Origin: Candidatus Peregrinibacteria bacterium
GTDB taxonomy: Bacteria; Patescibacteriota; Gracilibacteria; UBA1369; LOWO2-01-FULL-3
Assembly: GCA_026395515.1 (NCBI GenBank)
Contig: JAPLYN010000001.1
Location: 62,001-126,000, forward strand
Direction of reading: 5' to 3'
DNA length: 64,000 nucleotides
Shown piece by piece: positions 1-64,000 of the stretch. Under the pieces are notes generated by a model. That model did not search any database. It saw only the letters and a program-made list of their open reading frames with translations, and had not been told where the DNA came from. Position 1 is the stretch's first letter, and each line of letters starts with the position of its first letter. Position numbers and translations under genes: made by a program.

Positions 1-304
1 TTCGCCATACCCACCACAACCAATTAACACAAAACCCCAATCCGTAAATACTCCAAGACCCCATTTCTCACACCAAAATCCTCAAGACTTGTCAAATTGG
101 CTATTCATTTCTTGAAGTGCGACACGCGGAAAAAATCACTAAATTAAGCCATAAAGACAATCAAAATATACACAAAGCAAGCTTTTTACCCCAATAATTA
201 AAAAACACTTCCCAATCCGTCAAGCACCCCACAGAAAATGTAACAACAACACAATTCCATGCCCTGTCACCTATATTTTAGAAACAAAAATCCCACTATT
301 TAGT
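1..304. other. AT-rich non-coding stretch
   Basis: I see no credible gene, tRNA or repeat here. The plus strand is rich in A and C and carries stops in all frames. It may be the 3' flank of a gene outside the window, or the upstream region of the RNA/leader that follows. Confidence 0.5.
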
Positions 305-655
305 TATATTAGTCGAACGTTCAATCTGATTAAAAGGGCTTAAATCACGGAAAAACAAGCGTTCAGGTGTACATTGACTCGTCATCATTAACAGGAGTGA
401 AATTACAAAATGTAATTGACGATGATTAGTCAGTCTGATAAATTCTTTCCTGACCGCAAAAGAAGCCCAACAGATGTAGAAACCGAAAGGAGACAGACTC
501 CGCGGTTTGTAAGCAGTATGGATATAGATGTGCGATTTTGATTATTCAAGAGGTTACTCATCAATTAGACAGTATTTACATATTAGATCTTTGAAAACCG
601 GGAAAAACTAAAAATAAATGACAATCCTTAACAGGGCAAAGATTGTTTTTGGCTC
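305..655 (+). ncRNA. Candidate structured RNA or long 5' leader of the SLH gene
   Basis: A TATATT box at 305-310 could start a transcript near 317. Visible structures follow. TGACT 375-379 pairs AGTCA 428-432 and TCATC 382-386 pairs GATGA 421-425, closing over an inner hairpin ATTAC 402-406/GTAAT 412-416. AAACCG 480-485 pairs CGGTTT 503-508, with GGAG 489-492/CTCC 498-501 nested inside. ACAATC 621-626 pairs GATTGT 641-646 and is followed by five T, which looks like an intrinsic terminator. There is no tRNA-like 3' end, so tmRNA is unlikely, and I do not see RNase P or SRP signatures. It may be a stand-alone RNA of about 330 nt or an attenuated leader of the next gene. The class is unknown. 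Confidence 0.35.
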
Positions 656-669
656 CTTTCTATCAGGAG
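653..669 (+). promoter_or_regulatory. Small hairpin holding AGGAG, upstream of the SLH gene
   Basis: CTCCT 653-657 pairs AGGAG 665-669 across a 7-nt loop. It lies after the possible terminator and 75 nt before the ATG at 745, too far to act as that gene's ribosome binding site. It may be part of leader folding. Confidence 0.25.
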
Positions 670-744
670 TTTAAAACTTTAATATATACAAACTTTTATC
701 TGTTTCTTTATCTGTTTCACATTATTTCTTAACCCAAATAAAAC

Positions 745-3700
745 ATGGGTAATCTAAGAAAAGTGATTGCATCAATTTCATTGGTGGCAATCCTTTCAAC
801 ATTTGCTGTTACAAATGCAGCATTTGCAAAGAGTCCATTTACTGACGTAGGAGACAAGCACTGGTTTACAACCGAGGGCTGGGACGTTAAGGCAAAGGAC
901 GCTGGTATTTTCACAAAGACAACTGCTATGCCAGACGCGAGCGTGATTCGTGCTGATATGGCTATGATGGTTGCTGCTGCAGCTGGTCTAAATATGACAA
1001 GCTTAGAAGCTTTCCCATCTGGAGTATTTACAGACGTTAAATCTACAGACTATTGGTATAAATCCCTACAGGCTGGTAGACAAGCTAACGTTTTCAGCGA
1101 GAAGCCAAAGTTTGACGCTACTGGCGTTACAAACAGAGCTCAAGCTGCTAAAGTTATCGTTACTGCTTTTGGTCTAACTCCTGCTACTCCAAAGACTAAG
1201 ACAATGACAGACGTTAACCTTTCTTATACAGGTGCTGACGCTTGGATGAACAACATCTACACAGCATACTGCTACGGATTAGTTAAGGCTGGTACTTTCA
1301 ACCCTGGTGCTAACGTTACTAGAGCTGAATTCGCTAAAATGTTGATCGTTGCAAAAGACGCTCCTACATTGAAAGCTGAATGTACAAAAGGTACAGACGT
1401 AGTTCCTCCAGTTACTGTTACTGGTGGTGATGTATCTGTTTCTATGGCTGATAGCTCTCCAGACGCTTCTACTCTAGCTGATGGTACAGCTTTCGATAAA
1501 CTTCTTTCTCTTAACTTAAGCGCTGGTCCAGATGGTGCTAAAGTTGAAGAAGTTACTGTTACTAGCTTCGGAAAAGTTTCAGACTCTCTCGTTAAAGTGA
1601 GCGTTTGGAAAGACGGAGTTAGAGTTGGTAACGTAGTAAGCCTTTCAGAAAGCAAGGCTACTATCGTTTTCAATACTCCAGTAGTTATTTCTGCTAATGG
1701 TGATGTTCAATTGGACGTTGCTGTTAATCTTGATTCTACAATCGGTTCAGGAACTGTTGGTGTAAGCGTAAATGCTGCTACTGATATCGTTCTTGACGGT
1801 GGTACTGTTAATGGCTCTTTCCCAATCGAAAGTCCAGAATTCGGTATCGTTGATGGTTCAAACTCTGTAGCTGCTGCAACATTCGATGTTGTAAACTTGG
1901 CTTCTACAAATAGAGCTATCGATCCTCAACTTGCTTACAAAGTAACTACTTTCAAGATTAGCGAAACAGCTTCTAAGGAAGACGTTACATTTGAAGGTAT
2001 CACTCTATTTAACAATGGTAATACTTCTGATAAAGATCTTCAGAACATTACTATCAAGGATCAAGAAGGTAAAACTCTTGGTTCAGTAGAACAAACTACT
2101 GATAAGATCGCAAACATTATGTTTGACGAGCCTTACACAATGAAACAAGGAACATCAAGAAATTTTGATGTTTATGTAGACGTTGTTGGTGGTTCTACAA
2201 GAACTGCTCAATTCATTGTTCAGAATGACTATGATGTTTCAATTTTAGGAACAAAGAGCAAGTCTTCAATTATTCCTACTGCTGGTGCTGTAGACACTTC
2301 ATTCCCAATTGGTGATTTGGTAAGCACAAACCCTGGTTACAACTTCTTTACTGTAAATGAAGGTTCCGCTTCTTTATCTAAAGATAATTCATCTCCATCT
2401 GGTGATGTAACTCTTGGTTCAAGCGACGTAATCCTTGGAACATTCACTGTTCAAGCTCAAGGTGAGGATATTGAACTTCAGAAGGTTGCTTTAGATTTCT
2501 CTGGTGTTGCAGGCTCTGCAACTCTTGGTTCATATAGCGGTGCTTTGAATGCTTCTAGCACTTCTGGCTATTTCGATTGTGCAGCTTCTGCTAGTTGCGA
2601 TTTGGTAGGTAGTGTGAAACTTCAGACTGTAACTGGCAAGACACTTTATACTGTGTCTTCGTCAACTGCTTCTTTGTGGAACAATACTCCAACATACGCT
2701 ACTCTTTCTGCTTACCAGACAATCAAAGCTGGTGAACCTTTGAAGCTTAATATCGTTGGTTCTATCAATTCAAACTCTACTTACACAGGTGCAGGTGAAA
2801 GCTTAAAAGTTGGTATTAACAAGATGTATTACTACAAGAAAGCTTCATTGAAGTATGCTGACACTAGTTCAGCTACAGCTAATGCTATGGCTGTAACTAC
2901 TTCAGCACTTTCTGTTTCGTCAGACACTTCTTATGGTGCTCAGACTGTTGTAGCTGGTACTTCTAACGTAAAACTCGGAGCTTTCAATATTAAAGGAAGT
3001 TCAGGAGAAAAAGTTAATGTTACTAGCATTGCATTGCAGGTTGATAACAGCAGCAATAACAGCACAGACATTAAGAATTTGAAAGTTTACAAGGGAATAG
3101 ACAGCAAAGGAACTCAACTTGGAGTAACTCAAGCTTCTGTTACTGATGCTACTGACTTAACATTGTCTGTTACAGGATTTATGTTAGAGAAGGGTGAGGA
3201 AGCTAAGATCTCTGTATACGGAGATGTTGCTTCTTCTTATGGAGATGGTGCTACATCAACTGTAAAGATTGCTGCTAGTGGTGTATCTGGAACTGGTCAG
3301 ACTTCACAGTCTTCAGCTTCAGGTCCTTCATCACAGCTTTCATTACAAGTTGTTACTGTTAACACATCTGGTACTTTGACATTAGCTGTTGCAGACGATA
3401 CTGCTGTATCTAAGCTATTAGTAGCAGGAACTGACTATACTGCTTCAGACTCTAACGTTGCTAAATTTAAATTTACTGCTAACAAAGCAGAAGATCTTTA
3501 TTTGACAAGAGTTGCAGTAAGATTAAATACAGATGCTGCTGATGCTTCCGTTTCTGGTGCCGCTATTTACGGCTCTACAAACGCTGCTCAGCTTGGTGAA
3601 TTAATTGGTACAGTTCATTCTATGCAATCAGATTCTACAAGACCTGGTTACATTCAATGGGATTGGACAGACACTAGCAGACCAAAGATTCTTTCTAACT

Positions 3701-5187
3701 CAAGCTATTACATCACTGTAAAAGCTAACATTGTTAGCAGTTCTCAGGCTGACGTTAGTGGTACAGGTCCTAAATTTATTTTATCTGACGTTAAGGTTGA
3801 AGGTGCTTCTCAATTATTACCTACTAATAATGGATTAGATCAGATTCCTACAACAATAGTTATGGGAACATTTACCGCTCCTACTACTGCTGTTGATCTA
3901 GCTGCTAGCTTAACTGCAACAGCTACTACTATTACTGTTGGTTCAGCTTCAGCTACTCCTGCAGATGCTACTGGTAGTGGAATACTTGATAACGATGGTG
4001 TTGGTTACTACTGCTATGTTGATATCGACAATGCTGGTGGTTATCCAATTGCTGGAGGAAGAGAAATTTTCTACGTAGTTGGTGCAGATACTCCTGGTAC
4101 TACTGGTGTTTACCAGATTCAAAGAGGACTATTTGGTACTACAGCTGCGGCTATAACAGCTGCTGGTAACGATGATAAGATTTTCTGTGTTGCCGCTAAA
4201 GCTGGTAACTTAATGGGTGTAATGAATACAAAGCTTACAGCTTCTACAGATACTACAGGTCTTGATAATTCAGCTAAGACAGCTCAGAAACTTGCGAAAG
4301 TTGTATTCACAGCTGCTGCTAATGCTGCTGATACAAATGCAAATGATGCTACTATTAACAAGATGAGAATCTCTGTTACAGCTTCAAACGCAGATGCTTC
4401 AAGCTTCGTAATGTATCCAGACGAACAGTACAACAGTGCTACTTACGCTGTTACTGGTAAATACGTTGCTGACGGTGTTGTAGAGTTTAACTTCGGAGAT
4501 TCAGACGCAAATGGTTCAGCTGATACTACTTTCAGCTCTACTGTTTACGATACAGTTTCAGAAGGTCAAAGCAGAACTTACGATATCAAAGCTAATACTA
4601 CTACAGGAACAAATGGTTCTCTTGATGTAAGTATTGCTAAGACTGGTACATCTGGTGCTGGAACTTATGGTTCAGATGCAGATGTTAGCTGGTCAGATAA
4701 CTATGGAACTACAGTAGCTTGGTTAAACCAATCAGGTACTATTGTGAACCTACGTTACTTCAGCTCAGCTTCTTCTACAGGAACTCCTGATACTACTCCT
4801 CCTGTATTGAGCTCAGTTGCTCAATCTGGTAACGGAGATAGTAACTACACTGTTGGTGAGACTCTTACTTTCACTTTCAGCGAAGATATGTCTCAGGTTA
4901 CGCTTGCTAGCGTAGCTAAGGCTACTACTGTTGGTACTATTACTGCTACCTTCACATCTCAGGGTGTTGTAGCTGGTACTTTGTTCTCATTTGGAACTGT
5001 GGCAGGTGTTGCTGGTATTACTTTCACTCCTTCATGGAGCAGCTCATCTGTATTACTACTTACTCCTATAGCAGTTGGTACTGCTGGTACATCACCAACA
5101 GGTGCTGTAACTCCAAGCCAAACTCTATTTATGGATATTTATGGTAATGCTGGTGTGACTGGTACTCCTTCAGTATCTAACACATAG
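745..5187 (+). CDS. Large S-layer protein with N-terminal SLH domains
   Basis: This 1480-aa protein is probably the major surface-layer subunit. Residues 1-28 form a signal peptide ending AFA|K. Three SLH domains follow, at about 29-80, 85-140 and 150-205, with typical FTDV, W/Y and TRAEF elements. SLH domains bind secondary cell-wall polymers. The remaining ~1270 residues are Ser/Thr/Ala/Gly-rich beta-type repeats without catalytic motifs. The tail near 1370 (TPPVLSSV..., FSEDMS) looks like an Ig-like/SbsA-type domain. Codons are strongly biased to GCT, GTT, ACT and GGT, as expected for a very highly expressed gene. The ATG has no Shine-Dalgarno sequence; AAATAAAAC precedes it. A strong terminator follows. 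Family assignment is firm; the main-subunit role is inferred from size and codon bias. Confidence 0.9.
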   Translation: MGNLRKVIASISLVAILSTFAVTNAAFAKSPFTDVGDKHWFTTEGWDVKAKDAGIFTKTTAMPDASVIRADMAMMVAAAAGLNMTSLEAFPSGVFTDVKSTDYWYKSLQAGRQANVFSEKPKFDATGVTNRAQAAKVIVTAFGLTPATPKTKTMTDVNLSYTGADAWMNNIYTAYCYGLVKAGTFNPGANVTRAEFAKMLIVAKDAPTLKAECTKGTDVVPPVTVTGGDVSVSMADSSPDASTLADGTAFDKLLSLNLSAGPDGAKVEEVTVTSFGKVSDSLVKVSVWKDGVRVGNVVSLSESKATIVFNTPVVISANGDVQLDVAVNLDSTIGSGTVGVSVNAATDIVLDGGTVNGSFPIESPEFGIVDGSNSVAAATFDVVNLASTNRAIDPQLAYKVTTFKISETASKEDVTFEGITLFNNGNTSDKDLQNITIKDQEGKTLGSVEQTTDKIANIMFDEPYTMKQGTSRNFDVYVDVVGGSTRTAQFIVQNDYDVSILGTKSKSSIIPTAGAVDTSFPIGDLVSTNPGYNFFTVNEGSASLSKDNSSPSGDVTLGSSDVILGTFTVQAQGEDIELQKVALDFSGVAGSATLGSYSGALNASSTSGYFDCAASASCDLVGSVKLQTVTGKTLYTVSSSTASLWNNTPTYATLSAYQTIKAGEPLKLNIVGSINSNSTYTGAGESLKVGINKMYYYKKASLKYADTSSATANAMAVTTSALSVSSDTSYGAQTVVAGTSNVKLGAFNIKGSSGEKVNVTSIALQVDNSSNNSTDIKNLKVYKGIDSKGTQLGVTQASVTDATDLTLSVTGFMLEKGEEAKISVYGDVASSYGDGATSTVKIAASGVSGTGQTSQSSASGPSSQLSLQVVTVNTSGTLTLAVADDTAVSKLLVAGTDYTASDSNVAKFKFTANKAEDLYLTRVAVRLNTDAADASVSGAAIYGSTNAAQLGELIGTVHSMQSDSTRPGYIQWDWTDTSRPKILSNSSYYITVKANIVSSSQADVSGTGPKFILSDVKVEGASQLLPTNNGLDQIPTTIVMGTFTAPTTAVDLAASLTATATTITVGSASATPADATGSGILDNDGVGYYCYVDIDNAGGYPIAGGREIFYVVGADTPGTTGVYQIQRGLFGTTAAAITAAGNDDKIFCVAAKAGNLMGVMNTKLTASTDTTGLDNSAKTAQKLAKVVFTAAANAADTNANDATINKMRISVTASNADASSFVMYPDEQYNSATYAVTGKYVADGVVEFNFGDSDANGSADTTFSSTVYDTVSEGQSRTYDIKANTTTGTNGSLDVSIAKTGTSGAGTYGSDADVSWSDNYGTTVAWLNQSGTIVNLRYFSSASSTGTPDTTPPVLSSVAQSGNGDSNYTVGETLTFTFSEDMSQVTLASVAKATTVGTITATFTSQGVVAGTLFSFGTVAGVAGITFTPSWSSSSVLLLTPIAVGTAGTSPTGAVTPSQTLFMDIYGNAGVTGTPSVSNT

Positions 5188-5236
5188 TTTTAGAACTTCT
5201 TGGTTAGTCTAGATAAAGATAACTATTGAATATCTC

Positions 5237-5271
5237 AAAAGCGAGGCCCCTAAAAAGGCCTCGCTTTTTTG
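5237..5271 (+). terminator. Intrinsic terminator of the large SLH gene
   Basis: GCGAGGCC 5241-5248 pairs GGCCTCGC 5257-5264 and is followed by six T. The stem is 8 bp and GC-rich, 50 nt after the stop codon. Confidence 0.92.
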
Positions 5272-5315
5272 TTGTCTTTTGTTAAAATAAAATAGCTACA
5301 AATTAACTATTTACC

Positions 5316-6011
5316 ATGAAAAACTCTAAAAAAATTATTTTATTTTCATTCTTACTATTAATCATCCAAATTTTCGCTGCCTGCGGTAACCCAAAAGCCG
5401 ATTATAAGTCAATTGCTGAGTCAACTACAAAACAGCATGAAGCCTTGGATACATGGGCAAAAACCACATTAGATAGCGGAACCTTCGATCAAAAAGTTGA
5501 AGTTATTACCGAGTATACAAAACAAGAACTATTCAAATCCGAACTTGCCGCCAAACTTTCAGCTCAATTAAGAGATCAAGAGCAGGTAGAATTTAAAAAT
5601 GGAAATATTGAAAAGGCTTACGAAATGGCTAAGAAGATATTTGGAGGAATGCCTTTACCAGAAAACATTAGCATCCTTGCAGAAGTTGCTAAATCTTATT
5701 CAAAAATCACCTTTGATAAAAAGGACTACCTTAAATCAGTAGAAGCTTCCGGACAAATTCTTCAACTTTATTGGAATGAAGATGCTATGAGCATGAAACT
5801 TGCAGCGGAATACGAATTATTAAAAGCAAATGTATCTCAAAATAATTTAAAAGATGCTAAGCCTTACTATGATGATATTCTTTCTGTTACAGCTTTAAAG
5901 GGTAACGAAAATCTTGCAAAAAAATATAGAGCCGATACGGAAAAGTTTTCGGACAAATTTCCGAAGGACACAAAGCCTGAGAATGTACCAACTGCAACCA
6001 TCGCAAAGTAA
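5316..6011 (+). CDS. Lipoprotein, helical (TPR-like) repeats
   Basis: A 231-aa predicted lipoprotein. Residues 1-22 are a signal peptide with lipobox FAAC, Cys23 being the lipidation site. The mature part is helical and charged, with patterns such as NGNIEKAYEMAKKIF and KDYLKSVEASGQIL that resemble tetratricopeptide helices, but I cannot place it in a named family. It starts 46 nt after the terminator of the S-layer gene and is followed 43 nt later by a second small lipoprotein, so the two probably form a transcription unit. The location suggests an accessory to the S-layer or envelope; no function is claimed. Confidence 0.8.
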   Translation: MKNSKKIILFSFLLLIIQIFAACGNPKADYKSIAESTTKQHEALDTWAKTTLDSGTFDQKVEVITEYTKQELFKSELAAKLSAQLRDQEQVEFKNGNIEKAYEMAKKIFGGMPLPENISILAEVAKSYSKITFDKKDYLKSVEASGQILQLYWNEDAMSMKLAAEYELLKANVSQNNLKDAKPYYDDILSVTALKGNENLAKKYRADTEKFSDKFPKDTKPENVPTATIAK

Positions 6012-6014
6012 ACA

Positions 6015-6055
6015 ACAATTAAATTAACCAATAAAATTAACCAATAAAATTAACA
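6015..6055 (+). repeat. Three tandem AAATTAACCAAT-like units before a lipoprotein start
   Basis: The spacer between the two lipoprotein genes has the unit AAATTAACCAAT, then AAATTAACCAAT, then AAATTAAC immediately before the ATG at 6055. It is AT-rich and has no Shine-Dalgarno. It could be a replication-slippage array or an unstructured translation-enhancing leader. Confidence 0.7.
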
Positions 6056-6384
6056 TGAAAAAAAATATACTTATATCAATAGTCTCCACTACCTTAATTC
6101 TTTCTGGTTGTACTTGGTTTAGTAAGCCTGTAGAAACTGCTCCGGCAAAAGTAGCACCGGATCCAATCGGAAAATTAGTAACTCCTCATCCAATAAAGGG
6201 ACTCGTAGTGCCAAGCTGTCAAAAACTTTATGCTGACCTTAGCAAGAAATTCCCAAAGGATTCAGCAGACGAATCTTATAGGGCTGCTGCGGCAATTCTC
6301 TTTTCGAATAATCAAAAAGATGACGCTAATTCTTGCTGTGACAACATCAAGGATGAAACTTTGAAAAAGGCTTGTCGTAAATAG
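6055..6384 (+). CDS. Small cysteine-containing lipoprotein
   Basis: A 109-aa predicted lipoprotein. The signal peptide (1-18) ends in lipobox LSGC, with Cys19 as the modified residue. After a Pro-rich linker (about 25-60) comes a short helical domain with four cysteines (SCQ, NSCCD, KACRK) that could form two disulfides outside the membrane. I do not recognise the family. The C/helix/C pattern, with a lysine-rich end, is reminiscent of the two-Cys repeats in the 1253-aa SLH protein at 56865. It is likely co-transcribed with the preceding lipoprotein. Confidence 0.75.
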   Translation: MKKNILISIVSTTLILSGCTWFSKPVETAPAKVAPDPIGKLVTPHPIKGLVVPSCQKLYADLSKKFPKDSADESYRAAAAILFSNNQKDDANSCCDNIKDETLKKACRK

Positions 6385-6535
6385 ATTAACATTAGATTAA
6401 GACTAGGTAAGAAATATTCCAATTTTTTGTCTAGTTAAGACACGAGCATATTGTTGTTTAAAGAAATTCTCTCGAGTATACTTCGTCAAAGAAAACTTTA
6501 ATCATATATATATTTTAATAACTAAATTCTCGACT

Positions 6536-8896
6536 ATGAAAAACATAGGAAAAAACTGGCTAAAGACGGCTTTAACAGCTTTCTTCGGTATCTCTACATT
6601 CTTTATCATCTCAACTTCGGCTTTTGCTGCAGATGGAGATGTTACTTTTGTAAAGCTAGATGACACGAACAATAATGGAAAAATAGATCAAGTCTTGATA
6701 AATGTCTCCTATGCAAATGCAGGAGGAGTTGGTGCTGCATGTAACGCTGTTACAGGAGCTACTACTGGTATGACTGTAACTGATGCTGGAACTGTTGCTA
6801 CAGTAACAATTGCTTCAGTTTCTGTAAATCAGATGCAGGCTGGAGTTAGTTGTACTATACAATTAACTTTAACAGAGGGTGTAAATTCAAGTTTCAACAC
6901 CTCTGCGACTGCAGATAACGTAGTATACGTTCCTGGAAATTTAGCAGTAACAGATGGAGCTCACTCTGCTTCACTCGCAGCAATAGTAAGTGGTTTTGTT
7001 GAAACAGACGATTCAAAACCAGTACTTTTATCAATAACTCCAGGTCAAGCCTCAGGAATTAATAAATTCACTCTTTTATATTCAGAGCCAATAATTATAA
7101 GTGGAGGAGATTCAGTTAGTACTGCTAATCGTGGAGATTTAACAACAGCGGGAACGCTTACAGGTTTTGGTACTTTTGCTACCCCTGGTACGCTCACAGT
7201 TCCAACAACAGGAAATAACAGCATTACAGGTAGCGGAACAACTTCTATAGTTGTGAAGTTTGCCACTGGAACTGGCAGTTATATTGCATCCTCAGCTGCT
7301 TCATACGTATATCCAAATGGAGCCTTTACACCAGCATCATCAGCTACTCACGTGCATGATGCTGTTAATCTTGATGTTAATACCAACACAGCTCAGACTC
7401 CTGGAAATTCAGCAGCAGTTGCCGCAGCCTGGGACTCAACATTGCCAACAATCAGCGGATGCGTATTAACAGATTCATACTATAACGATGCAGCATTTGT
7501 AGCCGGAGGAACATTCCATTCCGGACAAGATGGAAAAGTAGATACATTGACATGTACATCATCAGAAACATTGAAGACAATTGTAGATGCACCAGCAACA
7601 AGAAATGAGTGGAGCGTGTCAGGAAATTTGAATGAATACGGAACAACATTGTCAGTAATCAAGGCAGCAGCAAGTGGCACAACATATACAATCAATTTCA
7701 GTGGAGCAAATTCATATTATGCAGATGCAACATTAAACGTTGTGAATACTCAGGATACAATTCCAAGCTTCATCGATGTATCAGGAAATCCAATAGCATC
7801 AGGAGTAACAAATAAGACATACCGCTCATGTTTGACAGGGTTCACATGCACAGGAAGTGACTTAGGAAACCTAGCAACAATCACAACAAATATCGTACAG
7901 CCATCAGGAGGGAATACAGTTGTAGCGCCATCAGCAGCAACAGGATTAACATCCGTGGTAACAGCAGGAATGAAAGTAAAATTGACATGGGTAGATCCAG
8001 CAAATGCAGCGACAATGAAGATATATAAGACAGTAGGGACAGGAGCAGAAGTTTCATTGGCAAATGTAGCTGCAGGAGTGCAGACATATACAGATGAATC
8101 AGTAACAACAAATGATGTAGTTAAATATAGAATTTCAGCATTTGATCTAAGTGGAAATGAAGGAGCAAAGACTGACTACACAACAATAACTGTGGTAGCA
8201 AATGCAACTGGAACAGTTCCAGCGACACCAGCAACTCCAGCGACACCAGCGACACCAGCAACTCCAGCGACACCAGCAACTCCAGCGACTCCAGCGACTC
8301 CAGCGACTCCAGCAGCACCAGTAAAACTATCTGACATTGAAAAGAGCTGGGCAAAGACAGAGATCCAGACAATGGCAGACAAGGGAATAGTGAAAGGAAA
8401 TGCCGATGGTACATTCAAACCAGAAGGAAATCTAAACAAAGCAGACGCAGCATTGTTAATCTGCCGCGTAATGAAGATCGACGAGAAGAAGGCAGTAGAT
8501 GCAGATCCATCTAAAGACGTGAAGAAGGATGCATACTATGGAAGCTGTGTTTCTCAATTGAAATCAGCGAAAGTAGTAACAGGAAATCCAGACGGAACAT
8601 ATACACCTGGCAAGGATGCAAACAGAGCTGAATTCATCGCTCTTGCACTACGCGCATACGGTACATTACTAAAAGACCAAGCTAAGACAGATTTCGATGC
8701 TTCTATGACAGCTGCAACACCAAAAGCATCATTCAAAGATGTAGATACAAAGAAAGATTGGTATGCAAACGTAGCAGCGACAGCTAAAGACAATAAGTTT
8801 GTAAACGGACGTGATGGTAACTTCGATGGTGCAAAGAGCATCACAAGAGCAGAAGCTACTACAGTTCTATACAGAATCTTCAAGGACTTATTGTAA
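6536..8896 (+). CDS. Surface protein with C-terminal SLH domains and PAT-rich linker
   Basis: A 786-aa secreted protein. Residues 1-31 are a signal peptide (AFA|A). Residues 33-455 are beta-type Ig-like surface domains. A fibronectin type III-like domain lies at about 460-555 (VKLTWVDP..., YRISAFDLSGNEG). Residues 561-595 are a Pro-Ala-Thr triplet linker. Three SLH domains lie at about 600-786. The SLH set is C-terminal, the reverse of the protein at 745, so the ectodomain is attached the other way round. Codon choice changes sharply: about 7440-8330 is almost entirely A-ending (GCA, ACA, GTA, TCA), while the first third and the SLH end use a mix with many T-ending codons. This suggests a mosaic origin. 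The protein ends in a strong terminator. Confidence 0.88.
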   Translation: MKNIGKNWLKTALTAFFGISTFFIISTSAFAADGDVTFVKLDDTNNNGKIDQVLINVSYANAGGVGAACNAVTGATTGMTVTDAGTVATVTIASVSVNQMQAGVSCTIQLTLTEGVNSSFNTSATADNVVYVPGNLAVTDGAHSASLAAIVSGFVETDDSKPVLLSITPGQASGINKFTLLYSEPIIISGGDSVSTANRGDLTTAGTLTGFGTFATPGTLTVPTTGNNSITGSGTTSIVVKFATGTGSYIASSAASYVYPNGAFTPASSATHVHDAVNLDVNTNTAQTPGNSAAVAAAWDSTLPTISGCVLTDSYYNDAAFVAGGTFHSGQDGKVDTLTCTSSETLKTIVDAPATRNEWSVSGNLNEYGTTLSVIKAAASGTTYTINFSGANSYYADATLNVVNTQDTIPSFIDVSGNPIASGVTNKTYRSCLTGFTCTGSDLGNLATITTNIVQPSGGNTVVAPSAATGLTSVVTAGMKVKLTWVDPANAATMKIYKTVGTGAEVSLANVAAGVQTYTDESVTTNDVVKYRISAFDLSGNEGAKTDYTTITVVANATGTVPATPATPATPATPATPATPATPATPATPATPAAPVKLSDIEKSWAKTEIQTMADKGIVKGNADGTFKPEGNLNKADAALLICRVMKIDEKKAVDADPSKDVKKDAYYGSCVSQLKSAKVVTGNPDGTYTPGKDANRAEFIALALRAYGTLLKDQAKTDFDASMTAATPKASFKDVDTKKDWYANVAATAKDNKFVNGRDGNFDGAKSITRAEATTVLYRIFKDLL
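8218..8322 (+). repeat. Triplet array encoding Ala-Thr-Pro linker
   Basis: About eleven 9-bp units of the type GCAACTCCA/GCGACACCA encode repeated Ala-Thr-Pro between the FnIII-like and SLH domains. The length probably varies by slippage. Such Pro/Thr linkers are extended, often glycosylated spacers in surface proteins. Confidence 0.9.
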
Positions 8897-8932
8897 TCTG
8901 ACGGCGCACAAGCGCACACATTCACACAAATT

Positions 8933-8966
8933 AAAAAGGCCTTCCAGCAATGGAGGGCCTTTTTTT
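8933..8966 (+). terminator. Intrinsic terminator after second SLH gene
   Basis: An 11-bp stem (AAGGCCTTCCA with TGGAGGGCCTT, one G:T pair) has loop GCAA and is followed by seven T. Confidence 0.93.
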
Positions 8967-8987
8967 GTGACTCAATTTTAGAATTAA

Positions 8988-9016
8988 TTTAGAAAAAATT
9001 TAAGAAAATTTAATGT
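8988..9016 (+). promoter_or_regulatory. Promoter of the DUF4258/DUF2283 pair (TTTAGA-N17 cassette)
   Basis: -35 TTTAGA 8988-8993, 17-bp spacer, -10 TAATGT 9011-9016, predicted +1 near 9022, ATG at 9037. The spacer contains AATTTAAGAAAATT, also found in the promoters of tRNA-like RNAs A and B. A second TTTAGA half lies just upstream at 8978-8983. Confidence 0.65.
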
Positions 9017-9036
9017 TCGTTTGCTAGAAAAGAAGC

Positions 9037-9276
9037 ATGGAACTGAAATTTACTTATCACGCGACACTAAGAATGGAACAGAGGAAAATATCTTTCAAAG
9101 AGATACTATCTTGCCTTATTAGTCCTACGAAAATAGTCTACAAAGATGAGCAGTTTCATCATATCAAACTGATCAGAGAAGATAGGTACGTGCTCATTTT
9201 ACCTTGCCGAATTGAAAATGACGAGTGTACACTTATCACAGTAATGATAAGTTCCCAGCTAAATAGATATCTTTAG
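9037..9276 (+). CDS. DUF4258 family protein, putative toxin-like partner
   Basis: A 79-aa protein with the DUF4258 pattern: HATLRMEQRKISFKEI near the N-terminus, a YKDEQFHHIKLIREDRYVLILPC beta core, and a terminal TVMISSQ strand. DUF4258 proteins are small, related in fold to RelE/BrnT-like toxins, and often sit beside a DUF2283 gene. The next gene starts 3 nt downstream and is DUF2283, which fits a two-gene module. No activity is demonstrated for this pair, so the toxin label is inference. Confidence 0.75.
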   Translation: MELKFTYHATLRMEQRKISFKEILSCLISPTKIVYKDEQFHHIKLIREDRYVLILPCRIENDECTLITVMISSQLNRYL

Positions 9277-9279
9277 TTT

Positions 9280-9483
9280 ATGGTAAAAATAACCTACGAT
9301 CCAGAAGTAGCAATAATGATGATTCATCTAAACAATGAAAGAATTGTTGAAAGTGATGTTCAAGATAATTGTATAATTGACTATGCCGAGAATGGTAAAA
9401 TAGTCAGTATTGAAGTAACGAATATGGATCTAGAGGGAGCACTAGTAAAAAAGGATACAAAAAAGAAAAAGAAGTCAGATTAG
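9280..9483 (+). CDS. DUF2283 family protein, putative antitoxin-like partner
   Basis: A 67-aa protein with the DUF2283 signature: ITYDPEVAIMMIHLNNERIVESDVQDNCIIDYAENGKIVSIEVTN is the usual YD...D.LYI.L...I..S.E....VI.DYD..G.IVGIEIL pattern. A Lys-rich tail ends it. It lies 3 nt after the DUF4258 gene in the same unit. The family commonly pairs with DUF4258 or similar small proteins. The role as neutralising partner is inferred from gene order only. It converges on ahcY, whose stop is 15 nt away. Confidence 0.75.
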   Translation: MVKITYDPEVAIMMIHLNNERIVESDVQDNCIIDYAENGKIVSIEVTNMDLEGALVKKDTKKKKKSD

Positions 9484-9497
9484 GCTTCTTAGCTCTC

Positions 9498-10781
9498 CTA
9501 CGTCCCACTCTCCCATCCCGCTAAATACTTCTTCTGTTCTTCAGTGAGTTTATCAATCTCCACGCCCATTGCTTTCAATTGTAGAGCTGAAATGTAATCA
9601 TCAATTTCTTCCGGTAAAGTATGTACCGTCGCAGCTAATCCTTTGCTACCTTTGCCAGCGTTCTTCACCAAGAATTCGCAAGCCAAAGCCTGTCCGCAGA
9701 AACTCAAACTCATTACCTCACTAGGATGTCCTTCTGCCGCCGCTAAATTTACCAAACGGCCATCAGCCAAAACAAAGATTTTTTTCGCACCAGCCCCAGC
9801 CTTAGCCCCCACAGAATATTCCTTCATCGCCGGTCTCACTTGTCGCCCTTTTCCGCAAATTTTTTCAATTCCTTCCAAATCAATCTCACAATTAAAATGT
9901 CCGCTATTAGCCAAAATCGCACCATCTTTCATCACCTTCACATGCTCTGCACGAATCACATTCACATCGCCAGTCACAGTTACAAAAAGTTCACCAACTT
10001 TCGCCGCTTCACTCATTTTCATAACCATGTGCCCATCCATCATCGCCTGTAATCCACGGAAATTATCCACCTCCGTCACGATCACACGAGCACCCATCCC
10101 GCGCGCTCTCATCGCCACACCTTTTCCACAAGATCCATATCCGGCCACCACCACCGTCTTTCCCGCAAACATAAAATTGCAGGCTCTCATTATTCCATCA
10201 AGAGTAGACTGACCAGTGCCATAATAATTATCCATCAAATGCTTAGTCTTATTATCATTCACCGCCACCACCGGATACTTCAACGCTCCAGCCTTTTCCA
10301 TTGATTTTAATCTGATAATGCCCGTAGTAGTCTCTTCGCAGCCACCAATAATGCCCTTCAATAATTCAGGGTAATTTTTGTGAATTTCAGCTACGAGATC
10401 GCAACCATCATCAATTGTAAGATTTGGTTTTGCCTCCACTACACATTTCAAAAATTTATAATAATCTTTTTCGCTCTCGCCCTTATGTCCATACACGTGC
10501 ACACCTTCTTTTGCCAATGCCGCTGCCACATCATCCTGAGTAGAAAGGGGATTGCATGAAGCCAACCACACCTCCGCTCCACCAGCACGCAAAGTGCGCA
10601 CGAGCACTGCAGTTTCCTTTGTGACATGCAGAGCCATACCAATTTTGAGTCCTTTGAAAACCTGACTTTTCGCGAATTTCTTTCTTACTTCCAAAAGCGC
10701 GCCCATATCTCTCTCGGCCAATTCAATATTTTCAAGTCCTTGCGCAGCTAAACCAATGTCTTTTATCTTAGAGTCATTCAT
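9498..10781 (-). CDS. ahcY: Adenosylhomocysteinase (SAH hydrolase)
   Basis: A 427-aa enzyme of the methyl cycle that splits S-adenosylhomocysteine into adenosine and homocysteine in the cytosol, using tightly bound NAD. Visible features are the substrate region with DGCDL and EETTTG, the catalytic KHLMDN stretch, the Rossmann motif VVAGYGSCGKG (about 218-228) and the GHFNCEID loop. The length matches the short archaeal/thermophile form, which lacks a ~40-residue insertion. It follows metK by 3 nt, so SAM synthesis and SAH removal are co-expressed. No methionine synthase is present in the window. Confidence 0.97.
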   Translation of the reverse strand: MNDSKIKDIGLAAQGLENIELAERDMGALLEVRKKFAKSQVFKGLKIGMALHVTKETAVLVRTLRAGGAEVWLASCNPLSTQDDVAAALAKEGVHVYGHKGESEKDYYKFLKCVVEAKPNLTIDDGCDLVAEIHKNYPELLKGIIGGCEETTTGIIRLKSMEKAGALKYPVVAVNDNKTKHLMDNYYGTGQSTLDGIMRACNFMFAGKTVVVAGYGSCGKGVAMRARGMGARVIVTEVDNFRGLQAMMDGHMVMKMSEAAKVGELFVTVTGDVNVIRAEHVKVMKDGAILANSGHFNCEIDLEGIEKICGKGRQVRPAMKEYSVGAKAGAGAKKIFVLADGRLVNLAAAEGHPSEVMSLSFCGQALACEFLVKNAGKGSKGLAATVHTLPEEIDDYISALQLKAMGVEIDKLTEEQKKYLAGWESGT

Positions 10782-10784
10782 GAG

Positions 10785-11912
10785 TTATTTTTTAAGCTTT
10801 TTAGAGATGTCTGTCTTCTCCCAAGTGAATTCCTCACCCTCACGTCCAAAATGTCCGTAAGCGGCCGTAGAACTAAAAATAGGACGTCTCAATTTGAGAT
10901 GCTCGATAATTCCACGTGGAGAAAAATCAAAATTCTTTTTAATCAACTCTACCAAGTCCTCATCTTCCAATGTTCCCGTGCCGAAAGTATTCACATAAAT
11001 AGAAACCGGATCCTTCACTCCGATCGCATAAGCTATCTGTACTTCACATCTTTCAGCGAGCTTCGCAGCAACCACATTTTTCGCCACATAACGCGCCATA
11101 TAAGCACCACTGCGATCTACTTTTGTTGCATCCTTACCGGAAAAACAGCCACCACCGTGATGTCCCATTCCACCGTAAGTATCCACAATGATTTTACGAC
11201 CAGTTAATCCACAGTCACCTGGAGGCCCACCGATAATAAATCTACCAGTTGGGTTCACATGGAATACCGTAAGTTTATCTACTAAATCTCCACAAATAGG
11301 TTTAATTACTTTTTCAATCATGTCTTTCCTAATCTTCGCTTGAGACACTTCCGGACCATGCTGAGTAGAAACAACTACGGTATGTACACGTACAGGTCTG
11401 AATCCATCATATTCCACAGTCACTTGAGTTTTTCCATCTGGACGAAGATATTTGAGCACGCCTTTTTTTCGCAATTCTGACAATTTGCGAGCCATTTTAT
11501 GCGCGAGCATAATCGGCAATGGCATGAGTTCTTTTGTTTCATTACAAGCAAAACCAAACATCATTCCTTGATCACCAGCACCGCCAGTGTCCACACCCAT
11601 CGCAATATCCGGACTTTGTTCATCAATCGCTGTAACTACGCTACAAGCCTTATAATCAAAGCCATAAGCAGAATCGCTATAACCAATTTTTTTAATTGTT
11701 TCACGCACTACTTTTGGAATATCTGCGTACGCTTTTGTTTTAATTTCTCCAGCTACAAAAACTAGACCTGTTGTAACCATAGTTTCGCAGGCTACACGGC
11801 TTTGAGGATCTTGTCTTAAAAGATCGTCGAGAATCGCATCGGAAATTTGGTCTGCCATTTTATCTGGGTGACCTTCCGTCACTGATTCGGATGTAAAAAG
11901 GTGAGTTGACAT
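10785..11912 (-). CDS. metK: S-adenosylmethionine synthetase
   Basis: A 375-aa MetK that makes SAM from methionine and ATP. Motifs include [21 protein letters not shown] at the N-terminus (Mg/ATP), [29 protein letters not shown], and the phosphate loop [16 protein letters not shown]. Length is standard (about 380-400). It is the first gene of a two-gene unit with ahcY. I see no SAM or SAH riboswitch in the 62 nt upstream, which it shares with the divergent glycosyltransferase. Confidence 0.97.
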
Positions 11913-11974
11913 AGTATTTTTTTAAAACTAGTGTAGATTTTAAGCTAAAAGAGGCAGCCTGTAAATACAACTGA

Positions 11975-13096
11975 ATGACTGATAATCAACCAAAAATATC
12001 GCTAGTTATTATTCACTTCAACACTCCACATTATTTGGAGTCTTGTCTCACCGCAATCTTCGAACAGACCTACAAAAATATCGAAGTTATTTTTATCGAT
12101 AATAATTCTCCTGATAAAACCGGTCTCGAGTATGTGAAAAAAACTTTCGGACACAGAACTAATTTAATTATTGTTCCAAATTCTGAAAATCTTGGTTATG
12201 CCAAAGCGGCAAATCAGGGAATTAGAATGGCGATAGAGGGAAAGGATCAGGAAGAAGCTTTGACGGCTGATTTGCAAGAAAGTCCTTTTGAAAGTAGCGG
12301 ACATTTTGAAAAAGCTGCTTATGTTGTTATTACAAATCCGGATATTGTTTATTCTCCTACTTATTTTGAAGAAGCGATTTCTCGTATAGAACAAGATCCG
12401 AAAATTTCCGCACTTACTGGAAAAGTTTATAAATATGATTTTGAACGATTGCAGCCGACAAATATTATTGATACGGTGGGACTTTTTGCTTACAAAAATC
12501 GCCGCATCATCGATGATGGACAGGGCTTGATTGATGAAGGTCAATTTGATGAAGAGTGTGAGGTTTTTGGCGTGTCTGGAGCTTGTCCTTTATATCGCAC
12601 AAAGGCTTTAGAAGATGTTAAAATTATGGGTGAATATTTAGACGAAGATTTTTTTATGTACAAGGAAGACGTAGATCTTTCTTGGAGATTTTTGCTCGCA
12701 GGTTGGAAGAATTTTTATTATCCGGGTGCATTGGCTTATCACGGTCGTGGCACAGGAGTACAACGCCGATTTTTCAATAAAGAAATTGTGGCCAATCGCA
12801 AAAGTCTCAGTAAATTTCAGAAAAAATATTCTTTCAAAAATCAGCATTTGATGGAAAGAAAAAACGAACTTTGGATGAATTATTTTGCCGATTTCTTCCC
12901 AATTATGTTCAAGAAATTAGCAGTGTTTGCGTACATTACTTTCAATGAGCCATATCTCTGGGCTTCATATTTTGATTACATTAAACAACTTCCAAGCGCC
13001 CTAAAAAAACGCAGCCTCATCATGAAAAAGCGCCGCATCTCCGCGAGCGAAATGAGAAAATGGTTTAAGACTCAGAGTAAATATTTGAAGAACTAA
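11975..13096 (+). CDS. Family 2 glycosyltransferase
   Basis: A 373-aa GT-A fold inverting glycosyltransferase. The N-terminus holds VIIHFNTPHYLESCL and DNNSPDKTG, the nucleotide-sugar site. NPDIVY is the DXD-like position, and EDVDLSWR with the following AYHGRG are the acceptor/catalytic-base motifs of rhamnosyltransferase-like (WcaA/RfbF) members. The C-terminal ~100 residues are basic and amphipathic and could touch the membrane. It is divergent from metK. The likely substrate is a cell-surface polysaccharide; the sugar cannot be told. Confidence 0.9.
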   Translation: MTDNQPKISLVIIHFNTPHYLESCLTAIFEQTYKNIEVIFIDNNSPDKTGLEYVKKTFGHRTNLIIVPNSENLGYAKAANQGIRMAIEGKDQEEALTADLQESPFESSGHFEKAAYVVITNPDIVYSPTYFEEAISRIEQDPKISALTGKVYKYDFERLQPTNIIDTVGLFAYKNRRIIDDGQGLIDEGQFDEECEVFGVSGACPLYRTKALEDVKIMGEYLDEDFFMYKEDVDLSWRFLLAGWKNFYYPGALAYHGRGTGVQRRFFNKEIVANRKSLSKFQKKYSFKNQHLMERKNELWMNYFADFFPIMFKKLAVFAYITFNEPYLWASYFDYIKQLPSALKKRSLIMKKRRISASEMRKWFKTQSKYLKN

Positions 13097-13146
13097 ATTG
13101 TATTTGCCAATACATTTTAACTTTCCTCAAGTTATTCTTTGACGAA

Positions 13147-13175
13147 TTTAGAATTAATTTAAGAAAATTTATACT
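13147..13175 (+). promoter_or_regulatory. Promoter of tRNA-like RNA A (TTTAGA-N17-TATACT)
   Basis: -35 TTTAGA 13147-13152, 17-bp spacer, -10 TATACT 13170-13175. The predicted +1 (13181 or so) falls at the GGGG that opens the RNA, so the primary transcript may need little 5' trimming. From ACGAATTTAGAA to the end of the spacer it matches the promoter of RNA B with only about one difference. Confidence 0.75.
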
Positions 13176-13179
13176 CGAT

Positions 13180-13251
13180 GGGGCCGGTGGTGGTAACGAT
13201 GCCAGGATTGTCACCTAGGTGTCTGGGGTTCAACTCCCCACGGCTCCACCA
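13180..13251 (+). ncRNA. tRNA-like RNA A: alanine-type acceptor/T half, no D arm
   Basis: GGGGCCG 13180-13186 pairs CGGCTCC 13241-13247, with G3:T70 wobble, discriminator A 13248 and encoded CCA 13249-13251. The T arm is perfect: TGGGG 13224-13228, loop TTCAACT, CCCCA 13236-13240. G3:U70 is the main identity element for alanyl-tRNA synthetase. The lower half is not canonical. Residues 13187-13200 form no D stem, and the only hairpin is GCCAGG 13201-13206 with CCTAGGT 13214-13220 (bulged A), whose 7-nt loop is ATTGTCA. The total is 69 nt before CCA. It is a degenerate tRNA-Ala, a non-translational alanyl donor, or a pseudogene. The intact ends, promoter and terminator argue that it is expressed. 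Confidence 0.6.
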
Positions 13252-13258
13252 GATTAGC

Positions 13259-13289
13259 AAAAGCTCTCTAAATTGCTTAGAGAGCTTTT
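13259..13289 (+). terminator. Terminator of tRNA-like RNA A
   Basis: A perfect 13-bp stem, 13259-13271 with 13277-13289, has the 5-nt loop ATTGC. It ends in TTTTCTT and begins seven nt after the encoded CCA. Strong and clearly dedicated to this short transcript. Confidence 0.93.
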
Positions 13290-13311
13290 CTTACATGCCG
13301 ACAGTGATCTA

Positions 13312-13372
13312 ACGGCTCCACCAGCTCGGTTTTGAAAAACCAAGAAAAAATAAATTTGGATTGTCACCCAAA
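13312..13372 (+). repeat. Partial copies of RNA A segments downstream of its terminator
   Basis: 13312-13324 repeats the 3' end of RNA A exactly (13 of 13, including CTCCACCA). 13358-13368 repeats GGATTGTCACC exactly (copy of 13205-13215). In the second copy the loop is kept, but the stem is now TTTGG 13355-13359/CCAAA 13368-13372. These may be scars of duplication or of integration at the RNA gene. Confidence 0.6.
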
Positions 13373-13394
13373 CTAATTATATCAAATTAACAGC

Positions 13395-14177
13395 TTATTT
13401 CAAACAAATCACACCTCCCATCACTCCCATTTTTCCTTTTCCAGCACGAGAAGAAAAGAAGATATCATTTTCGCATACAGTACATCTGCGCATAATTTCA
13501 ATATTTTCAGAGGGCACTTCTTCTGCCACTAATTGATCAAAACTACATTGCCACAGGTCAACATGGCGACCATCTTCGCCTCCCAAATATTTCTGCATCC
13601 ACTCTGGCAATTCCTTTTCCGGCTCACTAAATTCCGCATGACAAGGTCCCAAAGATTGAGAAATTCCCACGAAAATATTTTCAGGAGAGCATCCAAATTC
13701 CTCCACCATTTTTCTCACACATTTTCCAATAATATTTTTTACATTTCCTCTCCATCCAGCATGCACCGCCGCAATTACTCGACGAACTGGATCAAAAAAT
13801 AAAACTCCCTGACAGTCCGCGAAACGCACAGAAAGAGCCAGTCCATTCACATTCGTAATAAATCCATCATAGTCGCCTTGTGGCTTATTCATGCCGTAAT
13901 TGCCACGGTCCACCTCTCCTTTTAAAATTAAAATATCATCTTTGTGAACTTGATTTGCCCTCACTAATTCTTCCGTCTTCACTCCCACCGCTTCACAAAA
14001 TCTTTTATAATTTTCTTCTAAATTTTCTTTGCTATCTTCCTCAAATTGTCCCAAGTTTAGGCTCGCCAAATACTCCTTTCCGGCCTCATCTCCACTCACT
14101 CCACCATTCCTCGTCGAAAGACCGTGGCGAATCACATCAGAAAACTTTTCGAAAATTTTAAACTTCAGGAAGTGCAT
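13395..14177 (-). CDS. pgeF: PgeF/YfiH-family purine nucleoside phosphorylase (multicopper-oxidase-like fold)
   Basis: A 260-aa protein of the YfiH/LACC1 family, once called polyphenol oxidase or laccase. Family members are now known to act on purine nucleosides (adenosine phosphorolysis and deamination) and to edit cell-wall precursors. Signatures are HGLSTRNGGVS, NQVHKDDIL, the ADC motif RFADCQGVLFFDP, the VHAGWRG histidine motif and GISQSLGPCHAEF. Its start overlaps nnrD by 20 bp, so the pair is co-translated. Next to ahcY/metK and purine genes, removal of adenosine is a sensible role, but this is inference. Confidence 0.88.
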   Translation of the reverse strand: MHFLKFKIFEKFSDVIRHGLSTRNGGVSGDEAGKEYLASLNLGQFEEDSKENLEENYKRFCEAVGVKTEELVRANQVHKDDILILKGEVDRGNYGMNKPQGDYDGFITNVNGLALSVRFADCQGVLFFDPVRRVIAAVHAGWRGNVKNIIGKCVRKMVEEFGCSPENIFVGISQSLGPCHAEFSEPEKELPEWMQKYLGGEDGRHVDLWQCSFDQLVAEEVPSENIEIMRRCTVCENDIFFSSRAGKGKMGVMGGVICLK

Positions 14178-15018
14178 ATGGAAGCATCATGGCAATATCG
14201 CTAGCTGAGAAATGATATCCTTTATTCTTTTTAAGCATGTCTCCAGCCACTCCCACGTAATAGGCGGCACATCTCGCAGCATTGAATCCATCAAGTCCCT
14301 GAGCCAATAAAGTCGCTACTACACCAGCGAGCACATCACCACTTCCTCCCACAGTCATGCCAGCATTCCCAGTGCGATTTGTTTCCACCACACCTTCTTC
14401 AGAAGACACATAATCCACATGCCCCTTAAGTAAAACATTAATATGTAAATCCATCGCTACTGAACGCAAAAGCACAGAAGATTTAGGATCATTTTCGCTC
14501 ACCACGATATCTCTATCCACTAAATGTTTGAATTCGTTTTGATGTGGAGTAATTACTATTTGTTGTTGTAATGGAAACTTATCAATTTTCTTCAAAACCA
14601 TCATCGCCTCAGCATCCAAAACCATTGGTATATGCAGATTATTAACGATTTCCAAAATTGCTTCTTGAGTCTGTTCTCTTTCTCCCAAACCAGGTCCTAT
14701 TAAAAGACTGTCAGCCTTTTTTTTAGCAAATTCGATAATTTCCGCTGCATATCTAGGCGTGAGAAATTCTCCTGGATATTTTTTTACAATAAAATCCGGA
14801 TACATACTGCGAGAACATTCAAAATTACATTCCGGAACATAGAGATAAACTAAATCAGCACCGCTGTACAAAGAGCCAAGGCCAGCCAAAATTGGTGCAC
14901 CAGAATAATCTATACTTCCGCCAATAATCACTACGCGACCATTCTGTCCTTTGTGAGAATTTTCATCACGTTTAGGCCACAAATCTCTCACTACTGATTT
15001 TTTAATATCCTGCATCAT
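14158..15018 (-). CDS. nnrD: ADP-dependent NAD(P)H-hydrate dehydratase
   Basis: A 286-aa enzyme that repairs hydrated NADH/NADPH. It is the YjeF C-terminal, ribokinase-like domain. Motifs: GRVVIIGGSIDYSGAPILAG near residue 28, LIGPGLGE, VLDAEAM, ITPHQNEF, and the catalytic/anion-hole TGNAGMTVGGSGDVLAG. The epimerase domain (NnrE) is absent, so this is the single-domain form. It sits between eno (12 nt upstream) and pgeF (20-bp overlap) in a likely eno-nnrD-pgeF unit. Confidence 0.94.
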   Translation of the reverse strand: MMQDIKKSVVRDLWPKRDENSHKGQNGRVVIIGGSIDYSGAPILAGLGSLYSGADLVYLYVPECNFECSRSMYPDFIVKKYPGEFLTPRYAAEIIEFAKKKADSLLIGPGLGEREQTQEAILEIVNNLHIPMVLDAEAMMVLKKIDKFPLQQQIVITPHQNEFKHLVDRDIVVSENDPKSSVLLRSVAMDLHINVLLKGHVDYVSSEEGVVETNRTGNAGMTVGGSGDVLAGVVATLLAQGLDGFNAARCAAYYVGVAGDMLKKNKGYHFSASDIAMMLPYALPEV

Positions 15019-15030
15019 GTTCGGAAATTT

Positions 15031-16362
<1,332 letters not shown>

Positions 16363-16381
16363 TTAAAAAACCATAGGCTAT
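16363..16381 (-). promoter_or_regulatory. Possible attenuator hairpin in the eno leader
   Basis: On the minus strand CCATA-GCC-TATGG is followed by TTTTTT about 12 nt before the eno ATG. A second hairpin (GAGG...CCTC) lies upstream in the same leader. The stem is short (5 bp), so termination would be weak. I found no match to the fluoride riboswitch that often controls eno. Confidence 0.35.
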
Positions 16382-16687
16382 GGTAGCAACAAGAATCAGA
16401 TCTGACAAGGCAGAGGCTTATCCCTCAGTATATGCCCCTGAATTTTGTATGCCAAATGTGTACACAAAACATTAATTTGATTGTATTTAAGCCTTAATTA
16501 TAAAGTTGTTTGCACAAAAGGCACACAAATTTTAGGGAGTAGTCTGATAATACTAAGCTTCCTCCTGGGCGAGCCCCTGTTCCTTAGCTTGGCCTTGCAC
16601 TCCGCACGACACTAATCCGTAGATTAGCCTTAGCTTGCCTCGCCCCCCATTTTTTGCTAGGCTGGCCCTGCATTTTAACCACAATAT
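16382..16687. other. Intergenic region between eno and the MBL-fold gene
   Basis: No gene or tRNA seen. The left part is AT-rich leader of eno. The right part (16558-16676) is clearly more GC-rich than its surroundings and carries CCTTAGCTTG twice (16582 and 16628), the hairpin CTAATC-CGTA-GATTAG (16612-16627) and a dispersed repeat copy, listed separately. Confidence 0.6.
16595..16645 (+). repeat. Dispersed GC-rich repeat, copy 1
   Basis: GCACTCCGCACGACAC (16597-16612) is followed by a hairpin insert and then GCCTTAGC (16627-16634). The same two blocks recur at 22701-22725 and, inverted, at 36088-36116. Consensus: GCACYCCRCNCGRCAC, a 2-14 nt spacer, GCCTTAGC. Confidence 0.65.
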
Positions 16688-17293
16688 ATGGAAATTACCT
16701 GGCATAACAATAGTTGCTTCACAATCAAGAATAAAGACACCACTTTGGTAATCAATCCAGATAGCAAAGCTGGTAAATTAAAAGGAGATTTTGTGCTTTC
16801 AAGTCTTGGTTCTAAGCAAGAGATTGCGGCAGTAGAAGGTGCTACAAGAGTTTTCGATTGGCCAGGAGAATATGAGATCAAAGATATTCCAATTGTTGGT
16901 TTTTCAGCTTGGACTCAGTCTAAATCAAAAGAAGAAGAAGGCAATAAAGGTGAAAAAACTATAATTTTCCGTTTTCAGGTTGATGGTATTAAGATCTGTC
17001 ACCTTGGAGAACTAGGACATACTCTTACTAGCGACATGTTGAAAGAAATTGGAGATGTGGATGTTTTGATGATTAGAGTTGGTAAAAACGGCAATCTCGA
17101 GGCTAAAAAAGCTAGTGAGATAATTGAAGGTATTGAGCCAAGAATTATTATTCCAATGGGAGACGAAGACCTTGAAGGAGCTCTCAAAGGAGTTTGGGCT
17201 GATAAAGTAGAAACTATGGATAAATTTGTCATAAAGTCTAAGACTGAATTGCCTGAAGACAAGACAAGGTGCATAGTTTTTAACAAGTGCTAA
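16688..17293 (+). CDS. Metallo-beta-lactamase-fold protein with degenerate metal site
   Basis: A 201-aa protein of the UlaG-like/UPF0173 MBL superfamily. It opens with the usual MEITWHNNSCFTIK strand pair and keeps the DWPGEYEI and HLGELGHTLT motifs. The first zinc motif HxHxDH is missing: the matching place reads SSLGSKQE. One of the two metal centres should therefore not form, and hydrolase activity is doubtful. Similar shortened MBL proteins are common in CPR genomes. tRNA-Arg follows after 11 nt and is probably co-transcribed. Confidence 0.82.
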   Translation: MEITWHNNSCFTIKNKDTTLVINPDSKAGKLKGDFVLSSLGSKQEIAAVEGATRVFDWPGEYEIKDIPIVGFSAWTQSKSKEEEGNKGEKTIIFRFQVDGIKICHLGELGHTLTSDMLKEIGDVDVLMIRVGKNGNLEAKKASEIIEGIEPRIIIPMGDEDLEGALKGVWADKVETMDKFVIKSKTELPEDKTRCIVFNKC

Positions 17294-17304
17294 TAAGAGC
17301 CCAA

Positions 17305-17378
17305 GCTCTCGTATTTCAATGGATAGAATAGGGGTTTCCTAAACCTTAGATGCAGGTTCAATTCCTGCCGAGAGCACC
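17305..17378 (+). tRNA. tRNA-Arg(CCT)
   Basis: Acceptor GCTCTCG/CGAGAGC, a normal D arm region with TGG and TAGAAT, anticodon arm GGGGT-TTCCTAA-ACCTT (anticodon CCT at loop positions 34-36, T33 and A37 present), T arm GCAGG-TTCAATT-CCTGC, discriminator A, CCA encoded. It reads AGG, a rare Arg codon. It serves as the in-window example of a fully canonical tRNA. Confidence 0.96.
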
Positions 17379-17384
17379 AGAAGT

Positions 17385-19307
17385 TTATCTAATTTTTACT
17401 GGTATCTGCACAAGTGTCAGCTGCACGTCATTTCCTAGACAGAAATATTCGTAGGCTGGTTCAGAATTTCTGCGTAATAGTTTGAAGTAAGCGAGGCGTA
17501 TTCTTTTCATAATGGAAAGATCCGTAGACGGTATGAGTCTCTCCAAAGACGCTACGACATGCCATTGTTTTGGATCGTGTTCAAGTTTTAGTTCTTTATG
17601 AGAAGCCATATCTGTTAGAACAGCTTCAACGTTGGATTCTTCCATGAAACCAAAATTAATAGTAACTCCCAATACCGTGCCCTTATTCCCTTTTTCAAAA
17701 ACTCTCACATTGTGACGTTCTTCATCGGAAATATAAGGAACTTTTTGAGTAATTACATCTACAAAAACTATATTTTTTGGAAGTGCCGCAGTTCTTTCAA
17801 AGTAAGCCTGGAAAAGAGCTGGCGTATTATCCGAAACTTTACTTAATGGCTTTGGTGCCATGAAAATAACAGTTTGATCCACTAAATGTGCAGCCTTTTC
17901 TTTTAATTTAATAAGAGCAGAAATAGACAAAGTATCCTGGCTAGAATAGGCGGAAAAAGTAGATTTTCTTCCCCATTTCCAAGTCCTCATTACACTAAAT
18001 AAAACGACACCAATTGTCAGCGGAATGAAACCTCCTTCGAGAAATTTAATTGAATTTGCTGTAAGGAAGGAAAGATCCACGAGAGACAAAAGTCCAAAAA
18101 TCATGAATATTTTAACGTAATTCCAGTTCCATTTATTGCGAGCAATTGCCATCATTGCCATAGAAGTCGTCACCATATCGCAAGACACCGCTAGACCATA
18201 AGCGGATGCAAGAGCAGTGCTAGACTTGAACACTAAAACAAGACAAACGCATCCAACATATAAAGACCAATTTATAAAATTTATATAAATCTGACCTGAG
18301 TGTTCGTGATGAGTATGATTGACTCGCAACCTCGGCAACAAGCCAAGAGCTATCGCTTGAGTAGTCAAAGAGAATGCTCCGGAAATCAAAGCTTGAGAAG
18401 CAATCACAGTGGCTAAAGTAGCCAAAATAACCATTGGGAAAATTAAAGCATGAGGCACCATGCTGTAAAAAATATTTTCACCAATAACTTTATCTTGTCC
18501 TAGCAATAAAGCTCCTTGTCCGAGATAATTCAAAATAAGTGCAGGATAAACTACAAGGAACCAGCTAATACGAATAGGGTTTTTTCCGAAATGTCCCATA
18601 TCTGCATAGAGAGCCTCGCCTCCAGTAATGGCCAGCATTACCGCGCCAAGAATCAAGAATATAGATTTCATTGAACTAGCAGCCAAAAATTTGAATCCGT
18701 ACACAGGGTTAAAAGCCTGAAGAATTTGAGGATTAATTGTTATTTGTTTGAATCCCAAAATTGCAATTGATACAAACCATAGGATTAGAACTGGACCAAA
18801 AACCTTACCGATTTTTGCTGTCCCTTTGTATTGAATGGCAAAAAGAAGAGTGAGGATAATTATTGTAATTGGAACAATGTAGCTAGCGAAAATTGGCGTC
18901 GCCACATTCAATCCTTCCACCGCAGAAAGCACGCTAATCGCCGGCGTAATAATTCCATCACCAAAAAGTAATCCAGCCGCTAAAGTAAGAATTACCATCA
19001 GAAATGTCAGACTTTTCTTTTTATATTTGTTCAAAAGTCCATAAAGCGCGAAAACTCCACCTTCTCCTTCATTATCAGCACGGAGTACAAAAATTAGATA
19101 TTTAAAAGCCACAATTAGAGTCAAAGCCCACAAAACTAGTGAAATACTACCAAGTACGTTTGCTTGGTTGATCTCAAGCTGACCATGCCCAAAAAACAGC
19201 TCATTTACAGCATAAAGAGGTGAAGTACCAATATCTCCAAACACCACTCCAAGAGCGGCAAAAGACATGGCTAATAATTTACCTTTGTTATTATGGGTGT
19301 TTTGCAT
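17385..19307 (-). CDS. kup: KUP/HAK-type potassium uptake permease
   Basis: A 640-aa K+:H+ symporter of the inner membrane. It begins its first helix with the hallmark FGDIGTSPLYAV (about 22-33), followed by about 12 transmembrane helices with GEGGVFALYGL, LFGDGIITPAISVLSAVEGL and TGGEALYADMGHFGK. The cytosolic C-terminal domain (about 460-640) matches the family. Length is typical (E. coli Kup is 622). It converges on tRNA-Arg with 6 nt between them. It stands alone. Confidence 0.97.
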   Translation of the reverse strand: MQNTHNNKGKLLAMSFAALGVVFGDIGTSPLYAVNELFFGHGQLEINQANVLGSISLVLWALTLIVAFKYLIFVLRADNEGEGGVFALYGLLNKYKKKSLTFLMVILTLAAGLLFGDGIITPAISVLSAVEGLNVATPIFASYIVPITIIILTLLFAIQYKGTAKIGKVFGPVLILWFVSIAILGFKQITINPQILQAFNPVYGFKFLAASSMKSIFLILGAVMLAITGGEALYADMGHFGKNPIRISWFLVVYPALILNYLGQGALLLGQDKVIGENIFYSMVPHALIFPMVILATLATVIASQALISGAFSLTTQAIALGLLPRLRVNHTHHEHSGQIYINFINWSLYVGCVCLVLVFKSSTALASAYGLAVSCDMVTTSMAMMAIARNKWNWNYVKIFMIFGLLSLVDLSFLTANSIKFLEGGFIPLTIGVVLFSVMRTWKWGRKSTFSAYSSQDTLSISALIKLKEKAAHLVDQTVIFMAPKPLSKVSDNTPALFQAYFERTAALPKNIVFVDVITQKVPYISDEERHNVRVFEKGNKGTVLGVTINFGFMEESNVEAVLTDMASHKELKLEHDPKQWHVVASLERLIPSTDLSIMKRIRLAYFKLLRRNSEPAYEYFCLGNDVQLTLVQIPVKIR

Positions 19308-19402
19308 GAGCTAGATTATACCGATGAAATTTCTATCGTCAATTAATATAGTCCAATTTGTTCCTTGCCTAAAGCCACAGCCCTCATTATCATGCCCCTC
19401 AC

Positions 19403-20776
19403 ATGGGCAAATTTTTCATTCAAACTTACGGCTGTCAGATGAATTATTCTGATACAGAACGCATGGAGTCTTATCTCCAGGCACTCGGCTATGATAAAGC
19501 TCCGAGTTTTGAAGAGGCGGATTTGATTATGTTCAATACTTGCAGCATTCGTCAGAGCGCTGAGGATCGTGTCTACGGTCACATGCGTACAATCGAGCAA
19601 ATGCGTCGCCAGCACAAAAAGATCACTGTAGTAATTACTGGCTGTATGGTGAGAAAATCCAGTTCTCGTTATTCTTCAGAAAGAGATAAACTTTTCAATA
19701 CTACTCGTGAATTAGACATCGCGCTTCGCACTGAAGAATTGCCAAAACTTGCCATGCTTGCTCGTGAGCTCGACCCAGAAAGTAAAATTCCAGAAATCAA
19801 AGAAGAGTCCCTCGAAGATTATTTCAAAATTTCTCCAACTCATAGTTCTCATCAGTCCAAAGCTCAGGCTTTTGTGGCCATTTCCAATGGTTGCGATAAG
19901 TTTTGCACCTATTGCATCGTTCCATATAGCCGCGGTCGTGAGAAGAGCCGTGACATCCAAGAAATTATTAAGGAGTGTACTCAGCTTGTGGAGAATGGCT
20001 GCAAGGAAATTACACTTATCGGTCAGACAGTGAATTCTTATGGTCTCAGCCAATACGACAAAGAGGAAAAAACTTTTGAATTTCTCGGAGAAAAAGAGCC
20101 ATTCATCTATTTGTTAGAAGAAATTGATAAGCTTCACGCCAAAGGTCTCGTGCGTCTCAGCTTCACTTCTTCTCATCCTAAGGATATGTCCGATCAGCTC
20201 ATTGAGGCGATGGCGAACTTGAAGACAATAATGCCGTATTTACATCTTCCAGTTCAGGCAGGTGATAATCGCACTTTGAAGCGCATGAATCGTACCTACA
20301 CAGTAGAAAGTTATAGAAAAATTATAGAAAAACTCCGCAAATCAATTCCTGGAATTTCTATTTCTACAGATATAATTGTGGGTTTTTGTGGTGAAACCGA
20401 TGAGGAATTTGAAAACACTTACAAATTCTTTGATGAAATGGATTTTGAACACGGTTACATTTCTCAATATTCAGAAAGAACCGGAACAACCGCTGCCAGA
20501 TTCATAAAAGACGACATCTCTGAAGACGTAAAACAAGAGCGCTGGAACAAATTAAACGACAATCTCCTCCGCCAGAAATCCAAAAAAGCTCACGAAAGAT
20601 TCCTCGGCAAAACCCTCCAAGTTTTAGTAGAAAGCCAAGAAGGCAAAAAGTGCCTCGGTCGCAGCGAACATTTCAAAACCGTACAATTCTCATCCGGCAG
20701 AAAACTCCTCGGAGAAATAGTTCCGGTCCGCATCACCAAAGCAATGGAGTGGATTCTAGAAGGTGAGCTAGTCTAA
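19403..20776 (+). CDS. miaB: tRNA-2-methylthio-N6-dimethylallyladenosine synthase
   Basis: A 457-aa radical-SAM methylthiotransferase acting on A37 of tRNAs that read UNN codons. Order: N-terminal UPF0004 domain with the three auxiliary-cluster cysteines (YGCQMN, FNTCSIR, ITGCMV), radical SAM motif GCDKFCTYCIVPYSRG (about 163-178, CxxxCxxC), and a C-terminal TRAM domain (about 390-455). I start at the ATG giving MGKFFIQTYGCQMN. The 3' end overlaps alaS by 4 bp in convergent orientation. Confidence 0.96.
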   Translation: MGKFFIQTYGCQMNYSDTERMESYLQALGYDKAPSFEEADLIMFNTCSIRQSAEDRVYGHMRTIEQMRRQHKKITVVITGCMVRKSSSRYSSERDKLFNTTRELDIALRTEELPKLAMLARELDPESKIPEIKEESLEDYFKISPTHSSHQSKAQAFVAISNGCDKFCTYCIVPYSRGREKSRDIQEIIKECTQLVENGCKEITLIGQTVNSYGLSQYDKEEKTFEFLGEKEPFIYLLEEIDKLHAKGLVRLSFTSSHPKDMSDQLIEAMANLKTIMPYLHLPVQAGDNRTLKRMNRTYTVESYRKIIEKLRKSIPGISISTDIIVGFCGETDEEFENTYKFFDEMDFEHGYISQYSERTGTTAARFIKDDISEDVKQERWNKLNDNLLRQKSKKAHERFLGKTLQVLVESQEGKKCLGRSEHFKTVQFSSGRKLLGEIVPVRITKAMEWILEGELV

Positions 20777-22626
20777 ACTTTCGCATTCGCACCCACTGTC
20801 GCCTTGATTCTTCTGATTCCACTTGAACAAGCTTCTTCTTTTAGTAATTTGAAGCTGCCAAGTTCGCTAGTATTTTTGACGTGTGGGCCACCGCAAATTT
20901 CCATGCTGAATAGTGTACCTTTTTCTGGTTCACCCATTGTGTACACTTTTACCACGTCGCCATATTTTGACTCAAATAAGCCAATAGCGCCCTTTTCTTT
21001 TGCCTCAGCCACACTCATTTCTGCATAGTTTACCGGCAAGGCTGCACGAATTTGATCATTCACAATTCCTTCTACTTTTATCTTTTCCTCATCAGTCATT
21101 TTTGTCGAATGAGAGAAATCAAAACGCAATCTTTCAGCAGTAATATTTGATCCTCTTTGCTCTACATGATCACCTAAAACAGTTCTCAAAGCTTTATGCA
21201 AAAGGTGAGTAGCTGTATGCAATCTTGTCACTTCTTCACTATGGTCAGAAAGACCTCCAGCAAACTTTTTCTCAGCTCCAGCGCGGGATAATTCCTGATG
21301 TTTTTTGAAATTATCTTCGAAATTTTTGATCAACATTGCCTTTTCAGCCGCATCACGAATCCAACCAGCCTCCTGTAATTCTTCAATTGTCATCTCTATA
21401 GGGAAGCCATAAGTAGCAAACATTTCAAAACAGAAATCTTCACCTAGGGCACTTGTGCCCTGTTCCTTTTTTTCTATTATCTTTTCCATTGCACGATGAA
21501 TCATTGCCAAACCTTTATCCAAAGTATGACCAAATTGAATTTCTTCTTTGCTCATCTCTTCGTAAATTCTTTCTGCATTCAATTCTAATTCTTTATAATA
21601 GTCACCATAATTTTTCACGATAATTCCGGCAATTTTTCTTGCAAATTCACCTGCAATTCCGAGTTTCTTTGCATTTCTAATCGCTCTACGAATAAGTCTG
21701 CGTAGAATATATCCTTGATCTGTATTTGAAGGAGTTACAGCACTTGGATCACCCAAAATAAATGTAGCTGCTCTCAAATGATCGGCAATAATTTTTTCAG
21801 AAACCATTTTTGATTCATCTACTTCACCGTATCCTGCCAATGTCCTAATTTCCGCAATTACATCAACAAATAATTCAGTCTCAAAAGGTGAATTCAAACC
21901 ATTCATAATTCCCAAAACTCTTTCCAATCCCATTCCTGTATCCACATTTTGCTGTTTCAAAGGTGCGAAACTGCCATCTTCCTGTTTGTTGTACTGCATG
22001 AACACATCATTCCAAATCTCCACCCATCTCTTGTCTGATGGATCGTGTTTTTCTGGTGCTGGCTCAGTCCCTGTCCAATAAAACATTTCTGTATCTGGAC
22101 CGCATGGACCAGTTTTTCCGGCAGGTCCCCACCAGTTATCTTTTTTAGGTAAGAATGAAATACGATCAGCACTTACTCCAAGACTTCTCCAAATTCCAAA
22201 AGATTCCTCATCCTTCGGAGCATCAGCATCTCCAGCAAAACAAGTGAAAGCCAATTTGCTCAAAGGCAAACCAAGCCCACCATCGCTCGAAGTCAAAAAT
22301 TCAAAACTCATCTTAATAGCACCTTCTTTGAAATAATCTCCCAAAGACCAGTTACCCAACATTTCAAAAAAGCTCAAATGACTCTTGTCTCCTACTTCCT
22401 CAATATCATCAGTACGAATACACTTCTGCACATCTGTTAAACGGCTACCTGATGGATGCTTTTCACCCATAAGAAATGGCACCAAAGGATGCATTCCTGC
22501 AGTCGTAAATAAAACAGTAGGATCATTTTCCGGAATTAAAGAAGAACCACGAATTTCTTTATGTCCATTCTTTTTTACAAAAAAATCTATAAATAAATGG
22601 CGGAGTTCATTAGCTGTCATTTTCAT
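20773..22626 (-). CDS. alaS: Alanyl-tRNA synthetase, short form lacking C-Ala domain
   Basis: About 617 aa. It charges tRNA-Ala by recognising G3:U70. Visible order: class II catalytic core (1-250, motif GSSLIPENDPTVLFTTAGMHPLVPF), tRNA-recognition helical domain (to ~455), and editing domain with zinc ligands HTATH and CGGPH. It ends at SSGIRRIKATVG just after the editing domain. The usual ~870-aa enzyme continues with a DHHA1/C-Ala region that contacts the tRNA elbow, and this is missing. I choose ATG at 22626 (MKMTANELRHLF) over an upstream TTG. The two tRNA-like RNAs here with alanine acceptors but odd D arms make the missing elbow-binding domain notable. Confidence 0.95.
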   Translation of the reverse strand: MKMTANELRHLFIDFFVKKNGHKEIRGSSLIPENDPTVLFTTAGMHPLVPFLMGEKHPSGSRLTDVQKCIRTDDIEEVGDKSHLSFFEMLGNWSLGDYFKEGAIKMSFEFLTSSDGGLGLPLSKLAFTCFAGDADAPKDEESFGIWRSLGVSADRISFLPKKDNWWGPAGKTGPCGPDTEMFYWTGTEPAPEKHDPSDKRWVEIWNDVFMQYNKQEDGSFAPLKQQNVDTGMGLERVLGIMNGLNSPFETELFVDVIAEIRTLAGYGEVDESKMVSEKIIADHLRAATFILGDPSAVTPSNTDQGYILRRLIRRAIRNAKKLGIAGEFARKIAGIIVKNYGDYYKELELNAERIYEEMSKEEIQFGHTLDKGLAMIHRAMEKIIEKKEQGTSALGEDFCFEMFATYGFPIEMTIEELQEAGWIRDAAEKAMLIKNFEDNFKKHQELSRAGAEKKFAGGLSDHSEEVTRLHTATHLLHKALRTVLGDHVEQRGSNITAERLRFDFSHSTKMTDEEKIKVEGIVNDQIRAALPVNYAEMSVAEAKEKGAIGLFESKYGDVVKVYTMGEPEKGTLFSMEICGGPHVKNTSELGSFKLLKEEACSSGIRRIKATVGANAKV

Positions 22627-22698
22627 ATTTTTCAGATTCAAAAAGTATCAAGTGGGCTTATTCTACGTAAAAAAACTTCAGGATACAAGCTTTTGGCC

Positions 22699-22735
22699 TC
22701 GCACCCCGCTCGGCACACGCCTTAGCTTTGCAGTT
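22699..22735 (+). repeat. Dispersed GC-rich repeat, copy 2
   Basis: GCACCCCGCTCGGCAC (22701-22716), two bases, then GCCTTAGC (22719-22726), in the alaS/DUF3352 intergenic space. It shares both blocks with copies at 16597 and 36116 (inverted). The local base composition is far more GC-rich than its surroundings. Confidence 0.62.
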
Positions 22736-22747
22736 GCGCCAAATTAT

Positions 22748-22760
22748 GCTAATAATTAGC
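22748..22760 (+). promoter_or_regulatory. Perfect inverted repeat before the DUF3352 start
   Basis: GCTAAT-A-ATTAGC is a perfect 6-bp inverted repeat ending 2 nt before the ATG at 22763. It also contains a TAATAAT -10-like string. It may be an operator or a translation-controlling hairpin. Confidence 0.35.
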
Positions 22761-22762
22761 AC

Positions 22763-24565
22763 ATGGGAAGAAAATCAAAAGCTAAAAAATTGATACGCCA
22801 GCAAATGGAGGCTGGTGAAGCAGAAAAAGAGCTTAAAATAGACAAGAAAAAGTCCAAAAAGGAATCACTAATCTTGGCCGATGGCGAAGTTAAAAAGCCT
22901 CGTTTTAAGATCAATAAGAAAAAACTTTTTGGTGGTATCTTGGCTTTAATTATGTTGGCTATTTTAGTTGCCGTTGGTTATTTGATTTTCGAAAGAGCCT
23001 TCCGCGCTGAGCCTATAGCCAAATTTTTACCAGCAGATTCTACGGTCGCTTTAGTAGAAATTAATACTAATTTTGATCACACCCAGCTAGATAAAACCTT
23101 CAAACTTCTTGCAGGACATCCTGAATATAGCAAAGAAAGTCTTATCAAATTTGCTGAAACATTCTTCAGTTTGGTTTATGAAACTGATGTTAAGCCTTGG
23201 CTTGGTAGAGAGGTGGGAGTGGCTTATATGAATTCTGCAAAAGAGACAAACGTCGTTTATGAATTATATTTTGCTGAAGTTTTGAGCCAGACAAATGTTG
23301 ATAAATTTATTCAAAGATATAACCCTATAGAAAATATTTATACTGGCCACAAAACCTACAATGTGAAACTTCCTGGTGGCCCAGCTTACGTTACATTCCT
23401 CGACAATTACCTTGTTGTTAGTTCAAAAGAACAAGCAATTTTTCAGCTTGTAGATGCTCAAAATGATGCTAATCAAAAATTATATTTCACACCTCAATAT
23501 CGCAAAGTAGATAATAATCTTCCATTAAATCGCACAGCTTTTCTTTACGTTAATTTCGATCAACTAAGCGATAATTTCTTACACAAACTTCCATTCCTAA
23601 ATCCTAATGGAGTTTCTATTGCTATGGTTAAGCCATTACTTAAGGCTTTTGATTCTGAAGGTGCTGCTTTGATTGCACTCGATAATGATTTCGCTGTTCA
23701 GACATTCCTTACACTTCATGGAAATAATTCTGGTGCTTCTTCTTATCTTTCATTTGAGAAAAAATACAATGCTAGCCTCGCTGCCTACTTACCAAAGAAT
23801 ACTTTGGCATTCTGGGGTGGTGAAGACTTAGAATCCGAATTACAAAAAATGCTTTCTACTTTTACAGGTGGTGATGATTCTAGCCAGATGTTGGTTGATC
23901 AAATTTTACAGAATTATACTCAGAAATATTTTGGGCAGGATACAAGTTTTAAAAATGATATCCTTCCTCTTTTGAAAAATGAATTCGCGCTTTCTATCGA
24001 GAAAAATAATAACAAAAATGTCTATAAACTAATTTTTGGATTGGAAACTGCACAGACCGACACAGTAAAAATACACCAGTTGGCTAGCAATTTTGCCAGC
24101 TATGGCGGAGTTTTTGAACCTAAAGTTGTTGAACACACTTTGCCAGATGGAACTGTTGGAAGAGAGATTGTGGCTGCACCTGAGGAAATTTTGAAACTAG
24201 ATAGCTCTTACCACGATACCACCCTATACGAATTGAAAATGGGTAAGCAAAATTGGAGTGTCTATTACGCTATCGTGAATAATTTAGCAGTTGTTTCTAA
24301 TGACCCTGATTCTATTAAAGTCACTATTGATTTGATGAAAGGACAAGGAGAGAGCTTGAGTTCTACAGAAAGATTTATGAATGATATTAAACCTGTAATT
24401 AAGGGTTCAGATGAAGTTAGCTTCTTTGATTTTGATGGAATTCTACCTCTAATTTTTAAGCAAAATACTATCCCAGCGGCTCTTGGGATAATGTCTTCTT
24501 TCAGCTCTGGTAAAAATTATTTTGATGACGGAGTGGTGACTATAAATTATTTGCATATCAAGTGA
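22763..24565 (+). CDS. DUF3352 membrane-anchored protein
   Basis: A 600-aa protein of unknown function. The first ~50 residues are very basic and cytosolic (KSKAKKLIRQQ..., KKKSKKE). A single transmembrane helix spans about 54-76, followed by a large extracytoplasmic part that begins with the DUF3352 hallmark FLPADSTVALVEINTN. It has paired domains with ALxKxxx-type substrate-binding-like folds and no catalytic motif I can name. It is followed 3 nt later by a DUF4012 gene with the same membrane topology. The pair probably works together in the envelope. Such genes are frequent in CPR genomes. Confidence 0.85.
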   Translation: MGRKSKAKKLIRQQMEAGEAEKELKIDKKKSKKESLILADGEVKKPRFKINKKKLFGGILALIMLAILVAVGYLIFERAFRAEPIAKFLPADSTVALVEINTNFDHTQLDKTFKLLAGHPEYSKESLIKFAETFFSLVYETDVKPWLGREVGVAYMNSAKETNVVYELYFAEVLSQTNVDKFIQRYNPIENIYTGHKTYNVKLPGGPAYVTFLDNYLVVSSKEQAIFQLVDAQNDANQKLYFTPQYRKVDNNLPLNRTAFLYVNFDQLSDNFLHKLPFLNPNGVSIAMVKPLLKAFDSEGAALIALDNDFAVQTFLTLHGNNSGASSYLSFEKKYNASLAAYLPKNTLAFWGGEDLESELQKMLSTFTGGDDSSQMLVDQILQNYTQKYFGQDTSFKNDILPLLKNEFALSIEKNNNKNVYKLIFGLETAQTDTVKIHQLASNFASYGGVFEPKVVEHTLPDGTVGREIVAAPEEILKLDSSYHDTTLYELKMGKQNWSVYYAIVNNLAVVSNDPDSIKVTIDLMKGQGESLSSTERFMNDIKPVIKGSDEVSFFDFDGILPLIFKQNTIPAALGIMSSFSSGKNYFDDGVVTINYLHIK

Positions 24566-24568
24566 TAC

Positions 24569-26707
24569 ATGTCCAAAAAACTTCAGGACATAAAGCAAGA
24601 AAATCAAATCAACGATATTAACTTGAAGGGCGAAAAAAAACGTCCTTTAGAAGCCGATGTGTTGAAAGAAAAACAGCACAAGTTTTATAAGAATCACACT
24701 CCTATCAATGAAGTTCGTGATTTAAAAACAGATGAGAAAAAGCATTTTATTTACGTGAAGGGTGAGAAATTCCATCCCCCAAAATCCTTAGGCAATCTTT
24801 TGAAAATCGGTTTTTTTGGCTTTCTGATAATATTATTTATCAATACGATAAACGTTTATTACACTACAAAAAGACTAGAAAAAAATATTTCTAGCGAAGC
24901 CTACCAAGGTTATTCTCTGCTAATGGATGCTGGTAGAAGCGCTAGCAAAGTTCAGTTTGATAATGCTTCTGAGTCTTTTCAAAAAGCCATTAAGAATTTT
25001 GATGAAGTAAAAAATGAGCTTTGGTTTCTTAGCACAGATAAATCATATTACAGCGCTCAAAATAATATTGGTTCAAGCGTAAAAGCGCTTATCGTTGGTG
25101 GTGAGCATTTCACTTCCGCCGGTCAGCATTTTCTAGATGCTTTGGAGGAATTCAACAAAGTTCCACTTTATTTTGTGACTAAAAACAACAATCCAAATGC
25201 TAGTGGTCCATCTCTTACTGATACGCTTAAAAATGGCTTAGGTAAGACAGATCTTGCCATTAAAGAAATCAATCTTGCATCTCAAGAATTGGCCACGGTT
25301 AATGAGAAAAATCTTCCAGGCGAAATAGCGCCTCGTGTAGCTGCTGTAAAAAGTCAGGTACAAATGGTGTCTGACACTTTGAATGCAACTGCGAGTCATT
25401 TTCCGGCACTTTTAAAACTACTTGGTGATCAATATCCTCATCGCTATCTCATTCTTTTGCAAAACAATAATGAGATCAGACCTTCAGGAGGATTTATTGG
25501 AAGTTATGCCATAGTTGATATTGATAAAGGAGTTATCAAGAAAATAGATATTCAGGATGTTTACGATATAGACGGATCATTTAAAGATATTATCGAACCG
25601 CCAGATTATATGAAGCAATTCATTTCTAATTGGCGCTTCCGTGATAGTAATTATTCTGCTGATTTTCCTACCTCTGCCAGCAAAGCTAAATGGTTTTTGG
25701 CCAAGGAAGGTGGTCCTACAGTTGATACAGTAATTGCCATCAATCAGGGCTTATTACAGGATATGTTGGATATTACGGGACCTATTCAAGTTGGGAATTT
25801 TGGTAAATTAAATTCTGAAAATTATAATCTTCTTTTGAGTTATGTAATTGAAGGAAAAATTTGGGGACCAGAAAATCCTAAGCATATTCTGAAAATGTTT
25901 ATTCCGGCTTTTCAGAAGGAAATAATGAAGGAAGAAAATATTGGCAAAGTTGGTTCCAAGCTATACAAAGCAATTCAGCAAAAGCACATTATGATGTACT
26001 CCGCAGATGCTGATGTGGAAGGCCTTTTTGACTCTTTGGGTGTGAGTGGGCGCATGTACCAGAACAAGCCAGAAGAGGATTACCTTAGTGTTGTAAATTT
26101 TTCTGCTGGTGGTACTAAATCCGATCTTTTTCTAGAAGAAAATATTCTTCACGATACCTATATTGATAAGAATGGAAACCTCACGGACGAGGTTACAATT
26201 AAGCATGTTCATCAATGGACAGATGCTGTTTATTTTCAATGGAAAAAGACTCTTCAAAGTTATGGACTTAACCAAATGCCAGATCAATTAATTGATATTT
26301 TAGGCAGAGGAAGAAATAAAAGCATAATCAAAATCTATGTTCCCGAGGGAAGTATTTTATTGAATTCCACCGATCCAAATCTTACTCTTCAATACGACAA
26401 AGATGTGAAGAAAAATTACTTCTTAGCCACTATGGAAATTACCGCTGGGAAGACTGGTTATTTGCGCTTCAAATATCGCCTGCCATTTCTTTTGGATCTT
26501 AATAAAAGCGCTGCCAATTATAAATTAATTGTAGATAAGCAGCCTGGAAGTCGCGGCAGTATCTTTACAAAAACCACTCATACCGATCCGGAAATAAGTA
26601 ATATTTCAATCTATCCCAAAGAGGCCAAAATAATTTCGGGCACAGAAATTAGTTACCCTACAAATTTAGTATACGATAGATATTTTTCAGGCATTTGGAA
26701 GAAATAA
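24569..26707 (+). CDS. DUF4012 membrane-anchored protein
   Basis: A 712-aa protein. The charged N-terminal ~75 residues are cytosolic, then one transmembrane helix (about 77-99), then a long extracytoplasmic region. A helical section (about 100-290) precedes the DUF4012 core with QNNNEIRPSGGFIGSYAIVD and later GPTVDTVIAINQGLLQDMLDITGPI. The family is known mainly from Gram-positive bacteria and CPR, has weak resemblance to LytR-type envelope proteins, and is without assigned function. The start lies 3 nt after the DUF3352 stop, so translation is coupled. It converges on mutL 7 nt away. Confidence 0.88.
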   Translation: MSKKLQDIKQENQINDINLKGEKKRPLEADVLKEKQHKFYKNHTPINEVRDLKTDEKKHFIYVKGEKFHPPKSLGNLLKIGFFGFLIILFINTINVYYTTKRLEKNISSEAYQGYSLLMDAGRSASKVQFDNASESFQKAIKNFDEVKNELWFLSTDKSYYSAQNNIGSSVKALIVGGEHFTSAGQHFLDALEEFNKVPLYFVTKNNNPNASGPSLTDTLKNGLGKTDLAIKEINLASQELATVNEKNLPGEIAPRVAAVKSQVQMVSDTLNATASHFPALLKLLGDQYPHRYLILLQNNNEIRPSGGFIGSYAIVDIDKGVIKKIDIQDVYDIDGSFKDIIEPPDYMKQFISNWRFRDSNYSADFPTSASKAKWFLAKEGGPTVDTVIAINQGLLQDMLDITGPIQVGNFGKLNSENYNLLLSYVIEGKIWGPENPKHILKMFIPAFQKEIMKEENIGKVGSKLYKAIQQKHIMMYSADADVEGLFDSLGVSGRMYQNKPEEDYLSVVNFSAGGTKSDLFLEENILHDTYIDKNGNLTDEVTIKHVHQWTDAVYFQWKKTLQSYGLNQMPDQLIDILGRGRNKSIIKIYVPEGSILLNSTDPNLTLQYDKDVKKNYFLATMEITAGKTGYLRFKYRLPFLLDLNKSAANYKLIVDKQPGSRGSIFTKTTHTDPEISNISIYPKEAKIISGTEISYPTNLVYDRYFSGIWKK

Positions 26708-26714
26708 ATTCCAA

Positions 26715-28520
26715 CTATTTTCGGCCAAACATTTTTCCCAATTCATCCATAGTTAGAGAAACCATTGTCGGTCTTCCATGTGGACAAGTGTAAGGTCTTT
26801 GAAGTTTTTCCATCTGCATAATTAGGGACTGCATCTCAATTAAACTCAGCTTTTGTCCAAATTTAATTGCGCTTCTACAGGACATATAGGTCAGCATTTC
26901 CTCTCTACGCCCGTGCATTTTTGAAGTATTTTTTTGATTGAGAATGTCGTCTAAAACACCTTTAATTACTTCTTCCATATTCTCTTTTGCCAAGAAAACA
27001 GGTACCGCATGAATCACAAAAGTATTTCCTCCAAAAGGTTCAATTTCGAAACCAAGTCCACTGAAAATATCCATATTTTCTTTAATCAAAGATACCTCTT
27101 CATTGCTCAATTCCATCTGTAAAGCCATCAATAAAGGTTGTACGGATTTTTCTTGATTTTCAAATTGTGAAATTAATTCCTCAAATCTCACGCGCTCATG
27201 CGCCGCATGCTGATCAATCAAAACCAGTCCGCTATCATTCTGAGCAACGATGTACGAATTGAAAATCTGCACAATTGGTTTCATATCAAAGCGCTTCTCA
27301 GTCACCGCCCCAGTTTGAATTCCTTCAGCTTGGCGAGTTTCAATAAAGTCCTTACTGAAATTCATTGCCGCCTTCATTTCGCCCATTCCAAAGTTGAAAT
27401 TTTCTTGTTTCACAGGGCTACCACCAAATTTCATAAAACCTCCAAGCTCAGATTCTCCACCACTTACTTCATCTTTAGGAAAACTATCCGACATATATCT
27501 CTGAGATTCTGTAAATCCTTTTGGAATTAGAATGTTTTTCTCTAAAGCCGTTTTTACGCATCCATATACCACTTTTATTAGACTCTGCTGATCTTCAAAA
27601 CGAATTTCCGTCTTCCTCGGATGTACATTCACATCAATCAAAGCCGGATCAATTTTAATATTCAAAATAAACACCGGTTTCTTGTTCTCCATCAGCATAG
27701 AGTGGAAAGCGGTCTTAATAGTATTTGCCAAAAGAAAATGCTGAATAGGTCTGCCATTCACAAAGAAATATTGATGCTGACTAGTACTACGACTGAGTAA
27801 AGGCTTCCCAATAAATCCATCAATCTGAAACGCACTTCCACCATAAAATACAGGGAGCATCGCTTCAGAAGTAGCTTTGCCAAAAATATCTGCTACTCTC
27901 GAAATCAAATCACTACTTCTCGCTAAATCGAAAATTACTTTATCATTATGTACTAATTTGAAAGATAACTCCGGATGAGCCAAAGCAATCATATCTAGAA
28001 TGCTCGTAACATGCCCTAATTCCGTGCTGTCCTGCTTTAGGTACTTCTGACGCGCTGGTGTATTGAAAAACAAGTCATAGACCTCTATTTGAGTTCCAGA
28101 GGGCATGCCTACTTCCTGTTTAAGTTTGATTTCTCCTCCCACTGATTGAATCTCTGTTCCAGCTAAGTCATTAACAGTCTTACTACGAATTATCATCTTA
28201 GAAACAGATGAAATACTCGCCAAAGCTTCACCTCTAAAACCCATAGTTTTTATTTTCCAAAGATCAGCCTCGTCTCTTATTTTACTTGTGGCGTGCCTCT
28301 GCAAAGCCAATTCCAAATCTTCCGGAATCATTCCGCATCCATCATCAATAATTTTTATAAAACTCTTTCCGGCATCTTTCATTTCTACCACAATATTTTT
28401 CGCACCAGCATCGATACTATTTTCCACCAATTCTTTAACCACACTGGCAGGTCTTTCAACAACCTCTCCAGCGGCAATCTGATTGATCAGACTTTCCGGT
28501 AGAACTTTTATGATGGACAT
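26715..28520 (-). CDS. mutL: DNA mismatch repair protein MutL with endonuclease motif
   Basis: A 601-aa protein. The N-terminal GHKL ATPase is complete: ELVENSIDAGAK, DDGCGM, HATSKI, GFRGEALASI. The C-terminal domain carries DQHAAHERVRFEE, the DQHA(X)2E(X)4E metal-binding endonuclease motif, plus SCRSAIKFGQ and CPHGRPT. It should therefore nick DNA itself, as in most bacteria without MutH. It is the last gene of a colinear run that begins with mutS and encloses three lipoprotein genes; 5 nt separate it from the lipoprotein upstream. Confidence 0.97.
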   Translation of the reverse strand: MSIIKVLPESLINQIAAGEVVERPASVVKELVENSIDAGAKNIVVEMKDAGKSFIKIIDDGCGMIPEDLELALQRHATSKIRDEADLWKIKTMGFRGEALASISSVSKMIIRSKTVNDLAGTEIQSVGGEIKLKQEVGMPSGTQIEVYDLFFNTPARQKYLKQDSTELGHVTSILDMIALAHPELSFKLVHNDKVIFDLARSSDLISRVADIFGKATSEAMLPVFYGGSAFQIDGFIGKPLLSRSTSQHQYFFVNGRPIQHFLLANTIKTAFHSMLMENKKPVFILNIKIDPALIDVNVHPRKTEIRFEDQQSLIKVVYGCVKTALEKNILIPKGFTESQRYMSDSFPKDEVSGGESELGGFMKFGGSPVKQENFNFGMGEMKAAMNFSKDFIETRQAEGIQTGAVTEKRFDMKPIVQIFNSYIVAQNDSGLVLIDQHAAHERVRFEELISQFENQEKSVQPLLMALQMELSNEEVSLIKENMDIFSGLGFEIEPFGGNTFVIHAVPVFLAKENMEEVIKGVLDDILNQKNTSKMHGRREEMLTYMSCRSAIKFGQKLSLIEMQSLIMQMEKLQRPYTCPHGRPTMVSLTMDELGKMFGRK

Positions 28521-28525
28521 GATTC

Positions 28526-29164
28526 TTATTTAGAAAAATTGATCGTTACTGTGGCAGTTTTTGTCGTCCCGTCTTTAAATGTAGCTGTGAATTCAAAAGT
28601 ATTTTTTCCAATCTTCAAATTTTTGAAAGCTAAAGCCGCTTTATAGGTAAATTTTGTCGAACCAGCTTTGAAACTTTGTAATACATAAGGATCATTATCA
28701 GCGCTTGATTTAGCCACTATTTTGGTCGCTCCGGCAGAAAGAGTTCCAGTGAAAGTCACTCCATCGCCTGAAAGATTAGCTTGGTCTTTTGGAGTATCTA
28801 TTGTGATTGAAGCTATATCTTGCACTACTTCTTTTTCACCATTTTTATCTGCCAAATTGGCAATTTCTATAATGTTAGCAATATGCAAAGCAACGCCACT
28901 AATTTTTGTTGGCTCTGCATCTGTAGGAACAACATTTTTTTCTACAGGTTTCACGTCAGTTTTTACTTCAGTTTTAGCCACAGGTTTATGTTCCACCCCA
29001 TCTTGATCATCTTTTAATTTGCTAACTTGTTCCTTTAAATCATCCACCTGCTTTTGAACTTCAGCCTGCTTTGCAGCATCATCTGCAGATTGATTCGGGT
29101 TGCCACAAGCTGTGAAAGCAAAAAGTGCGGAAACAGCCAAAATAATATTTAAAGTTTTTTTCAT
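28526..29164 (-). CDS. Lipoprotein with coiled coil and beta domain
   Basis: About 212 aa from ATG 29164 (MKKTLNIIL), preferred over an upstream GTG because it gives a clean signal peptide ending in lipobox FTAC. The cysteine is followed by a short coiled coil (VQKQVDDLKEQVSKL), a Lys/Val/Thr linker, and a ~100-residue Ig-like beta domain (VTFTGTLSAGATKIVAKS, FEFTATFKDGTT). Both the coil and the domain are homologous to the 401-aa lipoprotein two genes upstream, so these are paralogs. Function unknown; probably anchored outside the membrane. Confidence 0.83.
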   Translation of the reverse strand: MKKTLNIILAVSALFAFTACGNPNQSADDAAKQAEVQKQVDDLKEQVSKLKDDQDGVEHKPVAKTEVKTDVKPVEKNVVPTDAEPTKISGVALHIANIIEIANLADKNGEKEVVQDIASITIDTPKDQANLSGDGVTFTGTLSAGATKIVAKSSADNDPYVLQSFKAGSTKFTYKAALAFKNLKIGKNTFEFTATFKDGTTKTATVTINFSK

Positions 29165-29230
29165 AAACAAATTGTTAAAGCCCACGAAAATCTAGCAGAT
29201 TTGGGCTCGGAAATCAAACCACAGGAAGCT

Positions 29231-30796
29231 TTATCTCTTAATCTCTATGAACATTTTTCCAGCATTTACTTCCAATACACTTGAGCTAATATTTTTTGTG
29301 AAGTTTTTGAAAAAATTAGCACGCTGCTCGAAGTTTAGTAACTGAGGAAATCCGTCGATTATTTTCAGAGGGGAAAGATAAATTTTAAAAGACTCAGGCG
29401 TCACGACAGTACCAATACTCAAGCCATCATTCGAAGAATCAGTGCCAGTTATAAAATCACCAAGTGAATAGAAAATTAATGATTTTTTATAAATTCTCAT
29501 CTCGGAAATTTCACTTAGACCTCTTCCAAGAAATAGATCTACACCGGCATCAGCAAATTTTTCCGAAATATTTTTCTCGGCAATATTTGGCTTATCTCCA
29601 TTTTTAAATTGATATAACAAATAAACAATATCTGCAGTTTTCTTTTCATTTTTAATTTCTTCCAATTCTTTATCTAAACTTCCACCATTTTCGCTAAACT
29701 TGCAGAAACTAATTTTCAAAGAGTTCTGTTCTTCTTTCTGGCATTTTTCATCTGGTAAATCAAAAACCAAAAAGTCACTTCCAACTAAAAATCTATCTTC
29801 CTGACCTTTTAAATTATCTAGAAATTTTAAAATTCCAACATCTCTAAATAGAAATTGTTTTATGTCCCAAAACCAACCTTTGCTTAGTAGTAAGCCATTA
29901 TTTGCTGGAATATTTCCAAAGTTCCCAATTGAAACACTTTTTACCTTATCTATTCCACCTTTATAAAAAGTAAAAAATTGATGACTTGTTGTCGATTCGC
30001 GATGAGAGACATAATCCTGCAAATTAGTGTGTGCCAATCTTTCCGCCTTTTGATAGCCTCTCTTTTCCATCAATTTCAAAACTGTATAAATCGAAGAAGG
30101 GGAATCAATTTCCAAATCATATACATTATCATAATCGAAATTCTTTATCGTCGCATATGCTGACCAATCATGAAAATCGGCCGCTTCTACAGGTATATAG
30201 TGAGAAAAATCCACACTCGTAATCACCAAAGAATCCGCAGGCAAATTCTTATTGAGCCACTCAGCTAACTCCTCAGCTTTTTCTTTTGGAATTTTCCATT
30301 TCAAAACAATCGGTACAATTTTTGCATCTGAAAAATACTTTTTAATGAAGGGCGCATGATTATAAATGCCATGTTCTTTAATAAAAGTTTCATCATTAAA
30401 ACTAGCAATTCCATCCCTTACCAAGTCATCTCTCAAAGCTCCTAATTCCACAGGGCCATTAGTAGATTGATATTCACAATTTTGGCACGTCTGAATATCA
30501 GCATCACCATTCTGGTAATGATTTGGGCTGATTAATATCACTAATTTTGGCTGAGTCACTTTGCTGAGACCACTATAAAACTTCGCCAATTCATCAGCTG
30601 CTATCAGATGATGCGGGAGAATAACACCGAGAGGCGCACTTTCGAATTTATCCGGTTCCTTGACCTTGAAAATTTGATTCCACAATTTTACGTCGCCAGG
30701 ATAAGTATATGTAATTTTTAATTTTCCATCTCGAGTACAACCAAAAACTACTACGCTAATAGCCAGAGTCAGGCTAATTAAACGTAGTAGTTTCAT
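29231..30796 (-). CDS. Lipoprotein fusing MEMO/AmmeMemoRadiSam-B and a CapA-like domain
   Basis: A 521-aa protein. Residues 1-19 are a signal peptide with lipobox VFGC. About 55-275 is a MEMO1-family (AMMECR/MEMO dioxygenase-like) domain with the conserved histidine positions: LPHHLIAADELAKFYSG, ISPNHYQNG, EHGIYNHAPFI and VTSVDFSHY. About 340-490 resembles the second half of CapA/PgsA calcineurin-like capsule proteins (KKSLIFYSLGDFITG), but without the metal-binding HPH motif. The known bacterial MEMO proteins are cytosolic, so an extracellular lipid-anchored form joined to a CapA-like part is unusual. It sits between two paralogous lipoproteins. Substrate unknown. Confidence 0.78.
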   Translation of the reverse strand: MKLLRLISLTLAISVVVFGCTRDGKLKITYTYPGDVKLWNQIFKVKEPDKFESAPLGVILPHHLIAADELAKFYSGLSKVTQPKLVILISPNHYQNGDADIQTCQNCEYQSTNGPVELGALRDDLVRDGIASFNDETFIKEHGIYNHAPFIKKYFSDAKIVPIVLKWKIPKEKAEELAEWLNKNLPADSLVITSVDFSHYIPVEAADFHDWSAYATIKNFDYDNVYDLEIDSPSSIYTVLKLMEKRGYQKAERLAHTNLQDYVSHRESTTSHQFFTFYKGGIDKVKSVSIGNFGNIPANNGLLLSKGWFWDIKQFLFRDVGILKFLDNLKGQEDRFLVGSDFLVFDLPDEKCQKEEQNSLKISFCKFSENGGSLDKELEEIKNEKKTADIVYLLYQFKNGDKPNIAEKNISEKFADAGVDLFLGRGLSEISEMRIYKKSLIFYSLGDFITGTDSSNDGLSIGTVVTPESFKIYLSPLKIIDGFPQLLNFEQRANFFKNFTKNISSSVLEVNAGKMFIEIKR

Positions 30797-30809
30797 GATT
30801 TAAATCTAT

Positions 30810-32015
30810 TTATCTGTAGAGTCTTCCACCCCATTCCACCACTGCAAAACCACTTCTTGTTACACGAGTTAATTTTTGTTCAACTACAGCAGTCTTTTTA
30901 TCTAATCCTTTGTAATCAAAGAATACACGAATTACAGAGTCTGGCTTTGGGCTTACTGTCAAAGGAGCATATTTATCTAGATCAGACTGAGCAATGAAAG
31001 TGATGAAGTAATATGGTTTGTCGCTCAATTTTGGTAACCAATATTCTTCGAAATCAGCAGTCTCTTTAGCATTCATTCCGAGAATAGCCAATTTATCTTC
31101 AAATAATTTTTTTACATCAGCTTTTGCTACTACAAATCCTTCGCTTGGAGTACGGAAATTAGCCGCGAAACCCTCCCAGTAAAGATAAGGATAAGATTTT
31201 GAATCAGCTAAATTGAAAAGCTGACCAGTTGTATTTGCAATCACATTCCATCCACGACCAATAGCTGGTTCAGAAACGGAAATTCCATTTGTTGGAACTA
31301 CGTTTACTGATACCTGAGTAGTTGTTTTTGGATATAGGTAAATTACTGGTTTACCCATTTCTGCTCCGCCTGGTGTGTAATAAACTTGTACGGAAGTTTT
31401 GCTAGTCGTTGCGTCCCAGAAGGTAGCAGTAAATTCAAAAGTTACTGAACCTGGCCATAAGTTATTCCATTTTTCAGCAGCTCTATAAGTAAAATTAGAA
31501 TCACCTAGGTTGAAATCCTGTAATTGATAAACATCTTCATGATAGGGAACACACATATCATTTGGGCCACAGTTTTGAGAACCAACGCTAGCCTTCACAA
31601 CAATTTTTTTAGTATTTGGTGAAACTACTCCAGTAAAAATAATAGGAGCTTCATTGAAATGATCCTCATTTTTTGGATCTTTCAAAGTGATATAGCTCGC
31701 ACCAGTATAAGCTTCAACCTTTTTGACAACATCGTCGTCAGCTTTTTGCTGAGCAGCTTTAGCATCTGCCGCCTTTTTTGCATCGTCAGTTACTTTTGTA
31801 TCTACCTTCGTTGTATCTGTTGTTGTGGTAGTAGTTGTAGTTGGTTGTTGAGTTTTTGTATCATCAAGCTGCTTCTTTAGATCATCCACTTGTTTTTGCA
31901 ATTCTGCCTGTGTCTTCGCATCTTGTGATGGCACAACAGGATCTGCAGGTTTATTACATGCCACAAACAACAACAGTGCGCTGGCAATCACGCTGATGCT
32001 TAAGAATTTCTTCAT
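30810..32015 (-). CDS. Lipoprotein with coiled coil, beta domain and KPVIYLYP domain
   Basis: A 401-aa protein. Signal peptide with lipobox FVAC, short coiled coil (LQKQVDDLKKQLDD), a Thr-rich linker, then a beta domain (about 105-225) paralogous to that of the lipoprotein at 28526. The C-terminal ~170 residues begin KPVIYLYPKTTTQVSV and continue with YLYWEGF, PYYFITF and GFAVVEWGGRLY. This C-terminal domain recurs in proteins of CPR bacteria and Bacteroidetes and has no function that I know. It is followed 13 nt later by the MEMO/CapA-like gene and preceded by mutS (55 nt). Confidence 0.83.
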   Translation of the reverse strand: MKKFLSISVIASALLLFVACNKPADPVVPSQDAKTQAELQKQVDDLKKQLDDTKTQQPTTTTTTTTDTTKVDTKVTDDAKKAADAKAAQQKADDDVVKKVEAYTGASYITLKDPKNEDHFNEAPIIFTGVVSPNTKKIVVKASVGSQNCGPNDMCVPYHEDVYQLQDFNLGDSNFTYRAAEKWNNLWPGSVTFEFTATFWDATTSKTSVQVYYTPGGAEMGKPVIYLYPKTTTQVSVNVVPTNGISVSEPAIGRGWNVIANTTGQLFNLADSKSYPYLYWEGFAANFRTPSEGFVVAKADVKKLFEDKLAILGMNAKETADFEEYWLPKLSDKPYYFITFIAQSDLDKYAPLTVSPKPDSVIRVFFDYKGLDKKTAVVEQKLTRVTRSGFAVVEWGGRLYR

Positions 32016-32070
32016 AAAAAACTAGGGTTATATTAACTCCCAATCTAACAAATTCTCTTCTGTAAATCAA

Positions 32071-34638
32071 TTAATCCTCCTTGCTTGATCGACTCTTCAT
32101 GTCGTGTAGCTTCTGCATTGCTTGTATCGGAGTCATACTATTCAAGTCTAGCAGTTTTAATTCTTCCATCATCTTATTATCTACTGCATCAATATTTTTG
32201 TGTTCACGCTTAGCATCATCGAAAAGCTCAATTTGATCGGGACTGACACGGCCTTTTTTAATATGTCTATTTTCTAATTCAGACAAAACTCCTCGCGCTC
32301 TGGAAACTAAATCTACTGGCAATCCAGCCAATTTTGCTACTTCAATTCCATAACTTTTATCCACTCCACCTTCCACAATTTTGTATAAAAACACTACTCC
32401 TTCTTTTTCATTTTCTTTTACAAGAACGCTAAGATTTACTGCTTTCTCCAGCCTTTCTGCCAATTCTATCAATTCGTGATAATGAGTTGCAAACAAAGTC
32501 TTCGCACCAATTTTATCGTGAATAAATTCCATAATCGCCCAAGCAATACTCACTCCATCATAAGTCGAAGTACCACGACCAATTTCATCCAAAATAATTA
32601 AACTTTTTTCTGTCGCGTGATTCAAAATAAAAGCAGTTTCATTCATCTCCACCATGAAAGTACTCTCGCCACGTGTTAGATTATCGCTAGCACCTACTCG
32701 TGTAAAAATCCTATCTACAAGCGCAATTTTCGCACTCTCGGCAGGTACATAACTTCCAATTTGTGCTAATAAAACTATCAAAGCCACTTGTCGGAGATAA
32801 GTGGATTTACCGCCCATATTTGGTCCAGTAATTAATCCGAATTTTCTTTCGTTATTAAAAATACAATCGTTAGGAACAAAGTTTTTAGCAAAACTCAATT
32901 GCTCAATTACCGGGTGACGACCATTTTTTATTTCCATCACTCCATCAGTAATTTCTGGTTTGCAAAAGTTGTTTTTGACTCCAATGTAAGCCAAATTTGC
33001 GAGCACATCAAATTCCGCAATTACTCGCGCATTAGTTTGGATTTTTAAAAGTTCTTTCACCACTTCAATTCTCACTCCATAGAAAAGTTCATATTCCAAT
33101 TCTTTAATTCTAGTCTCTGCGTTCAAAACTTTGTCTTCATATTCTTTCAATTCCGGCGTAATAAAACGCTCCGCATTTACCAAAGTTTGTTTGCGAATGT
33201 AATCTTGTGGCACTGCATCCAAATTTGTTTTACTGATCTCAATATAATATCCGAAAACACTATTAAATCTTATTTTTAAAGAATTAATTCCGGTTCTTTC
33301 TATTTCTCTTTGTTGTAAATCGGCAATAAAACCTTTGCCTTCCGTGCTGATTCCTAGAAGATCATCTAGCTCAGCATTATAACCTTTTTTAATCATTCCA
33401 CCTTCGCGTACCGTGTGTGGTGGCTCATCAGAAATTGCTTTTTCAATCAGTTCTACAAGTCCACTCAATTCGTCCAATTCACCAAAATATTCAGAAAAAT
33501 TTTCCTTAATTAAATTTTTCAAACTTGGCACCACCTTCAAAGATTCTTTCATAGCAATAAGATCTCGCGCATTTCCGCTACCAAGACTCAAACGGCTCAA
33601 CAATCTTTCTATGTCATAAATTTTCCCAAGACTATCTCTGAGCTCTCTTATCAGACTAGAATTTTCAGCAATTTTTGACACATTCATTAATCTCTTTTCA
33701 ACTTTTACTTTCTCTAGAAGTGGATGTAGCAACCAATTTCTCAGCATACGTCCTCCCATTGGGCTTACTGTTTGATCGAGAATACTTATCAAACTTCCTT
33801 CTTTTTTGCCCTGACTAGTATAAAAAAGTTCTAGATTGCGAATCAACGCTTGGTCCATCGCCATAAATTCCGAAACTTCGTAATAACTTATTTTTCCAAT
33901 ATGGGTTAGTTCAGTTTTTTGCGTCTCACGAAGGTATTCAAAAAGCATTCCCGCCGCGGCTATCGCCAATTTTTTTCCTTCTAGTCCAAATCCTTGCAAA
34001 GACTTCACCGCAAAATGATTTTTCAATTCGTTCTCAGGTTCTTTGAAATAATCGAAAGGGAATAAATAAATACCTCGTCCTTGTAAAAGGGGACTCATCA
34101 CTCCCAAAAGTTCTCTTCCCAAAACACACTCCGCCGGTCCAATTCTCATCAACTCCTCCTCCAGTTTTTTATAACTTTCCATCTCGCTCACTCTGAATTC
34201 TCCGGTGGTAACATCCGCATAGGCTAGAGAAAAGCGGCTTTTATCAGTCACTATGGTCGCGACATAATTATTTGCCTTTTGTTCAATAATATTTTCATCA
34301 AAAGTAGTACCAGGAGTGACTACCCTCACCACTTCTCTTTGTACAATTCCCTTACCATCCGGCTGAGTCATTTGATCGCAGAGAGCCACTTTCTTACCAG
34401 CTCGTGTAAGCTTACACAAATAACCTTCCAAAGCGTGAAAAGGAATGCCACACATTGGCGCACTATTCTCACCATTCTTATTTCTAGAAGTCAGAGTAAT
34501 TTGTAGAATCTTCGAAGCTTCCAGAGCATCCTCGAAAAACATTTCATAAAAATCTCCAAGTCTATACATCAGAATACAATCCTGATATTTTTCTTTTATC
34601 TCTCTATACTGCGCCATCATTGGCGTGAGCTTTGTCAT
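32071..34638 (-). CDS. mutS: DNA mismatch repair protein MutS
   Basis: About 855 aa from ATG 34638 (MTKLTPMMAQYREIK), preferred over a TTG 9 nt upstream. It recognises mismatches. Domain I carries the mismatch-reading YRLGDFYEMFFEDA (Phe-x-Glu of the GxFYE loop). The ATPase has Walker A TGPNMGGKSTYLRQ, Walker B LIILDEIGRGTSTYDG, and ATHYHEL. Full length for MutS1. It heads a colinear run with three lipoproteins and mutL. Confidence 0.98.
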   Translation of the reverse strand: MTKLTPMMAQYREIKEKYQDCILMYRLGDFYEMFFEDALEASKILQITLTSRNKNGENSAPMCGIPFHALEGYLCKLTRAGKKVALCDQMTQPDGKGIVQREVVRVVTPGTTFDENIIEQKANNYVATIVTDKSRFSLAYADVTTGEFRVSEMESYKKLEEELMRIGPAECVLGRELLGVMSPLLQGRGIYLFPFDYFKEPENELKNHFAVKSLQGFGLEGKKLAIAAAGMLFEYLRETQKTELTHIGKISYYEVSEFMAMDQALIRNLELFYTSQGKKEGSLISILDQTVSPMGGRMLRNWLLHPLLEKVKVEKRLMNVSKIAENSSLIRELRDSLGKIYDIERLLSRLSLGSGNARDLIAMKESLKVVPSLKNLIKENFSEYFGELDELSGLVELIEKAISDEPPHTVREGGMIKKGYNAELDDLLGISTEGKGFIADLQQREIERTGINSLKIRFNSVFGYYIEISKTNLDAVPQDYIRKQTLVNAERFITPELKEYEDKVLNAETRIKELEYELFYGVRIEVVKELLKIQTNARVIAEFDVLANLAYIGVKNNFCKPEITDGVMEIKNGRHPVIEQLSFAKNFVPNDCIFNNERKFGLITGPNMGGKSTYLRQVALIVLLAQIGSYVPAESAKIALVDRIFTRVGASDNLTRGESTFMVEMNETAFILNHATEKSLIILDEIGRGTSTYDGVSIAWAIMEFIHDKIGAKTLFATHYHELIELAERLEKAVNLSVLVKENEKEGVVFLYKIVEGGVDKSYGIEVAKLAGLPVDLVSRARGVLSELENRHIKKGRVSPDQIELFDDAKREHKNIDAVDNKMMEELKLLDLNSMTPIQAMQKLHDMKSRSSKED

Positions 34639-34718
34639 GGATCCCAATTCTATAGAAATTCCATCTGCAAAACAACAAAGAGTAATATTTCCGCATGTGC
34701 TCCGTATTCCTTAGCGAG

Positions 34719-34747
34719 TTGCAACATTCATACAATTATTATTTAAT
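34719..34747 (+). promoter_or_regulatory. Promoter giving a nearly leaderless mRNA
   Basis: -35 TTGCAA 34719-34724, 17-bp spacer, -10 TTTAAT 34742-34747. The ATG is at 34756, so the predicted transcript begins at or within two bases of the start codon. Confidence 0.6.
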
Positions 34748-34755
34748 ATCATTTT

Positions 34756-35760
34756 ATGACAAAATTTATTAGCAAAATTCTCACAGTAGCGACAATAGCT
34801 ATGGTAATGCCCATGACCACTACTCAAGCAGGGGGAAGCATGCCAGCTACAACTCTTACTGGTTCTGTTTCTTCTGAAAATGCAATCAATCTTTCCTGGA
34901 CTACTCCAGACAAGAATGATTATCAGTATGTTTACGATTTCTACGATGGTTACGCTGTACTTATGAATGGCAAAACCTTCGCTATGCTCAAGTTTGAAAA
35001 TAATAACTACAATTATTACAACTTAAGCGGAATGAAAAAAGGTAGTTATAAATTTGAGGTAGATCTTTATTACTATGACGTTAATGGCATTCATTACGTA
35101 AATCCAAGTAACAAGGTTGAACTCAAAATTGCAGACAAAATAGTTGAAAAGAAAATCTCTCCAGTAAAAATGAAAGTTGATGAATCTGGAGATAAAGTAG
35201 TTTTGAATTGGAGTACTTTTACAGGAAAATTTGATGGTTACATTATCAAACTCGCAGAGATTGATAAGAACTATAAAGAATTTCCAAAGAACACAATTTA
35301 TTATTACCTTTCAACGACTGACACCTCTTACTCTGGGTTAGATATCGCAGCTGGTCATCGTTACAATGTTCAAGTTTTACCTTATTTAAAGAATAATAAA
35401 GGCACTCTTGATTACGTAAAAGGTGCAGCTAGTAATAGAAAACTTATCAATCTTGCTGAAGATAAAATAGTATTATCAGCTCAAGCAATTGGTGGAAAGA
35501 TTGAAGCCAATTTCACTTCAACTGGTAAACAAATTGATGGATATGCTATCTACGTAGTTTACGGTAAACAGGGCGAAGTATCTCTTGATAAAGCTAGTCC
35601 AGTTTTCTTAAGCAAAGATAAGACTACTTTCACTGCTTATCCTAGCGATACAGGTTCTTATACTTTGAAAGTTTACGCTTATAATGAATTACCAAACGGT
35701 ACAAAAGTTTATCACCAACCAGGTTCAAACTGGGTGACTGTAGAAAACAATATTTTATAA
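34756..35760 (+). CDS. Secreted protein of three fibronectin III-like domains
   Basis: A 334-aa protein with signal peptide (about 1-25, TTTQAGG) and then three similar beta-sandwich domains of ~95 residues: SSENAINLSWTTPD..., SGDKVVLNWSTFTGKFDGYIIKL..., and AIGGKIEANFTSTGKQIDGYAIYV.... Each has the FnIII-like W/Y core and ends in a YxxVxVY strand. There is no anchor, SLH or enzymatic domain. It is Tyr- and Asn-rich. It is likely an extracellular adhesion or matrix component. It stands alone between mutS (divergent) and the Cys-rich gene (convergent). Confidence 0.8.
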   Translation: MTKFISKILTVATIAMVMPMTTTQAGGSMPATTLTGSVSSENAINLSWTTPDKNDYQYVYDFYDGYAVLMNGKTFAMLKFENNNYNYYNLSGMKKGSYKFEVDLYYYDVNGIHYVNPSNKVELKIADKIVEKKISPVKMKVDESGDKVVLNWSTFTGKFDGYIIKLAEIDKNYKEFPKNTIYYYLSTTDTSYSGLDIAAGHRYNVQVLPYLKNNKGTLDYVKGAASNRKLINLAEDKIVLSAQAIGGKIEANFTSTGKQIDGYAIYVVYGKQGEVSLDKASPVFLSKDKTTFTAYPSDTGSYTLKVYAYNELPNGTKVYHQPGSNWVTVENNIL

Positions 35761-35781
35761 GGAGAATTTAGCCTCACAATT

Positions 35782-35819
35782 AAAAAGCCTTTTTCCCACA
35801 CGTGGAAAGGGCTTTTTTT
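35782..35819. terminator. Bidirectional terminator
   Basis: A long stem (AAAAAGCC...TCCCAC with GTGGAAAGG-GCTTTTT) has an A tract on the left and T7 on the right. It can end both the FnIII-like gene and the convergent Cys-rich gene, whose stop codon overlaps its right edge. Confidence 0.85.
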
Positions 35820-37116
35820 AAACTAAATTTTCATGCCAACACCTCAAGCAGTACACGACAAATTTACTATCATTTGGGAACGTACTTATCAATGTTTTCT
35901 TACATTTATCGCACACGCGTTTGTACATTTTTCTTTCATTGCGCAGAGCATATCTCTGCTTAGATCTGCACTCAGGACAATAAACCGGCCAAGTAATATC
36001 CCATTTTTTATAGAAGTCTATTTCAGCCTGAACTAGCTCAAATTTATCATTACAAATAAAACAATTTCGCTCACGCTCTTTGCTCGAGGCTAAGGCTCCG
36101 TGTCGCGTGGAGTGCGCGACCAATTCCAATCTCTTTTTCTCATCTTTCTTGCCCTCTTCCAAATCTTTATTTATCAAATCATGCAGCGTATAAATGCCAT
36201 TCTCTAAAAGAATTTTTTTAATTTCTACGGTTCTCTCGCGATATTCTGCTTCGCTAACTTTTTCATTCAAAATATAAAAACCATCATGACGATTTTTTAC
36301 GTATGCACAGCCAAAAAGATTTTCACTCTCCATGCAATTTACACACCACTCAGAATCTTTCAATCTGCTCGCCCAATACACATGTTTACACTTAAACAAA
36401 TAATCTGAATAAGCGATGTCGTAGCAGAGATCCATCACAGTTGGAATTGGTCCACAGTCCCAAGAATCCTTAGTGCCCTGATCCAAATTAGCCTGATAAA
36501 TATATCCACTATCTTCAGTGTGCCTTGTATCAAAACACATATGACAATTTTTGCTGTGATAAATATAGTCCCCAGTGCACTCAGTAGTATCATGTTCATG
36601 AATATACATACGAGGATTTTTCTTTTTGAATTCCTCGAGTTTTTGCCATATATAAGCGATTCCTGCTGCATTGGAATAATCAAACATCTTCATCTTTTTC
36701 TCGTATTCCTCTTTAGAAAATTGCTCATTGAAAATGCAATATTGTTTATCTCTCATCGTGCAGCAACCAAAGCAATCATTGCAGCGACGAAGATCATAAG
36801 AAAAGTTTATATTCCTACAATTTGTGCAATCCTGACAAAAATTTGAATCATAACAAGTATCGCAATCCACACATTCATAGCAAAGCTCGCAATTTTCACA
36901 TAAGGAACAGTCTGTAGCATCAGTCAAAACACGGCTATCTTCAGAATAATAGGCATTACGACAATTTCCTGAATTGAACAGCATGTAGCAATCCTTGGAA
37001 TTAGTAGAAATATCTCCATAATCACAATTTTCACTCGCACGTGTCCAAGATCCACACTGAGGTGAGATCAAAAAAAGATGTCTAAATTTTTCAATGAAAT
37101 TAGCATTATCCTTCAT
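35818..37116 (-). CDS. Cysteine-rich CPR-type protein with C-terminal zinc ribbon
   Basis: A 432-aa protein. Residues ~15-135 hold a dense array of Cys pairs (CSLCENCELCYECVDCDTC and similar), repeated with NCxxC or DC spacing and recurring CY/CR steps. This suggests a metal-rich or stacked-turn fold. Residues ~180-290 continue with fewer Cys (HSKNCHMCFDTRHTEDS). The C-terminus (about 355-432) is a zinc-ribbon pair: CFICNDKFEL, YCPECRSKQRYALRNERKMYKRVCDKC and YCLRCW. It is a frequent protein in CPR bacteria, often mislabelled CaiB/BaiF. Function unknown. A GC-rich dispersed repeat is embedded in frame just before the zinc ribbon. It overlaps the NIF3-like gene by 11 bp. Confidence 0.85.
   Translation of the reverse strand: MKDNANFIEKFRHLFLISPQCGSWTRASENCDYGDISTNSKDCYMLFNSGNCRNAYYSEDSRVLTDATDCSLCENCELCYECVDCDTCYDSNFCQDCTNCRNINFSYDLRRCNDCFGCCTMRDKQYCIFNEQFSKEEYEKKMKMFDYSNAAGIAYIWQKLEEFKKKNPRMYIHEHDTTECTGDYIYHSKNCHMCFDTRHTEDSGYIYQANLDQGTKDSWDCGPIPTVMDLCYDIAYSDYLFKCKHVYWASRLKDSEWCVNCMESENLFGCAYVKNRHDGFYILNEKVSEAEYRERTVEIKKILLENGIYTLHDLINKDLEEGKKDEKKRLELVAHSTRHGALASSKERERNCFICNDKFELVQAEIDFYKKWDITWPVYCPECRSKQRYALRNERKMYKRVCDKCKKTLISTFPNDSKFVVYCLRCWHENLV
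36081..36121 (-). repeat. Dispersed GC-rich repeat, copy 3, inside a coding region
   Basis: On the minus strand GCACTCCACGCGACAC, three bases, then GCCTTAGC. It shares both blocks with copies 1 and 2. It includes a hairpin GTCGCG-CACTCCA-CGCGAC. It is read in frame and adds about VAHSTRHGALASS to the Cys-rich protein, in a linker between domains. Its GC-rich codons stand out in an AT-rich gene. Confidence 0.68.
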
Positions 37117-37432
37117 TTAAAAGTGGGTAAATATCTATTGCTGGCTCTTCATATGGATGCACTTTTTTAACAGCAGTCAATACTTCGTCCAGTTTTTCAC
37201 TAAGACAAATTGTTTCAATTCTTTCTTCTTCAACCTCTTCGAGTTTTCCCGCCTCACCGATAAAAGGCTTACTATCTTCTAGTCCTCGAAATCTTCCAAT
37301 CCCTTTCACGCTAAAACTGCAGCAATCATAATTACCAATGTGTCCTGCACCAGATTCAGCAAGAGCCTCGCGCACTTTATCCGCATGAGTGACTGGTACG
37401 AAAACAGCAATTTTTACGAACTTGAAATCCAT
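37106..37432 (-). CDS. Stand-alone NIF3/YqfO-insert (PII/CutA-like) protein
   Basis: A 108-aa protein with the ferredoxin-like insert domain seen in YqfO/NIF3 proteins: KIAVFVPVTHADKVREALAESGAGHIGNYDCCSFSV, GEAGKLEEVEEERIETIC and the closing VKKVHPYEEPAIDIYPL. The GHIGNYDxCSF and HPYEEPA motifs are characteristic. It occurs alone, without the NIF3 GTP-cyclohydrolase-like halves. The fold suggests a small-molecule or metal sensor; the target is unknown. It overlaps the next gene (Cys-rich protein) by 11 bp, so the two are translationally coupled. Confidence 0.88.
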   Translation of the reverse strand: MDFKFVKIAVFVPVTHADKVREALAESGAGHIGNYDCCSFSVKGIGRFRGLEDSKPFIGEAGKLEEVEEERIETICLSEKLDEVLTAVKKVHPYEEPAIDIYPLLNEG

Positions 37433-37475
37433 GGCCAGATTTTACTCCTGAACATTATTCCTGGCCAATATTTTC

Positions 37476-37550
37476 TGGAGCCGGAGACGAGATTCGAACT
37501 CGTGGCTTGCTGTTTACGAAACAGCTACTCTACCCCTGAGTTACACCGGC
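37476..37550 (-). tRNA. tRNA-Thr(CGT)
   Basis: On the minus strand: acceptor GCCGGTG with CTCCGGC (one T:T mismatch at pair 6-67), D arm ACTC-AGGGGTA-GAGT, anticodon arm GCTGT-TTCGTAA-ACAGC (anticodon CGT), T arm ACGAG-TTCGAAT-CTCGT, discriminator T, CCA encoded. It reads ACG. It follows dinB by 41 nt and may share its transcript. Confidence 0.94.
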
Positions 37551-37591
37551 CAGTTATTATCGTCGCCAACATAGCACGAAAATTTTGTTTT

Positions 37592-38782
37592 TTAAATTCC
37601 GTACTTAACACTCTCCTCACCATACATTTTTTTCATCGCATCGATATCAAAGAGAAGTTTCTGATCGTCATCATCACGCTCAAAAAGACTTAAATTATAA
37701 TTCTGAGAAAGGTTATTTACGCCCATGCCTATGAGCCTTAATGACTTTTGATTATCCAGATTTTCTAAAAATAATTTTTTCACCGCTGGGAATAATTTCA
37801 TATCCAATGAAGTAGGGAAGTCCATGTTTTTTTGAAAACCAAAATCTTGAAAAACCATTTTTCCATCTTCATGATCAAGGTATCTAATTTTCACAAACAC
37901 CGTCCTTGCCCTCAGCCCATGAGAGCGCAATTTTTCAAATACAATTCCAGACAACTCTCGTAGATAGTTGAGTGCAATTTCTTTATTAACATTCTTTTCA
38001 TAAAAAGTATTTTCCTTCGAAATAGATTTCGGTAAATCATGGGAAGAAATTACTTTGGAATTATCAATCCCAAGACAGTGTTTCCATAGGGGAATTGCTT
38101 GTACGCCAAATTTTTTCATCACTTCGCTGACGTTCATCTTCGCCAAATCATCAATTGTTTTTAGGCCTTGAGCTTCCAAGTATGCAAAGGTCTTCGGTCC
38201 AATTCCTGGCATCGCTCTCAGAGGCAAATTTGCCATGAATTTTGATTCACTGCCATAGGGAATGACTGTTAGCTTGTGAGGTTTATTAGTGCTCGAAGCA
38301 ACCTTTGACACGATCTTGCTGCTAGCCATTCCACAGGAAAAAGAGAGGCCAGTTTGTTTGTGAATATCTTCAAGGATTCTTCTCGCTAATTCAGGATATT
38401 CAAGCTTATGCATCTTCTCGCAGCCGCTAATATCCAAATAAGCTTCATCGATAGAAGCCATTTCTACTTCGGGCGTATAATTTAAAAGAATTTTATAAAA
38501 CTGCCTGGAGAATTTTCTATAAGCTTCAAAGTTTCCAGGAACTATTGTCGCATGAGGGCACTTTTTAGTTGCTTGATACATTGCCATTCCTGCATGAATG
38601 CCGAATTTGCGCGCTTCATAGCTCGCAGCCGATACAATTCCTCTTGTGCCGCTAGGACCTCCCACAAGCAAAGCCTTGCCCTTCAGGTTGGGATTCAATA
38701 CCTGTTCCACAGATGCAAAAAAAGCGTCTGCATCTATGTGTAGGATGTGACGCTTTCTCTGATTGAGTGGTAGTGTAAACAT
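37592..38782 (-). CDS. dinB: DNA polymerase IV (Y-family)
   Basis: A 396-aa translesion polymerase. HIDADAFFASVEQ gives the first metal ligand, ASIDEAYLDIS the other two carboxylates, SCGMASSKIVSKVAS the palm/fingers, and PGIGPKTFAYLEAQGLKTIDDLA the helix-hairpin-helix thumb. The little-finger domain ends about 355. Length is slightly above E. coli DinB (351). Upstream by 3 nt is a 66-aa ORF and, further upstream, lexA on the same strand. No copy of the lexA operator is seen directly before it. Confidence 0.96.
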   Translation of the reverse strand: MFTLPLNQRKRHILHIDADAFFASVEQVLNPNLKGKALLVGGPSGTRGIVSAASYEARKFGIHAGMAMYQATKKCPHATIVPGNFEAYRKFSRQFYKILLNYTPEVEMASIDEAYLDISGCEKMHKLEYPELARRILEDIHKQTGLSFSCGMASSKIVSKVASSTNKPHKLTVIPYGSESKFMANLPLRAMPGIGPKTFAYLEAQGLKTIDDLAKMNVSEVMKKFGVQAIPLWKHCLGIDNSKVISSHDLPKSISKENTFYEKNVNKEIALNYLRELSGIVFEKLRSHGLRARTVFVKIRYLDHEDGKMVFQDFGFQKNMDFPTSLDMKLFPAVKKLFLENLDNQKSLRLIGMGVNNLSQNYNLSLFERDDDDQKLLFDIDAMKKMYGEESVKYGI

Positions 38783-38785
38783 GTT

Positions 38786-38986
38786 TTAGAACATTGCAGT
38801 TTGACCTCCTAACTTATACACTCCTTCTCTCAGTGAGCGTCTCCACGCCACCGCTTTCTGCCAGAAACCTCTCCTTCTAGCATTAATGGACTTCTGCCAA
38901 CCGTTTGCTGGATTAAATCTTTTTGTATTAAATCTGATTATTTTATTTTTCTTTTTGTGGGTGTCGATTGTAAATGTGATGAACAT
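38786..38986 (-). CDS. Small basic protein upstream of dinB
   Basis: A 66-aa ORF (MFITFTIDTHKKKNKIIRFN...). It is rich in Lys/Arg and has the motifs KRFNPANGWQKSINARRRGFWQKAVAWRRSLREG. Its stop is followed after 3 nt by the dinB ATG, which supports translation. I do not recognise the family. The basic, aromatic composition suggests binding to nucleic acid or to the polymerase. Position between lexA and dinB suggests a damage-response role, but this is inference. Confidence 0.55.
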   Translation of the reverse strand: MFITFTIDTHKKKNKIIRFNTKRFNPANGWQKSINARRRGFWQKAVAWRRSLREGVYKLGGQTAMF

Positions 38987-39071
38987 ATTTTTGAGGATTA
39001 AATTATTAGGGGTTGGCGAATCAGGACATGCTTAAAAATGTCAGGCAGAAACTGTTTTTGAGATATTTATT

Positions 39072-39686
39072 TTAGTATTGTCTGATCAGTGCGGTGATTA
39101 CTCCTTGAACCGATAGTTCATTTTCAGGATAGATATCTTTATAAGCTTTATTCTCAGCTTTTAAGTATACCTTTCCATCTTTTTTCATGAAGCGTTTCAA
39201 AGTGTTGTGATTGTCGACCAACGCCACCACTATGTCCTCATGACGAGGAGTCTTCTTAGCGTTAACCACAACAAGGTCTCCTTCGAAAATTCCGGCATCA
39301 ATCATGCTGTTACCGGTAACTCTAAGGATAAAATAGTCATTTGCATTTTTAGCTAATTCTTGGCCCACGCCCATCCAGCTTTCGATATATTCTTCAGTCA
39401 AAACTGGTCCACCAGCGGGAATGAATCCCAAAACCGGCAATCTCACACCAGTGTCTTCTAATTTTTCTTTCACTCTTCCCAATAATCCAATTCCTCTAGG
39501 TGTATCATCTTTGCTGATCGCTCCTTTTTCTTCTAATGCCTTCAAATGTTTCAAAATGCTATTATCAGAACTCACTCCAAAGTGTTCACGCATTTCGCGT
39601 AGAGTAGGAGATTTACCATAAGCCATTTGATATTCACCAATGAATTTCAATACGGCTTCTTGTTTTTCTGTTAATGCCTCTGACAT
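39072..39686 (-). CDS. lexA: LexA repressor
   Basis: A 204-aa SOS repressor and self-cleaving protease. The N-terminal winged helix-turn-helix (1-70) reads LTEKQEAVLKFIGEYQMAYGKSPTLREMREHFGVSS. The cleavage site Ala-Gly lies in LGFIPAGGPVL (about 88-90). The catalytic Ser is in TGNSMIDAGIFEGD and the Lys in HNTLKRF. Length is typical. Two inverted-repeat operators sit in its own promoter, so it is autoregulated. The start is the ATG at 39686 (MSEALTEKQ). Confidence 0.97.
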   Translation of the reverse strand: MSEALTEKQEAVLKFIGEYQMAYGKSPTLREMREHFGVSSDNSILKHLKALEEKGAISKDDTPRGIGLLGRVKEKLEDTGVRLPVLGFIPAGGPVLTEEYIESWMGVGQELAKNANDYFILRVTGNSMIDAGIFEGDLVVVNAKKTPRHEDIVVALVDNHNTLKRFMKKDGKVYLKAENKAYKDIYPENELSVQGVITALIRQY

Positions 39687-39703
39687 AAGGATTATTTTTA
39701 ATA

Positions 39704-39721
39704 GGTAAGCGTACGCTCACC
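39704..39721 (-). promoter_or_regulatory. LexA operator 2 (downstream of -10)
   Basis: GGTAAG-CGTACG-CTCACC on the plus strand, an inverted repeat of GGTRAG/CTCACC with 6-nt centre. It abuts the -10 and covers the predicted +1 region of lexA. Its centre is 24 bp from that of operator 1. Confidence 0.82.
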
Positions 39722-39750
39722 ATATTAGGTGAGTACGCACTCACCGTCAA
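39722..39750 (-). promoter_or_regulatory. lexA promoter
   Basis: Minus strand: -35 TTGACG (39750-39745), a 17-bp spacer, -10 TAATAT (39727-39722). Operator 1 occupies the spacer exactly, so a bound repressor must block RNA polymerase. Confidence 0.88.
39728..39745 (-). promoter_or_regulatory. LexA operator 1 (in the promoter spacer)
   Basis: GGTGAG-TACGCA-CTCACC, a perfect inverted repeat (7 bp if the flanking T/A is counted). The arrangement of one operator between -35 and -10 and one just after -10 is a classic autorepression layout. The sequence differs from the LexA boxes I know (CTGT-N8-ACAG, GAAC-N4-GTTC, GTTC-N7-GTTC and others). Confidence 0.85.
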
Positions 39751-39812
39751 GAGTATTTTTAAAAGAACTGTGCTCTAATCAGTTAATTTATACAAAATCT
39801 ATTTTGAAATCC

Positions 39813-40358
39813 CTAAGTCTCCACCTCAAATATATTCAACATTCCGAATTTATACACCGCTGCAATTGGTCTCAAAATCGCTAAATTGCGATGTCCATTA
39901 TAATACCTCACCATCTCATTATATTTTTTCACCTCTTCTTCTAAATCGTTTCCAATCTCAGTGATTTCCGTCTTTAATTCCAGGAAATTTGTATCTTTTG
40001 CTAACTCCGAATTAGTCTTACCCAAATCAAAAACCTCATTAATTGAAGTACTTAAATCATGTTCATACTCGATTTTTTTTATGCCAGGCGCATATTCTTT
40101 TGCCGCTAAAATTCTTGCTGCAATCATCTTTTCAATTAGCTCTTCCTTATCTTTTAAATATACTCTCACCGTCTCAATTAAATTTGGCAAAATACTCTGT
40201 CTCTTACGCAATTGTTCATCAATCAATTCCCATTGTTCAGTAACTTGTTTTTTCAGCGCTTTCAAATGACGGACAGCCACTACGGACCATAGCGCACACA
40301 AAAACACCACCGCTCCCACCACTATCGAAATATTTACTTCAGTACTAAAACTAAACAT
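39813..40358 (-). CDS. lemA: LemA family protein
   Basis: A 181-aa protein with one N-terminal membrane helix (about 10-30) and a long helical bundle. RHLKALKKQVTEQWELIDEQLRKRQSILPNLIETVR is the LemA signature. The usual C-terminal NRN-x-PP motif is not obvious, ending instead in YKFGMLNIFEVET. LemA proteins are envelope proteins of unclear role, sometimes linked to a two-component system or to membrane remodelling. It stands upstream of lexA on the same strand but 126 nt away, so it is probably separate. Confidence 0.87.
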   Translation of the reverse strand: MFSFSTEVNISIVVGAVVFLCALWSVVAVRHLKALKKQVTEQWELIDEQLRKRQSILPNLIETVRVYLKDKEELIEKMIAARILAAKEYAPGIKKIEYEHDLSTSINEVFDLGKTNSELAKDTNFLELKTEITEIGNDLEEEVKKYNEMVRYYNGHRNLAILRPIAAVYKFGMLNIFEVET

Positions 40359-40372
40359 AATTTAAATTTATT

Positions 40373-41503
40373 CTAGAGAGAATGTAGCATATCTTTGACA
40401 ATCTGTGCATATTTTTTCCATGAATACTTTTTTGCCAACGCCGCAGATTTTTTTTGCCACTCACTTCTTTTCTTTTCATTCATCATTTCTTCCAGAGACC
40501 CTATGACCTCATTATTTTTTGTAAACAAAGCTGAATTTTCCGCAACCTCTCTATGCACAGGAATATCTGAAAGTATCATCGCCGTACCGGAATTTGCCGC
40601 TTCCAAAATTGTTAAATTGAAACCTTCATGTTTGGAAAGATTCACGAATGCTAGTGAATTTCGGTACAAACAAGCCAACTCTTCTTCGCTGAGAAATCCG
40701 GTTTTAACGACATTTCCCAAATTTTCCAATTTATCAAAACTCTTATAAAGTTTATTTTTGAATAACTTCCCACCGGCCAAAACTAGAGGCACACCCCTAT
40801 GTTCTTCCTCGAATTTTAGAAATTCCTGAACTAAATGATTTACGTTTTTGCGTTCATCATAGCCACCTACATACAGGAAATATTTTCCACTCTTTAAACT
40901 ATATCTGCCCAAAACTTCATCAGTAAAAGTCTTGTGTGGTTCCTCTTTATAAACAGGGGATACATCGTTGTAAACCACTTCAATTTTTTTCTCCGACACT
41001 TCGCATACCTTCTCAATATCTTCTTTTGAACTTCCGGAAACCGTCAGCACAAGATCGGCTTTTCTCACCGCTTTTCTTGTCTGTGAATGATACATCTTCG
41101 ACAAAATTCCTTTGCGATAATTTTTATTCATCCACGGAATACAATCATGCACAGTCACCACGGTCTTTGGTCCTTTTTTATACCAATCGTTCGTCCATGG
41201 ATTAGATGGATAAGTGAAGAATGCCACGTCCACTTTTGCCTTCATAAAAAACTCCGGCACTTGAATCTGTTCCCACCAAGTTTTTCGGAGTCCCGCACTA
41301 GGAAATCTCTTTTCTTTGAGAACTTTAATCTCCACATTTTTTGGAAACTCAGACTCTAGTTGATGAGGTATTTCATGCGGAACTACAAGCACATATTGAG
41401 TCTCTGCATCTTTCCTCGCCAACTCCGCCACGAGATTCCTGGTATATTGTCCAATGCCCGTAAAAGGCTTTGTAAGCAGTCTGGCATTTACTCCGATTTT
41501 CAT
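40373..41503 (-). CDS. Family 4 glycosyltransferase
   Basis: A 376-aa GT-B retaining glycosyltransferase. The N-terminal acceptor domain begins MKIGVNARLLTKPFTGIGQYTRNL. The C-terminal nucleotide-sugar domain shows YVGGYDERKNVNHLVQEF, LAGGKLFKN, TGFLSEEELACLYRNSLAFVNLSKHEGFNLTILEAANSGTAMILSDIPVHREV, which carries the E-x7-E motif. It resembles mannosyl- or rhamnosyltransferases of O-antigen or capsule synthesis. Its start overlaps murG by 4 bp in an ftsW-murG-GT unit, which suggests a role in envelope polymer synthesis. Confidence 0.92.
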   Translation of the reverse strand: MKIGVNARLLTKPFTGIGQYTRNLVAELARKDAETQYVLVVPHEIPHQLESEFPKNVEIKVLKEKRFPSAGLRKTWWEQIQVPEFFMKAKVDVAFFTYPSNPWTNDWYKKGPKTVVTVHDCIPWMNKNYRKGILSKMYHSQTRKAVRKADLVLTVSGSSKEDIEKVCEVSEKKIEVVYNDVSPVYKEEPHKTFTDEVLGRYSLKSGKYFLYVGGYDERKNVNHLVQEFLKFEEEHRGVPLVLAGGKLFKNKLYKSFDKLENLGNVVKTGFLSEEELACLYRNSLAFVNLSKHEGFNLTILEAANSGTAMILSDIPVHREVAENSALFTKNNEVIGSLEEMMNEKKRSEWQKKSAALAKKYSWKKYAQIVKDMLHSL

Positions 41504-42549
41504 TTTCCAGCTTTAAGAATTAACTTCGCGATATCATAAACTCCATTTCTAAATTTCTCGCTCACATTCAGCTTCCCTCTATTCACCATCTCCACAGCCT
41601 TTATAAAATCTTCCACCTGCACATCTCCCACCATCACACCCCAGCCTAGTTTTCTTGAGAAAATTTGAGCATTTTCAATCTGATCACCACGGCTTGCAGC
41701 AGTACCAAGAGGAATCACCAGCGCCTTCTTTTTTAGCGCTGCGATTTCCGCCAAACTATTTGCTCCACCACGTGAAATAGCCAATTCGCTTATCGCATAC
41801 ACATCCTTCATTTGTTCATTCAAGAATTCATACTGAACATAACCTTTTTTATGCAAACTCATATCTAAATTTCCTCGTCCACATATATGCACGATTTGAA
41901 ATCTTTTCAAAAGTTCATTCATTCCACCACGCACCAATTCGTTTATTTGCTGCGCTCCTTGGCTTCCTCCCATTACTAAAATCACCGGTCTATGTTTGTC
42001 CAATCCCGTGAATTTATAGCCATTTTCCACGTTACCATCCAGGATGCTTTTTCTCACTGGATTTCCTGTGAAAATAATTTTTCGCGTCCACTTAACTAAA
42101 TATTTTTTTGTTTCTTCAAAACTCACACAAACTTTATCTGCATATCTCGCACAAATTCTATTCGCCAAGCCAGGTCTTACATCAGATTCATGAATAATTA
42201 CATTCACTCCCATCCAGCTCGCCGCAATCACTACCGGTACACTCACAAATCCACCCTTACTAAAAACCACATCCGGTCTCCATTTTTTCAGAATTCTCCA
42301 AGCCTGAAAAATGCCCACAGGCACTTTGAAAATATCTATTAAATTATCTATAGAAAAATATCTGCGCAACTTTCCACAAGCCACAGACTTATAAGGTATG
42401 CGAGCTTTTTCAACCATACTTTTCTCTACACCATTGGCTGAACCAATATAAAGAATTTCAGTTTTTTTCTGCTTTTTAAGCTCTTCGATAACGGCGAAGT
42501 TCGGGATGACGTGGCCTCCTGTCCCCCCACCTGTTAAGACTACTCGCAT
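41500..42549 (-). CDS. murG: UDP-GlcNAc:lipid I N-acetylglucosaminyltransferase MurG
   Basis: A 349-aa peripheral membrane enzyme that converts lipid I to lipid II. The N-terminal VVLTGGGTGGHVIPNFAV glycine-rich loop, HESDVRPGLANRI, GGSQGAQQINELV, YVQYEFLNEQMKDVYAISELAISRGGANSLAEIAALKKKALVIPL and the conserved E-Q region are all present. Length is normal (about 355). Its start lies inside the 3' end of ftsW (74-bp overlap) and its end overlaps the GT4 gene by 4 bp, so the three are tightly coupled. Confidence 0.96.
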   Translation of the reverse strand: MRVVLTGGGTGGHVIPNFAVIEELKKQKKTEILYIGSANGVEKSMVEKARIPYKSVACGKLRRYFSIDNLIDIFKVPVGIFQAWRILKKWRPDVVFSKGGFVSVPVVIAASWMGVNVIIHESDVRPGLANRICARYADKVCVSFEETKKYLVKWTRKIIFTGNPVRKSILDGNVENGYKFTGLDKHRPVILVMGGSQGAQQINELVRGGMNELLKRFQIVHICGRGNLDMSLHKKGYVQYEFLNEQMKDVYAISELAISRGGANSLAEIAALKKKALVIPLGTAASRGDQIENAQIFSRKLGWGVMVGDVQVEDFIKAVEMVNRGKLNVSEKFRNGVYDIAKLILKAGK

Positions 42550-43684
42550 AGTAAGTTGTATTTTCGGAAATATTTAAAAGAATTGCGATAGCTATTAAAT
42601 CCGCTACTAGTGAAGATCCTCCATAACTCACAAAAGGTAAAGTAATTCCCGTCACAGGAAACAGCGCAGTATTCACTGCTATGTTCACAAAAGCTTGTAC
42701 TGTAATCCAGGTAGTAATTCCTACTGCCACAAACATTTCAAAACTGCCATTTGCTTTATTGGCAATTTGATAACCACGTAGGGCAATTACCAGATAAGCC
42801 AAAACAACAAAAATAATTCTTATAAATCCTAATTCTTCCGAAGAAGCTGCAAAAATAAAATCATCGGAAGCCTGAGGTAACCAATATGATTTTTGTACAC
42901 CTTGAGTTAATCCCTTTCCTAGTAATCCACCGCTTCCCACAGCAATATTCGCTTGTTGTGATTGCCAACAATAATCTTCGATACAATCCTTATCTACGCT
43001 CATAAATCCTTGAAACCTTTGCCTTACATGAGGAACAAAGGTCACTACAATTATTGCGGCAAATAGAGCTCCTAGAAATCCTAATCCCAGATGCTTTAAT
43101 TTTGCACCAGCAATGAAATAAATACTCACTGCAATGACACTCATTACCGCAATAGAACCATAATCATTTTCCAATACTACTGGTAGCAAAATCATTCCAC
43201 AGATAAAACAAAATGGTAGAAATCCATCATGAAAACTTTCAACTGATTCGCGCCGTTTACTGAACCAATAAGCCAAATACAAGATAAGAGCTAACCTCGC
43301 AAATTCCGAAGGTTGGAGGGAAGTATTGAAAACCAGAATCCAGTTTGTTGCGATAGTTCCAAAACTTTTTCCCAAGACAATTACCATTACGAGAAGAATA
43401 ACAATAAGACCAAAAAATAATGGAGCAATTTTTTTCCAAAACTTCATTGGAAGTTTCCATGCTAAAACAAACATAACAATTCCTAGAGCCAATCTCATCA
43501 AATGTTTTTTGAAAAGTAGATAACAATCTACATTTGCGTCACTACAATTTGGATATTGTACGCCTGGAGCAGAGAGTTCTATAGACTTCGGTACACCAAT
43601 ACTTGTAATCATGATCAAGCCAAAAATCAGCAAGAACAGTATTGTCAGAGCCAGAATCGTATCGAATTTAAAGGATTGTTTCAT
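42476..43684 (-). CDS. ftsW: SEDS peptidoglycan polymerase FtsW
   Basis: A 402-aa membrane glycosyltransferase that polymerises lipid II. About ten transmembrane helices. Signatures are GSGGLLGKGLTQGVQKSYWLPQASDDFIFAASSEELGF (FtsW/RodA extracellular loop with the catalytic Asp region) and FPVTGITLPFVSYGGSSL near the C-terminus. Proximity to murG favours FtsW over RodA. The last ~25 residues are Arg-rich (RWGDRRPRHPELRRYRRA) and encoded by DNA that is also the start of murG in another frame. Confidence 0.93.
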   Translation of the reverse strand: MKQSFKFDTILALTILFLLIFGLIMITSIGVPKSIELSAPGVQYPNCSDANVDCYLLFKKHLMRLALGIVMFVLAWKLPMKFWKKIAPLFFGLIVILLVMVIVLGKSFGTIATNWILVFNTSLQPSEFARLALILYLAYWFSKRRESVESFHDGFLPFCFICGMILLPVVLENDYGSIAVMSVIAVSIYFIAGAKLKHLGLGFLGALFAAIIVVTFVPHVRQRFQGFMSVDKDCIEDYCWQSQQANIAVGSGGLLGKGLTQGVQKSYWLPQASDDFIFAASSEELGFIRIIFVVLAYLVIALRGYQIANKANGSFEMFVAVGITTWITVQAFVNIAVNTALFPVTGITLPFVSYGGSSLVADLIAIAILLNISENTTYYASSLNRWGDRRPRHPELRRYRRA

Positions 43685-43745
43685 AAATCTTTTTTGTAGA
43701 GTGATATTCTACCTATCACATTGTTTTTTCAAGCTTTTTGTGTTC

Positions 43746-43751
43746 TATTAT
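43746..43751 (+). promoter_or_regulatory. -10 element of lspA, nearly leaderless
   Basis: TATTAT ends 5 nt before the ATG at 43757. A TTGTTT at 43721-43726 could be the -35 (spacer 19). The transcript would begin at or beside the start codon. Confidence 0.4.
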
Positions 43752-43756
43752 AAACG

Positions 43757-44209
43757 ATGAAAAATAAATTTTTGAAGTTAGGAATTTGGTGTTTAATTTT
43801 GATCGCTTTGGATCAATTGACCAAGTACCTTGTTCACCATTACATGCAAGTGACTAAGGAATTACTCGGAAACTTTTTACGTATTGAATATAGCCAAAAC
43901 ACTGGAGTCGCCTTTGGACTTCCTGTCCCTTATCCATTCTTAATCGTAGGAAATGTATTATTGATGGGATTGATCGTTTGGATCATCAATAAGGAGTTTG
44001 ATATGGATCAACCTATAGGAAAATTATCTTTAGTTTTGATAATTAGTGGAGCTCTTGGAAACGTCATAGATAGGCTGATTCGTGGCTTTGTGATCGACTT
44101 TATTGGGGTTTTGCGCTGGCCTAATTTTAACCTCGCAGACACTTACATTAGCATTGGGATATTGTTAATGATCGTGTTTTATGGTAGAATAAAACGAACA
44201 AATAAATAA
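43757..44209 (+). CDS. lspA: Lipoprotein signal peptidase (signal peptidase II)
   Basis: A 150-aa aspartic membrane protease that cuts prolipoproteins after the lipobox. Four helices. Catalytic motifs are GNVIDRLIRGFVIDFIGV (first Asp) and FNLADTYISIG (second Asp), with the NTGVAFGL helper motif. It serves the lipoproteins found elsewhere in the window (at 5316, 6055, 28526, 29231 and 30810). It is followed 6 nt later by a membrane protein gene. Confidence 0.96.
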   Translation: MKNKFLKLGIWCLILIALDQLTKYLVHHYMQVTKELLGNFLRIEYSQNTGVAFGLPVPYPFLIVGNVLLMGLIVWIINKEFDMDQPIGKLSLVLIISGALGNVIDRLIRGFVIDFIGVLRWPNFNLADTYISIGILLMIVFYGRIKRTNK

Positions 44210-44215
44210 AATTCA

Positions 44216-45019
44216 ATGGCAGACGATCAAACAAAAGTACAAGAATTAGGCCCTGGAAGAATTTCCTTTGGTACGTTTCTTTTGAAAATACTTGCTGGCG
44301 CAGCTGGTGGTATTGGAGGAAGTCTAATCTTAGTAATCATTTTCGTTCTTGCTTCATCAATAATGACACCTCTTACAGGTGGATCACAGGATGGAACACC
44401 TATTCAAGTAAGTCCAATTTTTACTTTCATTTTAATGATGATGATTTTCCTCTCAACAACAGTAGGAAATATCATCAGTACTTGGCTTATGGCCCTTACA
44501 GAAAGAGGTAAATATACTAGAACTTCTTCTGCTATTTCTCAGGTATTTATCATTAGTATGATCATTTTCATCTTAATGGTACCAGTTTATTTCATTACTG
44601 CTGCCACAAACGTAACTATTACTGCTTACGCTGTTGCCCTTCATATTATTATCGCTGCTCAGGTTAGCGCTTTGATTCTAGAAATCGTTTCAAATTATCG
44701 CTATGCCTTGGTGGGAGTTTACGGTATTACTTTCTCGATTTTAGTTAGTGCTGGAATTATGTTCGGTCTAGCAGGAATTGTTAGTAGCCCACAGATTCTA
44801 CTTTTTGTAGCTCTTCCAATCGTTTGGGGATCTATCGCCTTCGTTCAGAGCATCTTTACAATGCTTTATGGCTGGATTGCTCGTACATACGACAAAGACT
44901 TCCTTTCTACTCAAACTGTTTACGGTAACGATTACGGTAAAGAAGTAGAGGCTGAAGAAGAACCAGAAGCTCCAAAAGCAAAAGATGAAGAAGGTGCAAA
45001 CTTCCTAAGACATAATTAG
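44216..45019 (+). CDS. Six-helix membrane protein of unknown function
   Basis: A 267-aa integral membrane protein with about six hydrophobic segments near residues 20-50, 63-95, 102-128, 140-165, 172-197 and 200-230. It has a Glu/Lys-rich cytosolic tail (EVEAEEEPEAPKAKDEEG). No family motif recognised. It lies 6 nt after lspA, likely in one unit, and converges on aroE with a 4-bp overlap. Confidence 0.78.
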   Translation: MADDQTKVQELGPGRISFGTFLLKILAGAAGGIGGSLILVIIFVLASSIMTPLTGGSQDGTPIQVSPIFTFILMMMIFLSTTVGNIISTWLMALTERGKYTRTSSAISQVFIISMIIFILMVPVYFITAATNVTITAYAVALHIIIAAQVSALILEIVSNYRYALVGVYGITFSILVSAGIMFGLAGIVSSPQILLFVALPIVWGSIAFVQSIFTMLYGWIARTYDKDFLSTQTVYGNDYGKEVEAEEEPEAPKAKDEEGANFLRHN

Positions 45020-45864
45020 TAAGTCTTTAAACCTTCCTCAAGAGCCTCCCTCATTACTTCTACTGGGGCCTTTTTCCCTGTCCATAGCTCGAATTGATCT
45101 ATTGCTTGGTATAGAAGCATCTTGTCTCCAGTGATGCATTCCTTGCCCATTCTTTTAGCCACTTTAATCAACGGAGTTTCCAAAGGTTTGTAGCAAATAT
45201 CCATTACCAAAGTGAATTCTCTTACGAATTCTGGCTTACAGAAATATGGCAAACTTTCAGTTCTAATGTTTGGTTCTTTTGTCCAAATAGATGATGCATT
45301 GATAAGAATATCACCAGTTACTAGATTATTTAGTCCGCTGCTATGAATTTCACTTTTTCTAAAAATTTCAGCAAATTCTATCGCAATTGCGTCAGCTTTT
45401 GCCCTTGTTCTATTCGCAACTATTACGTCCATTCCAAGCTTCAGTAATCCGTAGCACACAGCTCTGGCCGCACCGCCACTTCCTATTACTACAGCCGTAG
45501 ATTTTTTCTCAATATCTATTACTTTTTGATCTAGAAATAAAGCCTTCGTAGCTGCTACATAATCGGTATTGTATCCGTACAAAAATCCTTCTCTATTAAC
45601 TATAGTATTTACCGCACCAATTTTAATTGCATCCTTATCTACCTTATCCAAATACTGCATGACACTCTCCTTGTAAGGAAGGGAAACAGACAATCCTTCT
45701 ATTCGCTGATTTCTTGCCGATCTCATAAACTTAGGCAACTCGCTTCCTGTTACCTCAAAAATCTCATATTCAGCTTGCATATGAAATTTTTTGAATGCTG
45801 CATTATGCATTGTTGGTGACAAAGAATGTTGCGCTGGATTGGCTAAAAGTCCGTATTTTTTCAT
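45016..45864 (-). CDS. aroE: Shikimate dehydrogenase family protein
   Basis: A 282-aa NADP-dependent oxidoreductase that reduces 3-dehydroshikimate in the aromatic pathway. Substrate motif SLSPTMHNAAF, catalytic Lys in VSLPYKE and Asp in GYNTDY, NADP loop VVIGSGGAARAV followed by ANRTRAK. All active-site residues are present. No other aro genes lie in the window, so a quinate/shikimate or unrelated substrate (YdiB/AroE-like) is possible. It is 3 nt downstream of the SPFH gene. Confidence 0.92.
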   Translation of the reverse strand: MKKYGLLANPAQHSLSPTMHNAAFKKFHMQAEYEIFEVTGSELPKFMRSARNQRIEGLSVSLPYKESVMQYLDKVDKDAIKIGAVNTIVNREGFLYGYNTDYVAATKALFLDQKVIDIEKKSTAVVIGSGGAARAVCYGLLKLGMDVIVANRTRAKADAIAIEFAEIFRKSEIHSSGLNNLVTGDILINASSIWTKEPNIRTESLPYFCKPEFVREFTLVMDICYKPLETPLIKVAKRMGKECITGDKMLLYQAIDQFELWTGKKAPVEVMREALEEGLKTY

Positions 45865-45867
45865 GAA

Positions 45868-46635
45868 TTATTTTTTCAATTTTTCTCCAATAGCTTCTAC
45901 AGCTCTTAGTACTTCTATTGGCACCATCCATACTGTTGTATTTGACTGATCAGATGAAATATCATTTATTGAAGCCAAAGTTCTCAAATGTAATGCTCCA
46001 GGTGATGCAGAAAGAGTTGCTGCAGCCTTCGCTAGATTTTCAGAAGCGGCTACTTCACCTTCAGAATTGATAATTACTGCACGTTTTTCTCTTTCAGCTT
46101 CGGCTACTTTAGCCATCGTTCTCTTCAAATCTGGTGAAATTACTATATCTTTTAATTCCACAGAAGCTACGTCTATTCCCCAAGGTTGGCTGGCCTTGTC
46201 TACCACTTCTTCGATACCTACTGCGATCTTTTCACGGTTCTTTAGTAATTCATCTAGGTATACTTCTCCTACTGCATTACGCATTGTAGTTTGAGCTAGC
46301 TGGCTTACGGCATAGTAGAAATTTTCCACTCCCAAGATTGCCTTAGAAGCATCTTCAACTTTGTAATAAATAACGGCATTAATTGTGACAGAAATGTTAT
46401 CAGCAGTTATGGCTTCCTGATCTGGAACATCTACAGCTTTTACGCGAATATCCACAGTCACCATTTTTTGAAAGATTGGCAGCACGATTCTCCATCCAGG
46501 TTCAGCCATACCTGTAAATTTACCTAATGTAAATTTAACTCCACGTTCATATTGTTTTATCTCCTTAATGCTAATAATAATCAGCACAAACAGAATTATT
46601 CCCCCAGGAACCAACAAAGAGATTAAGTCTTCCAT
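45868..46635 (-). CDS. SPFH/stomatin-like (slipin) membrane protein
   Basis: A 255-aa protein with an N-terminal membrane segment (about 5-22) and an SPFH/band 7 domain: YERGVKFTLGKFTGMAEPGWRIVLPIFQKMVTVDIRVKAVDVP..., then QTTMRNAVGEVYLDELLKNRE, and a coiled C-terminal part AEREKRAVIINSEGEVAASENLAKAA. Stomatins organise membrane microdomains and often partner with NfeD proteases, but no nfeD is nearby. Downstream it is followed by aroE at 3 nt, so the two share a transcript. Confidence 0.93.
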   Translation of the reverse strand: MEDLISLLVPGGIILFVLIIISIKEIKQYERGVKFTLGKFTGMAEPGWRIVLPIFQKMVTVDIRVKAVDVPDQEAITADNISVTINAVIYYKVEDASKAILGVENFYYAVSQLAQTTMRNAVGEVYLDELLKNREKIAVGIEEVVDKASQPWGIDVASVELKDIVISPDLKRTMAKVAEAEREKRAVIINSEGEVAASENLAKAAATLSASPGALHLRTLASINDISSDQSNTTVWMVPIEVLRAVEAIGEKLKK

Positions 46636-46701
46636 AAAGTTTGAAGTTAAAAATACTGAAGAGACACTAGCAAGTTAGGGCAAAAAATCCATACTTAATA
46701 C

Positions 46702-46730
46702 TTGAGAAAAAGTCGAAAAAATGTTAATAT
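46702..46730 (+). promoter_or_regulatory. Promoter of the MscS gene
   Basis: -35 TTGAGA 46702-46707, 17-bp spacer, -10 TAATAT 46725-46730, predicted +1 near 46737, start codon at 46756. No Shine-Dalgarno follows. Confidence 0.75.
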
Positions 46731-46755
46731 ATACAGATAACAAAAACCCAAACCC

Positions 46756-47805
46756 ATGTTTACAGCTTACGCAGCAACCACAAACGCAGCCGACAAGGTA
46801 GCTAATCAGACCTCTGGTCAATTGGCCGACCTAGTAACTGTCATAGTAGAGAAGATCCCTCTTTGGATAGCAGCTTTTGTAGTTATTATTCTCTCATTTT
46901 TAGCAGCAAGAATAGTGCGCAGTATTGTAGAAAATAAGATGGCTGAGAAAGGAATAGAGGATGAACATAAAGAAATTCAGATTCTTGGAGGACGTATGAG
47001 TTATGTGATTATTCTTACCATTGGTTTTACGACAGGTTTGAAAATTGCAGGTATTGATTTGACCTCAATTATTGCAGCTGTAGCCTTTGGTATCGGTTTT
47101 GCTCTCAAAGATATTATTACAAATTTCCTCGCAGGTATTATGATTTTGATGAGTAAGAACTTTACTATTGGAGACTTTATAGTTGTGGAGGGAACAATGG
47201 GTAGAATTATAGAAATTCAATCTCGTGTAACTGTTCTACAAGCAGTGGATGGAACAAAGGTTGTGGTTCCAAATGCTCAATTATTTAATAAGCAAGTTAC
47301 TAGTTACACTAGCAATCCATTTAGAAGAATCGAAGTGGAGACTAGCGTAGATTATCGTGCAGATTTAAAGAATGCCCTAAAGGTTTGTTTAATTGCTGCT
47401 AAGAAAACTAAAGGTGTACTAATGGAGCCAAAGCCAGCGGTTTTAGTTACCGAGTTTGGTGATAGCGAAATTGTAATTGCTGTAAGAGTATGGGTAGAAT
47501 CTCGTGCTGGATTTAAAAAAATTATGAGTAGATTGTTAATGAATCTTAAAGAATCTTTTGATGAATACAATGTGGATTTCCCATGGGGAATTCGCCAAGT
47601 TATTTACGATAAAGATTTAGAGCATGGAGATAAAATGGACAAAAAAGTTGAAGGAAAAGAATTAGAAGCTGAATTTAGTAGTGTTAAAGTTTCCGATAAT
47701 GAGGGGACTATGATCAGCACAGATCCACAGGCAGTTTCAATTGATTTAGATGATGGTCAGGTTCTTAAGCCAATTGCTGAACAGCAATACGATCAGACAC
47801 AGTGA
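46756..47805 (+). CDS. mscS: MscS-family mechanosensitive channel
   Basis: A 349-aa small-conductance channel that releases solutes on osmotic downshock. Three transmembrane helices: about 31-57, 75-98, and the pore helix near 100-125 with the Ala/Gly packing ITSIIAAVAFGIGFALKDIITNFLAG. The beta domain contains IGDFIVVEGTMGRIIEIQSRVTVLQAVDGTKVVVPNAQLF. The C-terminal ~60 residues are an acidic tail beyond the vestibule domain, longer than in E. coli MscS. It is transcribed alone from a good promoter. Confidence 0.94.
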   Translation: MFTAYAATTNAADKVANQTSGQLADLVTVIVEKIPLWIAAFVVIILSFLAARIVRSIVENKMAEKGIEDEHKEIQILGGRMSYVIILTIGFTTGLKIAGIDLTSIIAAVAFGIGFALKDIITNFLAGIMILMSKNFTIGDFIVVEGTMGRIIEIQSRVTVLQAVDGTKVVVPNAQLFNKQVTSYTSNPFRRIEVETSVDYRADLKNALKVCLIAAKKTKGVLMEPKPAVLVTEFGDSEIVIAVRVWVESRAGFKKIMSRLLMNLKESFDEYNVDFPWGIRQVIYDKDLEHGDKMDKKVEGKELEAEFSSVKVSDNEGTMISTDPQAVSIDLDDGQVLKPIAEQQYDQTQ

Positions 47806-47859
47806 CCCTAGACAAATTTCAGCATTTCTGTAAACTGGTGTAAATTACCAATTTGCAAA

Positions 47860-48546
47860 ATGTCTAATCTATCCATTTTCGACATAGCGGGACCAATTAT
47901 GGTCGGACCTTCTAGCTCTCATACGGCTGGTGCCTGTAAGATTGGGCAGTTTGCTCGTGCTCTTTTCCATGACACGCCAAAGAAGGTTACTTTTTACCTC
48001 CATGGTTCTTTTGGCGAAGTGTACAAGGGTCACGCCACTGATTTGGCTCTACTAGCCGGCGTAATGAAATTAAAAACTAGCGATCCCAATATTAAAAATG
48101 CTTTTGAAATAGCTGATCAGAGACATATCCAATATAAATTTATTCCCAAAGATTTAGGAGAAAAATATCATCCAAATACAGTCGAGGTAATATTGGAAGA
48201 TGGCAAAAACAAGATGTCTGTAATTGGGTCTTCTATTGGTGGGGGAATGATAGAGATTGTGAAAATAGATGAATTTGATGTGTACCTCCAAGGTTCTGCG
48301 GGTAAGCATCTTTCTCTTGTGGTCTGTCATCAGAAAAATCCAAAAATAATGGCTGAATTAATAAAGAAAATTAATAAGCTAGGAATCAGAATTGCTGAAA
48401 CGGTTGAGAGTTCTTTTAAGGACGAAAGATTAACTGTATTAAGCCTTGAGGGAAGACGTATCACTTTGCCTGAAGTAATTGACCTCGAAATGAATACTGA
48501 AGGAGTAGATTTTATTCGTTCACTATCTAAGTTACAAACACAATGA
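47860..48546 (+). CDS. sdaAB: L-serine dehydratase beta subunit
   Basis: A 228-aa subunit that forms, with the next gene, the iron-sulfur L-serine ammonia-lyase (serine to pyruvate and ammonia). It starts with FDIAGPIMVGPSSSHTAGACKIG, the substrate motif, and has the ACT-like C-terminal region. The stop overlaps the alpha start (ATGA, 4 bp). In Bacillus-type enzymes the two chains are separate, as here. Confidence 0.95.
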   Translation: MSNLSIFDIAGPIMVGPSSSHTAGACKIGQFARALFHDTPKKVTFYLHGSFGEVYKGHATDLALLAGVMKLKTSDPNIKNAFEIADQRHIQYKFIPKDLGEKYHPNTVEVILEDGKNKMSVIGSSIGGGMIEIVKIDEFDVYLQGSAGKHLSLVVCHQKNPKIMAELIKKINKLGIRIAETVESSFKDERLTVLSLEGRRITLPEVIDLEMNTEGVDFIRSLSKLQTQ

Positions 48547-49448
48547 ATCAATTTGAATTTCACACCACTGAGGAAATGCTCGCACTTTGCCATAAGCACA
48601 AACTTTCAATTGGAGAAGTGGCTAAACGCTATGAGTCTGAAAGATCAGGAAAGAGCGTTTCTGCCGTAAGAAATAAAATGAAACAGACTAGAGATGTAAT
48701 GTATGAAGCAGTTAGAAAAGGAATACACTCTACTCAGAAATCAAAAATGGGAATGGTTGGTGGTGATGCTCACAAAATGCATTTAGCTCTCAAAAAAATG
48801 CCAGAGATGATGGGCAATAAAGTAACTGTTCGCGCCATGTCTTACGCTATGGCAGTAGGTGAACAGAATGCCAGTATGGGCAGAATTGTAGCTTTCCCTA
48901 CAGCTGGAGGAGCCGGAGTAATTCCAGGAGTTTTATTTAGCTCTGCAGAACACTTCAAAGCTGGAAAAAGAAAATTATTAAATGGAATGTTTTGTTCCTC
49001 TGCAGTTGGTTTGATTATTGCTGAAGGTGCTACTCTTTCTGCTGCTAAGGGAGGTTGTCAGGCTGAAGTAGGAGCTGGTGTGGCCATGGCTGCTGCCGGT
49101 CTTACTGAAATGCGCGGTGGCACTCCTGATCAGTGTTTCCACGCCTCTGCGATGGCGCTGAAGAGTTATTTGGGACTTGCTTGTGATCCACTTGGAGGAC
49201 TCGTGGAAGTGCCTTGTATTAAAAGAAATTCATTAGGTTGTATGGTAGCGATTGGAGCTTCCGATATGGCTATAGCTGGAGTGAAAAGTTTTATTCCTTT
49301 TGATGAAGTAGTTTTGGCCATGAGGAATATTGCTAAAATTATGTCTCCAAAAATCCGTGAAACTGCTCTCGGCGGTCTCGCTGTCACCAAGACCGGAAAC
49401 ATGATCAAACAGAAATTGGGTATGAAGATTACTCCAATGGATTTATAA
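48543..49448 (+). CDS. sdaAA: L-serine dehydratase alpha subunit
   Basis: A 301-aa catalytic subunit binding a 4Fe-4S cluster. Motifs: MSYAMAVGEQNASMGRIVAFPTAGGAGVIPGVL, GGCQAEVGAGVAMAA and LACDPLGGLVEVPCIKRN, which give the cluster cysteines. Complete. purN follows after 7 nt, so serine breakdown and a purine step could be co-transcribed. Confidence 0.96.
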   Translation: MNQFEFHTTEEMLALCHKHKLSIGEVAKRYESERSGKSVSAVRNKMKQTRDVMYEAVRKGIHSTQKSKMGMVGGDAHKMHLALKKMPEMMGNKVTVRAMSYAMAVGEQNASMGRIVAFPTAGGAGVIPGVLFSSAEHFKAGKRKLLNGMFCSSAVGLIIAEGATLSAAKGGCQAEVGAGVAMAAAGLTEMRGGTPDQCFHASAMALKSYLGLACDPLGGLVEVPCIKRNSLGCMVAIGASDMAIAGVKSFIPFDEVVLAMRNIAKIMSPKIRETALGGLAVTKTGNMIKQKLGMKITPMDL

Positions 49449-49455
49449 TAGGGCC

Positions 49456-50037
49456 ATGTTTAAAATTGCAGTTCTTGCTTCCACAAACGGTACCGACCTT
49501 CAAGCCATCATTGATGAAATGAAAGCCGGCAAAATGCCAGGAATTGAATTGGCAATCGTCGCAAGCAATAAACAAAATTGCTATGCTCTTGAACGTGCAA
49601 AAGAACAAGGATACAAAACTGCATTCATCGATCCAAAAGGAAAAACTCGTGAAGAATTCGATAAAGAAATGGCCACCGTTCTCGAGAAAGAAAAAATTGA
49701 TCTCGTAGTTCTAGTAGGCTATATGAGAATTCTCAGTACGGAATTTGTGCGCAAATTTAAAAATAAAATTATCAATGTTCATCCAGCTTTAATTCCAAAA
49801 TATTGCGGTCCTAGCTTCTTTGGCGCAAATGTTCACGAGGCCGTTCTAGCCGCTAAAGAAAAGGAAACTGGCATGACAATTCACTATGTGGATGAAGGAG
49901 TAGATACAGGCAAAATAATCCTTCAAAAAACTTGTTCTGTAACTCCTGATGATACAGTTGATTCACTTAAAGCAAAGGTCCAAGCTTTAGAGAAAAAATG
50001 GTATACTGAGGTGATCAGAAATTTTGCTAAAGGATAG
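49456..50037 (+). CDS. purN: Phosphoribosylglycinamide formyltransferase
   Basis: A 193-aa enzyme that transfers a formyl group from 10-formyltetrahydrofolate to GAR. LASTNGTDLQAIIDEM phosphate loop, LVVLVGYMRIL, catalytic INVHPALIPKYCG (Asn and His), and VDEGVDTGKII with the Asp. Length is normal (E. coli 212). It lies at the end of the sdaAB-sdaAA unit. Together with purH and purP it represents part of de novo purine synthesis; purD, F, L, M, K, E, C and B are not in the window. Confidence 0.95.
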   Translation: MFKIAVLASTNGTDLQAIIDEMKAGKMPGIELAIVASNKQNCYALERAKEQGYKTAFIDPKGKTREEFDKEMATVLEKEKIDLVVLVGYMRILSTEFVRKFKNKIINVHPALIPKYCGPSFFGANVHEAVLAAKEKETGMTIHYVDEGVDTGKIILQKTCSVTPDDTVDSLKAKVQALEKKWYTEVIRNFAKG

Positions 50038-50042
50038 TGCTA

Positions 50043-50080
50043 TTGACTAATTTGACACGTCGTGTAATCTATTGGCTAAT
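50043..50080 (+). promoter_or_regulatory. Overlapping promoters of the small-protein pair
   Basis: TTGACT 50043-50048 with TAATCT 50065-50070 (spacer 16), and TTGACA 50052-50057 with GCTAAT 50075-50080 (spacer 17). Both would give an mRNA that begins shortly before the ATG at 50099. Confidence 0.6.
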
Positions 50081-50098
50081 AGTTAATTTGTGTATTCT

Positions 50099-50374
50099 AT
50101 GAATAGGCTAGTTCTCTCGGAAGAATCAATACATGGAAAGGAATTACTTGGTGTTCAAAAGAAACCATTGGCTTTGAGGATTATTGAATCTGCTGAAATA
50201 AGATTAGGGGTAAGTACTACCAATGAGCACATTTCTACAGTCATTAAAGATAGCGAAGAAGCTATAGATAATGTTTATGACCATTCCGATAGAGATAGGC
50301 ACATAGTTATGGGAATAATTTTAAACTTAGCGGGGTCAGCTCGTAAGGCTCTTTTGGATCCTGAAGTGAATTAA
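50099..50374 (+). CDS. Small protein of unknown function (first of a pair)
   Basis: About 91 aa from ATG 50099 (MNRLVLSEESIHGKEL), preferred over a GTG nine bases upstream. It is predicted alpha-helical and slightly acidic, with no transmembrane helix or signal peptide and no motif I know. Its own promoter is strong and a second small gene starts one base after its stop. The pair may be a small regulatory module. Confidence 0.62.
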   Translation: MNRLVLSEESIHGKELLGVQKKPLALRIIESAEIRLGVSTTNEHISTVIKDSEEAIDNVYDHSDRDRHIVMGIILNLAGSARKALLDPEVN

Positions 50375-50375
50375 T

Positions 50376-50726
50376 ATGCCGAAAATAGAATTAACTCCAG
50401 AAAACATCAAAGATTTGGGATCTATCGATCGCTATCCTGAAATAGCCGCTGCTGTTTACGGTATAGTTTTGCAAACTCAATTAGCAATTGCGAAGATCAG
50501 GACCGGAGAGGAGTTAAGTTTCGTTCTCGCCAGTAAAGAAGAGGCCCTTAAATCAATATTGAGGCAAGGAGATTTGCCAGAAGGTGATCCTGCGATTTAT
50601 AAAACTAGTCAGGATATAATAAACCTTTGTCTTAGGGCCATGCCTGAAGTGACACCATTACCTAGAAATAACCATTTTCTAACTATTTCGCTCCCCGCCA
50701 CTTCCAGTGATATTTCAGAGCACTAG
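50376..50726 (+). CDS. Small protein of unknown function (second of a pair)
   Basis: A 116-aa helical protein (MPKIELTPENIKDLGSIDRYPEIAAAVYGIVLQTQLAIAKI...). There is no recognisable domain. Its start is one base after the preceding stop, so it is translationally coupled. The last 44 bp overlap the 3' end of a convergent glycosyltransferase gene, and the final ~15 residues are therefore the least certain. Confidence 0.55.
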   Translation: MPKIELTPENIKDLGSIDRYPEIAAAVYGIVLQTQLAIAKIRTGEELSFVLASKEEALKSILRQGDLPEGDPAIYKTSQDIINLCLRAMPEVTPLPRNNHFLTISLPATSSDISEH

Positions 50727-51477
50727 CCAAATGCCACCAGGAAATTTTATTGAAGATTAGTTTGAAGAATGACCCTTCGCTAAGTCTCTTGTGATAATGA
50801 GTAGCCACGGCTTCAGGATAATAAACTACTTTATATCCTGCTTTGTGAGTTTTTCTGCATAAATCAAAATCTTCCATAAACATAAAATATCTCTCATCAA
50901 AACCATGTATTTTATCAAAAAGCTCCTTTGGCATAACCATAAAGGCTCCAGTAATTAAATCTACTGACTGAGTGCTGTCATGTTTGAAATCTTCCATCAC
51001 ATATTTCTGATATCTAGCTTTGAATGGCCAAATATATTTCAAGAAACTGCGCTTAATAAATAGATCAAATAGTCCGGCATTTCTACGACAAGATTGCTGC
51101 ACTGTACCATTGTGGTACATCAATTTTGGTCCTACCATTCCCACATCATGATGCTTCTCTAGATAGTCTACTAACTTCTGCAAAGTATCGTGCTCCACAG
51201 TAATATCAGTATTTAAAATTAAAATGTATTTTCCTTTAGCATATTTAGCTGCGAAATTATGGCCAGACCCATAACCAAGATTTGCTCCTGGCTGTACAAG
51301 TTTGATTAAACCTTTCTCGTCCGCCTGCTTTAGATAAGCCAAACTTTCGTCATGTGAATCATTGTCGCAAACTATAATCTCGTATTCGAAATCTACTTTG
51401 CTTTTCTTTAAAGCCTCTACGCAAAGTTTAGGAAAATATTTCTGATTATAATTAACGATTGTTATCGAAAGTTTCAT
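50683..51477 (-). CDS. Family 2 glycosyltransferase
   Basis: A 264-aa GT-A enzyme. SITIVNYNQKYFPKLCVEAL and CDNDSHDESLAYL bind the nucleotide, ILNTDITVEHDTL is the DXD-like site, and FMEDFDLCRKTHKAGYKVVYYPEAVATHYHKRL the C-terminal catalytic part. It resembles rhamnosyl/galactofuranosyl transferases. It follows the GlmU-like gene by 5 nt, fitting a polysaccharide unit. Shorter than the GT2 at 11975 and not closely similar to it. Confidence 0.92.
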   Translation of the reverse strand: MKLSITIVNYNQKYFPKLCVEALKKSKVDFEYEIIVCDNDSHDESLAYLKQADEKGLIKLVQPGANLGYGSGHNFAAKYAKGKYILILNTDITVEHDTLQKLVDYLEKHHDVGMVGPKLMYHNGTVQQSCRRNAGLFDLFIKRSFLKYIWPFKARYQKYVMEDFKHDSTQSVDLITGAFMVMPKELFDKIHGFDERYFMFMEDFDLCRKTHKAGYKVVYYPEAVATHYHKRLSEGSFFKLIFNKISWWHLASALKYHWKWRGAK

Positions 51478-51482
51478 GTTTT

Positions 51483-52793
51483 TTATAATTTATTTTTGAA
51501 TTTTTTCCTGTCCAAACTCGCTATATTCTCTCTGTTCTCTGATATTTTTAATTTCCATTCTCCTCTTACAAAGCTATTGTCAGCCACATCTTCCGGAACC
51601 ACAATTCCTGCACCAATAAAACTTCCACCTCCTACCTTAATTCCTGGCATCAAACTAGTATTCACCCCTACCCTTACATTATTTCCAATAATCGCCCCAA
51701 ATTTATTAGTGCGTGCGTCCATTTTTTTACCATCAAAAGAAACCTGTATGTTTTTTTCATCTAATCTTAAATTTCCTGTCACTGATCCAGCGCCAAAGGA
51801 TACATTATTTCCAATCACACTATCTCCAATATAATTTGAATGAGTCCATACTTCATCTCCTAGAACACTCCTCGCCACCTCAGTGATATACCCGATAACA
51901 CAATTTTTACCCACATTACTGTCTCTTACGAGAGCGTTTGTGGCAATAACAGTGTTGTCTCCAATATAACAAGGTCCGTTGATCACAGCCCCATCAAACA
52001 CCTTCACATTTTCCCCGATAATAACTTCGCCATTAATAGTGGCTCTTTTTGCAATTTTTGCAGATTTGGCAATTTCCTTTTTTGCCTGGCTAAAGAGATA
52101 GGTGAAAACACTATGAACATGCCAAGGATATTTCAAAGGTTGCCAGAAGCCATCGTATTCCACGGCCATCATCTTCACGCCATCTCTCATCATTTTAGCT
52201 AAAGCTTGCTCGTATAAGTCATCTTTCTTGCTATCAGCTTTTTCAAGATATTTAATCAAAGAATTTGCATCCTTGTGTATATGAACTACAAGATTTACCA
52301 AATCACTTGGCTCAGTACCAGGCTCTGGTTTTTCTACAATATTTTTAATGAAACCCTTCTTGTCTGTTTCTAGATATCCACCAGGGAAATATTCAAAAAC
52401 TTTTTTGCCTATAATAAAACTCTCAGCACCACCTTTTTCCGCAGCCTTAAGAATCAATTTAAATGCTTTTACGTCCACCACATCATTACTACTTAGAACC
52501 ATTACTTCTTCACCTTTAATCAAATCCTTAGCCGCAAGCACCGCTCCACACATTCCCAATTCCAAATTCTTTTGTTCAACAATTTCAATTTTAATTTTTA
52601 GACTCTTCGCCATCGCGCCTATTTTCTCTAAATTATGTTTTCCACCAACTAAAATTACCTCGCTAATTCCAGCCTTTTTTAGAATTTCCAATTGATGAAC
52701 AAGCAAAGGCTTTCCCAGAAAACTTAGGAAATTTTTATCCTCAATTGGTTTCATTCTTTTACTGCGTCCAGCAGCCAACATTACGACTTTCAT
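51483..52793 (-). CDS. Sugar nucleotidyltransferase with left-handed beta-helix (GlmU-like)
   Basis: A 436-aa two-domain protein. The N-terminal Rossmann-like pyrophosphorylase part has MLAAGRSKRMKPIEDKNFL and GKPLLVHQLEILKKAGISEVILVGG. The C-terminal third (about 245-410) is a hexapeptide left-handed beta-helix (IGENVKVFDGAVI, VIGNNVSFGAGS, IIGNNVRVGVNTSL, SFIGAGIVV). GlmU is the best-known relative, but glucose- or mannose-1-phosphate transferases also share the layout. It makes or regulates an activated sugar for the flanking glycosyltransferases. Confidence 0.87.
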   Translation of the reverse strand: MKVVMLAAGRSKRMKPIEDKNFLSFLGKPLLVHQLEILKKAGISEVILVGGKHNLEKIGAMAKSLKIKIEIVEQKNLELGMCGAVLAAKDLIKGEEVMVLSSNDVVDVKAFKLILKAAEKGGAESFIIGKKVFEYFPGGYLETDKKGFIKNIVEKPEPGTEPSDLVNLVVHIHKDANSLIKYLEKADSKKDDLYEQALAKMMRDGVKMMAVEYDGFWQPLKYPWHVHSVFTYLFSQAKKEIAKSAKIAKRATINGEVIIGENVKVFDGAVINGPCYIGDNTVIATNALVRDSNVGKNCVIGYITEVARSVLGDEVWTHSNYIGDSVIGNNVSFGAGSVTGNLRLDEKNIQVSFDGKKMDARTNKFGAIIGNNVRVGVNTSLMPGIKVGGGSFIGAGIVVPEDVADNSFVRGEWKLKISENRENIASLDRKKFKNKL

Positions 52794-52832
52794 AAGACCA
52801 GATTATTTACTCATATAATCTATATGGAAACG

Positions 52833-53369
52833 CTACAAAAGTGAAGCTAATAACAAAATTAGGTTGATTGAATTTACTGAGATATGAAACACGGTGCCAT
52901 AGAATAAACTGAAACTTAAAATAAGATAATAAACTATATCGCAATAAATTATCATCGTTTTTGGTTTGTTTCTGAGATATAGGGAATGAACCAAAATAAA
53001 GAGGATTATTTGAATTAAATAAACCACTTCCATTCCACTTTTAATCCAAATTGTCACCAGTATTGCAGAAGTAATCAGTCTGTCTGAGCCGTAATCTAGC
53101 CAAAACCCAAGCTTTGAATCTTTCTTCTGATATCTTGCCAATGATCCATCAAAACCATCAAAAATAATTTTTACCAATATCCAATATAAGAATATTTCAG
53201 TATCTCCCAGTGCCAAAAAATAAACTGCGACAAATCCAGCAATTAAAGAAATAATTGTCAGATAAACAGGTTTGAAATGAAGCCAATTAAAGAATTTGGA
53301 AAAAGGTAAAACTATAGAGTCCTTAAACTCTTTAAGTTTTCCTCCCAACTTACTGAGAAATTTAACCAT
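52833..53369 (-). CDS. CDP-alcohol phosphatidyltransferase
   Basis: A 178-aa membrane enzyme of phospholipid synthesis. The family motif D-G-x2-A-R-x8-G-x3-D-x3-D is exact (DGSLARYQKKDSKLG followed by FWLDYGSD, about residues 73-95). Several membrane helices follow. The alcohol accepted (glycerol phosphate, inositol phosphate or other) cannot be told. It shares one base with the purP paralog upstream and is therefore coupled to it. Confidence 0.92.
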   Translation of the reverse strand: MVKFLSKLGGKLKEFKDSIVLPFSKFFNWLHFKPVYLTIISLIAGFVAVYFLALGDTEIFLYWILVKIIFDGFDGSLARYQKKDSKLGFWLDYGSDRLITSAILVTIWIKSGMEVVYLIQIILFILVHSLYLRNKPKTMIIYCDIVYYLILSFSLFYGTVFHISVNSINLILLLASLL

Positions 53370-54502
53370 TAAGTTAAAATATCCTGTAATCTATCTTTTT
53401 TAATAGCCATTTCTATTTCCATTGCGATTCTTTCTCCGTAGCTCATAGATTCTCCATATAAATATCCAGAATATGGAGTGAATTTTGTGCCAGGTGAACC
53501 AGGAATTCTCATGCTCACGTCAAAGATCACGAATTCTTCTTTGCCATCTTCAGCCACCACCGCACCTTGCAAAGCGAATGGTCCAATCATTCCAGGAGCC
53601 ACTTCTTTCTTCATAGTTTTTACAAATTTTTCACCAAGAGCCAAAGCTTTTTCTACTAATGATTCTTTCATCGTCACAGCATAATGACCAGTTTCAATCA
53701 TCTTTGGGCTAAAGCCATTAGCCATTAATTCTAATTGGTCTTTTGCTGTTAGTCTCAAGAAACCATCAAGATTTGTCTGTCTTCTTGTATCAGTTCCCAT
53801 CAACTCCACTTCGTCAGTCAAAGTCGAATAGAAATAATTTAAATTAATATGCGCGCCAACTATATATTCTTCGATCACAGCTTTTTTCAAATCTGCCTCA
53901 AGAATCATTCCAGCTTTTACTCTCTTTGCTCCTTCTTCTTTATAAGATTTTTCACTATCAGCAAAGAAAAATGCTCTCTCATATCTTCTTTCCGCTTCAT
54001 TCACTTTTACAATTACTAAACGATCAATTTCTTTTGCAGTTTTAAACATCTTTGGAATTCTAATTCCAGCCTTTTTTAGTAGCACATACTGATTATTTGG
54101 GTGATCCCTCTCCTCAAGTTTTACGCCCTCTCTTAAGCCAAAAATTGGCACTTTGAAATCTTTTTCAATCTTCGCGAAATCGCAGTAAACCCAGAAATAT
54201 CTATTGTGAATAAATACTGTATTTAAATCTCTCAATTTTTTCTGTACATCTGCTTTCACAATGTCAGAAAATTTATCTACCAAAATAATATTGTCCACGC
54301 ATCCTTTTTTTCCACCCATTCCATCGTCACGTTTTTTGTAATACTGAGCATAAGTTTTTTCACGTCCTTTCTGACAAACTACAACAGTCTCAAAACCATA
54401 TTTTGCGGCTCCGTGACACACGTCCAAAGCGCTGTGTCCACCAAGCACACCTATAGTAATTTTTTTCTTATTATACTTTTTGAGAACGTCTTTTAGGTTC
54501 AT
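53369..54502 (-). CDS. purP: PurP-family ATP-grasp ligase, paralog 1
   Basis: A 377-aa protein homologous to archaeal PurP (formate-dependent FAICAR synthetase: AICAR + ATP + formate). It begins ITIGVLGGHSALDVCHGAAKYGFETVVVCQKGRE, close to the PurP N-terminus, and has ATP-grasp segments: IPKMFKTAKEIDRLVIVKV, EEYIVGAHINLNYFYS and GPFALQGAV...FDVSMRIPGSPG. PurP2 retains GASGGKG where this copy reads NEAERRYERAFF, so the ATP-binding loop has diverged and the substrate may differ. It pairs with the second copy at 54841 and with a CDP-alcohol transferase. Confidence 0.85.
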   Translation of the reverse strand: MNLKDVLKKYNKKKITIGVLGGHSALDVCHGAAKYGFETVVVCQKGREKTYAQYYKKRDDGMGGKKGCVDNIILVDKFSDIVKADVQKKLRDLNTVFIHNRYFWVYCDFAKIEKDFKVPIFGLREGVKLEERDHPNNQYVLLKKAGIRIPKMFKTAKEIDRLVIVKVNEAERRYERAFFFADSEKSYKEEGAKRVKAGMILEADLKKAVIEEYIVGAHINLNYFYSTLTDEVELMGTDTRRQTNLDGFLRLTAKDQLELMANGFSPKMIETGHYAVTMKESLVEKALALGEKFVKTMKKEVAPGMIGPFALQGAVVAEDGKEEFVIFDVSMRIPGSPGTKFTPYSGYLYGESMSYGERIAMEIEMAIKKDRLQDILT

Positions 54503-54587
54503 AGAAAAATGTTAATGGACAGATTATATAACAAGTGGCGAGTAAATAAAATATTTTTAACCTCCATGCAAGTCTATCGCCTACGAA

Positions 54588-54616
54588 TTTAGAAATAATT
54601 TAAGAAAATTTTAACT
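54588..54616 (+). promoter_or_regulatory. Promoter of tRNA-like RNA B (TTTAGA-N17-TTAACT)
   Basis: -35 TTTAGA 54588-54593, 17-bp spacer, -10 TTAACT 54611-54616, predicted +1 near 54623. The run from ACGAATTTAGAA through the spacer differs from the RNA A promoter at about one base. The -10 is weaker, and about 28 nt lie between +1 and the RNA. Confidence 0.65.
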
Positions 54617-54650
54617 TTGGTTGTCACAATGTTTACGTGCTTAGCATTCT

Positions 54651-54721
54651 GGGGCGGGGATTGGATCCAAGGCAGCGTTAAGACCTGCCGATAGGGGGTT
54701 CGATTCCTCTCCGCTCCACCA
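54651..54721 (+). ncRNA. tRNA-like RNA B: alanine-type acceptor/T half, reduced lower half
   Basis: GGGGCGG 54651-54657 pairs CCGCTCC 54711-54717 with G3:T70 wobble, discriminator A 54718, CCA 54719-54721. T arm GGGGG 54694-54698, loop TTCGATT, CCTCT 54706-54710. A 5-bp arm GGCAG 54671-54675/CTGCC 54685-54689 has a 9-nt loop (CGTTAAGAC), which is 2 nt too long for an anticodon loop. In the D position is a 10-bp palindrome TTGGATCCAA (54661-54670) with no normal D loop. 54658-54672 matches 13205-13219 of RNA A at 11 of 15 positions. Length before CCA is 68 nt. It lies between two purP paralogs, on the other strand. Confidence 0.6.
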
Positions 54722-54731
54722 AGTTAAGCAC

Positions 54732-54766
54732 AAAAGAGGCCTCTGAAAAACTCAGAAGCCTCTTTT
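54732..54766 (+). terminator. Terminator of tRNA-like RNA B
   Basis: A 15-bp stem, 54732-54746 with 54752-54766, one mismatch, 5-nt loop, ending in TTTT. It begins 11 nt after the CCA. The architecture is the same as for RNA A. Confidence 0.92.
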
Positions 54767-54769
54767 AAC

Positions 54770-54807
54770 TGGGAATTGTACCCAGGCAGTGTTAAGACCT
54801 ACTCATA
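54770..54807 (+). repeat. Degenerate copy of the RNA B core downstream of its terminator
   Basis: Aligned without gaps, 54770-54807 matches RNA B 54656-54693 at about 28 of 38 positions, including GGCAG-GTTAAGACCT. Within it CTGGG 54769-54773 pairs CCCAG 54781-54785 with loop AATTGTA, similar to the ATTGTCA loop of RNA A. No acceptor or T arm accompanies it. Confidence 0.6.
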
Positions 54808-54840
54808 TTTTAGCACTCGTCAAAAAAGCTCGCAATGATT

Positions 54841-55866
54841 TTACCCCAATACTTTCGCCAATTGATCCGCTTCGATTGCTTGTTTAATATCTCTAGCCAA
54901 TCTGCGACCAGTACTCATTGGCTCATCATATCTAAGCCAAGTGTATGGAGATCCATGTACGTAAGGATTTGTGCCAGCCACGATTCTCGCAGAAATTTCA
55001 AAAATATAATAATTCAATTCTGGATCAATAATTCCTTCCAAACAGAAAGGTCCGAAAAGTCCGCCTTCTGTGAATTTCTTTGAAGATTCAATTACGCGAT
55101 CTCCCATTTCAAAAATTTCTGGCAAAATAGATTCTCTAATCACCAAAGGAACATTTCCAGTAATAGTATAAGTAGTACGAATATCCGCATCTACCTGATC
55201 TTTAGCGGCAATACGACCAATGGAATCCGCATTTGATTCGTAACGTTTATCAAAGCCCATAATTTCTAGTTCACCAGTAAATTTGCTGTAGAAATAGTGA
55301 GTGTAAACTGGAACTCCCACGATATATTCTTGAATTACGTAATCATTGTGATCAGCTTTTCCTTCATAAACTTTGAAACGCTCGTAGAATTCTGCCGGAC
55401 TATTCGCCAAGAAATATCCTTTACCACCAGACGCTCCGTGGAATTTGATAATCACCGGTCTATCAATTTCTTCCGGACTTTTTAATAACGCCGGCATCTT
55501 TATTTTAGCGTGATCTAACCATTGTCTTTCTTTGTTTCTATCTGATTCCCATTCCAGAATTCCTTTTGCTCCATAGTGCATGGCTTTAATAGTTGGAACT
55601 TTGTCTGCGCCTATATAAGCCACAAAAGAACCATGAGGAATAACAATCGCATTTTTCTTAATTAACTCTTCTTCAATTTTGAAAAAATCTTTGAACGAAT
55701 CTACATACATAATTTCGTCAGCTACACCGTAGCTCTTGTATGGTCTGTCTCTTCCTTTCTCGCAAATGCAAATAGTCTGAAAACCTTCATCTTTTGCACC
55801 TTTTAGAATTTGCAAAGCTGTATGGCTTCCTAGAGTTGCTATCTTGTAATCTTTAATATTTCCCAT
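54841..55866 (-). CDS. purP: PurP-family ATP-grasp ligase, paralog 2
   Basis: A 341-aa FAICAR synthetase homologue, the closer match to archaeal PurP. N-terminus IATLGSHTALQILKGAKDEGFQTICICEKGRDRPYKSY, then KIKMPALLKSPEEIDRPVIIKFHGASGGKGYFLA with the intact glycine-rich ATP-grasp loop, EEYIVGVPVYTHYFYS (IQEYIVG), GFDKRYESNADS, and GGLFGPFCLEGII...FEISARIVAGTNPY. Length agrees with archaeal PurP (~360). PurP replaces the folate-dependent AICAR transformylase in many archaea, yet a complete purH lies 5 kb away. Two purP copies near each other also recall archaea. Confidence 0.9.
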   Translation of the reverse strand: MGNIKDYKIATLGSHTALQILKGAKDEGFQTICICEKGRDRPYKSYGVADEIMYVDSFKDFFKIEEELIKKNAIVIPHGSFVAYIGADKVPTIKAMHYGAKGILEWESDRNKERQWLDHAKIKMPALLKSPEEIDRPVIIKFHGASGGKGYFLANSPAEFYERFKVYEGKADHNDYVIQEYIVGVPVYTHYFYSKFTGELEIMGFDKRYESNADSIGRIAAKDQVDADIRTTYTITGNVPLVIRESILPEIFEMGDRVIESSKKFTEGGLFGPFCLEGIIDPELNYYIFEISARIVAGTNPYVHGSPYTWLRYDEPMSTGRRLARDIKQAIEADQLAKVLG

Positions 55867-55919
55867 AAATTTGAAAAGTTGTGCTTTTGGCCATCATACA
55901 AAACGGAAGAGAGGTTTGT

Positions 55920-56732
55920 CTAGAGGAAATAAGTAAAAAGTAATATAGCAAAAATAATTCTGTATGCCGCAAAAACGTTTAATGAATGCTTTTTCAAGAA
56001 TCTCATTAAGAACGCTACGCTCAATATTCCAAAGATAAAAGATGCTAGGAATCCTACAACTAATGGTCCCATCGCCACAGCTACAGTTCCATGTTTTAGA
56101 ATTTTAATTGTAGTAAGAGTAAGTGCCCCTAAAACCGCTGGAATGCTTAAAAGAAATGAGAATTTAGCCACTGTTTCACGTTCTATTCCTTGGAAAAGTC
56201 CGGCTACGATTGTAGATCCTGATCTGGAAATACCTGGAACTAGAGCTAGAGATTGTGCAATTCCAATTATTAAAGCTTGTTTCCATGTACCCACTTCCTG
56301 TTTTTTTACTTTAACTTTTTTGTAGAATAATTCCGCAATAATGAATACACACGCCACCACTAGCATCATCATAGTTACAGATTTAGCATTTCTGAAATGT
56401 TCATCGATTTTATCGCCAAAAAGTCCGAGTATTACCGCAGGAATTGTGCCAAGAATTAGATAAACAATTAATTTTGCATAAGGATCATTTACTGGCAATT
56501 TTCTGTTTATAAATTTCCATAATGCAATAATCATACCTTTTACCTCTTTCCAGAAGTAAATTAGTACTGCTAAAAGAGTTCCAAGATTTAGCATTACATC
56601 AAAAGTCTTCAAACTTTCTATGTCCAAATGAAGGAATTTCTCAGCCAAAATAAGGTGTCCACTAGAGGAAATAGGGAGGAATTCAGTAATACCTTGCAAA
56701 GCTCCAAGAATCGCAGCGTCTAAAAAGTTCAT
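55920..56732 (-). CDS. uppP: Undecaprenyl-diphosphatase (BacA/UppP)
   Basis: A 270-aa membrane phosphatase that recycles the lipid carrier for peptidoglycan and other envelope polymers. LPISSSGHLILAEKFL (about 19-34) and LALVPGISRSGSTIVAGLFQGI (about 154-175) are the two active-site motifs. Eight predicted helices. It is transcribed away from the SLH gene. It supports the FtsW/MurG pathway in the window. Confidence 0.96.
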   Translation of the reverse strand: MNFLDAAILGALQGITEFLPISSSGHLILAEKFLHLDIESLKTFDVMLNLGTLLAVLIYFWKEVKGMIIALWKFINRKLPVNDPYAKLIVYLILGTIPAVILGLFGDKIDEHFRNAKSVTMMMLVVACVFIIAELFYKKVKVKKQEVGTWKQALIIGIAQSLALVPGISRSGSTIVAGLFQGIERETVAKFSFLLSIPAVLGALTLTTIKILKHGTVAVAMGPLVVGFLASFIFGILSVAFLMRFLKKHSLNVFAAYRIIFAILLFTYFL

Positions 56733-56780
56733 TTTGAAAAATTTAATTTATTTTACTCAATATAACACGACGGCATCTGC

Positions 56781-56809
56781 TTGTGTAAATGCTAAAAATA
56801 GGATATAAT
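56781..56809 (+). promoter_or_regulatory. Promoter of the two-Cys-repeat SLH gene
   Basis: -35 TTGTGT 56781-56786, 17-bp spacer, perfect -10 TATAAT 56804-56809, +1 near 56816. The leader begins with a tetraloop hairpin GGGT-GAAA-ACCC (56819-56830). The ATG at 56865 has no Shine-Dalgarno. Confidence 0.8.
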
Positions 56810-56864
56810 AATACGATTGGGTGAAAACCCGATTTAACAAAAATAAAAACATAACATTTTCAAA

Positions 56865-59800
56865 ATGGAAACGCCAAACACTCCTGTAACTCCTATTACT
56901 CCTGTGCCTAGCAAAAATCCCTCACCTCTCATGCAAGACAAGGCCACCAAGTGGAGTCTTATCGGAGGAGGAGGTCTTCTTCTCGTAGGTATCTTTAGTT
57001 ATTTCCTTGCTGGAGGTAGCCTTTTTAAAGGTTCCATCATGAAATTTGACGCAGGTAGATTGCCAGAATGTCTCGAGAAACACGATTTCGTGGATTTCGG
57101 AGCTAAAAATGCTAATCGTGCGACCTTTTTTACAGTTAAACCTGGTTGTAATGATGTTCAGATTACAAGTGATGATCAGAAATTAGCGAATATATTGTGG
57201 TCACATATTGAGGCAAAAGTAGATCCATCAAATGAGAATATTTGGACATTTACTTACTCCGACAATGTAGAGGGCAATGAACTGATTTGGACAGTTGATG
57301 GAAAAGTAAGAGAAACAAATGAAAAAGTACAAAAGTTAACTTTTAAGACTGAGGGAGAACATAAAGTTTCCGTGTCAAAGAAGGTGATTTATGAAGGAAG
57401 AGAACTCCAATCTTCAAATGGAAAAACAGCAAGTATAGTTGCTACCAAATCTATCACTATTGAGAAAACAGCAGCTGCAAGTACTGACACTAACAAAGAA
57501 CCTGCGCTCACTGGAACAATAGAAAAAGCTGTGTTCACTACTGTACAAAAAGCTGACGCTAACGGAAATGTAGAAGTTACATTCTCAAAGGCTGATTTGC
57601 CAGAATATGGCACGGCGACTTCATACAAATGGACTTTTTCCGATGGAACTATAAGCACTTCTCAGTATCCAGTTTTAACTTTCAAGGCAGCGGATCTTGG
57701 AAAGTTAGATAAAGCCACTGTTGAAATTACTACGGCTGATAATAAAGTTGTGACTATTTCCCCAACATTTAAGACAACCGTAGATACAACTGCAACAAAG
57801 GCAGAAACAAGCACAACTACTGATCAGGCGGGAGCAGGTACAGGAACTACAACTACAACTACAACTACAGACGGAGCAACTACAAGTAATTCAGCAGATG
57901 CTATTATGAGATGTATTGATGAGAATACGCGACCAGACTCCACAGCAGCAGAAAAGGAAAAAATCAGAAGTGATTGTAATTCTCAAGGAGCAACATCTGT
58001 AAAATCAACAACAACCTCAGCAAGCGGAGATTTAGTCCAGAAATGTATTGATGAACAGATGCGAAGAGGTTCAACAAAAGGTGCAGAAGAGCTTAGAAGA
58101 GATTGTGAAATTTCAGTAGAAAATTCTAAGAATCAGTCATCAACTACGACAACTTCAAACCAACACACAGGAGCAACAAGCACTACCTCAACTCAAACTA
58201 GTGCAACTGAAACTCCTACCACAACAACAACAACCCCAGAAGAAACTCCTACAACAGTACCAACAACAACCCCTGTTGTTAAAAACTTAGTTGCAGATTT
58301 TATATGTGAAGTCCAAACACCTACGGATACTAATGCTTACACACTCAAATTTACAGATAAATCTACCTTAGATGGCGCTTCATTGACGGAAGGTTCAGTA
58401 TCTATGGCTTATAGCGATCCTCAATATCCTAATGTATTCACAGGTGTTACTCCTCCAATGGTATTGCCATCTCAAAATTATCAGGTTCTAAAAGCCAATA
58501 TAAATCAGCCGGTAGTTTACACAGCAACTGTTGGTGCTCAGACAAATTCATACCCACCAATTCCACTTCCAGTAAAATGTCCTGGATTGATAAAAATTGA
58601 TACTCCAAAGCTTACTTTACCAGGAGCAGATACGGTAGCAAAACCTAGTGCTAGTTTAGACAATCTTTTTGCCAGCGTTCTTTTCGCTGACGTTTCTCAG
58701 CATAGTTCAGATGCAACTATTAAATTAACTGAAGGAAATGGATTGATCATTGTTGTTGATAATTCTAAACCTGTTAAGCCTAATGTTTTACATATTAGTT
58801 TCAAGAACAAAAATATAAATCTTAATTTGCCAAATCCTGAAGAGTCATCCTATCAAGGAGTTGCCGCAAATACAGAAGTGAAAAAAGAAGAAACTCCAGC
58901 AGATACAAAAACTCAAACTGAAACTACTACAGTAACTACAAATAACGACGCTTTGATACAGAAATGTATTACAAACGAAAAAACTCGTAATCCAAATGGA
59001 GATGATAATGCTATTAAAGCAAAATGCGAAAAATCAGTTAATGATCAAGCTCAGAAAGCTGCTAGTGAAGCCTTATCTCCTGAAGATGCTGCACGCATGA
59101 AGGATTGCGTTGCCAGTAAAACAAATGCAAAATCATCTGCTGAGGATATTAAGAAAGCAGAGAGGGATTGTAAGGAAGCTATAGTTGCCACAGCCAGCGA
59201 AGCTACATTAGTTAAAGAGGAAACTCCAACAACTGATGCAGATTTGATTCAAAAATGTATTGATGAGCAAAAACAAAGAGGATCAAAGAAAGATGACACT
59301 GCGATCAAACAAGAATGCGAGACATACGTTAAAGATTCAAAAACTAAAACGACTACTCACTCAACTACGGAAAGCACTTCTTCTCAAGCTGCTATAGATT
59401 TGTGCGTTAAACAAAGAACACCAGCCCACGCTACAGAGACTGAAATTAGGGATATAAAACAAGCTTGTATCGAGGCAAATTCAGAAGAAACAAAAGTTAC
59501 TGAAGAAGTTAAAGTTGATGCAAAACTACAGGAAGTCATTAATCAGTGCGTAAATGACAGAACTCCATCCCATGCTACTCAGGCTCAGATTAGACAGATA
59601 ACAGAGGATTGTACTACTAACACTTCTCCTAAATCTAAAACTGAAAGTTCAGCAATGACAGATCAGCAAAAACTAGAAGAATGCATTAAGTTAAATGCTT
59701 CAAATGGCGATGCAAATGCTGTTAGACAGAGATGTGAAGCAGGAATAACTGGAGTAAAGAACAACTTAAACGATAGCAATCATACAGAAAATAAAGTTGT

Positions 59801-60626
59801 TGATACCCAAAACAACACTCAATCAGACACCCAAAAAACTGGGGATACAATCGTCTACAATACATACATTACCAACACTCCTAACTCCTCAAGTACTCCA
59901 AGCAATACATCAAGTTCCACCAACTCTAGCACTTCTACTAGCAGCACCGGAGTCTCACGTGGAATTAGCAAAGAAGTAAAATCGGCTGATCTTAGTGGTT
60001 CACAAGTTACTGCTGCAAAACCTCTAGCTTGTAATAATTTAGTTTCTCCAACTCTCGTTGATGGAGGAAAAGCTGCTAAATTGCTCAACGGTCTAGCTTC
60101 GGGTAAAAACGAAATCAAACGTATTATTGAAGGATTCTTAAATGATAGTGGAGAAAGAGAATTTAAGGGTAGCAATAATGCAACTAGAGCCGAATTTACT
60201 AAAGTAGCTGAAAAAGCTGTATGCCTCTTCTCGGGAGATGAAGAAACTTTTGCAATTCCTTCTTTCTCTGATGTTTTACCAGATAAACATTGGGCATTTA
60301 ACTACGTAGAGTTTGCTAAAGAAAAAGGATTAGTTAAGGGGTATGAAGATGGATTCAGACCTGACCAGAATATTACTAAAATTGAAGCTATTGCTATCTT
60401 GAATCGTATTAATAAAACTCCAGTAGCACCATCTACTTGTGCAATGGCTTTTACAGACGTTCCAGCTGATCATTGGGGATATGCAGATGCCCACAACGCA
60501 TATTGTGCAGGAATCGCTATGGGTGATGGACAAGGACACTTGGATCCAAATTCACCAATGACTAGAGATGAAATGGTAACATTTATCTACAACCTCTTTG
60601 CTTCAATTGTAGCAAAAAATCAATAA
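56865..60626 (+). CDS. Surface protein with eight two-cysteine repeats and C-terminal SLH domains
   Basis: A 1253-aa protein. N-terminal Pro-rich cytosolic tail, membrane helix about 31-50 (uncleaved anchor or signal), PKD/Ig-like domains about 80-310 (ELIWTVDGKV, YKWTFSDG), and Thr/Ser-rich linkers. Eight ~32-residue units at about 345, 389, 695, 740, 790, 841, 887 and 933 follow the scheme [LIM]-x2-C-[IV]-x2-x-x-R ... [IA]-[KR]-x2-C. A beta-like region spans 470-640, and SLH domains about 1032-1253. Each unit probably folds as a helical hairpin closed by one disulfide. The family of these repeats is unknown to me. It is the third SLH protein in the window. Confidence 0.88.
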   Translation: METPNTPVTPITPVPSKNPSPLMQDKATKWSLIGGGGLLLVGIFSYFLAGGSLFKGSIMKFDAGRLPECLEKHDFVDFGAKNANRATFFTVKPGCNDVQITSDDQKLANILWSHIEAKVDPSNENIWTFTYSDNVEGNELIWTVDGKVRETNEKVQKLTFKTEGEHKVSVSKKVIYEGRELQSSNGKTASIVATKSITIEKTAAASTDTNKEPALTGTIEKAVFTTVQKADANGNVEVTFSKADLPEYGTATSYKWTFSDGTISTSQYPVLTFKAADLGKLDKATVEITTADNKVVTISPTFKTTVDTTATKAETSTTTDQAGAGTGTTTTTTTTDGATTSNSADAIMRCIDENTRPDSTAAEKEKIRSDCNSQGATSVKSTTTSASGDLVQKCIDEQMRRGSTKGAEELRRDCEISVENSKNQSSTTTTSNQHTGATSTTSTQTSATETPTTTTTTPEETPTTVPTTTPVVKNLVADFICEVQTPTDTNAYTLKFTDKSTLDGASLTEGSVSMAYSDPQYPNVFTGVTPPMVLPSQNYQVLKANINQPVVYTATVGAQTNSYPPIPLPVKCPGLIKIDTPKLTLPGADTVAKPSASLDNLFASVLFADVSQHSSDATIKLTEGNGLIIVVDNSKPVKPNVLHISFKNKNINLNLPNPEESSYQGVAANTEVKKEETPADTKTQTETTTVTTNNDALIQKCITNEKTRNPNGDDNAIKAKCEKSVNDQAQKAASEALSPEDAARMKDCVASKTNAKSSAEDIKKAERDCKEAIVATASEATLVKEETPTTDADLIQKCIDEQKQRGSKKDDTAIKQECETYVKDSKTKTTTHSTTESTSSQAAIDLCVKQRTPAHATETEIRDIKQACIEANSEETKVTEEVKVDAKLQEVINQCVNDRTPSHATQAQIRQITEDCTTNTSPKSKTESSAMTDQQKLEECIKLNASNGDANAVRQRCEAGITGVKNNLNDSNHTENKVVDTQNNTQSDTQKTGDTIVYNTYITNTPNSSSTPSNTSSSTNSSTSTSSTGVSRGISKEVKSADLSGSQVTAAKPLACNNLVSPTLVDGGKAAKLLNGLASGKNEIKRIIEGFLNDSGEREFKGSNNATRAEFTKVAEKAVCLFSGDEETFAIPSFSDVLPDKHWAFNYVEFAKEKGLVKGYEDGFRPDQNITKIEAIAILNRINKTPVAPSTCAMAFTDVPADHWGYADAHNAYCAGIAMGDGQGHLDPNSPMTRDEMVTFIYNLFASIVAKNQ

Positions 60627-60637
60627 TAAATTAACTC

Positions 60638-60697
60638 AAAAAAGATCCCGAGCAGTGGCGAGTGTCCGAGAGGACGCCGTCGCTGGGGGATCTTTTT
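60638..60697. terminator. Large GC-rich bidirectional terminator hairpin
   Basis: AAAAAAGATCCC at the left and GGGGATCTTTTT at the right enclose an inner arm GTGTCC-GAGA-GGACGC. The A and T tracts allow termination from the SLH gene and from the convergent purH. It is unusually long (about 60 nt) and much more GC-rich than the rest of the genome, unlike the simple hairpins elsewhere. Confidence 0.82.
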
Positions 60698-60712
60698 AAT
60701 TCCACTTTAATT

Positions 60713-62224
60713 TTAGTGTCTAAAATATCTTCTTCCAGTCACCACCATCGTGATACCTAGTTTATCAGCCACTTCAATTACTTTGTCATCATTTACAGAT
60801 CCACCTGGATGAATAATTCCAGTCACACCAGCCTTCACCGCCATTTCTACGGCATCTGGGAAAGGGAAGAATGCATCAGAAGACATTACTGATCCTTTGA
60901 TGTTTTCACCGCCTTTATTGCTGGCAATAAATACTGAATCCACGCGTGACATCTGTCCCGCACCGATACCAGTTACTACATTGTTCTTAGCCATAATTAC
61001 GGCATTAGACATCACATGTTTCACTACTTTTGTAGCAAAGAGCATTGAGTCTAATTCTTCTTCCGTAGGTTGTTTTTTGCTCACAACTTTCAGATCCGCA
61101 CGAGTTAATTCGTAAGTATCTTTTGTTTGAATGAGAAGTCCTCCAGCCACTTTCTTGATATCAGTTTTCAATAGATCTAACTTCAATTCTCCAGTTTCCA
61201 AAATTCTCAAATTTTCACGAGTCATCAATCTCTTCAAAGCTTTTTCTTCATAACTTGTAGCAATAATCATTTCCACAAACATCTTCTTTTCCTTCATATA
61301 ATCCACAATTGCCTCATTCACTTCACCATTTACAGCAATAATACAACCGAAGGCAGACATTGGATCCACGTCATAAGCCTTTTTGAAGGCCTCCTCGATT
61401 GTCGCGCCGCTCGCAACTCCGCATGGGTTATTATGCTTCACGAAAACTGCCGTAGGCTCTTTGAATTCCTTCACAAGCTCTAACGCGCTATCACCATCAA
61501 CTAGATTATTGAAAGATAATTGTTTACCATGAAGTACTTTTGAGTTCGTAATGTTTGCATCTGTATTTTCTGGATTGCGGAAAAAAGCGGCTTTCTGATG
61601 AGGATTTTCTCCATATCTCAAGCTGCATACTTTTTCGTAATGCAATTTCAAAAGTTCAGGTTCTCTAGTCATTTCTCTGAAGAATTGTTCAATTGCAGAA
61701 TCATAATTACTTGTAGCAGTGAAAGCTTTTCTTGCTAATTTTCTGCGTGTTTCTATAGAAGTTTCTCCATCTTTTTCAATTTCATTCATTACCTCATCAT
61801 AATCAGCCGGACTTGTAACTATTGTCACATGTTGGAAATTTTTTGCTGCACTTCTCACCATGCTTGGTCCTCCAATATCAATATTCTCTATGCTTGGGCT
61901 CTGAAGAAATGGATAAAAATTAATTACCACAAGGTCGATCATCTTTATTCCAGCATCTTCAGCTTGTTTTCTGTGTTCAGAATTATCGCGTACAGCCAAA
62001 ATTCCTCCATGAATTTTTGGGTGCAAAGTTTTTACTCTGCCATCCATCATTTCCGGAAAACCTGTGTATTCAGAAACATCCACTACTTTTATCCCAGCCT
62101 CTTTGAGAGACTTGGCTGTTCCGCCAGTAGATAAAATCTCCACGTCTTTTTCAGCTAGCTTCCTCGCTAAATCAACTATTCCAGTTTTGTCAGACACACT
62201 GATCAAAGCTCGCTGAATCGGCAT
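60713..62224 (-). CDS. purH: Bifunctional AICAR transformylase/IMP cyclohydrolase
   Basis: About 503 aa from the ATG at 62224 (MPIQRALISVSDKTGIV). A TTG-initiated extension of 22 residues is rejected, as PurH starts at this point. IMP cyclohydrolase (1-190) shows DKTGIVDLARKL, GRVKTLHPKIHGGIL and the methylglyoxal-synthase-like fold. AICAR transformylase (200-503) has SLRYGENPHQKAAFF and catalytic Lys-His in VFVKHNNPCGVASG. Both halves look active. It catalyses the last two steps of IMP synthesis. With purP also present the transformylation step seems to be duplicated. Confidence 0.97.
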   Translation of the reverse strand: MPIQRALISVSDKTGIVDLARKLAEKDVEILSTGGTAKSLKEAGIKVVDVSEYTGFPEMMDGRVKTLHPKIHGGILAVRDNSEHRKQAEDAGIKMIDLVVINFYPFLQSPSIENIDIGGPSMVRSAAKNFQHVTIVTSPADYDEVMNEIEKDGETSIETRRKLARKAFTATSNYDSAIEQFFREMTREPELLKLHYEKVCSLRYGENPHQKAAFFRNPENTDANITNSKVLHGKQLSFNNLVDGDSALELVKEFKEPTAVFVKHNNPCGVASGATIEEAFKKAYDVDPMSAFGCIIAVNGEVNEAIVDYMKEKKMFVEMIIATSYEEKALKRLMTRENLRILETGELKLDLLKTDIKKVAGGLLIQTKDTYELTRADLKVVSKKQPTEEELDSMLFATKVVKHVMSNAVIMAKNNVVTGIGAGQMSRVDSVFIASNKGGENIKGSVMSSDAFFPFPDAVEMAVKAGVTGIIHPGGSVNDDKVIEVADKLGITMVVTGRRYFRH

Positions 62225-62312
62225 ATTGTTTGAGATTATTGAGATAGAATTGGCCCTGGTGAATTCTAATTGTAACGGATTAAAAGTCAATCAAATCGGA
62301 TCAGCAACCACA

Positions 62313-62585
62313 TCACGGCTTGTCCTCGCCACCTTTACTCCATGGATTACATCTACAAATTCTCCAAAATGATTTTATTGAACCCCAAATTAATCCATGT
62401 TTTAAAAGACTTTGCTTCGAATACTCTGAGCAAGTTGGCGTAAATCTACAATAACCGTATGGATAAAATCTCTTCAACCATCCATGGTCAGGCGATAAAG
62501 TTTTTTGATAAGCCAAAACCAAAAGAGCCGCAATATGTCGCGGTAAATGCCAGATACTCAACAAGATAGATTTAAATTTTTTCAT
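62313..62585 (-). CDS. yidD: Membrane protein insertion efficiency factor YidD
   Basis: A 90-aa protein with the YidD signature: LVLAYQKTLSPDHG, RFTPTCSEYSKQSLLKHGLIWGSIKSFWRICRCNPWSKGGEDKP. Slightly long for the family (E. coli 85). An amphipathic N-terminus attaches it to the membrane, where it assists YidC-dependent insertion. yidC, rnpA and rpmH, its usual neighbours, are not seen here. Confidence 0.95.
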   Translation of the reverse strand: MKKFKSILLSIWHLPRHIAALLVLAYQKTLSPDHGWLKRFYPYGYCRFTPTCSEYSKQSLLKHGLIWGSIKSFWRICRCNPWSKGGEDKP

Positions 62586-62628
62586 GTTAAAAGAAAAGTG
62601 TCACTTAATCAGGCATGTCCCGTATACC

Positions 62629-63846
62629 CTAGTAATAACCAATTGGATTTACTTTCACGCCGTTAACGATAACTTCCCAGTGTAAGTGAATACCAGTTAC
62701 TCCATATACGTGTCCTGTGTGCCCCATGACACCAATTACATCACCTTGGTTAACGTACTGACCTTCGACTACATTAAGTGAATCCATATGTCCATAAAGA
62801 GTCTTCACTCCATTTCCGTGATCAATGATTACGTGATTTCCGTAACCACCACCCCACGTACCTGACGAAGCTTTAACAACTGTACCACCAGCGGCAGCCC
62901 AAATAGGTGGCATAGCGCGGTTAGCAATATCCAAAGCGTAATGTCCAGAATGGAATCCTTGAGTGATTCCACCAATAGTAGGGAAAATAAACATCTTACC
63001 GATGTCTGGTCTTGAAGTAGAAGGAGCTGCGCTAATAGAACTTCTATAGCTTCTAGCAGCGGTTGGATTACGAGCAATTACTAGATTTGGTGCCTCGATT
63101 GGCTTAGCTCCAGGAAGGAATAATTCCTGTCCTTTGAATACAGCATCTTTACCTAAACCGTTTTGAGCAATAATTGAATCAGTAGAAATCTTATATTTTT
63201 TTGCAATCTTATCTATAGATTCACCACTAGCCACTTTATAACTAACTCCATCAACAGGTGGAATCAATAATTTTTGACCTACTCTTAAGCTATTGGAATT
63301 CGCAATATTGTTTTCCCACATAATTGTTTCTACCTTCACGCTATACTTCTTCGCAATAACAGACATTGTTTCTCCGCCTTCAACTGTATGCACAGCGTAA
63401 TCTGTTAAACCTATTCTATTTGATTCATCAGTAGGGGGATTAACCTTAATTAGGTATCCAGAGTCGTCACTTATTAATACATCACCAGGTAAGGTATAAG
63501 CTGACAAATAATCACTAGAATAACCGGTCTCAGTAGGAGCAAAGGTTCCTCCAGAGGTAAGTGATGTTACGAAAAGAGCAGAAATAGCGATGAAAACAGA
63601 TTGAGCTAAAAGTTTTCTTTGTGGGGAAACCGGCAAAACGCTCGAGAAAGTCATTTTAGCCACTCCCAAAGTTTTTCTGACTACTACAAAAACAGGATTA
63701 TTAACAAGCTTCTTTACTGAATTAAGAGCACTAGAGAAGAAATAACCAATATTCATTCTCACTAGACCTCCTTTAGAGAAGATCTTTAAGTGTCTATTCC
63801 TGCGTGCAAATTCATTTACCTGTAATGTTTGTTCGATTACCTCCAT
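62629..63846 (-). CDS. LysM and M23 peptidase (murein hydrolase)
   Basis: A 405-aa envelope protein. Basic N-terminal region (1-80), transmembrane/signal segment about 85-105 (SVFIAISALFVTSL), two LysM domains about 152-195 and 203-248 that bind peptidoglycan, and an M23 metallopeptidase about 295-405. Zinc ligands HYALD (HxxxD) and HLHWEV (HxH), and catalytic YGHMD, are present, so activity is expected. It cuts peptide cross-links in the cell wall. The 43-nt gap to yidD in the same direction suggests shared transcription. Confidence 0.93.
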   Translation of the reverse strand: MEVIEQTLQVNEFARRNRHLKIFSKGGLVRMNIGYFFSSALNSVKKLVNNPVFVVVRKTLGVAKMTFSSVLPVSPQRKLLAQSVFIAISALFVTSLTSGGTFAPTETGYSSDYLSAYTLPGDVLISDDSGYLIKVNPPTDESNRIGLTDYAVHTVEGGETMSVIAKKYSVKVETIMWENNIANSNSLRVGQKLLIPPVDGVSYKVASGESIDKIAKKYKISTDSIIAQNGLGKDAVFKGQELFLPGAKPIEAPNLVIARNPTAARSYRSSISAAPSTSRPDIGKMFIFPTIGGITQGFHSGHYALDIANRAMPPIWAAAGGTVVKASSGTWGGGYGNHVIIDHGNGVKTLYGHMDSLNVVEGQYVNQGDVIGVMGHTGHVYGVTGIHLHWEVIVNGVKVNPIGYY

Positions 63847-64000
63847 AGGGTGTTTAAAAAACTATCAACCACTCCTTATAAAATCAACATAAACAAGATG
63901 TACTTCATTCACTGGACTAATTATCTCCTAAAAGATGGGGATCTATCAAGGCCCATACATTGACAAATCGCGATTCATATTGCCAAAATTATCTATTTAA
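63847..64000. other. Upstream region of the LysM-M23 gene
   Basis: 154 bp of AT-rich DNA to the window end. No gene, tRNA or clear promoter can be supported. Confidence 0.5.

Follow-up and report, generated by a model that had tools for sequence, protein, structure and literature searches.

A 64,000-nucleotide stretch of a Candidatus Peregrinibacteria genome, referred to here as the window, carries a 72-nt RNA gene (RNA1 copy A) that joins the acceptor end of an alanine tRNA to an interior unlike that of ordinary tRNAs, and this raises the question of what such an RNA would do. A preliminary description of the locus had considered a non-translational alanine donor, a new tRNA type and, as the main rival, a degenerate pseudogene. 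The perfect acceptor and T arms, the G3:U70 pair, A73 and the encoded CCA that it reported were confirmed (Table 1). The D stem that it had found absent is tiny instead, since copy A keeps 2 bp and its homologues form a hairpin of 3-4 bp with GG in the loop. The bulged hairpin with loop ATTGTCA is also present, but rather than a non-tRNA body it is the anticodon arm seen throughout the family. ARAGORN made no call on copy A, which scored below the gathering score of the Rfam tRNA model; copies A to E of this genome were likewise not called as canonical tRNAs by the tRNA covariance model or ARAGORN, while the canonical tRNAs of the same genome were called. With the tmRNA model (RF00023) the tRNA-like RNAs reached 23.5-39.3 bits, the cut-off being 47. 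Since the acceptor and T arm are complete, a group I intron or a split tRNA was rejected. An ordinary tRNA with an intron, named earlier as a fold that would count against the idea, likewise failed to refute it. The minimum free energy fold of the 72 nt alone was not significant (z -1.2); the structure given for RNA1 is based on covariation.

The genome to which the window belongs (G000) comprises 1.30 Mb in 6 contigs, with about 40 ordinary tRNAs and a normal tmRNA (C4:188041-188460). Weak matches to the tmRNA model were the first pointer to further RNA1 copies in it. We scanned the whole genome for any T arm with a matching acceptor, G3:U70 not being required, and obtained the ordinary tRNAs, the tmRNA, a tRNA-Lys fragment, a few chance matches and five small non-canonical tRNA-like RNAs, all five of which had G3:U70. 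A covariance model built from copies C, D and E (R1) gave strong matches in many genomes of the order. It was later replaced by model R2, which scored the five G000 copies at 49.7-75 bits as against 44.2 bits for canonical tRNA-Ala genes. At an E-value of 5e-7, R2 matched in 48 of the 89 genomes of the order, with up to seven matches per genome, although a few matches of ~76 nt near 50 bits in this count may be tRNA-Ala. At 1e-7 it matched in 29 of 380 genomes spread over the Patescibacteria phylum, other classes included, which is an undercount, as no more than 13 candidates in each genome were scored in this first look. The model searches covered Patescibacteria genomes, and the relatives in named records were Candidatus Peregrinibacteria/Peribacteria MAGs. 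The covariance search of related genomes that had been suggested as a check thus recovered a family across the order, and the locus persists in relatives instead of being absent or decayed there. With five copies in one genome and a family across the order, RNA1 is beyond chance. Two RNA1 patterns had no match in viral contigs, and the three matches of a third pattern were ordinary tRNA-Tyr genes (ARAGORN). When nine further loci were compared with Rfam, neither RNA1 nor RNA2 matched a family. Literature searches on tRNA-like RNA in Peregrinibacteria/Patescibacteria, with most subscription journals and preprints outside their coverage, returned no description.

We extracted 86 distinct RNA1 cores from the fetched loci with a filter that required G3:U70. 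The family fold consists of an acceptor, a mini D arm, an elongated anticodon arm and a T arm, with no variable loop; in the alignments the canonical D arm, positions 8-9 and the variable loop are missing, and the interior measures 34-39 nt. Covariation was modelled on 37 aligned members with an acceptor of 7 bp, a D stem of 3 bp, an anticodon arm of 6 bp, a bulge and 3 bp, and a T stem of 5 bp. In this alignment 90.5% of the cells were paired, with 242 double changes, and the covariation score was 0.669; shuffling lowered it to 0.20, and no slid structure exceeded 0.14. The only pairs that never varied in these members were G2:C71, G3:U70 (37/37) and the last T-stem pair. In the full set, G2:C71, G3:U70 and A73 were invariant in 86/86, and acceptor pairs 4-7 varied with compensating changes. 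The 86/86 for G3:U70 results partly from the extraction filter. Before filtering, however, nearly all loci of the family already carried the pair, the exception being L140, which lacks it and has a broken acceptor. The acceptor, T arm and CC were found in all 86 members and CCA in 66, the loop being 7 or 8 nt long. G3:U70 is an established identity element for alanyl-tRNA synthetase (AlaRS). Of all the features of the family, alanine identity is the one under the strictest conservation, which agrees with the identity originally claimed for copy A. The suggestion of a new tRNA-like type is likewise supported.

That this RNA "cannot decode", as had been stated, found no support, since anticodon-loop features were kept in 86/86. 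Every member holds R-N-[CGU]-A in the loop, and two pyrimidines precede it in 85. The triplets were GUC (33), GAC (11), GAU (10), GAG (7) and ACG (5) and, more rarely, AUC and AAG (4 each), GCG, ACC and AGC (3 each) and GGC, AAC and GCC (1 each). They fit mostly Asp (GAY), and also Val, Ile, Leu, Arg and Gly; Ala-type triplets (AGC, GGC) occurred in 4 members. An extra pyrimidine stands before R-N-N-A in most loops, giving an 8-nt loop, C33 or, with U33 as the starting point of the count, C37. This makes the anticodon frame ambiguous, and RNA1 may decode poorly or with frameshifts. Read by geometry, the 7-nt loop of copy A would present UGU with C37, and read by the family motif it would present GUC with A37. 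Canonical tRNAs for the amino acids of the loop triplets are present in G000, so RNA1 fills no decoding gap, which favours a tightly controlled product that is harmful or conditional. A 76-nt tRNA with an Ala acceptor, a normal D arm and an RNA1-like loop (GCTCGACACC) was observed in a related genome (L227, G033:C7:18914-18988, minus strand) with a 14-nt complementary segment upstream (CGACACCTAGAAGG); it may be an intermediate form linking tRNA-Ala with the RNA1 family.

Beside almost every RNA1 lies a second, predicted small RNA gene, RNA2, which the preliminary description had missed. It usually has a TATAAT box of its own, and its first bases can pair with the anticodon loop and stem of RNA1. 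In all G000 copies the loop region is repeated 3' of the terminator, and a TATAAT-like box precedes the repeat directly on the opposite strand, so that the repeat looks like a convergent RNA gene with a 5' end complementary to the loop. RNA2 was detected at a score of at least 9 in 81 of the 86 members (56 convergent, 11 tandem and 14 divergent) and was not found in the other five; the one feature constant across orientations was RNA1-RNA2 complementarity. In families f10/f14 and in other Patescibacteria, RNA2 lies behind RNA1 on the same strand with its own promoter, and the DNA repeat is inverted; the tandem RNA2 of L237, from another Patescibacteria group, has the promoter TTGACA-17-TATACT. 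In f11 and some others RNA2 is located 65-140 nt upstream on the opposite strand.

The mean duplex energy of cognate pairs was -39.9 kcal/mol as compared to -22.0 for non-cognate pairs, and of the 81 partners compared, the cognate RNA2 came first for 65 RNAs and within the top three for 76. A perfect TATAAT, in most cases 5-7 nt ahead of the point where pairing begins, was present in 39 of 73 RNA2 promoters, as against 2.5% of shuffled sequences. A first statistic on downstream sequence only had given a score of at least 10 in 67 of 88 cases versus 3.8% of non-cognate pairs. As a control, 8 of 40 ordinary G000 tRNAs, two of them adjacent Met tRNAs, reached a score of at least 9; since ordinary tRNAs reach 9 by chance, copies D and E, whose weak RNA2 has a 9-nt match each, are no proof alone. 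The RNA2 of copy A and of its relatives (L150, L187, L193 and L201/L216) has an additional match to the 3' strand of the acceptor with CCA, which explains the 13-bp repeat ACGGCTCCACCAG at 13312-13324. On sequence grounds, both RNA1-RNA2 pairing and the alanine identity are well supported. An inverted match of the interior (score 11.5) was also seen in the 300 nt downstream of the canonical tRNA-Thr(CGU) at window 37476-37550 (minus strand), where it is probably due to chance or a terminator.

Copy A had been described as preceded by a conserved promoter. Its AT-rich block is present, but the block is a general promoter type occurring at ~30 places in G000, mostly away from RNA1 genes, and was for that reason rejected as RNA1-specific. 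Moreover, the original -10 is deleted: relative to the syntenic ortholog (L150 in G033), copy A has lost 26 bp with the extended -10 and leader at 13171/13172. As a result copy A may be weakened, or the TATACT at the junction may drive it instead. The G000 promoter type, TTTAGAAnnAATTTAAGAAAATTT[TAACTTTG/AATGTTTG]nnTGnTAnnnT (e.g. window 13145-13170 and 54586-54612), is an unusual combination of an AT-tract and an extended -10, and many examples apparently lie upstream of protein genes. The promoter of RNA2 A matched 11 of 12 consensus bases and was the best promoter match of the region. As for the 13-bp terminator reported behind copy A, an inverted repeat does lie there directly, but it is shared with the convergent RNA2 A; its 13-bp arms have an A-run on one side and a T-run on the other, and an automatic terminator scan did not flag it. 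Copies C, D and E have leader/trailer helices equivalent to that of copy B, with the bases changed.

Table 1. Features of the RNA1/RNA2 loci in the window (window positions unless a G000 contig is named).
Feature	Position	Strand	Basis or detail
RNA1 copy A, alanine-identity tRNA-like RNA	13180..13251	+	R2 70.4 bits; sequence reading
Copy A acceptor, 7 bp	13180-13186/13241-13247	+	GGGGCCG/CGGCTCC
Copy A G3:U70	13182:13245	+	
Copy A A73	13248	+	
Copy A encoded CCA	13249-13251	+	
Copy A mini D arm	13187-13197	+	2 bp kept (GT...AC)
Copy A anticodon arm	13198-13223	+	6 bp, bulged A 13217, 3 bp, loop 13207-13213
Copy A T arm, perfect	13224-13240	+	TGGGG-TTCAACT-CCCCA
Copy A anticodon-loop segment	13205..13215	+	GGATTGTCACC, 11 bp complementary to RNA2 A 5' end
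RNA1 A promoter region	13145..13175	+	AT-rich block (TTTAGAATTAATTTAAGAAAATTT) and TATACT (13170-13175)
Terminator-like hairpin common to RNA1 A and RNA2 A	13259..13289	.	Inverted repeat between both genes, arms 13259-13271/13277-13289
RNA2 A, predicted convergent antisense RNA	13256..13370	-	~115 nt; 5' start probably near 13369-13370
RNA2 A 5' segment	13358..13368	-	Complementary to RNA1 A anticodon loop
RNA2 A acceptor segment	13312..13324	-	CTGGTGGAGCCGT, 13 bp complementary to RNA1 A acceptor 3' strand and CCA
RNA2 A promoter	13376..13403	-	Promoter scan; TTGAAA-16-TATAAT, TG before -10 (extended)
AlaRS, 622 aa, presumed RNA1-charging enzyme	20773..22641	-	PF01411, PF07973
RNA1 B promoter	54586..54630	+	AT-rich block and extended -10 (TGTCACAAT)
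RNA1 B 5' leader arm	54637..54643	+	GTGCTTA, pairs with trailer 54725-54731 (TAAGCAC)
RNA1 copy B	54651..54721	+	R2 49.7 bits
RNA2 B, predicted convergent antisense RNA	54724..54801	-	CCCAGGCAGTGTTAAGACCT (54781-54800) matches RNA1 B
RNA2 B -10	54815-54807	-	TGCTAAAAT
RNA1 copy C	G000 C4:207566		
RNA1 copy D	G000 C6:571001		
RNA1 copy E	G000 C1:41478	-	

Copy A and its counterpart on G033:C2 are syntenic orthologs with flanking proteins 92-99% identical and both RNA1 and RNA2 kept. The outer anticodon stem reads GATGCC versus GACACC in the two orthologs, each of which pairs with GGTGTC. At the B locus (L216), G033 and the window genome have flanking proteins that are 93-99.7% identical, yet their RNA1 copies do not share the same acceptor, anticodon loop and stems, suggesting very fast change or replacement by gene conversion. 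By these sequence comparisons the RNA1 loci are stable and the RNAs fast-changing. The locus DNA had no match among plasmids and phages, nor did its surroundings reveal a protein partner or a mobile-element context of the kind expected for an addiction module. Elsewhere in G000, an intact tRNA-Lys(TTT) (C1:54627-54702) has an identical 3'-half fragment (~C1:41677-41730) on the same strand, 13 kb apart; the pair (C1:41677-54702) looks like an integrated element with att sites, and copy E lies ~130 bp outside the fragment.

We propose that RNA1 and RNA2 constitute an antisense-controlled, alanine-charged missense tRNA that works as an RNA-only toxin-antitoxin-like switch, a reading for which we see the chances as evenly balanced. 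Both RNAs would be transcribed, RNA2 from its separate promoter boxes. AlaRS would charge RNA1 with alanine through G3:U70, and the anticodon-like loop would fit the codons of other amino acids (mostly Asp GAY; Val, Ile, Leu, Arg and Gly). The long anticodon arm (~9-10 layers) may compensate for the missing D-anticodon stack, and because it takes the place of that stack, an L shape reaching the decoding centre is plausible. RNA2 is predicted to have a mostly single-stranded 5' tail, a D-arm segment and an acceptor-CCA segment at some loci, and a terminator hairpin at its end. The tail would meet the anticodon loop first and the anticodon stem would be invaded next; the resulting duplex would repress RNA1 by blocking charging and decoding, and could be marked for RNase III. 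A shortage of RNA2 (transcription arrest, stress or infection) would free RNA1, which would put alanine at wrong codons and have a toxic effect by slowing or poisoning translation. Members with an 8-nt loop could act as frameshifting rather than missense tRNAs. Several observations weigh against this reading: the extra pyrimidine in most loops, the failure to find a protein partner or mobile-element context, the weak RNA2 of copies D and E and its absence from five members, and the loss of the original -10 in copy A. More tentatively, and with somewhat less confidence than we would need to bet on it, we suggest that this is a new class of genetic module in Patescibacteria, in which programmed missense tRNAs that place alanine at codons for Asp, Val, Ile, Leu, Arg or Gly are silenced by dedicated antisense RNAs, with several orthogonal pairs per genome and a use in toxin-antitoxin function, anti-phage defence or stress mistranslation.

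The AlaRS encoded in the window, with a MiaB-like gene directly behind it, matched the catalytic and SAD (editing) domains and ends after SAD; no C-terminal DHHA1/C-Ala domain was matched in Pfam. AlaRS enzymes without C-Ala, from Tupanvirus and A. aeolicus, are able to charge acceptor-stem substrates (PMC10036535), so an enzyme without a detectable C-Ala fits charging led by the acceptor stem. The window enzyme resembles the Tupanvirus mini-AlaRS in this lack and differs from it in retaining the SAD editing domain.

Several known systems share parts of this design. Type I (hok/Sok-like) and plasmid copy-control antisense RNAs meet a target loop with an unstructured 5' tail and then end in a terminator hairpin. 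RNA2 has the same plan, but their target is the mRNA of a toxic peptide or replication protein, whereas that of RNA2 is a tRNA-like RNA. A second complementary RNA gene with its own promoter, the mark of RNA-only toxin-antitoxin or antisense systems, accompanies RNA1 at those 81 loci, with the TATAAT enrichment given above. The tRNA-like domain of tmRNA shares with RNA1 the alanine identity with G3:U70, the T arm and the reduced D region; RNA1, however, has a closed anticodon arm and no mRNA-like domain or tag, and the tmRNA of G000 is separate. mascRNA and menRNA are known from the 3' ends of lncRNAs (MALAT1, MEN beta), and we know of no antisense partner for them. They too are small and tRNA-like with a weak D arm and the GGUGGUGG motif, but copy A scored 34.9 bits with their model (RF01684), under the gathering cut-off of 42.5. 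Natural allo-tRNAs combine an acceptor identity (Ser, some Ala) with diverse mismatched anticodons such as GCG, GUC and UAU; some cannot serve translation in E. coli, and links to toxin-antitoxin systems have been suspected (Mukai et al. 2017; review PMC7609411). RNA1 is like them in joining Ala identity to triplets mostly for Asp, Val, Ile, Leu and Arg. However, their acceptor/T geometry is 8/4 or 9/3, whereas that of the RNA1 family model is 7/5, with covariation. RNA1 is also set apart by its mini D arm, by the length and bulge of its anticodon arm and by the lack of a variable loop. In addition it has a dedicated predicted antisense RNA; the word antisense has 0 occurrences in the review (PMC7609411). 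In CreTA (type VIII), CreT sequesters rare tRNAs and CreA acts via CRISPR Cascade on DNA (PMC8501985). There too a small RNA disturbs tRNA function and is silenced with the help of a second one, but here the would-be toxin RNA1 is itself tRNA-like and its predicted partner RNA2 pairs with it directly.

The same complementarity could serve an antisense-controlled regulatory RNA, in which the RNA1 loop acts on mRNAs, or RNA1 is a sponge for AlaRS, EF-Tu or stalled ribosomes, with RNA2 tuning it and no missense decoding. RNA1-RNA2 complementarity is indeed the most regular feature, and the 5' tail and terminator of RNA2 resemble plasmid and type I antitoxin antisense RNAs such as pMV158 RNAII (PMC4485353). 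We nevertheless consider this unlikely, as the loops resemble anticodon loops and not arbitrary seeds. A non-translational donor, with charged RNA1 feeding a Fem/MurM-like ligase or other aminoacyl transferase and RNA2 setting the dose, agrees well with alanine identity as the strictest constraint; bacterial pseudo-tRNAs with extra-translational effects are also known, for instance Bacillus cereus tRNAOther (PMC3399842). It leaves unexplained, however, why 86/86 members conserve an anticodon-loop pattern in which the triplet varies, why a genome has several copies with different loops and why there is one loop-directed antisense RNA per copy. Since nearly every copy has such an antisense RNA, which a mere donor would not need, the donor role that had been suggested is unsupported as stated and to our mind quite improbable, and regulated missense decoding fits more facts.

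A DNA-level origin, with the repeat as a duplicated attachment or target site of a mobile element inserting beside or into tRNA-like genes, would account for the direct repeat of part of the RNA 3' of the gene in 56 loci and for the repeated 3' end of copy A; the 3'-half duplication of tRNA-Lys in G000, a typical att footprint, also speaks for it. Yet convergent and divergent loci show the repeat in direct orientation and tandem ones in inverted orientation. Only the complementarity of the two predicted transcripts is constant, a -10 box sits just before the repeat, and the ~100 bp between the repeats contain no gene. We therefore hold this origin to be very improbable. A guide-target DNA system, an integrase att duplication and integron-like sites were rejected because the repeat orientation changes and the RNA complementarity stays. 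A degenerate tRNA pseudogene, suggested by the missing normal D arm and variable loop, the lack of an ARAGORN or Rfam tRNA call and the promoter deletion in copy A, is hardly credible, being refuted for the family by strong covariation and phylum-wide distribution and contradicted by changes in the copy A orthologs that preserve the anticodon stem.

To our knowledge, no other tRNA-like RNA is under the control of its own antisense RNA. If expressed as predicted, RNA1 would be the first, and it is carried by many bacteria of a poorly understood group with reduced genomes. If the missense reading is true, the system would provide a clear test of whether cells purposely keep and switch on missense tRNAs, and would add an RNA-only toxin-antitoxin design acting through alanyl-tRNA synthetase. 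Even the weaker reading, that of a structured RNA family which is widespread but unannotated and comes with paired antisense genes, would still mean a new family of the Rfam type and would caution annotators that tRNA finders overlook it.
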